Origin: Halicephalobus mephisto
Lineage: Eukaryota > Nematoda > Chromadorea > Rhabditida > Panagrolaimidae
Length of the DNA: 64,000 nucleotides
Direction of reading: 5' to 3'
Assembly: GCA_009193035.1 (NCBI GenBank)
Contig: SWDT01000003.1
Coordinates: 496,001-560,000 of the forward strand
In this document: positions 1 through 64,000 of the stretch, piece after piece
Layout of the letters: every line of letters begins with the position of its first letter
How positions within the stretch are numbered: the stretch's first letter is position 1
Translations under genes and position numbers: made by a program
Notes under the pieces: generated by a model
Told to the model about the DNA's origin: nothing
What the model saw: only the letters and a program-made list of their open reading frames with translations
Database searches by the model: none

Positions 1-275
1 AACAAAATTTTTTAAACAACAAAATCAATTTTAAATTTTTTTTTATTTAAAAAAAACCTATTTTAAATTTTTTTTATATTAAAAACCTATTTTAAAATTT
101 TTTTATATTTAAAAAAAAAATCGATTTTTAATTTTATATTTAAAAAAAATCGATTTTTAATTTTTTTTAATATTAAAAATCAATTTTAAATTTTTTTATA
201 TTTAAAAAAAATCAATTTTAAATTTTTTTATTTAAAAAAAACCTATTTTAAACTTTTTTATTTAAAAAAATTCTT
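1..275. repeat. AT-rich short tandem repeat
   Basis: Imperfect units of about 30-36 bases, each a run of T followed by a run of A with a short ATCGATTTTTAATTTT or CCTATTTTAAA core. No coding potential seen. Confidence 0.7.
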
Positions 276-640
276 CAAATAGACCCAAAACAAGTCCGAA
301 ACGACGGTTTCCTCTTCGTGAAATAAAAACGAACAAAATTTTTCCATTTGACTGAATTCACGACCAGCTTCTGGACCGAATTTCCTTGGTCCAATGAGCC
401 CTCAGGACAAGATTGACCGGAATCGATCTTTTCAACCAGAAAATAACAATCGTGCCAGGAGTCGTGGAAGAATCATATTATTATAAAAAACCGGAAATGG
501 TCTCAAAACGAATTTCCGGAAACTTCTAGGATTTCTATTTTTTCGAGTTACAAAAAGTCTACATTCAATTTTGGAAAGGTTCAAAAATTTCAACAAAAAT
601 GTCTAAAAAAGTGCAAAGAAATCTAAATTTTGCAAAATTT
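276..640. other. Gene-free stretch with mixed-composition island
   Basis: The 290-480 part is less AT-rich than its surroundings, but neither strand gives a recognisable exon. It could be an old exon, a promoter or a decayed element. Confidence 0.4.
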
Positions 641-1140
641 AAAAATTCTAGAAGACTTTTAAGGAATTTTGGAAGATTTCAGAATCTTTAGAAAGGCTTC
701 AGAAGGTTTCAGAAGACTTCTAAGAGATTCTAGAAGATTTCAGAAGACTTTTAATTCATTTTGGAAGATTCCAGAATCTTTAGAAAAATTTCAGAAGGCT
801 TCTAAGAGATTCTAAAAAACTTCAGAAGACTTTTAATTCATTTTGGAAGATTTCAGAATCTTTAGAAAAATTTCAGAAGGCTTCTAAGAGATCCTAAAAA
901 ACTTCAGAAGACTTTTAAGAAATTTTGGAGGTTTTCAGAATCTCCAACTGAACTCTGAAAACTTCCAAAAGCTTTCAGAAGGCTTCTAAGAGGTTCTAAA
1001 AAACTTCAGAAAACTTTTACTACATTTTGGAAGATTTCAGAATCCTTGGAAAGGTCTCAGAAGACTCCTACGAAATTTCAGAAACCTTCAAAAATCCCAA
1101 CTAGACTCCAGAAGTCTTCAGAATCTCCTATCGGATTCTG
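640..1140. repeat. Diverged tandem repeat rich in TTC/GAA blocks
   Basis: About four units of 80-95 bases built around TTGGAAGATTTCAGAATC and CTTCAGAAGACTTTTAA. One unit contains a perfect GAAnnTTCnnGAA heat-shock-element core at 764-776. The repeat decays to the right into single TTC/GAA blocks. Confidence 0.7.
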
Positions 1141-1399
1141 GAAACTTTAATAAGATCCTGGAATGTTTTCGAAAATCTCATGAGATTTTAAAAGGTCATA
1201 AAAACTTCCACAGGATTTAAGGTTTTAAAAGCCCCCAGGAGACTAGACAGTTTCGGAAGCTTTTACTTGGATTCAGGAAGTTTCTGCGGAGCTGAAAATT
1301 TTCACCAAATTCTGGCAAATTTCAAAAATTTTCACAATGTTCTAATCTTTCACTAAATTCCAAAAATCCTCTGGAAATCTCCACAGAATCTTACAAAGT

Positions 1400-1770
1400 T
1401 ACAAAAATGCCTCCAAAATTGCAAAAAATCCCAAAAGATTTTCGAAATTTCTACAGTACTCCAAAATTTCGAAATATTCTAGAAATTTCTACAGTATTCC
1501 GAAATTTTCTAAAATTTCTAGGAAATTTAAAAACTTTAATTTTTAAAATGTTTCTAAAAATTCCCAAAATTTCGAAATATTTTAAAAACTTCTACAGTAT
1601 TCTGAAATTTTCTAAAATTTTCCATAAGATTCAAAAAAAATTCTTAATTTTCGAATTTTAAATAAAATTCTGAAAGGTCCTACAGTACTCTAAAATTTCA
1701 AAAAAATTTATTTTTTTAATTTTCGAAAAATTCTACAGTATTCCAAATTTTTACAGTATTCTAAAAACTT
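1400..1770. repeat. CTACAGTA-containing interspersed repeat
   Basis: At least six copies of a CTACAGTAyTC or TACAGTATTC core spaced 30-80 bases apart in AT-rich DNA. The open frame over 1407-1661 is low-complexity translation of this repeat and is not called as a gene. Confidence 0.6.
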
Positions 1771-1796
1771 TCAAATTTTAAATTTTAAAAAAAGAT

Positions 1797-1982
1797 TTGA
1801 GTTTTTTACGGAATTCCAGTTCGAAAAAGAAAAACGTTCAATCAAAAACGGATCCGGAATTTGACTTGTCATTCTTGTTCCATTGGCCTTTCATCATTCG
1901 GGACCCCGAGAGGAAGCCGGGAATTAGGGATGCGAGAAGGCTCATGAATCCTCTTCATTTATCAGTTTCTCAAAACCACTGA
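1797..1982. other. Isolated higher-GC island, unassigned
   Basis: A patch of about 130 bases (1845-1980) of ordinary composition in a sea of A and T. The plus strand is open for 61 codons without any family I recognise, and no good splice sites flank it. It could be a decayed exon or a non-coding element. Confidence 0.25.
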
Positions 1983-1984
1983 CA

Positions 1985-2340
1985 ACTTTTTTACAAAAAA
2001 ATTAAAAATTCAAAAAAAAATTTCAAAAAAATTAAAAAATAAAAAAGTTTTAAACTAAAAAATTAAAAAATGTTAAATTTTAAATTAAAAAATAAAAAAT
2101 TTTAAATTAAAAAATTAAAAAATGTTAAATTTTAAATTAAAAAATAAAAAAATAAAAAAATATTAAATTTTTAAAATTTCGAAAATTTAAAATTTCTAAT
2201 TTTTAAAAATAAAAAAATCTAAATTTTTAAAATTTAAAATAAACTTTTTTTAAATTCGAAAAAATTTACAGTAATATTTTTTTACAAATCAATAAATAAT
2301 TAAAAATAAATTAAAATTCTGTAGTTGAAAAAAATTTTTT
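1985..2340. repeat. AT-only low-complexity tract
   Basis: Repeats of TTAAATTAAAAAATTAAAAAATG and similar strings; nothing else visible. Confidence 0.6.
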
Positions 2341-2659
2341 TTGCCAAATATAAAACTGGCATTCCTACTTTTTTAAATTGCCAGCCAATGTTAGAAAATT
2401 GGAATTGAAGAAAAAAAAAGTGCCAAGCTGTAAAATTGGCTTCGAAAACAAAGAACGAACAGCCTGTTTCAACTCAACGGCTTGAAATTAAATACTTGAC
2501 TGTTTGTCTGGAAGAATCCAGAATTAAAGATTCGACAATTACAGGAAATTGAAAAACTTCTGAAACTTTTTGGATTTGGGGGAAAATTTTCATTCAAAAA
2601 ATTCTTTAAAAAAAGCTTTTGAAAAATATCGATATTTTAAAAACATCAAAAAACAGAAA

Positions 2660-3395
2660 AAAGGTATATTAATTTTTGGTCTCAACTGGAAAACTTCAAA
2701 CATTCGTGCTGAGACAACTTTTAAGTAAAATACTTTTATTTTTTATAATTTCGAAAATTACTACTTTTTAAAAAACAAAAAAAATTAAAATTTTTATCCA
2801 TTTTTGGTCTCAACTGGAAAACTTCAAACATTCGCGCTGAGACAACTTTTAAGTAAAATACTTTTACTTTTTAATTCCGAAACTTACTATTTTTTAAAAA
2901 ACAAAAAAATTTAAAATTTTTATCCATTTTTGGTCTCAACTGGAAAACTTCAAACATTCGTGCTGAGACAACTTTTAAGTAAAATCCTTTTATTTTTTAT
3001 AATTTTGAAACTTACTACTTTTTAAAAATATAAATAAAAAAATTTATTATTTACTTTACTTTTGGTCTCAACTGGAAAACTTCAAACATTCACGCTGAGA
3101 CAACTTTTAAGCAAAATACTTTTATTTTTTATAATTTTGAAACTTACTACTTTTTAAAAAACAAAAAAATTAAAAATTTTTATCCATTTTTGGTTTCAAC
3201 TGGAAAACCTCAAACATTCGTGCTGAGACATTTCTCGAGTAATATCCTTTTATTTTTTAATTTTGAAACTTACTACTTTTTAAAAAACAAAAAAAATTAA
3301 AAATTTATTATTTACTTTACTTTTGGTCTCAACTGGAAAACTTCAAACATTCGTGCTGAGAAAATGTTTGAATAAAGTATTTTAATTTTTCTTAC
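2660..3395. repeat. Six-copy tandem repeat, about 125-bp period
   Basis: Units start with TTTTGGTCTCAACTGGAAAA, continue CTTCAAACATTCGTGCTGAGACAAC and end in AT-rich filler with CTTTTTAAAAAACAAAAAA. Copies begin near 2677, 2802, 2928, 3062, 3188 and 3322. Each core contains the inverted pair GTCTCA/TGAGAC, so every unit can form a small hairpin. Confidence 0.85.
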
Positions 3396-3654
3396 AATAA
3401 CAATTTCGAAATTTGTTAATTTTTTTAAAAAATCAGAAAAAACAAATAATAAATTTCCAATATCAATTAAAAAAATTAAAATTTCCCACAAATTTCAAAA
3501 TTTACTGTTTTCGAAATTTTCTAGAATCGCATAAACATTGAATCCCACAGTTTTGATTAGAAACTTCTTAGAATTCTCTTCAAAAAAACATTTTCAATAT
3601 TTTGCAGTACATATTTACAAGATAGTCATAACTTTCTAAAACCACACAAAAACA

Positions 3655-3835
3655 AATTTTCGCAGTTGTCTCAACTGGAAAATTTTTTAATTCTCAAAAA
3701 CTGTCTCGACTGGAAAATTTCAAAATTTTCATAATTGTCTCGATTGGAAAACTTTAAAATTTTCACAAATGTTTCAATTATAAAATTTAAAAATTTTCGA
3801 AATTGTCTCGACTGGAAAACTTTTAAAAAACATTG
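3655..3835. repeat. Short-period relatives of the GTCTC repeat
   Basis: Four units of about 48 bases carrying TGTCTCGACTGGAAAA or close variants, evidently related to the preceding 125-bp array but without the TGAGAC half. The two opposed short open frames here are repeat artefacts. Confidence 0.7.
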
Positions 3836-4114
3836 TTCTGATGAAAATTTTAATCTTATTGTAAACATTTCTATTTTTCATAACTACAAAATTTTAGATA
3901 TTTTTAGGTATAAAATCACGTAAACAAAAAAACTACAATTTCCAGTTTTATATGGAAAATTTCAGTAATTTATGGAATTTAGACAATTTCCAAAATTTCA
4001 TCATATACTTCTTCACAACGGTTTAATTCAATATCCACTAAAATACATTTGAAACCTTGCAAGAGTACGTAAACACAAAAGTCCACTGTTTTCGGTTTCA
4101 ACCGGAAAATCCCA

Positions 4115-4275
4115 AAAATCCTAGAAATTCCAAAAACCTCAAAAACTCAAAAATCCCAAAAATCCTAAAAAATACAAAAATTCCAAAAATCCAAGAATCC
4201 TAAAAAAATTCAAAAATCTTTAAAAAATTCAAAGATCCCAAAAATCCTAAAAATCCCAGAAATCCTTTTTTGTGA
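4115..4275. repeat. AAAATCCC short tandem repeat
   Basis: A 10-12 base repeat of AAAAATCCYAAAAATYCC runs through this interval. No gene signal. Confidence 0.6.
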
Positions 4276-4599
4276 AAAAAATTCTTTATAATTATATAAT
4301 TAAGTGCACTTAAAACTTCTGATTGAAAAAATTTAAATAAAACATCAAGTGTTCAAAACTTATTTTACAGTATTTTTAAAATTCCCAAAGTACACTAATC
4401 CAAATCCAGGATGTCACATAATCACAATTTTAAAATTTAAAAATAAATACAATTTAAACAAAAAACGTCATTTTCAAAGTTCCGACTATTACTCTTCCAA
4501 AAAAGGAAAAACTGGCAATTTACTCATTGATCATTTTTTTTTGAGAACATCATTTTTGGCACGTTTTATAGTCAAGGGAATTTGAGTAAAAAACACTTC

Positions 4600-5330
4600 A
4601 AGTCAAAGATCTCGGATTTGACAGGAGGCAGCAAATTGCCTTAGGCTGCTTTTTCAGGAAATTGCGGGGGACATTAAAACAAAAACACGTGCAAATATTT
4701 AGCCAAAAAAAAATTTTTTTTATTTTAAAAGTTGTAAATTCATGTTTCAGACCAGATAAGCAATCTTTGACAAGCTCCCAACGGAATTGGTCTTTCTCAG
4801 AAACTTCAAACACGAAAAATACGAGAGTTTGAGAACGAGAATAATTGAATAAATACGGCCATAAGCAAAAAACCAAGACGCCAGGGGCACTCCAAGAAGG
4901 TCGAGAGTTAATCCTCCTTTCAAATAACACAACCAAATCTTTTTTATAATTATTTTGTAATTAATTAATATAATTACAAACTTTCTATTTTCAAAAAACC
5001 ATAATATTCAATTTTATTTTTGAAAATTAAAAGTCGAATAAAATCCTTCAACCAGCAACATTACGTAAAATCACTGGACCACGAAAATGAGTGAACCATG
5101 AACTTTCCAAATGGACATTTATCGTATCCTCGGAGTTGTTGCATTTTCTGCAAGGATAAAAAACCAAAAACTGACAGACCAAGATAAAAAAGTTTAGGGT
5201 TATCTTAAAGCAGCAGTTTCCCTTTTCTTGAGTCACGAAAGTCGTTACCCAGGAGACAGAATCGTGACTTAATTCCTTCTTTGGCACTGAAGAGAAATTA
5301 GCGATTTCGCAAATCTTCTGCGAAAACTAT
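4600..5330. other. Higher-complexity stretch, possible decayed exons
   Basis: The composition is closer to coding DNA. On the minus strand 4747-4932 reads 61 codons with a leucine-rich hydrophobic stretch, and 5048-5287 reads 79 codons after a TCCTTGCAG-like acceptor. I could not join these into a model with conserved frame or recognise a family. They may be pseudogene fragments or lineage-specific exons. Confidence 0.25.
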
Positions 5331-5399
5331 CTTTGATGCGGACTTGGTTTATATTTTCATCTAAAATTCGATCGATGGGGTTGTCTTTCTAAACCGGGT

Positions 5400-6300
5400 T
5401 ACTTAATAACAGGCACACACACAACAGGAATAGAAAATAAGAATAACAAATAGAAAATACCACTATTGGATTACACAATAACAGCTTTATTTTACAGTAA
5501 ACAAATCTACATAGCGATAATGATAAAAACAATCATGAAATATTAATGCTCGACTCTGTAACAAACTTACCTTACAGTAAACGCATATATAACCAAGGTA
5601 AAAGTAAAAGACCAGTCAAAATTATATATCAATGTTGGGCTTTCCAATAACAAAATTCCGAAAATAAACCACATAATAAGGGCAGAAAACAATCAAAAGT
5701 ATAAATATTAACATTGTGTTTCACAACAATGAGTTAGTTTATCACGGAATTATCACACATAAACGTGGAGAATAAAGAAAGTAATTTGAAAATGTGAACT
5801 TTAGGACCTTTAACAAATTTACAGCGCAATAAACAAGCATAAAACAAGGACACAAATATGGAACATTACTGAAATCACGAAATATCCATGTAAAATCCTT
5901 AGCAAATTCATCACGCAATAAACACGTATATAGTAAGGGAAAAAGTAGGCAAAAGAAATAAAATTAGAAAATATTAACCTTGGAACCTTCAATATTAAAT
6001 TCATCATGCAATAAGCACATAACAAGAACAAATAAAGAAAATAATTAAAAATATGAACCTCGAGATATTCAACAAGAAATTCACCACACAACAAACACGT
6101 ATAAAGTAATAATAATAATATTAAAAAAATAAAAAACTTAATTATAGGATTTTCAACGAATTTACCACGCAATAAACACTCATATAAAACCTGTAAAAAA
6201 TAATGAAAATCATTAAAATACTAAAATACCAACATTGGAATTCACAATAATGGATTTATTAAAATAAAAAAATCCATAACAACAGTATAACAAGAAAAAT
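5400..6300. repeat. Diverged long-period tandem repeat
   Basis: Roughly eight degenerate copies of a unit of about 90-120 bases containing AATTCACCACGCAATAAACA, CGTATATA(G/A)TAA and AATATGAACCT. The open frame at 5819-6172 (minus) is a hydrophobic artefact of AT-rich repeat DNA. Confidence 0.6.
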
Positions 6301-6359
6301 TCCCAGAGTTAAATGTAATTTTCCTATTAGGCCAGTCGAGTGAAATAACGCTCGCACTT

Positions 6360-6612
6360 AGAAAAGAACAACTTCGTTATGGTTTTCAGGGACTGTCGCG
6401 ACAGGACTCGGTTTAATTCCCTTCAAGTTGTTTTTTACGTTTTTACTCGCACTGGTATCAAGTCAATTAATAATGGTCTTCAGGGATTTTCCTGGTGAGA
6501 GTCGACTTCATTTTCTTCTTTTTTACATGGGTTTCTACTCGCACTGGCAGAGGAATCAGTCACCAAGGTCTTCAGGGATTTTCGCGACGGGATTCAGTTC
6601 CAAGTTTTAATT
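6360..6612. repeat. Three-copy repeat downstream of the FLYWCH gene
   Basis: Units of about 90-100 bases share TTCAGGGATTTTCGCGACGG and TTTTTACTCGCACTGG. Copies begin near 6387, 6478 and 6570. They lie just past the 3' end of the minus-strand FLYWCH gene. Confidence 0.6.
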
Positions 6613-6690
6613 AAAAAAATTTAATTTTTGTCTTTCCAGAAGTAAACAATAATTTCCATAAAATAAAACAAAAAATTGAAACAATTTGGA

Positions 6691-7640
6691 CTAGTAACCG
6701 TATTCTTCCACTTCCGACTTTGGTTGACGAAGGCCGTCGATGAAAGGTCTTTCGTAAAATCCGTTGACTTCTGAAAACGGCTCGGGAGAAACCGGATCTC
6801 CGTTGATGGCAGCTTTGACGGATTGGAGTTTTTCGATGGCTTTTGTGACGTTCGACCGGATCAGCTGGAGTTCGGTGATCAGGGTGTCGATGACCGCGGA
6901 TGGGACTGGAGGCAGATCTTCGTCGACGGAACCACGGGAGCTGGAACTAGTTACAGAATCCTCAGCATCCTCTTCTATTCCATTTTCATTGATTCTGCGA
7001 GTTTTCGGAGAGGAATTTGTCCGTTTAGGTACACGTTTGGGATTGTGATATGGAGAAAAATTCGATCTTCTGGACGGATGTTTCTGTCTTTCGCTTCTTC
7101 TTTGAGATCCTCCTGAACTAGACACAGAAGCCTCGTCTTTCGCTACGGACTTCCTCCCCATCTTCTTCATCATGGCCGAAATTTGCCGGTCAGAAATCGG
7201 CTGTTCTCCTTCAACCGTCGTCGTCGGGGCCAATTCGGCCAGGACTTGTCTGTTAACCTCAGGCATATGTCTCAAAACATGGGCTAAACGTCTTTTCTGG
7301 GCCTAAAATACAATTTTAATATATGAATTCAAATTTTAAAACTCACATCTCCAGGTTTCGGAGGATGATTATGAACAGGTTCTTCAGAAACCAATTTTCC
7401 ATCATTTTCCACCGTAATTCTTGCTTTACATTTACTATGATGACGATTAGCACATCTAAATTTCAAATTTCCATTTTTATCCTTAAAAAAAATTTTTTTA
7501 AATAAAATTTTTAAAATAAAAATTCTTACCAATACCGATTCTTTATGAAATATATAACTTTTATATATCGCAACTTGTTCATTCAATCCATCTGATGATT
7601 TCTTCTGAGATGATACAAATTCAACAAAAATTTCCGTCAT
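6691..7640 (-). CDS. FLYWCH-type zinc-finger protein
   Basis: Three-exon model: 7640-7530, 7481-7347, 7302-6691; introns of 48 and 44 nt with GTAAGA/GTGAGT donors and TTTAAG/TTTTAG acceptors; 285 residues. Residues 25-80 look like a FLYWCH or mutator-type zinc finger: an aromatic-rich start (YKSYIFH), then Cys47, Cys55, His74 and His76 in C-x7-C-x18-H-x-H spacing. Such fingers bind DNA and occur in worm transcription regulators. The remainder is polar, Ser/Arg/Glu-rich and low complexity, with a probable short helix near residues 225-255. The first intron is stop-free and a multiple of three, so retention would insert 16 mostly hydrophobic residues inside the finger. I chose the ATG at 7640. 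Target sites and exact orthology are unknown. It is the last gene of a closely spaced minus-strand trio. Confidence 0.8.
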
Positions 7641-7823
7641 CACAGTTATATAAAATTTTTAAAAAATCAATTGAAAAAAGACCAAAACGACGCGAAGCAA
7701 AAACGAAAAAGACCAAAACATCCACCGCCTCTCGGAGGTCGCAAGCGGAAAACCCGGCCCGATAATTTCTTTCAATTTACAAAAAAAAATCAAAAATAAA
7801 TTTTTATAAAAATTAAAACACAA
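7641..7823. other. Spacer between TFIIF alpha and FLYWCH genes
   Basis: This 183-nt gap has a GC-rich patch at about 7715-7765 with a small potential hairpin (CCTCTCGGAGG). No strong TTTCAG acceptor lies next to the downstream start, so it is unclear whether the FLYWCH gene has its own promoter or is processed from a polycistron. Confidence 0.4.
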
Positions 7824-10800
7824 TTATTCTTGATCCAAATAAAAAAACAAGGTATCTTTTTTGCCATTACTTTTTTTGTTTTGTTTGGCTTTTAATGTTT
7901 TCAAAACATTTGCCAATTTCTGAACTAATGTTTGTTTGTCAATTTTGTCAAATTGAGGTCTAATAATATTCAACAATTCCTTAGTTGTATGAGGACGTCT
8001 ACGAAGAAGCCTACGAATTTGATCAGTTAACATTGCTTCTTGCTGAGCTTCTGCTGTTGTGTTAGGTCCAGTTCCTTCAGCCATTCCAGGTCCTTCAATT
8101 TTTGCTTTTTTAATTGGCGGATTTAAATTATTTTCCGATTCTTGTGGTCGTTTTCTTTCTTCCGGAATACTTTTCTTTTGTAACAAAAGCGGCGAAATCA
8201 AAGGAGCTGAATCCAAATCTTCCACTTCACTATCGTCTGATTTTTCTCGAGAATCTTCATCTTGTTCTTTAAGTTTGTTTCCTAAAAAACCAAACTAAAA
8301 CATTCAAACAATATCAAAGGCACCTGTTCATTCGCGCGATAAATTCGGGACAAACATGCCTTTTTTCAAAAATATAAAAACCTTACCTATGTCCTTCCCT
8401 TCATCATTGCCGTCTTCCTCCTCATCCTCGTCCTCAGATCCAGATTCGATTAACTTCTTCAATCCAGCTTCTTCCCCCACTCCAACAAGTTGTTCTTCTA
8501 TTTTTTCGTCTGCAGTTTTTTCTTCTCTACTAAAAAACAAAAATCAATAAATGTAGTCTAAATCTCACAAAATTAAATATTTTATGAAAAATTGAATAAA
8601 GTCACCAACTGTCCCTAACCAAACGTTTCTAAAAATTAAAAATTAAAAATTCCAAAATTTTAAACAAATTTGAAAATTATTTCTAATTAAGAATTTTCGA
8701 AATTAACTAAATTCGATAATTATTTTTAAAATAATTCACAAAAAATCAAAATAAAATTAATAATTATCTAAAATAAAAATCCAAAATTATAATTATTTTA
8801 AAAATTCAAAATTATTTAATAATTATTTTTTAATTTTCCAAAATAAAAATTAAAAAATTATTTTCTATTAAAATTCTTTAAAATCTTTTATTTTTGTCTT
8901 TTAAAAACTCCCATTTTTATCTTTTAAAAATATTCTTGCGCAGATATGTCCTATTGCCACGTGGTAACTAGACAGATATACCCTCCGACAACAAATAACC
9001 TATGTTTTTTTTCTAAAGGACAAACTTTCCACAGCACATTGTATTCCGATCAGTTGTCTCTCGATTGTTGCAATCGTTGTCTCGCTTTAATTTTTCCAGC
9101 TTTCATATTTTTCAGAAAAAAAATGCGAAACGTTTGGATAGTTCGCCATGGAGAAAGAATCGATAAAGTGGATCCACGATGGATGTTCCAAGCCCCGAGG
9201 GGAGCCTGGGACGATCCCCCTCTCACGTAATTTTATTGAAAATGATAATTATTTTTAAAATTTTTTCCAGGCCACGTGGATTAAAACAAGCTCAAGAAGT
9301 CGGATTTCGGTTATCTAAAGAAAGCACTATTGACTATATTTTCGTTTCTCCTTTCATCAGGTGTCTCCAAACGGCTACAAACATTATAAATGAACTTCCT
9401 AACAAAAAAAATCTCAAAATTTTCATCGAACCTGGGTTTATTGAGTCCCTAAGCTGTACTCAGTTCCCGCCCGGATGCTTATCCTCTCAGGAACTAAAGT
9501 AAAATAGTGATTTTTTAAACGAATTTTAATTCTAACTTTCAGGGAGCTTTTTCCACTTGTGGACACCACATATGAACCATTCCTGACTAAATTCGATCCA
9601 GAAGAAGATCACTTAGAATGCGAAGGAAGGATCCAATCTACTTTAGAATCCATTTTTGAACGTTTTTCTGGTAACTTTTCTATTTTTATATCGAAAAACA
9701 TAAATTTCGAGCATTTTTCCTGGTAATTTCCCCATTTTAACTTCTAAAAAGCACTTTTTTGAGCATTTTAAAAGTAATTTCTCCATTTTTATATATAAAA
9801 AATCTTTTTTCAGTGCCATCAAACATTCTAATCGTTTCTCACGGCTCTCCTATTGCAGCAATGCATATAATACTCAATCAAAAATACAAATATGTCGGAA
9901 TTTGCACAATTTCTCACTACACTATTCAAAACGCAGGTAACAATTCTCCATCTAATCAAGAAAACAAGCGCAAAAAAGGGAATCATCTTCACAAAAAATA
10001 CTCAATCAAGTGCCTTCTCGCCGGAGATTCTTCTCATCTCAGCGATCGAAACAATCTACGAGACAATTATTGATTTAACTCACGGGAGAAAACGCAATAA
10101 ACTTACTCCGTATCTGAACCCGAGTCTGACATGTAATCAAATTCCATTCCGTCTTCTTCACCATCTTCTGATTCATATTTCGCAACTTCATCTGCATTTT
10201 TAACTCGGACTTTTTTATCTTTTGTTTCTTTATTTTTTGGTTTCTTTTTCGCTTGAGTTCGTTCTTCACTTGATTCCTCACCAGAACCCATTTCATCCTC
10301 AGAACTAAGTTCATCCTTAATCATCAAATTGTTTCCACGGACAGTTTTTCCTCCATCTTCTCCTTCATTGTCCTTCAATTGCTGTTGAATTTGTGCTTTT
10401 AGAGCAAATTGATTCAAAACTTTGCTTCTTTGTTGAAATTGCTCTTCTGCTTGATCTATATCCAGAACCTTGTGCTGAATTTGAGGAAGAAACTGATACC
10501 ATTCGTTTACCTTATGAGCATGAAATTTGTTGGCTCCAACTTTGACGAATATCCAGTAATCCGTATGTTCACCCGTTCTATCCACAATAGATTTGTATTT
10601 CTTTTCTTTCCCTGTTTGGGCATCCTTAATACTGAGTAACCAAGGTTGCTTGTCAATCGAATACGTTTTTCCTTGTCTTCCTAACTTCTTACGTCTGGCC
10701 TCCTCTCTCGCAGCACGTCCATATTCCGATCCTTCACCGTAATCCTGCTCAATCACATTGACAAGAGTGTGACTTCTGTTGTCTTCTCGCTTCATTCGGA

Positions 10801-10912
10801 CCTCTTTCTGGCTCCATGTGTGGACATCGACGTTCAGATTAGGATTGAACTTAGCGATGGAAAACCGCTTCGCTGGATCAGGTTCCGGGACGTAGATTGC
10901 TAAATCTGACAT
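7824..10912 (-). CDS. GTF2F1: Transcription initiation factor IIF alpha subunit (RAP74)
   Basis: Exons 10912-10107, 8529-8387 and 8281-7824 give 468 residues (human RAP74 has 517). The N-terminal part carries the TFIIF dimerisation barrel with REEARRKK, a PWLL motif, a YWIF strand and the NEWYQF stretch expected of RAP74, followed by FDYMSD before the first intron. A long acidic and lysine-rich linker follows, then a C-terminal winged helix at about residues 401-468 (RPHTTKELL matches human KPMTTKDLL), the surface that binds the CTD phosphatase FCP1. The protein joins RNA polymerase II at promoters with the beta subunit. The first donor GGA|GTAAGT creates an in-frame TAA, so unspliced RNA would give a truncated protein. 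The 1577-nt first intron holds a complete opposite-strand gene. Confidence 0.95.
8530..9107 (+). promoter_or_regulatory. Probable promoter region of the nested phosphatase
   Basis: 8570-8935 is AT-only DNA within the TFIIF alpha intron. 8940-9107 is of higher complexity and lies directly upstream of the plus-strand histidine phosphatase, so it is the likely place for its promoter and 5' leader. No specific factor site was recognised. Confidence 0.35.
9108..9115 (+). other. Putative trans-splice acceptor for the nested phosphatase
   Basis: TTTTTCAG ends 7 nt before the ATG at 9123. There is no obvious upstream coding exon, which fits a spliced-leader acceptor, or else the end of a 5'-UTR intron. 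Confidence 0.5.
9123..10073 (+). CDS. Histidine phosphatase (phosphoglycerate-mutase-like), nested in TFIIF alpha intron 1
   Basis: Exons 9123-9226, 9271-9498, 9543-9670 and 9814-10073 give 239 residues. The catalytic RHG motif is at Arg8-His9-Gly10, followed by APRGAWDDPPLTPRG, a signature I associate with a worm family of UBASH3/ecdysteroid-phosphatase-like proteins. The phosphate-pocket arginine is in SPFIRCLQTA (Arg65), and the second catalytic histidine is His163 in SHGSP. All core residues are present, so it should be an active phosphatase; the substrate is unknown. There is no signal peptide, so it is probably cytosolic. The last exon has a polar Asn/Lys-rich end and stops 34 nt from the TFIIF alpha exon-1 donor on the other strand, so the 3' UTR probably overlaps that exon in antisense. 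Confidence 0.88.
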
Positions 10913-10924
10913 GACCTAAAAAAC
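10913..10924 (-). other. Putative trans-splice acceptor of TFIIF alpha
   Basis: On the minus strand TTTTTTAG is followed by GTC and the start ATG at 10912. It lies 107 nt after the SCO1 stop. The position fits a downstream gene in an operon receiving a spliced leader. Confidence 0.5.
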
Positions 10925-11019
10925 AAAGTAAAAATCCAAAAGTAGACAACAGAGGTATAAAACAGTATTAAACTGGATTCCAAACATCCAATTGCCCTAA
11001 AACAAATTTATTCAACAAC

Positions 11020-12358
11020 CTAACCAAAGAACATACTACTTTTCTTTCGATTATTGAGTTCGTATTTCAGCACTTTCGTCCTGATAATATTAGCAATCTC
11101 CCTTGCCCTTCTGTTCTGTCCGTAATAGTCGTGGAAGACGCCATCCGGATCGATCAAGTACATAATTACAGTATGGTCGACAATATAGTCGTCAGGAGTG
11201 GTTTTGGGTCCTTGGCTATGGTACACTCTGAACGTCTTCGCGACTTTGTCCACTTGTTCCTTGGATCCAGTGTATCCTCTGATCAAAGGAGAAAACTCAG
11301 CGCAGTACTTCTTGACTCGTTCGACGGTGTCTCTTTCCGGATCGACTGAAATGAAAACAGGGACAATCGGGATTTTGTCTTGTGTTTCTTGTAGGATTTC
11401 CACAACGTTGACCATCTTCTCGATTTCATCAGGACAGATATCTGGACAATGCGTGAAACCAAAGTATATCAAGACCCAGTTTCCTTTCAGGTCCTTGGAG
11501 CCTTCCAATTTGCCTTCCGTGTTGAGCAACTCCCACTCTCCTCCGATTTTCGCTTTTCCAGCCATAATTTTCCGTTGTTTTTCCATTTCAGCTTCACGCT
11601 AAAACCAAGATCAATAAAAACAATTACCTCTGTTAAAACTAAATTAATATAAAACCAATTGGCTATGTTGCAGTTGGATAACCAGCCTTTACATCGATTT
11701 ACCTGTATTTTAGGTAAACGGCTTTTATATCTACGTTAAAAAACGAAATAAATACAAAAGTCACCAATTTTGGAACTCAATTGCTATAAAAATAATTACA
11801 TACAAAAAAGTAGAGTAAGAAAAACCTAGTGGCCTACAATGAGAAGGAAGTTGATATATAAATCGATTGCCTACGTTAGAATTGCATTGAGATAAAACTA
11901 GTTACCTATGTTAAAAGCACATCAATCTAGAAGCCAGTCCATTACCTATGTCAAAAGCAAATTTAGTACAAAAATCGACGACTTACCATCTTCCTCATAT
12001 AGATGAGCCACGATAAACCAGCTCCACCGACTATCAGGGTAATCAATGCGGACCTCCAAGTGAAGATGTGGCTTCTTTCATGTTCCGCTTTCTACGGAAA
12101 TAAATTAACATAAAAATGATAAAAACTTACTTCTCTTTTTCTTCTGAAACTCATGAACTTCTCATCGACTTCGGGGATCTTGGGAGATTCCCCGGATTTC
12201 AGACTGGTTTCGAGTTTTTCGTTTAATTCCTTCAAATCGATTTTGATTTCATCAGCCGGAGGTTTCTTGGAAGAACCAGAAGAATACCAGGATCCAAGTA
12301 CAGTAACACGACTATCTGATAGTCTACCTACTCCGCGGATCAGAGATCTGCTGAGCAT
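11020..12358 (-). CDS. SCO1: SCO1/SCO2 mitochondrial copper chaperone
   Basis: Exons 12358-12131, 12091-11987 and 11598-11020 give 303 residues (human SCO1 has 301). The N-terminus (MLSRSLIRGVGRL) is basic and suits a mitochondrial presequence. A transmembrane helix lies near residues 85-108 (ALITLIVGGAGLSWLIYM). The thioredoxin-like domain follows, with the copper-binding CPDIC motif at Cys162 and Cys166 and the third ligand His253 in YIVDHT; FGFTHCP, SVDPERD and MYLIDPDG are family hallmarks. SCO proteins sit in the inner membrane and deliver copper to the CuA site of cytochrome c oxidase subunit II. The 388-nt second intron contains ACCTATGTTAAAA repeats. The start is the first ATG giving a presequence; it faces UTP20 across a 571-nt shared upstream region. 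Confidence 0.95.
11599..11986. repeat. SCO1 intron 2 with short direct repeats
   Basis: Several diverged copies of ATTACCTATGTTAAAA-like units spaced 30-60 nt. No gene on either strand. Confidence 0.45.
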
Positions 12359-12929
12359 TTTGCAACCCAAACGGATGAAGAAACCCAATGGAAATTTCGC
12401 AACAGAAACGCGCGAGAGAGGCTTTGGCGAAGCGTTCTTTTTGACAATGTGACTTTTGCGAACAATTCCTACTTTGACTTTCTTCTTTTACTTCAGTTTG
12501 TCCTTTATTGTCGTCTTTCTGTACATTTTACACAATCCCAGAACCTGTATATTGTGTTTAGGATTAAAAATACCGTCCGTTATGAAGGAAATTCCGCAAC
12601 AGAAACGCGCGAGAGAGGCTTTGGCAAAGCGTTCTTTTTGGTGTTTTTAGTTTTGTGAATATTACCCTACTTTTGTTTTCTTTCGTACCTTTTATTTTTA
12701 CATTTTTGTTTACTTTATGTGATCGTAGATCTTGTATATCGTATTTAATCGGAAGAATATTGTCCCAAATATAGGAAATTTCTCAATAAAAACCCTCGAA
12801 TCTTTGGCGAGACTTTCTTTTTGACATTGTACTTTCACGAGCACTTTCATCTTGATTCTCTTCCTTTATCCTAATTTCCCCTTGATTAATATTTACTTGT
12901 TAATTTCATGTTTTCAGAACCCGTATGTC
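12359..12929. repeat. Divergent SCO1/UTP20 upstream region, tandemly duplicated
   Basis: About 190-bp units: GGAAATTTCGCAACAGAAAC with GGCTTTGGCGAAGCGTTC at about 12389-12450, again at 12587-12642, and a decayed copy at 12772-12835. Each unit also carries a copy of sequence resembling the first UTP20 exon (near 12540 and 12730). The region must hold the promoters of both genes. Confidence 0.7.
12911..12917 (+). other. Putative splice or trans-splice acceptor before UTP20
   Basis: TTTTCAG lies 12 nt upstream of the ATG at 12930. The frame is open through it, so an upstream coding exon is not excluded, but none was recognised. Confidence 0.45.
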
Positions 12930-15900
12930 ATGCTCAAGCGAAAGACTATCATTCCTAACGAAGGGAAAACCTTCAAAGTTTGTTTTTTTGTTATTTTTTC
13001 CTCCTATAAATTTTCTTTTCCAGTGGATTTCGTTTACTGAACAGATTTCTCGACTCAACACTGATGCTGTGTCTTCTAGACTGAAGCTTTCAGGTGGATC
13101 ATTGGATCAGGAGACTTACTTCTTTGCTGCCATCGCCGAATGGAACGACAAAGATTACGGAGACGACTACCGTTTGTTTGGTTTTTTCATATATGAATTC
13201 ACCATTACCATTTCAGGAGCCTTTCTGGATGACATTCCATATGACGAACTTGCTAGTTATGCACAGTTACTTCATTACAAAGACGAAATTTTCGAAGCTC
13301 TTCAGCATCATTTGTCGATTGAGACTTCTAAGGCTTATCCGGCTCTTCTAGAGATCGCAGTTGCATTTGTTAGGGATTTGAAAGACGATTTCTATCCGTT
13401 TCTGTGGGATTTCTTCGATACAGTTATCGCCTTGATTGAACGGAACCGAGACAATGCAGATGTTTTGAGTGCTGCTTTCAAATCTTTGGCTAACTTGTTT
13501 CAAATTCACTGGAGAACAGTCACAAAGTCTCTTAGAAAAGCCTTTGTGTGAGTGATTACTTGCTTTTTAGTTGTTATTGATATCCATTTAGACGGTTTTC
13601 TCCACTTTTCGGAAGTACAATTCCGTATCTCAGGAGATTTGCCGCTGAAGCATTCTCATTTCTGTTACGAAAGTCGCAAGCAATTCCAAAACTCTGTCAG
13701 TTTCTTTACGAACAAGCCCATGAATCTGATGGGAAGCACATCAAGGATGGTGTTTCTCAATTGCTTTTCAATGGAATCAAGGGTGTCCATAAGCAGTTTC
13801 AAACTAGAACTAGTGAATTGTTGAAGGATTTTATTCAGAGTGCGATGGATTTGGAGAATCAAGCAGTTAAAGATACGGCGATGCAAATTTTAGTGGATGT
13901 CATGACGTTTTGTTGTCAATGGACATCAGCTGAATACTCCAAAAATGTCACAGATGTTGTTTTGGTGAGTTGTTTCTTGATTTCTATATATTTAATAGCA
14001 TTTTATTTATTTCAGAACCTTTTACAAGAACAAACTAACAGAAAAGCACCAGAACTCAACTTGAAATTCCTACTGAATCTCATTCCTGTTTGGATTACTA
14101 CGAAAAAAGGTCAATATTTCACTCAGGAACTCGAATTGTTGGATATTTTGAAAACTATTTCTTCTAAATCCGAACTTCAACAATTGGATAGTATCTTTTT
14201 GGATGTGATTTCGAAGACTTTGTGCGCGTATTTGTCCAAATTTTCTGATCCTGGGGTTATGCGGCAGATTATCTCCGGTGGATGTTTGAATTACCTTCAG
14301 GATGTCAATGCGACTACTGTTAGTTCAGTATTTTCTTTCTTGGAATCACTTCTGGACTTGAGGATTTTTGATATTTGGTGCACAAATAGCATAGCTAAGA
14401 TTCTCGACTTGATATTGGAAAGTTCTGAATTCAACGATGATTTGTTACGACCGATTTTGAAGTTTTTTGTTATATATACTGTGAAGAGAAGGCCATTTTT
14501 GGAAGCAATTCCTGGTAAGTTGTTGTTTTGAGTGTTTTTTGTTTAAGTGGTTTTTAGATGAGAGAAAACCATTCTTTGATACAAGTTGTTTTTCGAGATT
14601 TTATGAACAAGTTGTTAAGAAAATCAAGAATTTGCGAATTGGTTATGATGATTTGGGTGTTTATTCTTTGGTTATTTATCCATGGCTTCTGGGAACGTGG
14701 TCTGGAATTCCTGATGGTCTGGTTGATATGAAGGAATTAATGAAGGAACTGTTGTTGAATCCTTCGTTTGATGAAACAACTTCTCTTGTTACTTATCTGC
14801 TTGTTTATGATATTGGATTACTTGATTATTCGTATTTGCAGAAATTGCGAGTGGATGATGTTTTGAGTTACCTGAAAACTCATAATATTTCTGATGAAGT
14901 TGTTCTTCGAACTGCTTTTATGGTTTTGTCTGCTTCTGAAGATGTGTTGAAAGTTGATCATTTATCAAAGTTGGAAGAATTTGCAACAGTTTTGAAAGCT
15001 GTACTGCTTTCTCCTTCTGGAATCATAAGAAGATGGACGTTGAAAGTTTTGATTATTTTTGATTCTCGTCTTGAACATGGGCATATTAATGAAGAAGGGA
15101 AATTTGTTCCATCTGAATCTGCTTTATCAGTATTTTTACAAGCTGAAGAAACACCTTCTACGATGAATTGTTACCGTAATCGAGGAACTTATCTCAGAAA
15201 AGTACCATTTAATTTGTTTGAGAAAATGTTTCCTGAAGGTTGTTCTCAAGAACTTAAAAAGGTATGTCCAAAGCAATTGTTTTTGTTTTAATATTAGTTT
15301 TTAGATTCCTTTGACACTGGCAATTGCTCAATTGTTTGAAAGATTTACTCCACTTTGGCCAATGGCTCATGATATTGTGAAAGATTATGCAAGATCTATG
15401 GAATTTGAAGATTTTTGGGATGTTTTTCGAAGAGCTTTAGATTTTGCTAAAGAGCGGATCTATGGTGAAATAGAATCTGAAGAAGTGAAGGACGATGTTT
15501 TCGAGTTTATTCGAAAACCGAAAGGTGACTATATTTCCTTCAGGATTCAATTATTTAAGATGCTTATCAATTTTCCTGGTTACGCAAGGAGACATGATCA
15601 ATATATGGTGGATACTCTGTTAGACATCTACAAGAAAGAATACTATGTTAGATGTCGAAGCATAAGTAAAACAGTGGATCTTTCGAAACAAGAAGATGAT
15701 GGACAGCAAGATGTTGAATCTGAAGATGAATCAGAGGATGAGGTACAAGATAAACCTTTGAAGAAGAAGAAAAAAGACGAAGGGAACAATGCAGCTCCTA
15801 AAAACTTGAATAAGAAAGTGGCGAGTCAGACTTTGAAAGCATTGCTTGATGTGTTTTCGAAATTTTCAAACCCAAAAACATTGAGTCGAGAACCAGAATT

Positions 15901-18900
15901 GAGATCTATGTATGATGAAGTAAGTTTGTTACTTTGATTTCCACTGTTAATTGGTTATTTTAGCTTTTGAAAGGTGATTCTTTGGAGCTTCAACAAGCTG
16001 CTTTTAACTGCTTCTTGACTTATCGTTATCCATTTCTGAACCCTTATGCGGAATATTTCAATGCTTTATTCGATAAGAAGAAATTTCGAGATGGTCTTAT
16101 TCATTTTTCCATTGATGAAAGTAATTCCGCTATTGAAGAAGCTCATCGTCCAGAATTAATGCCTTATTTGATGAAACTTTTACATGGTCAATTAATGATT
16201 AAAACTAATGGTTATAGAACGAAAACAGTTGTTATTTTGAGTTATTTGGCTGGTTCTACTTCAGATGAACTTGATTTATTTTTTGATGAAATTTTTGGAA
16301 CATTAATGGAATATGCTGGATTGAAGAAAAATCTAAACGAACAAGATATATGTGAACTTTGTGATTGTATCGATAAGAAATACGATTTTAGTAATACTTT
16401 ATCTCCAAGAAGATTATCAAGGTTGGTTAATCTTTAAATTTATTCAGAAAAATTATAAAAACCCGTGATTTCGATAATAACCGCATGTTAGAAAGCTAAG
16501 TAAGATAATAATATCACCAATAGAGGTGTAATTCTTGGATAACTCTGTCCATTAAAACTGAGATATCTGGTACACATGTCATTTACAGTAATGGTTGGTG
16601 TGTGCTTGCTTTTGATACCTGGAATTTTTAATCCATATACGCTAAGTAATGTATCTTGAATTCCTGGTCTGGCATCGCATTCTGTTCCATCTAGGTCGTT
16701 TTGAATTATTTCTAATTGTGTGGAATGTTCTGCTGTATATTCAAGCCATTGTCTGATCCATTCCATTTCGCATGTGCAAAGTACTGGATTACCTTCTAAA
16801 TTGATACGTTCTAAGATTGTTCCATGTTGATTCAGAAGTGGAGGTTTACTGTGAGTGAATGGATTGAATTTTTGAATCTTGTTGTTGATTAGAGATAGAC
16901 TCAAAAAGCTGATACTTTGCATTGTGTGGAAAGTAAGAGCAGGGATATTGGTTATTTGAGTGTCTCGTATAGTAAGCTCAAGTCTGTAACCTCTTAATTT
17001 ATCAAATGCTGTTGGAGCGATTTGTTTGAGATTTTTGCCTCTAATTGTTATTGATCGAAGTAATCGTAGATCTGCTCGTTTTAATTGATGTTTTAATTCT
17101 TGTTCCATTATTTCAATATCAATAACTTTTAATGGTGGAAGAACTTGAAGTATGTGAGAAATGTTGTATTGAGATTCTGAGAGGGGTAAATTGTGAATCT
17201 GAAATATTAGGACATTTTAATTGATAGTTTTCTAAAATTACCTCTAATTGTTTTAGGTTTCTGAGTTTGGAGAACTGGAATGGTTTTGGAATTTGTTTTA
17301 AATCTTTTAAATGAGAAATTTTTAAAACTTCTAGTTGATCTAGGTATTCTAATTGATCTGCAGTTATGAATTGGAGGTTATTTCCAGTTAAATCGAGATA
17401 TTCAAGTTCAGACATTTGTTTGAAAATATCAGCTTTAATTTCGATAATGTTGTTCCAAGAAGCATCTAGAATAGTTACTCGTTTGAGGAGTTCAATGTCA
17501 GTTGGTTGAATTTCGTAAATTTTGTTATGACTAATGTTGAGATGTTTTAAACTTCTAGAGGTAATTTTTGGAAGACTGAATAATCCTGTTTGTGCTAAAT
17601 TGATTGATGAAATGGATTCTGAAATGCTTTTGAATGCATGAGGACTCCAAGTTGAAATTGGATTGTTGTGGAGATCTAAGTATTGGATTAAAGTCATATC
17701 TGCGAAAGTTTCATCATCAATACTTTCGATTTTGTTATTGGTTAAAATGAGTTTTGTTATGTTTTGAAGTCCAATAAGATCTTTTCTTTCTAATGATCTG
17801 ATACTGTTGCTGGATAAGTCGAGAATAGTTAAAGTCTGACGGATTGATGTTAAAGCTTCTTTAGGTATGGATGTGAAGTTGTTGTTTTGAAGATAAAGCT
17901 CCAAAATATTGTTTTTCCCAAATACTCCATGATCTAGGTATGTTAGATAATTGTTTGAAAGGTGTAATTGTTGAATTCGATGTTGAAGATTGAATGTACC
18001 TTTCCAAATTTTTCTTAAATTATTTTGTGATAGGTTGATAACAGCAAGATTTGGACAACTAGTAAAACAGCTGCTTTCGAGTTCAATAATTTCATTGAAA
18101 CTGAGATCGATGAATTTGAGAACTTCAAATTCGTCTAATTTATCTGAACTTAGATATTGAATTCGATTATGACTTAGACTTAGTTGTTCTAGGTTTTGTC
18201 GAAGATTGGCAATTTCGAACCGGGAAATCTTATTGTGAGATAAATCCAGGATAGTTAGCTTGATAGCAGTTTCTAGGAAATCAGAATTGAAATGCTTGAA
18301 ATTATTGTATGAAAGATCTAGTACTTCTAATTTCGAAGTTGAAGAAAATGCCATGCGTGGAATTTGTCTAATATGATTATGAGCGAGTGATAAATGCTCC
18401 AGATGTGGTAGATTCACAAAAGTATACTCACTAATTTCCACAATGTTGTTATGAGCAAGTGTGAGATCTCGAAGTGCATTGAGATTTGTAATTGTTTGAG
18501 GTAATAATCTTGTAATTTGATTGTTGTTTAAAAATAGTTGCTCTAAACTTGGTAAACTATCAAATGCACGAGAACTTAGTTCTGAAATTTGATTATAACC
18601 GAGATTTAGAGATCTCAATTGCATTGGAGCTGCTCGAAATGTTTTTTCTCTAATTGCTTGAATATGATTTCTGCTGAGACTTAGTCGTTCTAAATGAGTA
18701 AGCCATTGAACAGCAAAATTGGGAATATTTTTGATTTGATTGTGATCAAGTAGAAGATATCGCAGTTTGTCTAAACCAGAAAGTGCTGCTCGAGGGAATT
18801 CAGTCAATGAATTGCTCTGAAGGAATAGTGATTCTAATCCTGTGAGTTTTTCGAAAGCTGTTTTTCCAAGCATTTTGAGTCTATTGTAACTTAGATCTAA

Positions 18901-21900
18901 ATAAGCCAACGATCGTAGTGAATCAAATACATGATGATTGGTGATCTTTTTTAAAAAATTTCCAGCTAGATTTAGTCGAACAAGATTTGGAAGTGATCCA
19001 AAAGCAATATCATCAATTTCTTTGATTCGGTTTTTGGAAAGATCCAAGTGTTTTAATTGATCCATTCCTTCGAGTACATCATGTGGAATTGCTGTAAGTC
19101 GATTGAAAGCAACTAGTAACTCTGTTAGATTTCTTTTGAATTTGTACATTGCATTATTTTGTAAACTAAAATTGATGCCATGAGAAATTGAGAACTATGT
19201 GAGAAACTTACTCTGTGAGTTTGTTTGAATTGAGATTCAAGACTTCTAGAGCACTTAGGGATTTTAAGCCAGTAGGTAGAGAATGTAATTCGTTTTCTTC
19301 AAGATTTAGTTTTTTCAATGAATCGCCTTGATTGTTGAAAGTTTTAATAGAAATATGAGCGATATTGTTGTAGCTTAGATTGATTTCTTCTAATTTTGTA
19401 ATTGATCTGAATGCTTGTTCATCTATTTTGAAAATTTGATTATAACTTAGATCAATTTTGGTGAATTTTGTGAAACTATCAAATGCTCCACTTGGTAAAA
19501 AATTGATTTTGTTGTTACTGAGTAATAGAGTTATTTCTTTTTCGAAATTGACTTCTTTGTGAGCAGTAAGATGAGTGATGTTGTTGCTTTCTAGATCTAA
19601 TGTTTTTAGGTTTTTCAATTCTTTCAATGCTAGATAGGGAATATGCTGAAGTAAATTATGCTTTAAATCTATGAACCATAAGGATTTTGGTATAGAATCT
19701 TTTTCTAACTCGGTTATTTTGTTGTTTGAAATTGTCAAAACTTGGAGAGGGATGTTTGTCAAGGCTCCTTTTTGGATTAAATTGATCTTGTTTGTGTCTA
19801 GATGTAGATATTTGAGATTTCCAAGTTTGACATTAGCAAAAGTTTGAGGAGGGATGTCTGTTATTTGATTTTGTTGTAAATAGAGATATCGTAACTGATG
19901 GAGATAGGTTAGAGAATGATAAGGTATAGCAGAAAGGCTGTTTTGGTTTAGTAAAAGTTGAAACAATTTGTCTTCTAATCCTCGAAAAGCATTGACATTA
20001 ACGTTTTCGATGAAATTTCGACTGAGATCAATGTTTTGAGCTGAAGAATTTCGAAAAGCATCTTGACTGATGTACATTAGAAATCCATCTTTCATACTGA
20101 TAGCGACTATTTCGGTCTAAAATTGCTAATTATTTTGTTTGTGAAGTCATTGGTTACTTACGGTGTCCTTTTTATGACCAACAAGAGCTTTATGAATATT
20201 TGGAACTGTTATCCATCGTTGATTATCGCAATTTAGGGAAATATGACCTTCTGGTCCGACTTTGGTACATTTGCAAGAATCAAATTGTCCATCTAGTTGA
20301 ATTCCATTAATACATTCTGTAGAAGTTGTAAATCTTGAAACAAGTAGTGTTTGCAGTAAGAATAGTAATATTCGATGAATATATTTTTCTGTGACCATTC
20401 CTGAAAAAGGAGTATCCACAAGTGAAAAATAAATAGGGTCAAGTTCTTCGCGCACTCTCGAATGTAATTCTATCTTATCCAGACGTCTCAGATCTTGCCG
20501 CTGGGAAGACGAAGGGTATTGGCACGCGTTGACAAATGCAGACCAATTTTTCGCTCGGTATCGAATTATGCCTTTTTCGCGGATAGCAATGGAACAAGTT
20601 TATGTCGATGAAAGTTTTTTTAAGTTAAATTGGAAAAGTTTTTTTGTTAATAAAATAGAATGGGAATGGATGTTTATCAAAGTTAATTAGAATTGAAAGT
20701 GATTGTTGCTTGAGAAGAAAGAAAGATGCAAAGTGTGTTCATGTGGTTTTGTTGAGTGAGTAACTTTATTTCTGCGAGTGTGTTCTGGAAGAAGACAATT
20801 GCCAACCTTTTTGAATATGTCGGCCAAATGGCGATTTTTGAAAAAGCAACACTAATAGGTCTACCTTTGTTTTGTCGGCAGTGAGTGAACCGAAAAGGAG
20901 GGAGTAAATTCACACTATGGATTTTGAAAGATGACTGTGTAATCGAAACGAAGTATACTAATGAATAATTGCCTTGAGGGATTGATGGATTTACAATGGA
21001 AAAAAAATAAAAATAGTTGGATATTTTTACGATTGTAAATGACATGTGGCACTATTTTTATGGATTTGAAACAGTTACTCGATCGGGTCATAAATACTGA
21101 GAATATTGAAGAACTTTTGAAATGAATTGACAGCTTGCAAATAAACAAAGAAAAGTTAGTTTCGAAGATTGAAAAATGTCAGAAAAAAGACAAGGATTTG
21201 ATGAACGAATGATTTGCAGTTGTTTTATCAATGATTTGTAAATTTATAACGAAAAAGAATTTTTTGAAAAGTTTTTGACAAATGTATGTTTGAGAAAATG
21301 GATTCCATAGTTAATAGAAAATTAACGGTTGGAAGAAATAATTTAAATGGTTATGTAATTTTTGAATAGATCAAAAGGGAATTTATTAATATAGTTCTTT
21401 AGGAAATTTGCGATTATAACATTTAAATCCATTCAACCGTTTAAAGGAAATGGCAATTTTTAAGCTTTTTGCGCAGCGATGGCAATAGTATTTGCATAAA
21501 CTCTGGTTTTAATTTGGGGGTAAACGAAAAATCTTTTGTTTTGACAAATTGGTTTAAATTTGGTTTTTGTTTGGAAATAATAATTAGTGATTTTTAGTAT
21601 TCTGTTGAGACTTGTTGAAATGACAAAAAGATTGACAGCTGTTTTGAGAGAAGATCAATTCAAATTACTGTATAGAATTTTGGTTGTAATTGGAATTTTG
21701 ATCAAAAATGCATTGGAAAGAGAAGACAAGATTGAAAAATTTAATATTATTAGATTTAAACAAACTAGATTGGATTATTTTGATGCTTTTTCGAATTTTT
21801 TTGAAAATTTACGGAAAATTGAACTGAAAAAGAAGGAAATTGATTGTTTATGGAATTTCGTATTGGAACCAATGTGGATGATGCAGAAACCTCTATCTGT

Positions 21901-24900
21901 TATTAATTTTTTTGTTTTTTTGACGAAATTACCTGGATATTTCCCACTTTTGATTAAGGAATTTTCGACTAAATTGAATAATACTACTCCACTTTATTTG
22001 GTATTGGAGTACTTGAATTCAAGGGAATGTGATTTTCATGCTAAGAATAGAATTCTTGATGGAATTTCTGCTTTATTGACGGCTGTGGATGAACCATGTT
22101 TGGTTTCTGATTTGCCTGAAAGTAAGCTGAAAATTCGAGAAGGAACAACATATGGAATTGAGATTCTTTTGCGATATTTGCCTTTTGTTATTGAATTTTT
22201 AATAACGAATATTCCTACAGATGCTAGTCAAGCAAAGAAATTACCTAGTGTTTATCTTGAAATTTTGAATAAGTTAAGTCCGTATGTAGAAGACATTAAA
22301 GTTGGTCAACATTTTGCTTCTACTTTATTGGCTTATGTTGAATTTGGGAAAATTAGAAATGACGACAAAGTTGTATCTATTTTGCACTCTATTTGTGAAC
22401 TTGTTGGATTTGTGGATGATGCTAGAAGTTTTTTGAGGTATGTTTTGTTTTTATTTTTTTATTTTGTTTTTTTGCTTTTTAGGAGATTGACGAAATTGAT
22501 TTCATCTGTTAAACAAAGAGGACCAAGGATAGAATTGGTGAAACTTGTTCAAACTTTAGCTAATCATAGTAGTTTGAAAAATGAGGAATCTTTGGTGAAA
22601 TCATTGAATATGTTTGCGGATTTGGAATCTTTTGATAAACGTCATCTGGAAAATCCAGATTTTGAGAAAAGACATGAAGCATTGGCTGTTATGGGGAAAG
22701 TATATAATGCTGTAGAAGAAAAATTGGATCCGTTGGCTATAGCATTTTTTGCAAGATCACATGCTTATGGAATAATGAATATTACTGATATTGCTTTGAG
22801 ATCTGTTACAACATGTGCTTTTTATGATTTGATTGTGTATGTTGCGAAATATTTTTCAAATGAGTCTAATATTCGATTGGAATTATTGAGAAAACATTTT
22901 ATTCAATTGATATCTAATGGAATGAGATCAACGAAGGATACTGTAAGAGATGATTTTGTAAAAGGATTGGATTTATTAGTTATATATTTTTCTGATGATG
23001 AACCAAATATTATTAAACCATTGAAAAAATTGAAAAATGATAATCCAGATGATGATTTTTTTGTTAATATTGTTCATATTCAACAACATAAAAGAATTAA
23101 AGCACTTAAATCATTAGGAGATAATCTTTGTGATGGAATATTGGATATTTCTATTGGATGTTTGATGAAATTTATTTTACCAATAATTAGACCATATTTG
23201 ATAACAGTTGAACAGAAATTATTACCATTGTCTGATTTTTCATTGAAAATTTTTACAGAAATTTTAAAATTAACATCATGGATGAAATATGAGAAAATTT
23301 TAGAAACATATGTTGGGAAATTGGATGATACTGAAAATTCTAAACCTGTTGTTAGAATAATTACAGCTATTATTGATGGTTTTCATTTTGATTTAAGTAA
23401 TTGTAAATTTGAACAAACTGAATTTATTGCTGCTATTAATCCTAAAAAAACCAAAAGAAGATTAGGAACGAAAATTTTTCAAAAAGATTTAAAAGAAAAA
23501 TATGAAGAAGAAGAAAAATCAGAATATGAAGATGAAATTGAAGAAAATATAACTGATAATAAACAAAAAGATGATCCTAAAGTTATTTTAGAAACTATGG
23601 TTTCAACGATTTTACCGAAATTAAAGAAATGTTTAAAACCAAATGTGAGTTTAAAGTTGTTTTAAAAGTATAATATATTTTTGATAGGTATTGTAGTGTT
23701 AGTTTTGATTTTTTAAATATATTTAGTAGTGTTTTTGTTATTGGTTTTTGAGAGTGGATTGGTTTTATATATTTTATTTTTTGATTTAAATTGAATATAT
23801 TTGTAAAAAGTTGATTACGAAATTTTGCTTAATTAGAAATATCACATTGATTGCTTTGAGTTTTTGGAGTGTTTAAAAATTGGTTTTGAATTAATTTTGT
23901 AAAGAAAATTGCAATTTTTATATGATTGTTTTTAGCAAAAAGGAATTGGACACAAGTATTCACAACAAGGAAAACATTATAGTGATGGAGAAGAATTGAA
24001 AAGAGCACCAATTGCATTGGCAACTGTAAAATTGCTGCAGAAATTGCCATCATTTGTTTTGGATCAACATCTTCGTGGAGTTATTTTGACGCTTCTTCAT
24101 CTTTTGGCTTCTAGATCTAATGATGTACGTGTTACTGCTAGGAAAACGTTAGAACGTGTTGTTCAATCATTAGGAGTGAAATTTTTGCCGTTTATTGTAC
24201 GAGAATTGAGAGAAACTTTGAATAGAGGATTCAGAATTCATGTTATGATTTTTACTGTTCATCATTTGATTGCTACAATGGAAACATTTATGAAAACTGG
24301 AGATTTGGATCCATGTTTAGAGGAAATTATAGAAGTATGTAATCAGGAACAATTTAGTGATATTACAGAAGAAAAGGATATGCCTATGAATGTTATTGAA
24401 GCTAAATCGAATAAAACTGGTGATACTTTTCAATATTTGGGTAAATTTATTAGTTGTGGAATGTTGATGAAAGTTATAACTCCAATGAGGATGATTATTG
24501 ATGTTAAACCAAGTTCTACGACAATGAAAAAATTGGAATGTTTATTGAAGTCATTTGCAAATGGATTAAAAATGAATAAAGGAATTGAATCAATGGATTT
24601 GTTAGAATTTTCATATTTGATTTTGAGAAATAATTTGGATGAAATGATGAAACAAGTAGATATTAATCAATCAATAAATGATGCTGAAGAAAAAGAAAAA
24701 AAAGCAGGATATAGACCAGAAAATTGTTTAATTATTCCAATTGCTCCAAAAAGAATGGGTGGTATTGTTAAAACATCAATTAAATCAAAAGTATCAATAT
24801 TTGTAGAATTTGGTATTAATTTGCTTAGTGGATTATTGAAAGCAAAAGTATTTTCTATTGATAATGAATTGGATATTAAAAAATTGGATCCATTTTTGGA

Positions 24901-26800
24901 TTTGATTTTGCAATGTTTGAAATTGAAATATGAAAAAGTAAGGATTTTTAAAACTGAAAAATTTTAATTCTAAATTTTTTAGATTACTGGAGCATCGTTG
25001 AAATGCCTCGTTTCTTTGTTAAAATTTAAATTACCCTCGGCTCAGAAAAATGAAAAAGAATTAATAGAGAGATTATTTGTTGTTTTAGCTGATTACTCAT
25101 CGACAGAAAAAGTAGGAGAATTAAGAAGTAATATATTCAAATGTATAACGACATTAATTCATATATCGTCAAGTTCAATTTTAACGAAAAAAAGATTACA
25201 AATTTTGCTGAATTATGCTGAAGCAGATGTTATGGATAGTCAACGACAAGCTACGGCATTTGCTTTAATTAAGGCTATTTTGAATAAGGTTATTAAAGAT
25301 GAGAAAATTATTGAAATGATGGATTACTTGGGAGAAATTTCAATAACATCGTCATTGGAACATGTTAGAAGAAGTTCAAGAGAAATGATGCTTATTTATA
25401 TTACATTATATAAAATTAAAGAAGAAGAATTAGAAAAATGGCTAAATTTTTATTTAGAACAGTTGGAATATGAAGGTGAAGATGGTAGATTATCTGCATT
25501 GGAAATGACGAATTCGATTATAAATGGCATGACAGAGGAAATTTGTAGTAAATTTTGTCTTTTTATTTTTATTAAATTAGCTGCTAGAATAGCTAATGAT
25601 GAAAGTAAGAAATGTGTGAAATTTGTTTTATTGACAATAAGAAAATTGATTCAATCGACAACAGAAAAATGTCATAATGAATTGCTTAATGTTACGAAAG
25701 ATTGGATATCGGCGGAAAAAGAAGGAACTGTGATTATTGGATGTAAAGTATTAAATGAATTGGCTAGAAATTTGCCGAATTTGGTGTCGTCGAAATTGGA
25801 TGGATATATGAATTGTTTGATTTGTATTATTAAAGAAGTAAATTTGGAATCGTTTTCTGAAAATGTAATAATATCTGTTATTGAAACATTGACGATATTA
25901 TGTCAATTAATTCCGGATTTATTTGTTATTAATTTTATAAAGGATGAAATTAATAATATATTGCAAAAATTGAATGGATTATTACGTTGTACATTATCGA
26001 GAAATATTCAAACAATAACAGCAGGATTTTTTGGACAATTACTTGGTTATATGTCGTTTGAAACAACAATGGAATCGGAAAAATTACAAAATATTATATC
26101 TAATACAATTGGTTGGTTAGAAATTGCATATTCAATGTGTTTTATTATGAAAAATATTGAAGTAGAAGAATCAACAATAGATCAAATTGTGAAAAATTTA
26201 ATTTCATTAAGTACATTTATTAATACAGATGAAAATTTTGATGGATTTATGCGTAGAATTTGTTCAATTTGTACGAAAGAAATAACAATAATTAAAAATC
26301 AATCAAAAAGAGTAAGTTTTTGAATATATTTTTAAATAAAAAAGTAATTTTTTAAGAGAATTGGTATATTTAAAATGACAGCAGCAATTGCATTGAAATG
26401 TTCAAAATCTCATGGTTTGATTTTGACTAAAAGAATAATGCCATTTCTTTATCGTGAAATTTCTGGTAAATCTTCAACGGATAAAGCTCAATTACAGTTA
26501 CTTGCAAATGAAGTAGGTGAAATTTTGAAAGAAAAAATAGGAAATGATGAATATTCGCAAATGTTGATTGAATGTAGTAAGAAAGCCTCTGAAAAGAAGT
26601 TGAAACGCAAACAGGAAATGGCCAACTTGGTCATCACGAATCCAGAAATGGCTCAAGAAATGAAGAAAGCTAAAACTAAGAAACAAGCAGAAATGAGGAA
26701 ACGAAAATTAGATGCTGAAAAACCGTACAGAATTACAAAAAGAAGAAATCGTCGAGAAATAAATGAAAAATTTGAAAACCTTGAAACGGAATTATTTTAA
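12930..26800 (+). CDS. UTP20: UTP20/DRIM, small-subunit processome component
   Basis: Thirteen exons: 12930-12977, 13024-13171, 13217-13547, 13592-13964, 14016-14514, 14558-15261, 15305-15919, 15964-16421, 21598-22437, 22483-23644, 23936-24937, 24983-26311, 26357-26800. Together they encode 2650 residues in one frame (human about 2785). Matches to the human protein run end to end: an N-terminal LDQETYFFAAIAEW block, RRFAAEAFSFLLRK, DVFSKFSNPKTL, a central YLTYR-like HEAT region, ITGASLKCLV, DSQRQATAFALIKAIL and a lysine-rich tail with NLVITNPEMA. UTP20 is an alpha-solenoid scaffold of the nucleolar 90S pre-ribosome needed for 18S rRNA processing. Acidic and basic stretches occur near the exon 7 end and in the tail, the latter a likely nucleolar signal. 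Most introns are 43-50 nt, but intron 8 is 5176 nt and holds a whole antisense gene. The first exon codes only 16 residues, so the start is less certain than the rest. Confidence 0.95.
16488..20398 (-). CDS. Chaoptin-like leucine-rich-repeat surface protein, nested in UTP20 intron 8
   Basis: Exons 20398-20162, 20116-19212, 19165-17242 and 17198-16488 give 1258 residues; the three introns are 43-46 nt. Order: a signal peptide (residues 1-27, IHRILLFLLQTLLVS), a Cys-rich N-terminal cap (Cys29, Cys42, Cys44), about forty 24-residue repeats of the LxxLxLxxNxI type, an LRRCT cap starting near Cys1163/Cys1165 (PVLCTCEMEWIRQW) and a short C-terminal hydrophobic tail without cytoplasmic residues, as for a GPI-anchor signal. 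Length, LRRCT and tail resemble chaoptin, a GPI-linked adhesion molecule of insects (about 1315 residues), and related nematode extracellular LRR proteins. A role in cell adhesion or apical matrix organisation is inferred. The gene uses the intron of UTP20 on the other strand, ending 66 nt from UTP20 exon 8. Confidence 0.88.
20399..21597 (-). promoter_or_regulatory. Upstream region of the LRR gene within UTP20 intron 8
   Basis: TTTTTCAG (minus strand, ending at 20401) precedes the ATG by two bases and fits a trans-splice or 5'-UTR splice acceptor. 20440-20600 is relatively GC-rich and may hold the promoter. The rest is AT-rich without repeats or coding frames that look real; the open frames at 20683-21148 have no supporting features. 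Confidence 0.4.
23645..23935 (+). other. UTP20 intron 10
   Basis: A 291-nt intron, longer than most in the gene, AT-rich with no distinct element. Donor AAT|GTGAGT, acceptor TTTTTAG|CAA; the frame resumes in phase 0 with the UTP20 SDGEELKRAP block. Confidence 0.7.
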
Positions 26801-27760
26801 TGTTTGTTTTTGTTGAGTTTTTAATTTTAATGAATATTTTTGGATTTGAAAAGATTTAACTGGTTTTGGACCAATTTTGGCATGAATGGAACAATTAACC
26901 GGGACTTGAATGACCAATAGGAAAAGGTGTGGAATTTTCTTTTGTTAAAGGATTTTTCTTTTTCGTAGATTTCATGACCTAGAGAAGACAGGAAACATTG
27001 ATTTTAGTTTTAGCCTAAGGCAATTGTTGGATTTGGATGATATTTTTAAAGTTGAAAAATGAAAATTATAAATTTTAATTTTAAAAGTTTTTAATTTTAA
27101 TTTTTAATTTTTTTTATTTTTTTAGAATTTTAATTTTTTTTAATTTTTAATTTTTTTAGAATTTTAATTTTAATTTTTTTATTTTTTTATTTTTTTAGAA
27201 TTTTATTTTTTTTTTATTTTTATTATTTTTTTTAAAAATTCTTTATTACTTTTTTTATATGACCGGTTAGATTCAAATAACCGTGAAATTTTGGACAGTT
27301 GAAATAAAAAATTATTTTAAAAAAAAAGTTTTTTGGGGTGTTAGAAAGTTTAATTTTGACTCCAGGAGACTTGTTTTGAAATTCTGGATTCCGGGCCTTC
27401 GCGACCAAAATTTTTCGTTTTTGAATTAAATCATTTGTTTTTCAATTTTTCAATTTTGGAAGTTTTTTATTTTTTTAAATAATTTTATTTAAATTTAAAA
27501 TTTATAAAATTTTTCAAATAAATTTATTATTAAATTTTTTAAAAAATCGGTTTCGAAAAAAATTTTCAAAATTAAAAAAAATCTCGAGGAGAATTTTTAG
27601 GATTTTTTCGAAATTCTCAAAATTTTTTATTTTAAATAATTTTGAAATTTTTGTGAATTCTAAATTTTTTGAAATTTTAAATTTTTTTATTTTCTAAAAT
27701 TTTTAAATTTATATAATATTTTTGAAAATTTAGGAACTTTTCGATTAATTTTGAAAATTC
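26801..27760. other. Gene-free AT-rich region downstream of UTP20
   Basis: Low-complexity T runs (27040-27245) and short mixed patches (26860-27010, 27255-27420). No open frame or RNA gene recognised. Confidence 0.5.
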
Positions 27761-27769
27761 TGAAAATTT

Positions 27770-28120
27770 CGTAAAGTTTCAGAAGGCTCCAGAAGGCATT
27801 TATTAAATTTTTAAGATTTTTGTAAAATTTTCAAAAATTCTAAAACTTATGTAACATTTTTGAAAATTTAGGAACTTTTCTAGAATTTTCAAAATTAATA
27901 GAAAAATTTCTAAGATTTTTTCAAAATTTAAAATTTCTGTTTTCAAAAATTCTAAAATTTATGTAACATTTTTGAAAATTTAGGAACTTTTCTAGAATTT
28001 TCAAAATTAATAGAAAAATTTTCGAGATTTCAGAAGACATTTATCAAATTTTTAAAATTTAAAATTTCTTTGTTTTTGAAAATTTTTAAATTTATATAAT
28101 ATTTTTGAAAATTTAGGAAC
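27770..28120. repeat. Diverged repeat with TTTAGGAACTTTTC core
   Basis: Four units of 100-120 bases containing ATATTTTTGAAAATTTAGGAACTTTTC; earlier relatives begin near 27710. Confidence 0.6.
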
Positions 28121-28129
28121 TTTTCGGAA

Positions 28130-28440
28130 TTGACAGAAAAGTGCACAAAGTCCCAGAATTGTCCACTGATTCTAAATGCATAACTTTATTGAGAAATTTT
28201 TCATCGACTACTTTGTTCAATGAAATTAAGCCCATTTCCGAGTTCAAAAATTCCCTTTCTCGCTCTGATGCATTTTTGACTAATTTTGTCTTTTATTTTT
28301 TTGTTTTTTCGGGTCGCAAGATTCTCAAAGAATGAATACTTTGAGCGCCGAAAATCTGAGTGCCGCGGTGCTGTTGAGTCCATATCGCTGCAAAACTAAT
28401 TCTGTTATTGCCTCAGGATGATGTCTTATTTTCCTCTAAG
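28130..28440. other. Mixed-composition island without a gene call
   Basis: About 300 bases of near-coding composition. The short frames on both strands match no family I know and overlap each other. Confidence 0.3.
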
Positions 28441-28459
28441 GTTTCCCGAAAGTACGGGT

Positions 28460-28800
28460 TTCGTTCCGAAATTACTTTCTTTTTCGAAAATCCCCAAAAG
28501 TACAACTTTCGTTTCGAGACATTTTCAAAAGTAAAGTTCTCATTTTTGAGATACTTCAAAAAATAAAACTTTCGTTTCGAGATATTTTTGAAAATAAAAC
28601 TTTCGTTTCGAGATATTTTTGAAAATAGAACTTTCGTTTTGAGATACTTCAAAAAATAAAACTTTCGTTTCGAGATATTTCTCAAAATAGAACTTTCGTT
28701 TCGAGATATTTCAAAAAATAAAATTTTCGTTTCGAGATATTTCAAAAAATAGAACTTTCGTTTTGGGATATTTCAAAAAATAAAATTTTCGTTTCGAGAC
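28460..28800. repeat. About 30-bp minisatellite (CTTTCGTTTCGAGATA)
   Basis: About eleven units of AAAATAAAACTTTCGTTTCG followed by AGATATTTC, tandem from about 28480 to 28795. The minus strand reads through it as an open frame with an SKRKFYFLKYL-type repeat, which is a repeat artefact. Confidence 0.85.
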
Positions 28801-29099
28801 TACTTGTTTTTAAAAATGTTTTTTGAGAATAGTTTTCGTTTAAAAACTGCTTTTTCAAGACATCATTAGAAATGGGATTTTCGCTTTGGGATTACCTCTT
28901 TCAAAGATGTGCTTAAAAGCACAGTTTTCGTTTCGAGACTGCCTTTTTTCAAAGACATTTTTACTTTTCCTGAATTTTTTCAATTTTCTTTTTGAATTAT
29001 TTGTTTTCTCATAAAATAGTGGAAAATACAGCTGAAGAGCGACATTCGATGCCTGGATTAGGCGTCTCTTTGACTTTTGAGAAGTCAAGACTTGAAGAT

Positions 29100-30210
29100 G
29101 ATTGACCGCCGTTTAATTCCTCATTTCGAGTGCTTTCCCCAATTCTGAGTCCATCAATCCAGAAAACCTTGGTCAACATTTCCGTTCAATTTCTTCAATG
29201 TTAAAAATAATATTAAACTTTCCAGTGCCTCCGGCAATAAGTGTTTTAAGTTGTTCATTTTTCAATTCTTTTTAATTTAAATTTTTTATTTTTTTAAAAT
29301 TAAACATTTTTATTTTTTTTATATTTTTTAAAGATTTATTTATTTATAAAAATCCAAAAAATTTTTATTCAATTTTTTTTTCAAAAAATTATTAAACTTT
29401 TCATTCCCTCCGGCAATAAGTGTTTTAAGTTGTTCATTTTCAATTTTTCAATTTTGAATATTCTTTAAAAATTACCAAATGAAGGCAATTTTGTTTTTCT
29501 CGAACAGGAAATCGTTTATTGAGCTCATTTCTGGAAATCCGAGAAAACATTGGTCAACATTTCCGTTCAATTACTTTAATGCCAAAAATGAAACTTTTCA
29601 ATCCCTCTGGCGATGAAAGTTTAACATTTAAATTTTAAAAAATTTCACATTTTTTAAATTTTTATTTTTTAAAAAATTTCACATTTTTTAAATTTTATTT
29701 TTTAAAAATTTTTATTTTTTTAAAAATTTCACATTTTTTATTTTCTAAAAAATTATTTTATTTTTAAATTTAAAAGTTTTTTTTTTATTTTTTAAAATTT
29801 TTTATTTTTAAATTTAAAAGTTTTTTTTATTTTTTAAAATTTTTTATTTTTAAAAAAAATTATTTTTTTTTTGAGAAATTTTATTTTAAAAAATTTTTAT
29901 TTTTTTGAATTTTTCTAAAATTAAAATTTTTGTTTTTAAAAAATCCAAAAAATTAAATATTTTCGTTTTAAAAATTAATATTGAATTTCTTATTCCTTCC
30001 GGCAATGAAAATTTAGATCTTTTAATTTTTGAATTTTTTATTTTAGAAAATTATTGACGAAGGTAGTTGTCTAATTTCCGAACGGGAAATTACTAAATTT
30101 ATTTACTCACAAAACTGAAGAAATTTGTAGGTACATTTTCCATATTTTTGTTTTCTAAAATAAAACAAAATTTTTCTCATCCCCTCAGGCAATGAAAATT
30201 TAAATATTTT
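29100..30210. repeat. Dispersed CCCTCCGGCAAT repeat
   Basis: Five copies of an element containing TTTTCATTCCCTCCGGCAAT, some followed by AAGTGTTTTAAGTTGTTC, near 29222, 29400, 29596, 29985 and 30175. They alternate with A/T-only tracts; 29155-29190 and 29535-29570 share a TTGGTCAACATTTCCGTTCA segment. Confidence 0.7.
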
Positions 30211-30391
30211 ATTTTTAAAATTCTATTTTTTAAAAATTATTAAATTTCAAAAATATTTAAAATTTGAAAGAATTTAATTTTTTTAAATTATTAAATTTGA
30301 ATGAATTTTATTTTTTTTTATTTTTGTTTTTTATTCGTTTTTTAGATTTGCATGATTTTTAATTTAATTCGAAAATAATAAAATTAAAGCA

Positions 30392-30410
30392 TTTTTCAGA
30401 TTTTCTACAG
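30392..30410 (+). other. Putative trans-splice acceptor of the carbonic-anhydrase-related gene
   Basis: TTTTTCAG (30392-30399) and TTTTCTACAG (30401-30410) lie directly before the ATG at 30412. Either can serve as acceptor for a spliced leader. Confidence 0.45.
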
Positions 30411-30411
30411 T

Positions 30412-33400
30412 ATGCTGCCAAAAGCGATCGTTTTGTTCGTTTTTTGTTGGACGAAGACCGGGGCAGAGTACCCTTGGACCTTCGACAATGATCTTTTTGG
30501 AGGTTGGTCAATTCCAATTTTTAAATTTTTAAAAATAAAAAATTAAAAGAATTTTCTTAACTTTTTAAATTACAAAAGTTCAAATTTTTTTAATTTCTGT
30601 AATTTTTTCAATTTTTAGAGAACTTTAAAAATTTTCTAAATTTTTTAAATCTGAATTTTTAGAAAATTTTAAAAACCTTCTAAATTTTTTAAATTACAAA
30701 AATTTAAAAAAATTTGAATTTTTAGAATTTTAAAAAACTTGAATTTTTAGAATTTTAAAAAACTTGAATTTTTAGAATTTAAAAAAATTTGAATTTTTAT
30801 AGAATTTTTTAAAATTTGAATTTTTATAGAATTTTAAAAATTCAGAAAACTTAAAGTGGCTCAATTTCTTCATCCGGTTTGTCCTTGATAAATTGGGATT
30901 TCCTCTGAACGGCTTTAGCTCATGTTTCTAGAGGCCTTGGTGGAGGGATGGTCTTCCAAAATAAGGTTATCATACGGTAACTGACTATTTAACAGTAGTT
31001 GGAAACGAGAAATAATTTAATCAAACTTTTTTGGTTTTTTGTGTGAAATTCAGAAAATTTTTTACATTCTTTAAAAATTTTCAAAGGAAATTTAAATTTT
31101 TTTCTTTTAATTTTAAATTTAAATTTTTAAATTTTTTATCTTTTAATTTTAATTTTTAATTTAAATTTTTAAATTTTTTATCTTTTAATTTTAATTTTTA
31201 GTTTTAATTTTTTTCTTTTAATTTAAATTTTAAATTTAAATTTCTAAATTTTTATCTTTTAATTTTAATTTTTTTCTTTTAGTTTTAATTTTTAATTTAA
31301 ATTTTTTTTTAAATTTTAAATTTAAATTTTTTTTTATTTTTTATTTTCAAATGACATCAAAGCTACAAATTAGTGCTCAATTTGAATCCCTGCGCTTCGG
31401 GAACTTTCGTGCTGGGAGTCTTCTCGTTTTTCACGACGCACTTTGAAAAAATGACCTTTTCGTGATTTTCGAATTTTTCTGACGGAAATTATTTTTTTAA
31501 AGTATTTATTTCACAAAACGTCATATTTTAAAAAAATTATTGTAGTTTCTGGAAATTATCGTGACATAAATTTAATTTATTTTGAAAATTAAATTATATT
31601 CAATAATATAAAATTTTCGAATTTTTTCGCGGTGGGAGTTGATTCATTTTTTAAAATTTAATTTCAATTTTATTTAAAAGTAAAAATTTTATAAAATTTC
31701 TCAATTTTTTTTTATGAAAATTAACTTTATTTTTATTTTCAGACTAAATTTTATTTTTAAAAATATAAAATCTTCAAATTCTTTTTCTTAATGAGAATTA
31801 ATTTTATTTTTATTCAAAATTTCGATTATTTTCAAAAATATAAAATTTTTGAATTTTTTCGTGGTAAGAGTTAATTTTATTTTTATCCAAAATTTCGATT
31901 ATCTTTAAAAATATAAAATTTTCAAATTTTTTCGCGGTGGGAGTTGATTCATTTTTTAAAATTTTATTTCAATTTTATTCAAAAGTAAAAATTTTATAAA
32001 ATTTCTCAATTTTTTTTATGAAAATTAACTTTATTTTTATTTTTATTTTTAGACTAAATTTTATTTTTAAAAAGATAAAATTTTTGAATTTTTTCTTGAT
32101 GAGAATTAATTTTGTTTTTATTTATATCTAAAATTTCGATTATTTTTAAAAATATAAAAATTTCAAATTCTTTTTCTTGATGAGAATTAATTTTATTTTT
32201 ATCCAAAATTTCGATTATTTTCAAAAATATAAAATTTTTGAATTTTTTCGCGGTGAGAATTAATTTTGTTTTTATTCAAAAGTTTGATTATTTTTAAAAA
32301 TACAAAATCTTCAAATTCTTTTTCTTTGTGAGAATTAATTTTATTTTTATCCAAAAGTTTGATTATTTTTAAAAATACAAAATTTTCGAATTTTTTCGCG
32401 GTGAGAATTAATTTTATTTTTATCCAACAGTTTGATTATTTTTAAAAATATAAAATCTTCAAATTTTTTCGCGGTGGGAGTTTATTTGGCGTCATGGTAC
32501 ATTTCCTGTAGAGGTCATTAATGAAAATAATTTGACCGCTGCTAAAATTGGCCATTATGCAAATGGAAAATCGAGTCCTCCAAAGCAAGACCGAAGATGA
32601 ACGTGTCAGATTATGTTCAGCTTCGTTTTCGAGATTTTTATTTTAACTAAGTTTATTCAATTTTTTTTTTCGTTTTTCACCTCATCAGCTTCTTTGAAAA
32701 AAAATTTTCTTTGTAAAATTGCCTCAGGGCAAAAATAGACAAAAGATTTTTCGAAATTGTTGCTTTAGTTTTTTTTTGTTTATTTTTTTATTTTTACAAA
32801 TTTAATTAAATTTAATTAAAAAATCTTTCATCAAAAATTTTATTTTTCTTTAAAAATAAAAAAAATTTTTAAAAATCAAAAAATTAATTTTTTTACGATT
32901 TTCGAAAATTTAAAAATAAAATTCTAAAAAAATATCGAAATTTAAAAAAAAATCTATTTTTTATGATTTTCGAAAATTTCAAAAAAATAATTTTTTTTTA
33001 ATTTTAAAAATTAAAAAATCTTTAAAAATAAAATTTTTAATTTTTTTTAAATTTTTAAAAATTTATTTTTTTTTATATTTTTTAGAAATTTATTTTTTTT
33101 ACAATTTTTAAAAATTCTATTTTTTTTTTTGAAATATGTAAAATATTTAAAAATAGAAATTGATTAATAAAGATATGTTATTTTGTGTTTCGTTTAAAGT
33201 TGAAAAAGTTGAATAGACTCTGATTTTCACATTCATCCAGGACTCTGGAAAAGTACAGTCATAAATGGCTTCTAATCTCCTCCAATATTGGTTATTTTTG
33301 AATCTTTAATTTTCCAATTTCTCCAAATGTCGTATATCATACTATTTTTAAAAAAAAATAAAAAAGTAAATTTTTAAAAAGTTCCAAAATTTAAAAAATT

Positions 33401-36400
33401 TTTTAATATTTTTAAATTTTTAATATTTTTAAATTTTTAATATTTTTAAATTTTAAATTTTTTAATTCTGAAAAGATTCAGAACTTTTTATTGGATTTTT
33501 AGAAAAATTCAAAAACTTTTATAAAATTCCCTAAAATTATTTCTAAATTCTGAAAAATTTCGAAATCTATAAAATTAAAAAATCTACTAATTTCCGAAAT
33601 TTTCTAAAACTTCTAAAATCTCCGAAAATTCTTTCCTAAATTTTGGAATCGTCTGAAAATTTTTATGAAATTTCGAAATCTTCCATAAAATTTCGAAATT
33701 TTTTTCTGGATTTTAAAAATTTCGAAATTTTCAAAATATTTCATTAAATTTCAGTTTTTAAAAAAACTGAAATTTTTAAAAATTTTTTTTCAAAAAAATT
33801 CCTAATTTAAAAATCTTTGTTTTTGACGGATTTCAATTTCGAAAAAGCTCAGTGGATAATCCGAATCCTCAGCCAGCCTCCGAGCTTTCTTCTGACCGAC
33901 GAATCCGTTTTTATTCGTGAAAATTTTTTCCAAAAAATTAGTTTCTATGGCGATTTGTTAATTTTCATTTTTTTTGGAAAGACTGGTTTAACAAATATCT
34001 TCGTTTTTTAAAAATTCAAAAAAAAGTTCTTTGTGAAAATTGTCTCAACGCGAAATTTCGGAATTTTCCAGTCGAGACCCGGAAGTATAAAATTCATCTT
34101 TTTAATGCTTCTGAAAAATTCTAAAATTAATATCTTAAAAAAGCAGCATTTTTAATAAAATTCGAAAAATCGGTCCCGATTGGAAAATTTTGAAATTTTG
34201 TGTCAAGACCAAAAAGAACAAAAATTCGACTTTTATATGATTTTGAAAAATTCTAAAATTAATATTTTAAAAAAGCAGCATTTTTAATAAAATTCGAAAA
34301 ATTGGTCCCAACACGAAATTTAAAAATTTTCCAACCAGGACCAAAAATGTGAATTTTTATGTTTTCATGCTTCTGAAAAATTCTAAAATTAATATTTTAA
34401 AAAAGCAGCACTTTTAATAAAATTCGAAAAATCGGTCCCGATTGGAAAATTTTGAAATTTCGTGTCAAGACCAAAAAGAACAAAAATTCGACTTTTATGT
34501 GGTTTTACGAAATTCTAAAATTAATATTACAAAAAAAGCAGCATTTTTAATAAAATTCAAAAAATTGGTCTCAACACTAAATTTAAAAATTTTCCAACTA
34601 GGACCAAAAATATAAAAATTTAATTTTTACACAATTCTTTAAAAATTCATAAATTTTTACTATTTTAAAATAAATAATTTTTTTTAAATTTAAAAATTTA
34701 AAAATTTCTAATTTTTTAGAATTTTTAATTTTTTTAAATTTAAAAATTTCTAATTTTCTAATTTTTTAGGATTTTTAATTTTTAAAATTTAAAAATTTCA
34801 AAAATTTTATTCCTGGTCAGTTTGAAGGATTTATGGAATCTCATTCTTGAGATTGAATTCAAAAACATGGCGAAAAGGATGAATTAAATATGTTTCTTTG
34901 AAAAGCTCGGGAAGAAGGATGGGGACTGGACACGAGGCAGCTGGGGTTTCGGATTGCGCGTTTCCACGCGAAAATTCTCAGATGGGAAAGTAAGTATTTT
35001 TGAATGAAGATTTTGTTCTTCGTTTTATCCAAGTTAACAATCAGAGTTGGAAATCGGATTTAAAACTTTCGTGCTAGGACACAATTTTCGAAACTTTCGC
35101 GTCAGGACAGTTTTTCAATTTTCAAGATTTTCGCGCTGAGACAACTTTTCAATTTTCGTGTTAAGACAGTTATTCGATTTTCGAAATTTTCGCGCCAGGA
35201 CAGTTTTTTGATTTTTCGAAATTTTCGTGTCAGGACAGTTTTTCGATTTCTGAATTTTCGTGCTGGGATACAATTTTTCATTTTTTTCAAAATTTTCGCG
35301 TTAGGACAGTTTTCGAAATTCAGCTTTTTCGCGCTAAGAATCGATTTTCGAATTTCAGAGTTTTCGTGGTGAGAAATTTTCAAAATTTTTTTACAATTTT
35401 TGTGTGAAATTCTACTCCTACCTGGGAACAAAAAAGATTCCTATTATAAGTAAAAATTTTGTAGTGAAAAATTTTTATTTTTTTCAATTTTAAAGATATT
35501 TTAAAAATTCTGAAATTTAAATTAAAATTAGTCTTCAGAATTTTGGATTCTGAAGGTTAACTTTTGATTCTGATTTGAGATTCAGAATCTGTGGATTTTA
35601 TTACAGTATTTTAAGTACTTTTTTTAATTTTAAAGATATTTTAAAAATTCTGAAATTTAAATTAAAATTAGTTTTCAGAACCCAGGATTCTGAAACTTAG
35701 CTTCTGATTCTGATTTGAGATTCAGAATCTATCAGTTCCATTACAGTATTTTAAGTACTTTTTTCAATTTTAAAGATATTTTAAAAATTTTGGAGTTAAA
35801 ATTAAAGTTAGTCTTCAGAATCCAGGATTCTGAAACTTAGCTTCTGATTCTGATTTGAGATTCAGAATCTATCAGTTCCATTACAGTATTTTAAGAACTT
35901 TTTTTAATTTTAAAGATATTTTAAAAATTCTGAAATTTAAATTTAAATTATTTTTCAGAATCCAAGATTCTGAAACTTAGCTTCTGATTCTGATTTGAGA
36001 TTAAGAAACTGAGTTTTATTACAGTATTATAAATAAACAGTTTTTATAAAATTTTAAATTGGAACAGAAACGTCACATAGTCCCTTGTTTAAGTCGTTTT
36101 TTGCACGGAATCTCACTCCCACCCGAGATAAACCAACTTCATCTTCTTTAAGAATTTTCGTCACGGGAATTCTATCCCACTCATAGTTGTTTATTTGTGG
36201 AGGAATTCATTTACATCTAGGATCAAAGAACTATACTACAGTAATTAGAAATTTTCACTGTTGAAATTAACTTTTTTAAATTTATTTTCTATAAAATTTC
36301 AATTATGTCTAAAAACAGAAAATATTACAGTAATCAGAGACTTTCACTACGAAAATTAACTTTTTTAAATTTATTTTTTATAAAATTTCAATTATGTCTA

Positions 36401-39400
36401 AAAATAAAAAATTCTACAGTAATTAGAAACTTTCACTACGAAAATTAACTTTTTTAAAACTTATTTTTTATAAAATTCTACAGTAATCAAAGACTTTCAT
36501 TGTTAAAATTAACTTTTTTAAATTTATTTTTTATAAAATTTCAATTATGTCCAAAAACAGTAAATTCTACAGTAATTAGAAACTTTCACTACGAAAATTA
36601 ACTTTTTTAAAACTTATTTTTTATAAAATTCTACAGTAATCGGAGACTTTCACTGTTGAAATTAACTTTTTTAAACTTATTTTTTATAAAATTTCAATTA
36701 TGTCTAAAAATAACAAATTCTACAGTAATTAGAAATTTTCACTACGAAAATTAATTTTTTTAAATTAATTTTTTAAAAAATTCCAATTGTCTAAAAACAG
36801 AAAATATTATTACAGTAATCAGGAATTGTCGTCATGAAAGTTGATTTTATTCCTGGAATTTTTATATTTTATTCATACCTGGGAATATATAAATTTCGAT
36901 GGTCTTTGGGGACTTTCGGGACGAGAGTTGATTTCGTGTTTTGCCCTTGGTCCATTCGCAAGTGAGCATTTCCTTAATCCGGTTGTTTCCAATTTTGTTA
37001 ACCGTTTTGGTCAATTTTCTTCTAGGCAATTTCGGACAGAGTTGGATTACTCGATTTTACAGAGGTTTTGATGAACCAAAATTGAGCCACTTTTGAAACA
37101 TGATTAGTTGGCTGATGACGGCGTGTTTCTATCCTTGCATTATAGGACCGGATTTCTGGGGACTTGTCAACAAACATTGGAGAATGTGTACTGTAGGTCA
37201 GCTACAGTCTCCAATAAACATAGACCCAAGTAGACTTCTCTTCGATCCCGGACTCACTCCTATCCACATTGGATCTCAACAGGTTTATTTTTAAATTAAA
37301 ATTTTTTATTTATTTTTAAACTAAAATTTTTTTTATTTTCAAATTCCAAAATTTTTTATTTATTTTTAAACTAGAATTTTTTTATTTATAAATTAAAAAA
37401 CTTTTTTAGAATTTTTAAATAAAATAAAAGTTTTTATAATTTTTAAATAAATTAAAACTTTTTTATAAATTTTAAATAAATTAGAAATTTTTTATAAATT
37501 TTAAATAAATTAGAAATTTTTTAGAATTTTTAAATAAATTAGAAATTTTTTAGAATTTTTAAATAAATTTAAAAACTTAGGTGGAAGCGGTACTCCAGAA
37601 CACGGGTCAACTTCCGATAATTACGGTAAATGAATCTTCTTCTTTTGATGTCGCGGATTCTATCCAGTTGGCCCCCAGAATTGTGAACATCACTGGAGGC
37701 CCTGCGGCACCGTATAATTACAGACTTCATCATGTTGTTTTTCATTTTGGAAGGATACGAGACGGTGAAAAAGGATCAGAACATACTGTAGACAGAGTCA
37801 GATTCCCTGCGGAACTCCAACTTTTGGCCTTCAATTACGATCTTTATGAAAATTTCACTCAAGCCATGACGGAGCCCAGGGGCTTGTTGGGCATCAGCAT
37901 CATCGTCGACGTGAGTTTGGGATTGGTAGTTAAGTGGCATACTGTAGTTTAAAGTACTAAAATAGAGAAAAAGTAATAGAACTTTTATAAAAAGTAAAAA
38001 ATTTCGTCTACTGTCATTTTCGGATTCTATACCTCCCAGGACTGCTTCTAGAAAGGTCTTATTGGACCCGGCATGGATTGTTCTAGAAAGACAAGACCTG
38101 AATTACATTGTCTTGGAAGACCTGGATCTGACCTGATATGGACCTTTTTAGAAGGACCCAGATGGACCTGATGTAAATTTTTCAGAAAAAACGAGTTTAA
38201 TTTCAACCATCCTAGCAGGACCTAGATCTAGCCTGATATGGATCTTTTTAGAAAAATCAAGTTCAATTTGGATCATCCTAGCAGGACCTAGATCTAGCCT
38301 GATGTAAATTTTTTTAGAAAGACCATATATAATCTGAATTATTCCAGGACGTAGATTTCATTTGATAGGGACTTTTCTAAATAAGTTAGATCTGGCACAA
38401 ATCGTCCTAAAAAGTTCCAACCCGGTTTAGTGTAGATCCGTTTTAGAAGGACCTGGACTGGTCCGGTAGAGATTTTCCTAAAAAACCCAAATCTGGTCTT
38501 GTGTGGGTTTTTCTAAGAAGTTCGAACTTGATATAGACCGTTTTCAAAGATTCAGGTCTGACTCAGGTCCCTCTGAAACATCCTGGCCTGACCTGGGAGG
38601 ACCTGAATTCAAGTATTTAGATAGGGTTTGGAAATTGGACATTTTCGAAATCGCTCAATATGAAAAAAAAATTATTTCAGATCGGCGAAGTCTCGAACGT
38701 GGAGCTCAGGAAGCTGACGGTAGCCTCCCAGAGCGTCACGTACAAAAATTCGAAGACGATTCTGCCGAGATTCCATCCTTCAGAACTGATGCCGAAGACC
38801 GTCAACTACGTCACTTACGAGGGTTCCTTGACCTATCCTGGATGTTACGAAACCGTCACTTGGATCGTGATGAACAATCCGATTTACATAACCAAAGACG
38901 ATCTCTCGATTTGGAATGATCTTCAACAAACTGAAATTAAACAAACTAATCCGGTTTTTATGTCTCCTAATTACAGACCTTTGAAACCGCTGAATAACCG
39001 ACTGATAAGAACCAACATAAACATCAAAGCTTCCAGCAAGATACCTGGCGTCGGGTCTTGTCCCAGCAACATATACCTCAACAATGGCTATCGGGCCAAT
39101 CCTCTCAAGGTCAAAAATGGTCTTTCTCAGGCGAAATCTATCCCTGGAGCCAGGCACGCCAGAAGGACAAAAGAAGAGGGCCTAGAACAGGACCTGCAGG
39201 ACCTAGGAGAACACCAACAGGACCTACGAAAAAACCTAAAACCAGACCTGCGGAAGGACCTAGGGAAGGATCTAGAAGAGGACCTGGGAGAGGACCTAGG
39301 GAAGGACCTAGAGAAGGACCTGAGGAAGGACCTAGGAGAGGACCTTGAAAGTCAGGACCTTTACGATCAAGCCTATGCTGCCAGTGAACGCGAAATTGAA

Positions 39401-39412
39401 ACAAATTACTAA
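30412..39412 (+). CDS. Secreted carbonic-anhydrase-related protein (CA10/CA11 type)
   Basis: Exons 30412-30502, 37146-37282, 37581-37910 and 38681-39412 give 429 residues. A signal peptide (residues 1-18) is followed by the WTFDNDLFGGPDFWGLV start of the carbonic anhydrase fold, QSPINI and LFDPGLTP, a GSEHTV segment, the ELQLLAFN strand, and PGCYETVTWI with PLKPLNNR near the end of the domain at about residue 310. This pattern is that of the CA10/CA11/cah-2 group. Two zinc ligands are replaced: the His94 position is Val129 and the His119 position is Gln156, while His96 is kept as His131. It is therefore probably not an enzyme; the vertebrate relatives bind neurexins. A tail at residues 350-412 consists of DL-K/E-DL repeats encoded by a GGACCTAGG-type DNA repeat. 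The first intron (6643 nt) is packed with tandem repeats; the phase across it is consistent (G|GA). Confidence 0.9.
30503..31460. other. CA-related intron 1, left part
   Basis: AT-only runs (30530-30860, 31060-31340) around a mixed island at 30845-31000. No exon with matching phase was found here. Confidence 0.45.
31460..32480. repeat. Tandem array with TTTTTTCGCGGTGGGAG motif
   Basis: About ten degenerate units of 70-150 bases containing AAAATTTTTGAATTTTTTCG, CGGTG(A/G)GA(A/G)TTAATTTTATTTTTATCC and TTTGATTATTTTTAAAAATA. All lie within intron 1 of the CA-related gene. Confidence 0.8.
32481..34035. other. CA-related intron 1, central part
   Basis: Two mixed-composition islands (32490-32640, 33790-33990) separated by A/T tracts and by a stretch of TTC/GAA-rich repeats (33480-33760). 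The 64-codon frame at 33817-34011 has no supporting homology or splice sites. Confidence 0.4.
34035..34625. repeat. About 120-bp tandem repeat, four to five copies
   Basis: Units contain TTCTAAAATTAATATT, AAAAAAGCAGCATTTTTAAT, AAAATTCGAAAAATCGGTCC and GAAATTTCGTGTCAAGACC. GGTCCC and AAGACC ends give each unit a potential stem. Confidence 0.85.
34800..35000. other. GC-richer island in CA-related intron 1
   Basis: 34890-34990 is rich in G and C and is followed by AAAG|TAAGTA, which resembles a donor. It could be an unused or alternative exon, but it offers no frame continuing the CA fold, and the main gene model splices correctly without it. Confidence 0.25.
35050..35420. repeat. Short tandem repeat with TTTTCGCG-CAGGACAG
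   Basis: About eight units of 38-48 bases with AATTTTCGCG(T/C)YAGGACAGTTTT. It shares the TTTTCGCGnnRGGAC core with other arrays in the window. Confidence 0.8.
35480..36060. repeat. Four-copy tandem repeat, about 122-bp period
   Basis: Units contain AATTTTAAAGATATTTTAAA, GATTCTGAAACTTAGCTTCT and GAGATTCAGAATCT, ending in TTACAGTATTTTAAG. The middle copies are nearly identical. Confidence 0.85.
36230..36835. repeat. Six-copy TACAGTAATYAGAAACTTTCACT repeat
   Basis: Units of 60-120 bases: CTACAGTAATTAGAAACTTT, CACTACGAAAATTAACTTTTTT, then TAAAATTTCAATTATGTC. The unit length alternates because the filler is sometimes missing. Confidence 0.8.
37283..37580. repeat. CA-related intron 2, about 31-bp AT repeat
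   Basis: Roughly nine copies of TTTTTAAATAAATTAGAAAT in the intron, ending in the acceptor AAACTTAG at 37573-37580. Confidence 0.75.
37911..38680. repeat. CA-related intron 3 with GGACCTAGATC repeats
   Basis: From about 38040 to 38600 the intron carries diverged 50-60 base units with AGGACCTAGATCTAGCCTGA and TGGATCTTTTTAGAAA. Its GACCTrG core resembles the repeat coding for the protein's C-terminal tail in the next exon. The long open frame at 38503-38919 is a shadow. Confidence 0.7.
39169..39356 (+). repeat. Coding repeat GAAGGACCTAGG in the CA-related tail
   Basis: About 15 units of roughly 12 bases encode DLGKDLEEDL-like sequence. The array is open in other frames too, giving Gly/Pro/Arg-rich shadows on both strands. 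The tail is highly charged and presumably unstructured or helical. Confidence 0.85.
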
Positions 39413-39551
39413 CGATTGCTCAACGTAGCCAATTGCTTCAGAATCGGTGCTACAGTAATCAGAACAAAAAAGCCAAATTTTCCAATAATGAAGGGTATTA
39501 TTTTTGATCTCTTTCAATTTATAAATTCTCTGTTATTAGTTTAAACGAAGC

Positions 39552-39557
39552 AATAAA
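39552..39557 (+). terminator. Poly(A) signal of the CA-related gene
   Basis: AATAAA about 140 nt after the stop codon; the only canonical signal close to the end of the gene on this strand. Confidence 0.45.
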
Positions 39558-39574
39558 TGAGTATCAAATCGATA

Positions 39575-39660
39575 TCGTGGCTCAGATGGCTGTGTGGTAG
39601 TCGCTCCCCCGGGACACTTGGTCCCTGATTTTACAAAAGTGGTTTAATTTATCTTTTTTG
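39575..39660. repeat. tRNA-like fragment, possible SINE head
   Basis: TGGCTCAGATGG (39578-39589) fits the pol III A-box consensus TRGYNNARNNGG exactly and continues as GTGTGGTAGTCGC, like a tRNA D-arm. The expected B box is degenerate at best (GGTCCCTGATT), and no full cloverleaf can be drawn. Confidence 0.35.
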
Positions 39661-39870
39661 GGATCAGTTTTTCTATTTTTTAATTAGTCTAAAATTACTT
39701 AAAAAACTGATCTAATAAGAAATTTCTAAAGTAATGTGTCTAGGAGGTAAATGCCCTCAGGGGATCAACCGTCATGTAGTTCATTTTTATTTTTTTAGAT
39801 CAGTTTTTCTATTTTTAGGATGTTCTGAAATGTCAATCAAGTTACTAACAAAACTGATCTGAAAGAAAAT
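39655..39870. repeat. Pair of GATCAGTTTTT hairpins
   Basis: GATCAGTTTTTCTATTTTT and, about 50 bases later, AAAACTGATC form an inverted repeat twice, at about 39663-39716 and 39799-39862. The copies are direct repeats of each other, diverged in the loop, and lie downstream of two convergent genes. Confidence 0.65.
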
Positions 39871-39892
39871 TCGAAAATGTACATAAATCGAA

Positions 39893-39976
39893 GGGGGTAG
39901 AGGTCCCTGGGGGTAGAGGTCTCCGGGGGTAGAGGTCTCCGGGGGTAGAAGTCTCCGGGGGTAGAGGTCTCCGGGG
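39893..39976. repeat. Five-copy 16-bp G-rich repeat
   Basis: GGGGGTAGAGGTCTCC repeated five times with two substitutions. It has G-runs on the plus strand and lies between the ends of the convergent CA-related and NKAIN genes. Confidence 0.9.
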
Positions 39977-40104
39977 GAGCGGTCCTCACAGAACCAGATC
40001 AAATGGGATGAAAGGCTGAGCGACCCTATTTGATTGTGAAATTTATACAGTAAAAGTTGGACAACAAGGTCCTGGCACGGGAATCACCGGTATCAGAGGA
40101 GGAA

Positions 40105-43100
40105 TCAGACGAGTAAGCCGGCGTTGCTGAGGATGATCGGGGCGCTGGGAACCGGCTTCGAGTCGAATTGAGTAGATTCGGAAATTTTCGAAGAATCCTG
40201 CTTACTGTAGGCAAGAAGAGGACTGTCATCGCTCAATTTGAGACCGTAGTCCCCAGGGGAGTAGAGACAGTCGCTGGAGGGGGGCAGGGCGTAGTCGGGG
40301 GGTCCTTGGGGGTTCGGGAGGAACCTGATCGAGGGCTGTTCTGGCAAAGTGTCCAGAAGCGGAATCGCTGTCGACAACGATATAAAATTAGATTTACTCG
40401 AAAATGAAGTAGATCTGACGCATTTCTGAAGACCAGAATTCTGAAGGTCCGGATTCTGGAGGACCTGAAAGACGGAATTCGTGGGTCGAGGGGGGTGTTC
40501 GTCGCAGATGGCGGGTTCGTACCCGATCACAGAGTTCGAATCCGTCTCCATGGTTACTATAGGTGGTGGTGGAGGAGATACAGTAGGCCTCTGGGTGACA
40601 CACGGAATCCCGGCCAGACTCCAGTCCGGAGAAGCGCTGTTCGTCGAACTCGAAGGATGTCCCGAGTCCAGATTCAGTTGGCTTCCGGTCAATATGGGGG
40701 CTTGGATGGAGGGCACGGATTCTTGACTGGTGGTCCTTCTGGTCCTCAATCTGATTCCAGAATCTAAAACTTCTTTGTAAACGTTGTTTTCGCTTCTGGA
40801 GGTTTCAGAATCGTCGTTGTTCAACTCGGTGACCCTGATGAGGGTGTTGCTCTTCGGATCGAAGGAGATCAAGGCCGTCATGTTCGGGTTGGAATCCCTG
40901 GTTTCCGTCTTGATGTACTCCAGATACTCCCCAGAATCCTCTCCTTCGGGGAGATTCTTCATCTTCTGCCTCGTCACGAGACTGCTGCCGACGGGCCCGG
41001 GTCCCGGCTGTCTGAAGCTCTCCTTCCTCATCTGCTCCAGGGCCGCCTGGGAGAGCCGCTGTTCGGCCAGACTCCGGGTCCTGTGCCCTGAGGGCTTTTG
41101 TCTCATTTTAGAATACTGTTTCGAGATTTCCTCTTCTGAAAATCCTTCATCAGAGTTTCTCCTGATAGGAGAAACAGATCTATTGACCATCTTCTTCGGA
41201 ATAGTCGTCCGTGCCGGAGGAAACGGCTGTCGAGGCCGGGACTTCATCTGCCGCGATTCCACCGAGCTGTCCGTCAAGGACTTTGTTGTCACAGAGGAAT
41301 AATCCTCATGTTGAGAATAATTCTCTATTCCCTAAAAAATCAAAAAATTTTAAAAAATAAAAATAAATAAATAAAAATAAAAAAGTAAAAAAATAAATAA
41401 AAATAAAAATAAATAAATAAAAATAAAAAAGTAAAAAAATAAATAAAAATAAAAATAAATAAATAAATAAATAAAAATGAAAAAATAAATAATAAATAAA
41501 AATAAAAAAATTAATAAAAATAAAAATTAAAAATTTACCATTGAGCTTTTTGGTCTTGAATTTTTTAAATTTGTCGATTTTTTTTTCGATTTTCTGATTC
41601 CATCGATTTTTCTGGATTCTTCTTTGACGGCTTCATAGCTGCTGTTCATGTAGCCGCTGCTGACGTCATTGATGGAATCAGGAGGTAAAGGAATACTTTT
41701 ATTATTTTTTTTTTCGGATTCTCCGTAGATGGCTGTGGCCAAATTCGGCATGTTCTGGCAGTTTTTGCTCGATCTGGAACTGGCATATCCGTCTTCCAAA
41801 ATTCTGGATTTGTTATTTTTTTTTTCAAAAATAAAAATCAAAGATAATCCAGAAATTACCAAAGCCAGGATGACGTGTACCATGGCTTGGAGGCCTTCCA
41901 AGTTGTAGTACGGTATCACACAAGTCCTCTCCTGGGTCCATCTGGAGACCGTCAAGTTGAACTCACTTCTGCACGTGGGGGTGTATCTCAAGAAGAAAGA
42001 ATGGGAGTACGGTAATCCGAAACTCAAAATCGGTTCTGTTCTGTCCCCCAAAATATTCGCGTACCACAACATCAGCAGAATATTGTACACAATCGAGAGG
42101 ACCGAGGTTACTGTAAGCGCCACCAAGAGGGAGATCCTCTGTTGTCCAGCAGCGAAAAGACCACTGATGCAGCTCAGGATCTGAAACAATTTTTAAATTC
42201 ATTTTTTATAGAACTTCATCAAGTTCCCAGAATCCTCCAGAAACTAACGGGGTTTTTAAGAATCTTGTGGAAGATTTCGAAACTTTAAAATTCTCTAAGA
42301 CCTTCTAGAACCTTCCAAAAGTTTTCAAAGATGTATTAGAAGCTTTTTAAAACTTCTAAAATTTTATAAAATTTCTGGAATTTTGAATTGTGAAAGATTC
42401 TGAAACTTTAAAATTCTCTAAGACCTTCTAGAATCTTCCAAAAGTTTTCAAAGATGTATTAGAAGCTTTTGAAATTTTTATAAAATCTTTAAAAAAATTC
42501 CGAAATTTTTTAGAATTTTGTGAAAGATTCTGACACTTTTCAAAGTTCTGTGAAGCCTTCTAGAATCTTCCAAAAGTTTTTAGAATCATCTATTATATAA
42601 TTTTCCAAAATTTTCTAGATTTCACAAGTTTCTGGAAATTTTCAGAATCCAACACTTTTAAATTTTCTAAATTTAAACAAATCATCATTTTTGAATTTTA
42701 TAATTATGTAATTTTCCCAATTAAATTATTTTTGTTAAATTTTTTCAATTAAATCTTTTTTGTAAAATTTTCTCAATTAAATTATTTTTGTGGAATTTTC
42801 TCAATTAAGTCATTTTAAAATTTAAATAAAATTATTTTTGTGGAATTTTCTCAATTAAGTCATTTTTGTAAAATTTTGTCAATTAAGTCATTTTTGTAAA
42901 ATTTCGTAAATTCGAAAATGTGTCAATCAGAAGTTGACCGGTCAAGTGGTCTAATTGAGTCCGTCAATCCAGAAATGACAAATGGCCATTCAAAACCGGA
43001 AGTAGGATTAATCCAGAATTGTCAATTTCGGATTTCTTTACTTCCATTTTAGGAAGCCAATTTTAAAAGCAAACAAAATCCAAAAATTGTTTTCAAAGAA

Positions 43101-45506
43101 AATCGAGAAATTCGATCTGTGACTTGTCCGAAAAAAGGAAAACATGATCTGGAATTTTATTAAATTCAAAAAGCACAATCATCTTTTCAAATCTCTTCTT
43201 CAAATTTTCGTTTTGAGAAAAAGTTCCAAAAATAAGTAATTTTATAAAATAAAAAAAATTTAAACATTTTTTAAAATTTAAAATTTTTTAAAAATAAATA
43301 ATTTTATAAAATAAAAAAATTTAAACATTTTTTAAAAAATAAGTATTTTTATAAAATAAAAAAATTTAAACATTTTTTAAAATATAAAATTTTTTAAAAA
43401 ATTAGTTTTTTTATTTTATAAAATTATTAACAATTTTTAAAATTTAAAATTTTTTAAAAATAAATAATTTTATAAAATTTTTAAAAAATTTCTAAAATAA
43501 GTAATTTTATAAAATTTAAAAAGGTTATTTTTTAAATTTACTTTCGTTTCAAAATCAAATTTGAAAAATTTTTAAATATTTTCGTTGAAAGACCAAATTT
43601 TGAAAATTTGATTTTTAAATGTTTTTCATTTTTGATTATTTTCGTTCTAGGACCGAAACTTTTAAAAATAAATAATTTTATTGATCGAATTAAAATCGGT
43701 TTAATTTTTTTATTTCCGGATTTTCGGTTTAGTGAAAGAGAAACCGTAAATCCGGATGAATCGGTAGAATAGACACAAAAAATTCAATAACAGATTTGGC
43801 TGAAATTTCCTATCAAATTTCTGAGTTTTCTGCACTGAACAAAACTAATCTTGGGAAAAATGAACTTCGGATTAGCTGGATCAGTAACTATAAAGAGAAA
43901 AGTTTCCGTTCGGGAGCCGTTCGATGGATTTCATTTTTTTAAACAAAAAACTCAAAGAAAATCAAACTTCTTTGAATAATTTTTTATATATTTAAGATCG
44001 ATGGAAGTTAATCTATCTATTTACATGTGTTTTCATATATGAAAGATTAAAATATAACGAAATTTTGAATGAAATTTGAAAAAAAGTTAAACATAAAAAT
44101 CTCGTTCAAATTTGTACTTTTTTCATTATTTTTTATATATTTAAGATTGGTAGAAGTTAATCTATCTATTTACATGTGTTTTCATATATGAAAAATTAAA
44201 ATATAACGAAATTTTGAATGAAATTTGAAAAAAAGTTAAACATAAAAATCTCGTTCAAATTTGTATTTTTTTCATTATTTTTTATATATTTAAGATTGGT
44301 AGAAGTTAATCTATCTATTTACATGTGTTTTCATATATGAAAGATTGAAATATAATGAAATTTTGAATGAAATTTGAAAAAAAGTTAAACATAAAAATCT
44401 CGTTCAAATTTGTACTTTTTTCATTATTTTTTATATATTTAGGATCCTTATGATTTTCTCTACATTTCTATACATATTTCGATATATAAAACAACAAAAT
44501 TAAACATGATTTTTAAAAACTTAAAATTTACCAAACGATTCTCGAACGGAAAATTTTATTTTTTAAATAATTTAAAATTGATTTTTTTATATTTCATGCT
44601 ATTTTCAGTAGTTTTGCAAAAATAAAAAATACATTATTTTGTTTTCGGTTGATCGGGTTCCTAAATTTTCGGTTTTGGATCCGGCGAAATTTCACTAATA
44701 CAAGTGACCTTGTCATTGTTCCAAAAAGATCGCTTTTCAAGAATTAATTTTTTCGAGGACATTCGAATAATAAAAATCTTCAAAAAACCGAAAAAAATGG
44801 AAATTTTAATTTTTTTATTCAAATTTTTTAAATTTTTACAAATTTTACAATTTTTCAGAATATAGTGGAAAATTCTGAAATTTTAAATTTTCGAAAATTT
44901 TTGATGGATTTTGGAATTTTCAGAAATTTTAAATTTTTTACAAAGTTCTGGAAAATTTTGAAAACGTTCAAAATTCTAAATTTTTTGAATTTAAAAAAAA
45001 TTTTAATTTTTAAAAATTTGTAAATTTTTAAAATTTCAAAATTTCCGGAAAAATCTAGAATCTTCCAGAATCCGTCACTGGATTCTGAAGTCTTCAAAAA
45101 GATCCTAAAAATCCCAAAATTCTAAATTTTTTGAATTTAAAAAAAATTTTAATTAAAAAAATTTTAATTTTTAAAATTTCAAAATTTCTGGAGAAATCTA
45201 GAATCTTCCAGAATCCGTCACTGGATTCTGAAGTCTTCCAAAAGATCCTAAAAATCTCAAAATTCTAAATTTTTCAAAGAAATTTTAATTTTTGAAGTTT
45301 TTTAAATTTTCAGAATCCGCAATTTGGATTCTGGAGCTTTCTACAGTATCCGTTTTTTACGAAATTGAACTTACTTGGAGTAAATTGAAAATTACTGGAA
45401 GCCATAATTTCCCTATTAAATCGAAAACTTGTCTGGCACAGCTGAGCAGAAGCCAGGAAATCAGAAGGACGAAGATCCAACAACGGCCGGCGGATCTGCA
45501 GCACAT
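40105..45506 (-). CDS. NKAIN: NKAIN family protein (Na,K-ATPase beta-interacting) with long tail
   Basis: Exons 45506-45375, 42180-41539 and 41331-40105 give 666 residues. The N-terminal 185 residues follow the NKAIN plan: CRSAGRCWIFV and a first helix, RQVFDLIGKLWLPVIFNLL matching human RQIFDFLGYQWAPILANFL, a third helix (VTSVLSIVYNILLMLWYANI), an extracellular loop with cysteines, an N-glycosylation site and PYYNLEGLQA, and a fourth helix (VHVILALVISGLSLIFIF). Vertebrate NKAINs are about 200 residues, four-helix plasma-membrane proteins that associate with the Na,K-ATPase beta subunit. Here about 480 extra residues follow, polar and Ser/Pro-rich with basic patches (RKSKKKS, KSRPRQPFPPARTTIPKK) and no recognised domain, presumably cytoplasmic. 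The splice frame is consistent at both introns. The first exon match makes the 3.2-kb intron secure. Confidence 0.85.
41339..41538. repeat. NKAIN intron 2, ATAAATAAAAATA microsatellite
   Basis: Nearly the whole 207-nt intron is a short tandem repeat of ATAAATAAAAATAAAAAAGTAA units. Confidence 0.8.
42181..42930. repeat. NKAIN intron 1, TTC/GAA repeats and TTTTCTCAATTAA repeats
   Basis: 42230-42570 has three units of about 120 bases with CCTTCTAGAAYCTTCCAAAAG. 42700-42910 has six copies of AATTTTCTCAATTAAGTCATTTTTGTA-type units (about 36 bases). Confidence 0.75.
42931..43975. other. NKAIN intron 1, central part
   Basis: Mixed-composition DNA at 42930-43230 and 43680-43930, separated by A/T-only repeats (43230-43520). 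No exon compatible with the NKAIN frame was found. Confidence 0.4.
43978..44445. repeat. Three-copy 148-bp tandem repeat, nearly identical
   Basis: Units contain GAAGTTAATCTATCTATTTA, CATGTGTTTTCATATATGAA, TAACGAAATTTTGAATGAAA and AAAATCTCGTTCAAATTTGTA. Only a few substitutions separate the copies, so the amplification is recent. Confidence 0.9.
44820..45374. repeat. NKAIN intron 1, proximal repeats
   Basis: Two copies of a 120-130 base unit with TCTAGAATCTTCCAGAATCC and GTCACTGGATTCTGAAGTCTT (45050-45125, 45195-45265) and a third decayed copy near 45310. They lie next to exon 1. Confidence 0.75.
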
Positions 45507-45769
45507 CTTGGACAATATCCCTCGGGCAAAAAATTGTTTATCGAATTTTAGCTGGTGTCATTTCGTTCGAAATAAAATTGAAATAAATTTTTTTTTTTTG
45601 AATCAAGCTGAAAATTTTATGATTCGATCAAAATCGAAAATATCAGAGCGTGGAATCGCCTCAAGGAAAACAAATGTGACAATCAAGAAAATTCAAAATT
45701 TTTCAAGGATTGGTCGAGGCTCGAAAAACGAAAAAATTGAAAAATCATGGAATTTTAAAAAATTAAAAA

Positions 45770-46095
45770 TAAAAATTTTTTTTTAAATTAAAAATAAAAA
45801 TTTTTTTTAATCATGGAATTTTAAAAAATTAAAAATAAAAATTTTAAAAAATTAAAAATTAAAGTTTTTTTAAATTAAAAATTAAAGTTTTTCTTAATCA
45901 TGGAATTTTAGAAAATTTAAAATTTAAAATAAATTTTTTTTAAATTAAAAATTAAAGTTTTTTAAATTATGGAACTTTAAAAAATTAAAAATAATTTTTT
46001 TTTAATTTTAAATTTCTTTAAAATTAAATTTTTTTTAATCATGGAATTTAAAAAATTTTAAAATTTAAAAAAAACTGAAAAACTTTAAAATTAAA
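45770..46095. repeat. AT-rich repeat upstream of NKAIN
   Basis: Units of 60-70 bases with AATCATGGAATTTTAAAAAATT and AAAATTAAAGTTTTT. Confidence 0.65.
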
Positions 46096-46477
46096 AATTC
46101 GTGAAAATTTCGAAATTTTTAATTAACTTTTAGAATCTTCCAAAAACATTAATGGAATTTTTTTTCGGAGAAAATCGAACATTACGTAGGCGATAAAATG
46201 GCTGGTGATAAAAGCGCACCTTTATTGAAAAAGAAAAAAAATAAAAAAGTGATCGAAAAACTTTTTATTTTTAGGCATATTTGTCCATAAGCTTAATTTT
46301 GAACAAACAAAATCATCAATGAACGTGAACCGAATTCCGATACTCGGGGATAACTGGCCGGAAGACTGGTTACAAAAGAAAAAAGCCAAACAGAAACAGG
46401 ACAAAAGTGGACACAGCAACAAACGGGACTTCTCCCGAACGTACCTCCCTCAGCTGTATGACAGTTGCTCCCCAGCG

Positions 46478-47245
46478 GCATTTGATTCCCAATTATAATT
46501 GCTTCTTAGTGATAGATATCCTTCACTGATAGATATCTCTCTAGTGGCATTTGATTCCTAGTTATAATTGCTTCTTAGTGATAGATATCCTTCACTGATA
46601 GATATCTCTCTAGTGGCGTTTGATTCCTAGTTATAATTGCTTCTTAGTGACAGATATCCTTCATCGACAAATATCTCTCTAGTGGCGTTTGATCTCTAGT
46701 TATAATTGCTTCTTAGTGACAGATATCTTCTCAGCAATAGATACCTCCCTAGCTGCATTTAATTCCTAATTATAATTTCTTCTTAGTGACAGATATCCTT
46801 CACCGATAGATATCTCTTCAGTGACAGATAACCCCCTAGCAATGATTGCTCCTAAGTGATAAATACTTTTCACCGACAGATACCTCCTAATTATAATTGC
46901 TTCTTCGCGACAGATCTCTTCCCAATGATAGATATTCCCTAGCAATGATTGCTTCTAAGTAATAGATACTTTTCACCGACAGATACCTCCTAGCAATAGT
47001 TGCTCTTTAATGATAGATATTCCTCACCGATAGATACTTCTTAGTAACAGTTTTTCCTCAGTAACAGATATCCCTTAACGATAGATATCCCTCACCTACA
47101 GATACCTCCTAGCAATAGTTGCTTTTTAATGATAGATATCTCTCACCGACAGATACTTCCTAACAATAGTTGCTCTTTAATGATAGATATCTTTTACCGA
47201 TAGATACTTCCTAACAATATTTACTCCTTAGATGGCATTACTCCC
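46478..47245. repeat. TAGATATC minisatellite, decaying to the right
   Basis: The first four units (about 67 bases: TAATTGCTTCTTAGTGATAG, ATATCCTTCACTGATAGATA, TCTCTCTAGTGGC, TTTGATTCCTAGT) are very similar. Beyond 46740 the array breaks into shorter YACCGAYAGATAYYTCCTA units. No coding role. Confidence 0.85.
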
Positions 47246-47626
47246 CACCGATGTTTACTTCTTCTATTTCGTAAGCTTTATATAATTTCTTTCATTTTAA
47301 TAAGTTTTTGACAGTTAAACTAACTTCATACTTTAGTTAAATAAGAAAAAATTAATTTGAAAGAATTTCGAAATCAGCGCGAGTCGAAGGGGAGCAAATA
47401 TCGTTGGGGAGTATCTGTCGTACAGCCCGAACGTACCTCCCTCGGGTCATCGATTTTTACGGACAGATTTCTCGACGAGTTTCATCAAGTATCGACAGTT
47501 TTACCACAACAGAAAATTTCAAGAATCCTCGAAACAAAAAAATTTTCAAATGAAAAAAATTTTCTATCGAAGTTAAAAATTTAAATTTTTTTTAATTTAA
47601 AAAAATTCATTTTTAAAAAAATATTA

Positions 47627-48476
47627 TTCATTTTTATCAAAACTGATAGCTAGCCGCTGATGGTCGGATTTTTCGCGGTAAGACAGGATTAGTGAGACTT
47701 TTTCACAGGTGTTCTGAAGTCAGATCTACCTGAATGGAATCAACAAGTAAGAATCTCTGATTACGGTCTTCACATTATTTGATTCTGAATACAATCGATA
47801 GCGAGATTACATTCTAACAGAAAATTGATCGTAACTGAATATAATCAACGTATTAATACATTTTTAACTGGAAGTAAACATGGTCCAAATATGTTGATTA
47901 CATTCAGTTACGATCAATTTTCTCTTGGAATACAATCCTGTCATCGATTACGTTCAATTAAAATCAAATAAGGGGGCTTGCTTAAAATATATAAGGTTTA
48001 CATGGGGCTTTCCTGAGACCTCAACCACCCTGTAAGCCTTACATATTTTAGACAAACTCCCTAAATTAAAAAAAGTTAAAAAACTTATAAGGGGGCTTGC
48101 TTAAAATATATAAGGTTTACAGGGGGCTTTTTCGAGACCCCCTTCCCCCTGTAAACCTTACATATTTTAGGCAAACTCCCTAAACTTAAAATAACTTATA
48201 AGGGGGCTTGCTTAAAATATCTAAGGCTTACAGGGGGAGGGGGTCCCAGAAAAGCACCATGTAAGTCTTACGTATTTTAGGCTAGTTCCCTAATGTGAAA
48301 ACCACTATCAGAAGCTCTTATTTTTTGATTCCATTCAGTTAGACCTGATTTCAGGAAACGTGTTATAAAAAACTGATTTATTTTTATCAATATAAGATTC
48401 ATTTTTATCAAAACTGACAACTAGCCACCAATGGTCGGATTTTTCGCTTTAAGACAGAATTAATGAAACTTTTTTT
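47627..48476. mobile_element. Foldback element flanked by long direct repeats
   Basis: Terminal inverted repeats of about 68 bases (47704-47774 and 48295-48361; ACCTGAATGGAATCAA left, complement of TTGATTCCATTCAGTT right). Inside are a 31-base inverted pair with one mismatch (47819-47849 and 47892-47922) and three palindromic units of about 92 bases (47971-48062, 48090-48181, 48201-48291) starting AGGGGGCTTGCTTAAAATAT. The element is flanked by direct repeats of about 78 bases (47627-47704, 48398-48476) containing ACTAGCC and TGGTCGGATTTTTCGC. There is no transposase frame, so it is non-autonomous. Confidence 0.75.
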
Positions 48477-48839
48477 ATAAAAAAAATGATTTATTTTAAC
48501 AAAAATTAATAAAAAAATTTAAAATTCAAATTTTTATAATAAAAAATAATTCAAAAATGTTCGTTTTTAAAATTTACAAAAAAAAATAATTTTTAAATTT
48601 AATTTTTTTGAAAAACTTTTAATTTAAAAAAAAATCAAATTTCTAAAAAAAATAAATTTTTTAAAAACGAAAAATTTTTTCTTAACACGAAAATTTAAAT
48701 TCTTAATTTTATTAACTCTAATAAAATCGAAAAAGTAAATAAAACATTTATTTCGAAATAAAACGACGAAAATCGTTAAATTTTCGATATTTTTGAAGGA
48801 AATTTTGGAGAAGAAACAATTACAAAAGAAAAGTCAAAA

Positions 48840-49085
48840 TCGGTCATTGCGGTCCCGGGGGATCGAAGGGATATAGATTTTCTCGATCCTCCTCCTCAAT
48901 TTCGCGCAACGTTGTTTGGCCCCGTTTTCCGTTCTGACTGAAGGCGGGACAGGTAAACCACTGTGCCAGTTGTCCGTCCTACATCGAGTGGACAACGGTC
49001 AATCTCCTGTTTTCGGGGACTGGCACTAACGCCGTATGCAAATTACGCCACATTGCACTTGTAAAAGTCACGGATAATTAAGAAA
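48840..49085. other. GC-rich island in intergenic DNA
   Basis: About half G+C over 240 bases, against well under 30% around it. It contains the inverted pair GTTGTCC/GGACAAC (loop of 15) and a GACAG|GTAAAC string resembling a donor on the plus strand. It could be a promoter, an untranslated first exon or a non-coding RNA; no coding frame convinces. Confidence 0.4.
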
Positions 49086-49119
49086 CCACTAACCAAGTCA
49101 TAATCCGAAAATTAATAAA

Positions 49120-50480
49120 GTATCATTCTTCTCAGGACCATTAGTTAAAATTAAAAAATTAGAGAAATTGTTGATTTTCAAAATTTTTGTCCTATCACGA
49201 AAAGTTTCAAAGGGTCATTGACAAATTCATAACTCAGGAAATAATAGTATCATTCTTCTCAGGACCATTAGTTAAAATTAAAAAATTAGAGAAATTGTTG
49301 ATTTTCAAAATTTTTGTCCTATCACGAAAAGTTTCAAAGGATCATTGACAAATTCATAACTCAGGAAATAATAGTATCATTCTTCTCAGGACCACTAGTT
49401 AGAATTAAAAAATTAGAGAAATTGTTAATTTTTGAAATTTTGGTCCTATGACGAAAAGTTTCAAAGGATCATTGACAAATTCATAACTCGAAAAATAATA
49501 GTATAATTCGTTTCGGGACCATTAGTTGGAATTTCTTTCAAAAAAATTTTTAAAATTGTTGATTTTCAAAATTTTTGTCCTATCACGAAAAGTTTCAAAG
49601 GGTCATTGACAAACTTATAACTCGAAAAATAATAATATAATTCGTCTCAAGACCATCATTTTTCCTCCAAAATAAAAGGAAATTGTTGATTTTCGAAACT
49701 TGGATCTCGTCACGAACGATGTTTAAAATATTAATAACTAAATTTACAATTAAAAAATGAATTAATTTTTTTTTATCGAAACTACCACTCGACTTTTTTT
49801 TAGGAAATAAAAATCAAAGAAATTTTTGAACAAAAAGCGAAAGTTCCGTTACGAACGACGCTCAGCCTCATGGAACTTTCATAACAGGATGAATCAAGCA
49901 TTCTTCGTTTCAAAACCGTCACTTTTGTTTTCGAAAATAAAAATAAAAAATTCCGAATTTAAAGATTGGTCCCGTCACGAATAATTTTCAAAAGATCATT
50001 AACAAAATTAAACTAAAAATTAATTATCTATTTTTCGCGTCGGGACCAATATTTCGATTTTTTTCAAAAATGAAAATAAAAAATTCCGAATTTAAGGATT
50101 AGTGATCCCGTCACGAATAATTTTCAAAGGATCATTAACGAAATTAAACTAAAAATTAATTATCCACTTTTCGCGTCGGGACGAATATTTCGATTGTCTT
50201 CAAAAATAAAAATAAAAAAATCCGAATTTAAGGATTAGTGATCCCGTCACGAATAATTTTCAAAAGATCATTAACGAAATTAAACTAAAAATTAATTATC
50301 CACTTTTCGCGTTAGGATTACTTTTGAAATCCAAAGTTCTTTTAATTTACAGTAAAAAATGAATAATCCACTTTTCGCTTTAGGACCGCTACTTGAATTT
50401 TGCTCTTGAAAATGAAGATCAAAGAAACTTCGAAAATAAAAAACATCGGTCTCGTCGGGAGGGATACTTGATTCGTTTTT
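49120..50480. repeat. Tandem array with GTCCTATCACGAAAAG and TTTCGCGTCGGGAC
   Basis: The left half (49125-49660) has four or five units of about 120 bases: AGTATCATTCTTCTCAGGAC, CATTAGTTAAAATT, TTTTTGTCCTATCACGAAAA. The right half (49950-50340) has three units of about 120 bases: GATCCCGTCACGAATAATTT, TCATTAACGAAATTAAACT, CCACTTTTCGCGTCGGGAC. Both halves descend from related units. Confidence 0.85.
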
Positions 50481-50559
50481 CGACTACGGTCTCAGTTACC
50501 GGTTCTTTAACTTGTGTAAGAAGCCTCTTGAGCTCGAATGGATAATCATTCGAAACCAC

Positions 50560-50960
50560 GAAACTGATACATGACCGTTTTTTTCAAAATTTAAAAAAAT
50601 TTAAAATATAATCCACAAAAAAATTTTTTACAAAAGTTATTTTTCGGGAGTTAAGAAAAAGGTCAATTTGAGTCACAAATCGATGAAAACAAGCCGAGAA
50701 AATTTCGACGATCGGAGAAGCGGACCTCCAACAGCGACTCCCCCAGGAAAGGCAAACATTGACCAACACGAAATGAATCAAAAATGTCAAAATTGCGAAG
50801 AAGAGCACAAAGGTCGAAAGACGCTGCCATAAGTCTCGAGAAAATCGATTTATATATAATAATCGAAACTTTGAGAGAAATTAGATAAAACCAAAGAGCA
50901 TAAAAGGGCAATCAAAGTAGGAGAAACAGGGGAAGGAAGAAGTTGGAGTAGTTAGAAAAG
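50560..50960. other. Mixed-composition stretch, no gene called
   Basis: Overlapping minus-strand frames at 50584-50911 include a hydrophobic stretch, but no start, splice pattern or family supports a gene. Confidence 0.3.
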
Positions 50961-50994
50961 AAATAAAGAACAAAATAAGGACACACAAAAGTAG

Positions 50995-51490
50995 GTACAT
51001 GGTATATAATGTATTCATGCATTGTATTCAATGTGCTGATATATTAAGTTGATATCGATGTATTTCATATAATGTATCGATATATTAAGTTGAAATAGCT
51101 GCAGTATGTATAATGTATAGATATATTAAGCTGATATCGGTGTATTGTATATAATATATCGATATATCAGGTTGAGATAGCTCCAATGTATATAACATAT
51201 GGACATATTAAGTTGAGATAGCCGCAGTACGTATAATGTATCGATATATTAAGTTGATATCGGTGTATTGTATATAATATATCGATATATCAGGTTGAAA
51301 TAGCTGCACTGTATATAATATATGGATATATTAAGGTGATAGCGGTATATTACATTGAATACATTGATATACCAAGTTGATATCAATGTATTATATTTAA
51401 TGCATGGATACACTAACACGACTCCAATGTATTGGACACATTGTGTTCAATGTACCGATGTATTAGAGCCATTTTAATGTACCTTTTTGT
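50995..51490. repeat. ATGTATCGATATATTAAGTTGATAT repeat
   Basis: About eight units of 58-62 bases with TATATAATGTATCGATATAT, TAAGTTGATATCGGTGTATTG. It is AT-rich and prone to unwinding. Confidence 0.85.
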
Positions 51491-51499
51491 GTGTGTCGT

Positions 51500-52010
51500 A
51501 AGAGTAAAAAGGTTAGGGAAATAAAGAAAGAAAGGTAGTCAGGATAAAGAAAGAAAGAAGATTAGAATAGTTAGGATAACAGACAGAACATGAAAGTAAG
51601 GTGACTAGGATAAGGGGGAACACAAAAGGAAGGAGTCAGAGTAGTTAGAAAATGGATAAAAAAGAGGACAAATGAATCAGGAAAGGAAATAGGAGTCAGG
51701 AAGGGGAGTAAAGGAGTAAAGGAAGAGGGTAAAGAAATTATGAAAGAGAGTAAAGGGGTTAGAAAAGAAGATAAAAGGGATTAGGAAGGGGAGTAAAGGA
51801 GTTAAGGAAGAAGATTAAAGAAATTATGAAAGAGAGTAAAAGGGTTAGAAAAGAAGAGAAAAGGGGTTAGGAAGAGGAGTAAAAGAAATATTCAAGATCA
51901 GGATAAAGGAAGTAAAAAGGTCAGAAAAACTGAAAACAAGAAAATAAAACTACTAAAAATAATTAATATCACAGCGAAGGAAGGGTAGGGGAAACGGTAG
52001 TTTGAGAAAA
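51500..52010. repeat. Polypurine tract with 93-bp tandem duplication
   Basis: About 500 bases in which the plus strand is overwhelmingly A and G (AAAGGAAGAGGGTAAAGAAA, AGAGAGTAAAGGGGTTAGAA). 51708-51800 is repeated at about 51800-51890. It lies upstream of THOC1. Confidence 0.75.
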
Positions 52011-52259
52011 AATTATAATTTTAAAACACTAAAAACACCGTAATGGATTAAAAAAGAACAAATAAGTTAAAATCGAAGCAGGACAGAAGACCAAAGAAAA
52101 AGTAAAACATATTCAACTTTAAAAAAGTCAAAAATTCTTTCTAAAAAATCAAAATAATCACTTTCTAAAATCACTACTAAATAAACTCAATTCCATTTCT
52201 AAAAATTAAAACAATTTTAAATAAATAAAACTTTTAAAAAATTAAAAACAACATTTTTT

Positions 52260-52437
52260 GAATTTTTTCTTTTTTCAAAGATTTCTATCGCGCGACTTTT
52301 GGCGTTCTGTTCCGTTGGCCATTGTCGCTGCCTCTGCTTCCAGTATCAGATGTCGCACTGTTTTCGTTCCCCAACTTCTTTGTTTGTTATTTTTCTGTTG
52401 TCATTATTTATTACTACTTCTTCTAGAATCACCAGTA
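52260..52437 (+). promoter_or_regulatory. THOC1 upstream region and acceptor
   Basis: About 170 bases of higher complexity directly before THOC1, ending in TTCTTCTAG (to 52426), a splice or trans-splice acceptor 11 nt before the ATG. The frame stays open upstream (from 52258), but the sequence does not match THOC1. Confidence 0.4.
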
Positions 52438-55400
52438 ATGGATCAAGCAATCAAGACTCTCGATATTGCGTCATTTAAGGCGGCAATTTCACCAAGTTTA
52501 CCTGATGAGTAAGTTTTTTTAATTTTTATAATTTTTCGAATAAAAAATGCTTTTTAGTGATAAAGAACGCGTCAATGTCGTTGCAGAGAAGCTTATCCGG
52601 GAAAGGGCGATGGAATTGATCGAAATACAAGGCAGTATTGAGGATATTGAAAAGCACTTTTTGTTTGTCGTTGGACTTGCCAAAGAAGGTAAGATTTTTA
52701 CTTCAAACAGTTCTGTTTTCGATTGAGTATTTTAATGTTAATTATGATTTCCCGAGGATACATTGAGGATTTCATATATGAAAAGTAACTTTATAGGGTT
52801 GCTTACTTTATGCAATCCTAATTTTGAAGGTTCTGGTCTTGTTTGAGAAAAATGTAGCTCCAAAACGTTCCGAAATTGTTTAAAATTATAAAATTATCGC
52901 GCGTAATGAAATTTTGGATTATTTTAGTTTCTAAAACGTCCTCAAAATTCTCGTCAAGACAATCTTGTAAAATTTTCATTGTTTATTGTTTATATTTTTA
53001 ATTAATCACGAAATTACTGCGCGAAATTAAAATTTCAATCTACAAATATATTTTTAAAATCCTCATCAAGAAAGTTTTGTTAAATTCTTCATTATTCTTT
53101 ACATTTTGTAATTTATTACGAAATTTTTATAAAAAACCTACTTTTTTGACTATTTTGGATTTTAAAAATTCAAGAAAACCCCATTGAAATACTTTTTTAA
53201 AATATGATTTTTTCCTAATCGATGAATTGCAGATCTGTGCCCTAAGGCGTTGACAGTGACTGTCATGCAGGATCTTCTTGAATGTTCACCGAAAAGTAGA
53301 TGTGCTGAGGTTTTTACAATTGTCGAAAACCACATTGATATATGGAAAAGTGTAAGTCGATCAAATTAGAGATTTTTAAATATTATTTGGTTTTAGCCGG
53401 AATTCTTTGACTCTTGTAGAAATAACGTTTTGAGGATGTGTAACGATCTTTTGAAACGGTTATCCAGGACGATTGATACTCAATTCTGTGGTAGAGTGAA
53501 TATTTTGCTAGCCAGATCACTTCCTTTATTTGAAAAGTCCGGATTGAATATAACTGGACAATTCAACACTTCGAACGACACAGGATATGACCAAGAAGTC
53601 GACGAATCTGAATTGAAGGCATCAGGAGACGTGGATTCAGAAAAAGGGGTTGAAATCGACATGTAAGTTTTCAGGTTTATTGTGCAGGACTACGAACTCG
53701 TTTTCGATACGGTATTTTAGTGGTAGTTGTAGTTTTCTGGATATTTATGTGTTCTGACATTTGGCCCTTAACCTCTGAATTTATTCATTACTTTGATCCA
53801 GAAGCCTTGAAATCCATCTAGGAAGAGTATTTTTCTAAAGAAATTAATTCTGAATTTGCAAAATTAAAATTGCAGACTGTTTTGGTTTCTAAGAACATCT
53901 AGAAATTTGTCTTGATAATTTTACAATGACGTTTATTCTTGTTTTCTATAACTGTATGGTGACTTAATATCTTTCCAGGACACAAGAAATTCCAGTGGAT
54001 TTCAAACTGTACCAAAAGTTTTGGGAGTTGCAGAAATACTTTTGTGATCCGAATAGGATATATCAAAAGTCAGCCTTTGAAACTCTTCAAGAGAATATGA
54101 ATGAAGTTTTGGGTGTATTTACTACGTACAGACTAGACAAAAAACGAGGAAACAAAGAATACGAATATCAAATTCAAAAAATGGAAGGAATAGAAGAATC
54201 CCTAAGACGACCAGATGTATTTTTTGCCAAGTATCAAACAAGTCAGAAACTTTTACATCTGCAATTTGCTGATCCTCAATTTCGAAGATATTTTTTTGTT
54301 CAAGTTTTAATTCTTTGTAATTATCTTCAATCTGATGTCAAATTTCGAGAGTGAGTTTGAAATTTTTGAGATGTGATGTATTTTTTGTTTTTTAGTTGCA
54401 CGTTGTTCTTGACGGAAGATCAAAACAAATATATAACTGAAATTACGGAAAAATGTCATAAACTTTTACGTGATACTTTTCCTAGAGGTTTTCAATTTAG
54501 TGAATTTGTAAAAGTAAGTTTTATTTTTATTTTTGATATTTAAAAGTAATTTTTAGAAATTACTAAGTAGAGAAAAAGTATGGTCCACATGGAAAAATGA
54601 AGGATGTCCTGATTGGCTAGCAAATCGTGGAGAAAGACAATTGAAACCATTTAAAAAACAGGATATAGAACATTATGATCCTAAAAAAATAGATCTTGGA
54701 AACAAAGCTTTAAATGCTTTATGGAATTTTTCACCAGATAATTTAAGTGCTTGTCGGGATTCGAAAAGAAACTTTATTCCAAGTGTTGAAGAAGTTATTG
54801 AAGAAGCATTAGATCATGCTGATCCAGAACAAGAAGTTGAACCAGAATATAGTTGTTTCAATAATGAAGTATGGCAATGGAAAAATAATAGATTATTTCT
54901 TGCTGAAGCTGATAGTTATTTGGTAAGTTTTTTGAGGGGATAATTTTAATATTATGGTTACTTGGGTAATTGTTTATAATTATGATTACATAGTTATGTA
55001 TTTTTGGTTTGAGATGTGGTTTTTGAAAATTTCGTATGTGAATATTAATGTTTGAGAGCAATGTGCTTGATAACTTTAATTTAGTAATTTCTGAAGTTGT
55101 GTAGATTGGAGTAGTTTTGAAGCTTAATTATGGAATTGTGCAAATTACTTGAGTTTCTTGCGAGTTATGGAAATTTATATTGGGATAATCTTATTTTATT
55201 TGAGGTTTTTTATTTTTGCAATTGCATGATTATATGGGGAGTATTTTCAGAATGTTCAAAGTACTCCTGCTGGAAAAAAACCATGTCCAGAGTACAGCGA
55301 AGTAATGCAAAAAGGAGTTTTCCAAGTAGCAATCCAAGGAAATAATGAGGTAATTTTTTTTATTGAAAAACGGATTTGAAATAAATGTAGTTTTTTGCAG

Positions 55401-56018
55401 AATTTGAAAACGCGAGGATTGGAAATATCAAAAAGAGTTGAAGAAAATCGTATAAAAGCAGAAGAAGCTGCAAAAAAAGCAGAAGAAGATGCAAGAAAAA
55501 AAGCAGAAGAAGAAGCCAAACAAAAAGCATTAGAAGCTGCTGCTGAAAGAAAAAAGAAAGAAGAGGAATTATCTGCTTTAAGGAAAAAAGAACTGGAACA
55601 AATTGCAGCTAAAAAAATGAATGGTAAATCGGCAGATGGAAAAAATGAAGATAACAGTAAAAATGGAAGTACTAATGGATTAGAAAATGAATCAGGATCA
55701 ACGAAAACAGAAAGAAATGAATCTAGAGCTGAAAGAAAGAGGACAAGGGATAATTCAATGGAGAAGGAGAAAACGGATAAATCAGAACCACCAACGCCAT
55801 CACATAAGAAACGTGAACGTACTCCGATGACGGAAATTTCGGAAGATGAGTCTATACCGAGGAAATCGAGAAAAACGGAAAGTAAAAATTCGAAAAATTT
55901 AAGAACGTCGTCAAATGAAAATTCAAGAGAAAGAAGAGAGAAGATTAGAGAGACGAGATCGCCAGTGAGATCGAGAGATAGAAGAATGGATGAAAGAAGA
56001 TCGAAAACTCGACATTGA
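52438..56018 (+). CDS. THOC1: THO complex subunit 1
   Basis: Nine exons: 52438-52508, 52558-52688, 53233-53351, 53397-53662, 53979-54350, 54396-54513, 54557-54922, 55251-55349, 55401-56018; 719 residues. Clear THOC1 blocks: LRMCNDLLKRLSRT followed by FCGRVNILLARSLPLFEKSG, DFKLYQKFWELQKYF, VFFAKYQTSQKLLHLQFADP, STWKNEGCP and LWNFSPDNLSACRDSKR with EEALDHADPE. The THO complex couples transcription to mRNA export and protects against R-loops; THOC1 is one of its large helical scaffold proteins in the nucleus. In place of the death domain of vertebrate THOC1 the protein ends in a long coiled coil of KAEEEAKQKALEAA type (about residues 520-590) and an Arg/Ser/Glu-rich tail. Introns 2 and 4 (544 and 316 nt) and 7 (328 nt) are longer than the others. 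The start is set by the short first exon (MDQAIKTLDIASF). Confidence 0.93.
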
Positions 56019-56521
56019 AGATGAAGTTTTTTTTTGAAAAAATGGTTATAAAATGATCAATGTCGTGATTTTTGGAGTTTTGGGATTTTTTGTGATGGAT
56101 TTAGGAGGTTTTTAATCCTTGGCTTTAATCTGAGGATAATTGAGTGGGTTTTTTACGTCAGGAGTGACCTAGACGATATCTTCATTGATGAGATTTTAAA
56201 ATTTCTTTATTAATGAAATTTTGGAATTTCTTTATTAATGAAATTTTAGAATTTTTTAATGAAATTTTAGAATTTCTTTATTAATGAAATTTTGGAATTT
56301 CTTTATTGATATATTTTAGAATTTTTGATTAATGAAATTTTAGGATTTTTGATTGATGAAATTTTAGAATTTGAAAGTATCAATTTGTTGGATTAATTAA
56401 AATATGACGTTGTTAAGGAGGAGAATCTCAATTTTTGATGAAAGATCATTTTTCATTTTTATCGTAAACCACACCCTTTTTTTAATTTGTTTTAAAAAAT
56501 TTTTAAAAGAAAATTTAAAAA
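56019..56521. repeat. THOC1 downstream region with ATTAATGAAATTTTAGAATTT repeat
   Basis: 56180-56370 contains about seven copies of TTTATTAATGAAATTTTGGAATTTC (36-40 bases). The remainder is AT-rich with no recognised element. Confidence 0.7.
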
Positions 56522-56824
56522 ATGTATTCAAAAATTTTATTTTTTTTGTTTTTTGTTTATGTTAATTGTAAATTGTACAGAAATATACCGTATTCTGATG
56601 TTTATAGAGTAGTGTATAAACCTGGAAAAATGGAATTTGAAAAAATTTCAAATAATTTTAAAAATGAAAATGAACCTAAAATTGCCGCTGCTCCTCCGCC
56701 ACCTGCTCATTTGTTCGTTTTGAGACCAGATTACGCTTTGATGAAAATTAACACTATCGCGAATGTCGTCAAAAGTTTCCTTCACAAAAGACTGAAAAAC
56801 GAACAAATTCAAGAATCATTCTGA
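56522..56824 (+). CDS. Small secreted protein of unknown function
   Basis: Single open frame of 100 codons, in composition less AT-extreme toward its 3' half. Residues 1-16 (MYSKILFFLFFVYVNC) form a clear signal peptide. The mature part has a basic/aromatic start (YRNIPYSDVYRVVYKPGK), a PPPP stretch at about residues 60-63 and an amphipathic end (NTIANVVKSFLHKRLK). There are no cysteines beyond the signal, so it is not a disulfide-rich toxin-like or antimicrobial fold. I do not recognise a family. TTCTGAAG|GTAATT after the stop looks like a donor, so a 3'-UTR intron or alternative end is possible. It lies 504 nt after THOC1 on the same strand. Confidence 0.55.
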   Translation: MYSKILFFLFFVYVNCKLYRNIPYSDVYRVVYKPGKMEFEKISNNFKNENEPKIAAAPPPPAHLFVLRPDYALMKINTIANVVKSFLHKRLKNEQIQESF

Positions 56825-56829
56825 AGGTA

Positions 56830-57350
56830 ATTCAACATTGTTTTTTAAAGTTATTTAAATTTTAAATTTTTTAAAAATTATTTAAATTTAAAAATTTCTT
56901 AAAAATTATTTAAATTAAAAGTTTCTTAAAAATTATTTAATTTAAAAGTTTCTTAAAAATTATTTAATTTAAAACTTTTTTAAAATTATTTAAATTTTTT
57001 TGAAGTTATTTAAATTTTAAATTTCTTAAAAATTATTTAAATTTTTTTAAAGTTATTTAAATTTTAAATTTCTTAAAAATTATTTAAATTTTCTTAAAGT
57101 TATTTAAATTTTAAAATTAAGAAAAATTGAAAATTACTTAAATTTTACATTTTTTAAAATTATTTAAATTTTTAAAATTTTTATTTTTTATTGATTTTTT
57201 TGAAATTATTTTAATTATTTTTTTTATTAATTACTCCAATTAAATATCCTTTTAAAAACCTTCAAAAATAGTAATTTATTTTTTTAACTAAAAATAGTTT
57301 TTAATTTTTTTATTTTTTGAAAACAAACTTTTTTAAAAATTAAAGATTAA
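56830..57350. repeat. AT-rich AAAATTATTTAAATTT repeat
   Basis: About a dozen short units of TTTCTTAAAAATTATTTAAA; nothing else visible. Confidence 0.7.
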
Positions 57351-57399
57351 AATTTTGGAATTACAGTATGAAAAAAATAAAAATTTCAAAGTGTTCCGA

Positions 57400-57990
57400 A
57401 ATTTTAAAAATTAGGATTTTTGGAAAATTTTAAATATTTTAATTTTTGTTCGATTCTGAAAAGCTTTAAGAAATTTAGAGTTTAAAAAATTCAGAATTTT
57501 TTCAAAAATTTTTATAAATTTCGAAATACTTTAGGATTTTCTTGTTGGATTCTGAATTTTCTCGAAGATTTTTATAAATTTCGAAATGTTTCGAAATCCT
57601 TTATTGAGATTTTAAAAAATTTAAGAATCTTTTATTAAAATTTTAGAAAGTTTCGAAATCCTTTATTCAGATTCTAGAAAATTTCGAAATTTTCCGATTG
57701 GATTCTAGAAAGTTTCAGAATCCTTTATTGAGATTTTAAAAAATTTAAGAATCTTTTTTTAAAATTTTAGAAAATTTCGAAATCTTCTAATTGGATTCTA
57801 GAAAGTTTCAGAATCCTTTATTGAGATTTTAAAAAATTTCGAAATCTTTTATTGAGATTCTAGAAAGTTTCAGAATTTTTTTATTGAGATTCTAAAAAAT
57901 TCAAAATCTTTTATTAAGATTTTAAAAAATTCAAAATCTTGTTTGATATTTTATTTATTATTGTGAAAATTCAAAAATGATTTTTTCCAA
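57400..57990. repeat. GATTCTAGAAAGTTTCAGAATCCTTTATT repeat
   Basis: About fourteen diverged units of 28-40 bases. Several contain TTCTAGAA, but the following block is shifted by one base, so they are not perfect heat-shock-element trimers. Confidence 0.75.
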
Positions 57991-58231
57991 CATTTTCTAA
58001 ACATGAATTTCCAGAATCCTCAATTGCAGAACCTTCTCCAAATTCGCCGGATTCTGAATTCCTCCGGATCTTCCACAAGACTCCAGAAGTTTCTAAAAAT
58101 TCAAAATAATTTTTAATTTTTGTTTTTGATTAATAAAATTTTTAATTTTTGAAAATTAATTTTAATAAAAAAAAATTTTTAATTTTTGAAAATAACCGGT
58201 ACTCAAAAAAAACAAAAATATACAAAAAAAA

Positions 58232-61200
58232 TTAAGATCTGACAGGATGAATGATGTTTGTTCCGCTTCTGGACGACCTTTGGGATTCTGTATCGTCGTC
58301 ACCGATGATGTGATTCAGATCCAGAGCTCCCAGTCTGGCTTGATGGACGTCCATGTTGAACTGGGCTATCGTAGCGATGCTCAAAGATGACATGTACAGT
58401 GTCTGCACCACTCTGCAAAAATTTCATCAATTTGAAAAATAAAATTATTAAAAAAATTAAAATATTAAAATATTAAAAAATACTAAAAATAAAATTATTA
58501 AAAATATTAAAAAAATATAAAATTATTAAAAATAAAAATATTAAAAATCTTAAAAAATAAAGTTATTAAAAATATTAAAAAAATAAAATTATTAAAAATA
58601 AAAATATTAAAAATTTTTTAAATTTAAAAATATTAAATTATTAAACAATTAAAAATAAAATTATTAAAAATATTAAAAAATTGAAAAATATCATAAATAT
58701 TAAATTATTAAAAGTATTAAATTATTAAAAAATTTAAAAAATTTAAAAAATATTTAAATTTAAAAATATTAGAAAATTTAAAAAAATAAAATTATTAAAA
58801 ATTTTAAAAATTTTTAAATTTAAAAATATTTAATTACCAAAAATATTAAATTATTAAAAAATTTTAAAAATTAAAAAAGTTTTAAAAGTTTTTATAAAAT
58901 TTTTAAAAAAGTTACTTGTAGAGAACAATGGGTCGAACTAGGTTTTCGACGACGAGGAAACAGCCGATGAGATAAGCTAGAGCCTGAGTCAATTGAGGAA
59001 CGGCGACGATGAAGGCGAATCTGAAGGCCTGAGTCACGACCACGGACGAGAGTCGATGGAAACTGAAACTTAGATACTGATCGTGATGTCCGGAAATTTC
59101 AGATAGACTTTCTCCGACTTCTGAATCTGACATGTTTTCGAAAGTCCTCAAACCAATCTGAAATAATTACAGTAATCCAAAGAAAAAATTTTTTTTTTAC
59201 TTTTGCTTTTTCATTTTTTTCAGAAATGGCTCTTTTAAGATGGATGTCGGCGATTCTGAAAACGAAGTACTGTGCTACGGCCTGGATCCCGAAGCAGACG
59301 GAGCAGAAGAAAGCACTTGGGACGTTTTTTTCGAAAACAAAAGCGACTCCGAACGCCAGCGAAAAAACGCCGACGGTGAAGTTCGAAAGTCTGACGTCAA
59401 AAGCCTGAAAATGTTTAACTTTATTTTATAATGTTTAATTTTACATTTTTCTCTGATTCTGGAGCAAAATTTGAATATTTTAAAATTTTGAAAGTTATAA
59501 AAAATACAGCAATCAAATTTCGACATCGATATTAACAAAGTTCAACTTCAATTTTAAAAGTTAAAATTATCTGAATTTCAAAAGTCAAAATTGGAAGTAA
59601 AAATTCAACTTCAAAATTGAAAGTTAAAATTGACTAAATTTCAAAAGTCAAAATTGAAAGTTAAAGTTCAACTTCAATTTTAAAAATTAAAATTATCTGA
59701 ATTTTAAAACTCAAAATTTAAAGTTAAAGTTCAACTTCAAAATTGAAAGTTAAAATTGATTTCGAAATTTGATTAATTTTAAATTCCAAAATTCAACGTC
59801 AAAATTGAAAGTTAAAATTAACTGAATTTCAAAAGTCAATGTTGACAGTCAGAGTTCGATATCAATATTGATTTTGACTATCAACTTTGATGTCGAACTT
59901 TGACTGTCAACCTTGATTTCAAACTTTGACATTCAACTTTGATGATTAACTTTAATTTCAATTTTCAATTTTCGATTTTCAAATTTAAATATAATTGTCA
60001 ACTTTGAAGTCGAACTTTTACTTCCGAATTCGACCTCAAACTTTGATTGTTAACTTTGCTAAAATAAATCACATAATTCCAAATTTCAAACTGCAACATT
60101 TTAATCTTCTGAATCCTGAAGCCTAATTCTCATTCTGATTCCAGATTCAGAATCTGTCTGGTTACTGTATTCTAAATATTTTAAAAATTTTAAAACATCT
60201 AAATTTAATTCCAAAAATGTGCAAAATTACGTAAAATAAATTTTAAAATTGTTCAAAAAAAACTTACGGATTTACATTGATTTGCGGATTTCGTAACCAA
60301 AGACACCATAGATTGACGGACAGAATCCGGAAGGTTCGGACCGTGTCTGTCTGTGAAGTCCGTGTAGACCGAGCATCTGACTTCCTTCGCTATCGATTCC
60401 CCGTTTCGAGCATAGATTATCGTCTGAAATAAATTCGTGAATTTTATTCGTGATTATATAAAAAAAGCAACTTTTAGTTTTTTAACAATTACAAAATGTA
60501 ACACAATCGTCACATTTTTATGAATATTTGACTTTTGTCACAAAAATTTAAAAATAATAATGACGATTTTTATTTGTTATTATGCCAGAAACTACGTTTT
60601 TTATGTAGAGATTTTGGATAGTGTCTATTTCGAACTCAAATCAGGGCTTTCTAGTCACTATCCAAAGTCTCTGTACACAAAAAGCGTAACTTTTGGTTTC
60701 TTAACAATTGCGAAAAATAACACAATCGTCACATTTTCCATTAATACAGTAGAACTTGGATATAAGATACCTCCGTTATAACATATCTCACATTATAACA
60801 TACAGTGTGAGTGTGTTTGATTAGTCTGTCTTCAAATTTATCCCCGCTATGATATATCTTATAATATACGCTTTGGCCGGTCCCTAGGGGATATCCCATA
60901 TCCAAGTTCGACCGTATAATAAATATTTTTAATGTTTTGTACTCTCGTTCCAGTGCTACAGTAGTTTCAATTTCCACAACATTAAAAACTAAAAATTAAT
61001 TTTACATTAATTTTAAAATTTTTATTAAATTTTAAAAATTTCCAAATATTAAATTTTAGGAAACTTTTAATTTTTAAAATTTCCAAAGTTTTTAAAATTA
61101 TTAATGAATTTTCGAAACTTTTTAATTTTATAAATTTGCAAAACTTTTTAATTTTATAAAATTGCAAAACTTTTTAATTTTATAAAATTTCAAAACTTTT

Positions 61201-63960
61201 TAATTTTATAAATTTTCGAAACTTTTTAATTTTATAAATTTGCAAAAAAAACTTACACAAAAAATTCCAGCAAGACACGTGATAATCCCGGCAACGAGGT
61301 ACTTCCAGGAGATGGTCACAGCTTCAGAAAAAAAAGGTTCTAAAAATTACATAAAACAACTTTATAAAAAATATATTTAAAGTAATTTTACAAAAAATAA
61401 TTTTAAAAAAAATATTTAAAGTAATTTTTTAAAATATAAAATTATTTTACAAAATATAAAGTAATTTAAAAAAATATAAAGTAATTTCACAAAAAATATT
61501 TAAAGAAATTTTTTAAAAAATATTTAAAGTAATTTTTTAAAATATAAAATAATTTTAAAAAATATTAAAAATAGTTTTACAAAAAAAAATAATTTTTTAA
61601 AAAATAAAATAATTTTATAAAAATAAAACAATTTTATAAAAACTCTTACCTGTTCTTCCAATTTTATAAAATTCATAAAGATCACCATTGAGTTTCGTGA
61701 AAGTCGGAGGAGCAGCGGCGAAAATCAAACAAAAAATAAATCCTAATCCGTAAATTTTCTTTTTCAAAGCTGATTTTCTTAAAAAAATAAATCCCGAACA
61801 ATTTTTTGGATGAAAACTTTCTGAATAATTTCCTATTTCATTTTTGAAAAACTTTAATAAAAAAGTTTTTCTTTTCGATTCTGAATTTTCTTGGATTACG
61901 GTAGGATTAGGATCTTCTTGGATTACGGTAGAATTAGGATCTTCTTGGATTACTGTAGGATTGGGATTTTCTTGGATTACGGTAGAAATAGGAACTTCTT
62001 GGATTACGGTAGGATTGGGATTTTCTTGGGCTACTGTAGAATTAGGATTTCCTTGGATTACTGTAGGATTAGGATTTTCTTGGATTACTGTGGAATTAGA
62101 ATTTTCTTGGATTACGGTAGAAGTTGATTTTGAATTCTGGAGGAGGTTTTGGACATGGCTTAGGGCAAATCTGGATCGGTAGAGATTTTTCAAATTTAAA
62201 TGAATTTGACCGAATTTCATTGCCGCTGGCATTATGCTACAGGCGATGACGAAGATGTACCCCGGATTCGTCATTAAAGAGTTGTCAATGAGCCAATTAC
62301 CGTACAATGCCCCGAGGCCCATTCCGACGTAAATAAATAATTGAGGACTTCCGACGAGAATTCCGCTAAAAATCGATTTTCTGATTCCGATTCTGAATTG
62401 TTTTTCACAATGGTTTCTGTAGGTCGAAGACGTCTTCAGGGCTTCTGAAGTTTTTGCATTTAATTTTTGTTCTTTTTTAAAATCAGAATTCAGAAATAAA
62501 TTAAAAATAAAAATCCAAAAAAATGAAAAAATTCCGAGGCCGAAGACGGGAAACGTCAGCCGGGGATTCAGACGGAACGAGATCAGAACCGCCGTCAGGA
62601 TCTGCGAAATACTAGAAATAACATTCGGCAAAGATTCCGTCAACGATGTAGAAATTTTTTCAATATCTGTTTCAAATTTTTCATTTTTTTCATTATTTAA
62701 ATTATTTTGAAAAAAATCCAATTTTTGTGAAATTAATAATCGAAAATATTTTCTTCGGATTCTTCTGACGACCTTCAGACTCACCAATCGGAAACAGACA
62801 AATTGTAAAAAAGCAATTATTGTCAAAAATATTGCTCCAGAAACGAAATACAGTAATAAAGGAGTAGTCTTCGCCCTGAAGGCATCTGAAGCCGGCTCCA
62901 CCATCACGAAGACGTCCAGAAGCCATCCGACGACACACACAAGATGAGGAATTCCGGCTCCAGTGAAAATCGCCAAAATTGATCCGACAAAAAGAAAAGC
63001 ATAATCTCTAATGGCCAAATAATCTCTCTGAAACGGATAAATCAGATCCAAATCCGAAATCTTTACTATTTCATCAAAATCAATAACCAAACTTCGAGAT
63101 CAAAGTTGGTAGTAAAACTTCGAAGTCAAAGTTGACAGTAAAACTTCGAAGTCAAAGTTGACAGTAAAACTCCGAGACCAAAGTTGATAGTAAAATTTCA
63201 AAGTCAAAGTTGGACATCAAAAGTAATGACAGAACTTCAAAATAAGAGTTTGAAATCAAAGTTTGAAGTTAGAGGTGACAATTAGACTTTGAACTTTGAT
63301 TGTTAACATTGATATTAAAGTTTTACCATTACTTTTGATGTTGAATATTGATGTTGAACTTTGATTATCAACTTTGATTGTCAACTTTGATGTTGAACAT
63401 TGATGTAGAACTTTGATGCTGAACTTTGATTATAAACTTTGATGCAGAACGTTGACTATCAATTTTAATTGTCAACTTTGATGTCAAAATATGACTATCG
63501 ACTTTGACTATCAGCTTTGACTATTAACTTTGACTATCAACTTTGAATACAAACTTTGATATAGAACTTTGACTATTAACTTTGACTATTAACTTTGAAT
63601 ACAAACTTTGATATAGAACTTTGACTATTAACTTTGAATACAAACTTTGATATAGAACTTTGACTATTAACTTTGACTATTAACTTTGAATACAAACTTT
63701 GATATAGAACTTTGACTATTAACTTTGATTGTTAACTTTGATATAGAACTTTGATTGTCAACTTTGATATAGAACTTTGACTATTAACTTTGATTATAAA
63801 CTTTGATATAGAACTTTGACTATTAACTTTGATGTTAAAGTTTTATCGTTACTTTTGATCTTGAACTTTGATTGTCAACTTTTAGTAAAACAAAACACTG
63901 TAAACTTACTAAAGAAATAAAATCCTTGAATCCAGGTTTGGTATTTTTTTTATCTGTCAT
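58232..63960 (-). CDS. ABCB/P-glycoprotein-like protein lacking nucleotide-binding domains
   Basis: Exons 63960-63910, 63060-61650, 61339-61257, 60423-60268, 59404-59201, 59157-58916 and 58412-58232 give 775 residues (full P-glycoproteins have about 1280). Domain 1 (residues about 18-325) has six helices in P-gp order, starting YAFLFVGSILAIFTGAGIPH and ending NPGYIFVIACSIMPAAMKFGQ; its second cytoplasmic loop looks shortened. Residues about 330-411 are a 9-residue repeat (TVIQENPNP). Domain 2 follows with GLGFIFCLIFAAAPPTF, the ARNGESIAKEVRCSVYTDF helix (compare AGEILTKRLRYMVF) and the last helices in exons 6-7. The protein ends soon after. No Walker A, LSGGQ or Walker B motif occurs in either half, so ATP-driven transport by itself is excluded; partnering or regulation is a guess. 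The acceptor at 63061 (GTAAAG) is weak, and the gene may start beyond the window. Confidence 0.75.
58413..58915. repeat. ABC-like gene intron 6, ATTAAAAATATTAAAA microsatellite
   Basis: The intron is almost entirely ATTATTAAAAATATTAAAAAA repeat between the GTAACT donor (58915) and TTTGCAG acceptor (58413). Confidence 0.8.
59405..60267. repeat. ABC-like gene intron 4, AAAGTTCAACTTCAAAATTG array
   Basis: 59535-60060 is a diverged array of 18-base-like modules (AAAGTTAAAATTGACTGAAT, TTCAAAAGTCAAAATTGA), turning at about 59860 into the complementary sense (CAACTTTGATGTCGAACTTT), so the two halves can pair. Confidence 0.75.
60424..60744. mobile_element. Palindromic element in ABC-like gene intron 3
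   Basis: TGTAGAGATTTTGGATAGTG (60604-60623) and its near-complement CACTATCCAAAGTCTCTG (60656-60673) make a 20-base stem that extends outward with mismatches to about 60570 and 60700. A further direct copy of the right flank (AACACAATCGTCACATTTT) lies at 60500-60518. It is non-coding and probably a miniature transposon. Confidence 0.6.
60747..60914. mobile_element. 168-bp MITE, Tc1/mariner-type ends
   Basis: CAGTAGAACTTGGATAT at 60747-60763 is matched at 15 of 17 positions by the complement of 60898-60914 (CGGTCGAACTTGGATAT). TA flanks both ends (60745-60746 and 60915-60916), as in TA-target insertions. CAGTrGAACyTsG ends with TAACATA interiors resemble pogo/Tigger-type termini. No transposase is present. 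Confidence 0.7.
60980..61256. repeat. ABC-like gene intron 3, proximal 27-bp repeat
   Basis: Six copies of CTTTTTAATTTTATAAATTTGCAAAA immediately beside the exon donor. Confidence 0.8.
61340..61649. repeat. ABC-like gene intron 2, AAAGTAATTTTTTAAAATAT repeat
   Basis: The whole intron is a short AT-rich tandem repeat (20-30 base units). Confidence 0.75.
61880..62130 (-). repeat. Coding 27-bp repeat in the ABC-like protein
   Basis: About nine units of 27 bases encoding TVIQENPNP and variants; on the plus strand the unit is TTGGATTACGGTAGGATTAGG plus TTTTCT. Substitutions favour Asn/Pro/Ser exchanges and keep the frame. Two plus-strand frames are also open across it, giving shadow ORFs. Confidence 0.9.
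63061..63909. repeat. ABC-like gene intron 1, AACTTTGACTATTAACTTTGATATAG array
   Basis: 63090-63880 is built of 18-base-like modules (AACTTTGACTATTAACTTTG, ATATAGAACTTTGA). The first 150 bases carry the opposite sense (AACTTCGAAGTCAAAGTTGA), so the array is partly self-complementary. It resembles the intron 4 array of the same gene. Confidence 0.8.
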
Positions 63961-64000
63961 CTGGGATAGTAAATTCTGAAAAGTTAAAAATCAAAAATTA

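Follow-up and report, generated by a model that had tools for sequence, protein, structure and literature searches.

Gene structure at the locus

The window analysed here, a 64,000-nucleotide stretch of the Halicephalobus mephisto genome (59.9 Mb), is part of contig 112 (C112) and carries on its minus strand, at 58232..63960, a P-glycoprotein-like gene whose seven exons are joined through GT-AG sites into one open frame (Table 1). Its 764-residue product runs from a first membrane domain (TMD1) through a linker with a TVIQENPNP repeat to a second membrane domain (TMD2), a short polar tail and the stop, and an earlier sequence-only reading of the same DNA described this layout correctly as far as the letters alone can tell. 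The length comes from a model rebuilt with exon 2 starting at 63027, after CCGTTTCAG, because the N-termini of two relatives introduced below (P0001 and P0002) point there. A start at 63060, which has a poor acceptor and gave our first model of 775 residues, was ruled out by these ortholog N-termini. A TTTTCAG acceptor found 15 bases upstream of the ATG is a possible trans-splice site or mark of an upstream exon.

G+C content is 0.395 in the exons of the rebuilt model; the six first-model introns lie at 0.04-0.27. The PF00664 match listed for exon 2 belongs to TMD1; the same Pfam profile gave no match in the TMD2 exons, which were scanned one by one, and TMD2 taken whole matches a neighboring P-glycoprotein (E 9e-10). 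Introns 1 and 4 (63334-63882 and 59536-59965) contain simple arrays of related AACTTTGAT-like units with periods of 13, 26, 39, 63 and more.

Table 1. Exons and other features of the NBD-less gene, in window coordinates.
Feature	Position	Strand	Description
Exon 1	63910..63960	-	ATG to FISL, N-terminus before TM1; donor GTAAGT; resembles the P0001 and P0002 N-termini
Exon 2	61650..63027	-	TMD1 (TM1-TM6), linker, TM7; PF00664 E 1.2e-23
Shortened TM4-TM5 cytoplasmic loop (ICL2)	62377..62478	-	32 residues between anchors; normal ABC segments of the genome have 49
27-base tandem repeat, 8.8 copies	61885..62122	-	In-frame; TVIQENPNP-like units in the linker at the place expected for NBD1
Conserved linker block KRKTFLLKFFKNEIG	61831..61875	-	In the place of NBD1; common to subfamilies A and B
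Exon 3	61257..61339	-	TM8 start; counterpart in P0001 and P0002
Exon 4	60268..60423	-	TM8 end and ICL3
Exon 5	59201..59404	-	TM9-TM10
Exon 6	58916..59157	-	ICL4 and TM11; phase-2 intron at its end, also in the normal neighboring P-glycoprotein
Exon 7	58232..58412	-	TM12, short polar tail, stop; no NBD2

Absence of nucleotide-binding domains

The sequence-only reading had seen no Walker A, signature or Walker B motif at the locus, and profile and motif scans bear this out. A nucleotide-binding domain (NBD) profile was built from four P-glycoprotein NBDs of the same genome, including NBD1 of the neighboring gene, and all six frames were searched with it unfiltered. It had no match at E<=10 in C112:545001-571500 (26.5 kb, comprising window positions 49001-64000 and the next 11.5 kb), and a motif scan of the same 26.5 kb returned no Walker A or LSGGQ string. 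The profile did recover four NBD exon pieces of the neighboring P-glycoprotein (E 2e-130 to 4e-17), the strongest of which, the neighbor's NBD1, was itself in the profile, while the three NBD2 pieces (E 6e-46, 5e-25 and 4e-17) were not. Over the whole window there were two matches, with E values of 2.4 and 2.9 and distant from the gene; 30 kb around each of two further NBD-less genes of the genome (subfamily B, see below) gave eight, none better than E 0.56. These scans rule out NBDs concealed in introns or flanks, and both NBDs have been lost from the window gene. Neither it nor its relatives carry the two NBDs with Walker A, signature and Walker B that define a full ABCB transporter.

A family of NBD-less relatives in panagrolaimid nematodes

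The predicted protein (775-residue first model) was searched against 5.8 billion proteins, the best 7,999 candidates by shared words being scored. Six matches were obtained at E<=0.001, three of them NBD-less relatives and three full ABC transporters (Xylaria, Nemania and one without a name) at 20-26% identity. The closest relative by identity is from Halicephalobus sp. NKZ332 (63% over 100% of the query), followed by Panagrolaimus sp. JU765 (P0001; 57% over 99%) and P. superbus (57% over 48%). Queries with the second halves of P0002 and P0009 returned 9 and 5 matches at E<=1, respectively, none with an NBD among its listed domains; those with names come from Panagrolaimus, Halicephalobus and Panagrellus, and P0012 has none.

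Taken together, these searches give 11 database members (P0001-P0003 and P0007-P0014). A Pfam scan (E<=1) of 10 of them found ABC_membrane in 10/10 and ABC_tran in 0/10, the best PF00664 stretch of P0003 being TMD2. The 11th, P0008 of Panagrellus redivivus, has a faulty model that runs into a serpentine receptor, and no NBD is among its precomputed domains. Where labelled, members bear the UniRef name ABC transmembrane type-1 domain-containing protein, the chimera P0008 excepted. All named members are panagrolaimid nematodes, as found by a word-sharing search, a method that does not prove absence from other nematodes. The window gene is a member of a conserved family and not a case of decay, as the earlier reading had argued when it called the product a kept protein: NBD-less relatives occur in other panagrolaimid species, and the differences between two more copies in the same genome are mostly silent.

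Two of the automatic models show oddities of their own. In P0008 the annotation, which has probably merged two genes, places the end of the NBD-less protein inside a serpentine receptor class gamma protein; in P0001 about 60 residues of ICL4-TM11 stand twice in tandem, through either exon duplication or a gene-model error.

Among the titles and abstract starts listed for open-licence papers there was no report of NBD-less P-glycoproteins as a natural nematode gene family, and passages of a review on nematode ABC transporters mention pseudogenes but hold no word beginning Panagr (PMC10300789). A plasmid-collection search with an exon of the window gene gave nothing, as expected for a nematode.

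A second subfamily in the same genome

A protein search of the genome located the two further NBD-less copies on contigs 153 and 328. These genes, B1 and B2, were modelled by hand. The B2 model runs from ATG to stop in eight exons; that of B1 has seven and lacks the first exon, which was not found. Both end in RKSSTSSTDSxx, a C-terminus also present in P0013 (Panagrolaimus sp. ES5). Read by eye, the window gene and B2 have four introns in common by place and phase (phase 0 after exon 1, phase 1 before TM8, phase 0 in ICL4 and phase 2 before TM12), the last three of which are also in B1.

Over 671 codons B1 and B2 are 81.7% identical in protein, with dN 0.098, dS 0.63 and a dN/dS of 0.155 (bootstrap interval 0.118-0.202), a ratio that concerns this pair alone, the window gene being without a close copy. 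Intron divergence of the pair was dropped as a neutral yardstick because just three of the six introns scored above all five shuffles (one of 49 bases, one of 58 bases and one aligned over a third of its length). Frameshifts and hidden NBD exons, which the earlier reading had named as evidence that would speak against it, did not turn up, the former in any of the three genes modelled and the latter in the DNA around the window gene or the subfamily-B genes.

Outside the genes, the two subfamily-B loci (L029, L030, L042-L045) share similar stretches at 64-89% identity in both orientations, perhaps repeats or mobile elements.

Origin from P-glycoprotein and remodelling of the membrane domain

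In a comparison with 12 genome stretches with normal ABC genes, the best match of TMD1 was to a contig 223 gene (E 7e-14) and that of TMD2 to the contig 112 neighbor, with the E value given above. This neighboring P-glycoprotein (about C112:572253-582996, L014-L015) lies 12 kb upstream on the same strand, has both NBDs and carries before TM12 a phase-2 intron whose position matches that in the window gene. The TMD1 and TMD2 matches together with the common phase-2 intron show that the family descends from a full-length P-glycoprotein (ABCB) gene. In a TMD1 tree of 22 rows, which includes nine of the 14 family members, these nine NBD-less rows form one group (100/100) on a long stem (1.76); the sister of this group, that is, the nearest normal P-glycoprotein, was not settled by the tree.

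Two minor features of the normal genes may be recorded here. The neighbor has, in the same open frame before its TMD1, a long acidic stretch with repeated KKEEDSE-like units, and on the minus strand of C223:147001-163000 (L032, L033) several P-glycoprotein-type ABC membrane-domain segments lie near one another, probably as a tandem cluster.

A single chain carries two ABC exporter membrane domains, as in ABCB proteins, and the models of the relatives P0002 and P0009 superpose on the P-glycoprotein membrane domain over 587-609 residues. The ICL2 loop departs from this scaffold. Among 13 ABC segments of the genome (including three second-half segments and one other ABC gene), 10 have 49 residues between two anchors of this loop, and the other three are longer because an intron is read through; the rows were picked for a BLAST piece spanning the loop, which could favor full-loop rows. 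Eight of nine family members have 32 residues there, 17 fewer, and P0013 has 16, 33 fewer. The coupling helix of ICL2 sits in the stretch lost here, and this loop, cut back as it is, no longer contains the helix found in ABCB proteins. In the P0002 and P0009 models ICL2 consists of two long helices with a six-residue turn between them, and in the P0002 model short helices persist in ICL1 and ICL4, possible remains of NBD contacts.

Conservation within the family

Compared with P0002 and P0001, the window protein is 71-88% identical in TM1, TM2 and TM5-TM12. Identity is 46-54% for TM3/4, 48-68% for the cytoplasmic loops, 48-49% for the linker and 53-61% for the tail. No relative has a TVIQENPNP array, P0002 and P0012 having a single TVIQ or TVIE, and the array looks to have expanded locally, in a linker under loose constraint.

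Several positions, given in P0002 numbering, set the family apart. A TM1 histidine, H45, is present in 7/7 family rows covering the site, a count that leaves out P0003 with its misaligned faulty start, where ABC segments of the same genome have L, V, I, I, M, L and A (seven rows, two of which are one gene fetched twice). The TM6 proline P284 is found in 9/9 family rows versus 0/12 ABC segments. D265, at the end of TM5, occurs in 11/12 family rows, and K341, E351 and E357 in the linker and E406 after TM7 in 12/12.

Comparison with known systems

The family resembles ABCB1 and nematode P-glycoproteins in membrane-domain fold (two relatives), in TMD1 sequence and in the place and phase of a TMD2 intron (the neighbor), and differs from them in being without NBDs, in an ICL2 shorter by 17 residues and in the family-only H45, D265 and P284. 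SUR, the KATP channel subunit, is an ABCC protein that keeps its NBDs, unlike this family, which comes from ABCB.

SbmA/BacA (SLiPT) of bacteria is likewise built on ABC exporter membrane domains, from which NBD and coupling helices are lost; SbmA is described as proton-driven and is thought to derive from an ABC transporter, whose states its own resemble (PMC13316013). It is a homodimer of one six-helix core with extra TM0 helices, whereas the window family has both halves in one chain (PMC13316013). The proton-driven transport of SbmA goes with a conserved glutamate ladder, and the closest kin of the window family are ABCB proteins, not SbmA. The Pfam profile SbmA_BacA, which we take to be that of SLiPT, had no match at E<=1 in the 10 relatives scanned or in five pieces of the window protein, and SbmA was not among the best 50 fold matches listed, which does not exclude similarity. 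Set against the SLiPT anatomy of no NBD and no coupling helices, the family has no NBD and a cut-back ICL2, with the short ICL1 and ICL4 helices in the P0002 model.

Bare ABC exporter membrane domains have also been studied as laboratory truncations, unlike the natural genes described here: the MsbA membrane domain by itself exports ethidium when there is a pH gradient, and the same source mentions apparent ethidium-proton symport by that of LmrA (PMC4979069). Tariquidar can still bring P-glycoprotein deprived of both NBDs to maturity (PMC4705942). Insect ABCC2 forms whose membrane part is without one or both NBDs can still serve as receptors for Cry proteins (PMC8145640, PMC8535714), these being mutants or engineered ABCC forms and not a conserved gene family.

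Possible mode of action

This conserved family has lost both NBDs and 17 residues of ICL2 and has retained both membrane domains. Since the NBDs were lost and the family was nevertheless preserved by evolution, it probably works by something other than ATP. The reading that we rank first, and for which we judge the case evenly balanced, is that the product of the window gene is an ATP-independent carrier on a P-glycoprotein scaffold, powered, we infer, by an ion gradient, most likely of protons. In such a carrier the fused TMD1-TMD2 pseudo-dimer would still open alternately to the two sides of the membrane, a substrate would bind between its two halves, and substrate and ion gradient in place of ATP would drive the change of state, as in SbmA; among the candidate residues for such new coupling and gating are H45 in TM1, D265 at the TM5 end and P284 in TM6. 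Support comes from SbmA and the MsbA and LmrA membrane-domain cases. The conserved charged positions could instead be there for folding or to bind a ligand, equal conservation would be possible in a protein without any transport activity, and the short helices predicted in ICL1 and ICL4 of P0002, as possible NBD-contact remains, count against a carrier.

A bolder proposal, to which we give somewhat less than even credence, is that animals evolved their own counterpart of SbmA: a P-glycoprotein would have shed both ATPase domains and a coupling helix, turned into a gradient-driven secondary transporter and been fixed and multiplied in one nematode family. Truncated bacterial constructs and SbmA have hitherto supplied the arguments on whether the membrane part of an ABC exporter can do without ATP. 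An animal family of NBD-less genes, natural and conserved and derived from P-glycoprotein, opens this question to tests within the best-studied ABC transporter, and it shows which residues change once the ATPase is given up.

Ranked second, and in our view rather unlikely, is a non-transporting receptor, scaffold or regulatory subunit in which the membrane domain is kept as a body for binding ligands or partners, as the NBD-less P-glycoprotein matured by tariquidar and the ABCC2 Cry receptors would allow. Conservation is however highest in the TM segments and not in linker and tail, which fits, without proving, a working cavity. A passive pore, facilitator or lipid scramblase, gated by the membrane domain with no coupling to a gradient, is clearly unlikely: loss of the NBDs takes away the ATP-driven closing force and the anatomy is the same as for the carrier, but nothing specific indicates a pore.

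It is very unlikely that the protein is ATP-driven after all, through NBDs supplied in trans or as the dominant partner of another ABC protein, the latter seeming the least likely among the functions named in the sequence-only reading because both membrane halves are in one chain and the NBD-docking ICL2 is cut back. In its favor, separate NBD subunits are normal in bacteria and short helices are left in ICL1 and ICL4 of the P0002 model; for NBD-only proteins of the genome, 19 of 144 candidates were scored. ICL2 is reduced in both subfamilies, however, which makes ATP supplied in trans unlikely, residue 266 in this loop of P-glycoprotein being cross-linkable to NBD2 (PMC4705942).

That the gene is a pseudogene or an artefact of gene modelling is barely credible, even though some automatic models of relatives are faulty (the P0008 receptor fusion and the P0001 duplication), given that no NBD relics were found around the three genes, that all three have open spliced frames, that subfamily B has the dN/dS reported above and that P0001 and P0002 cover 99-100% of the length at 57-63% identity.
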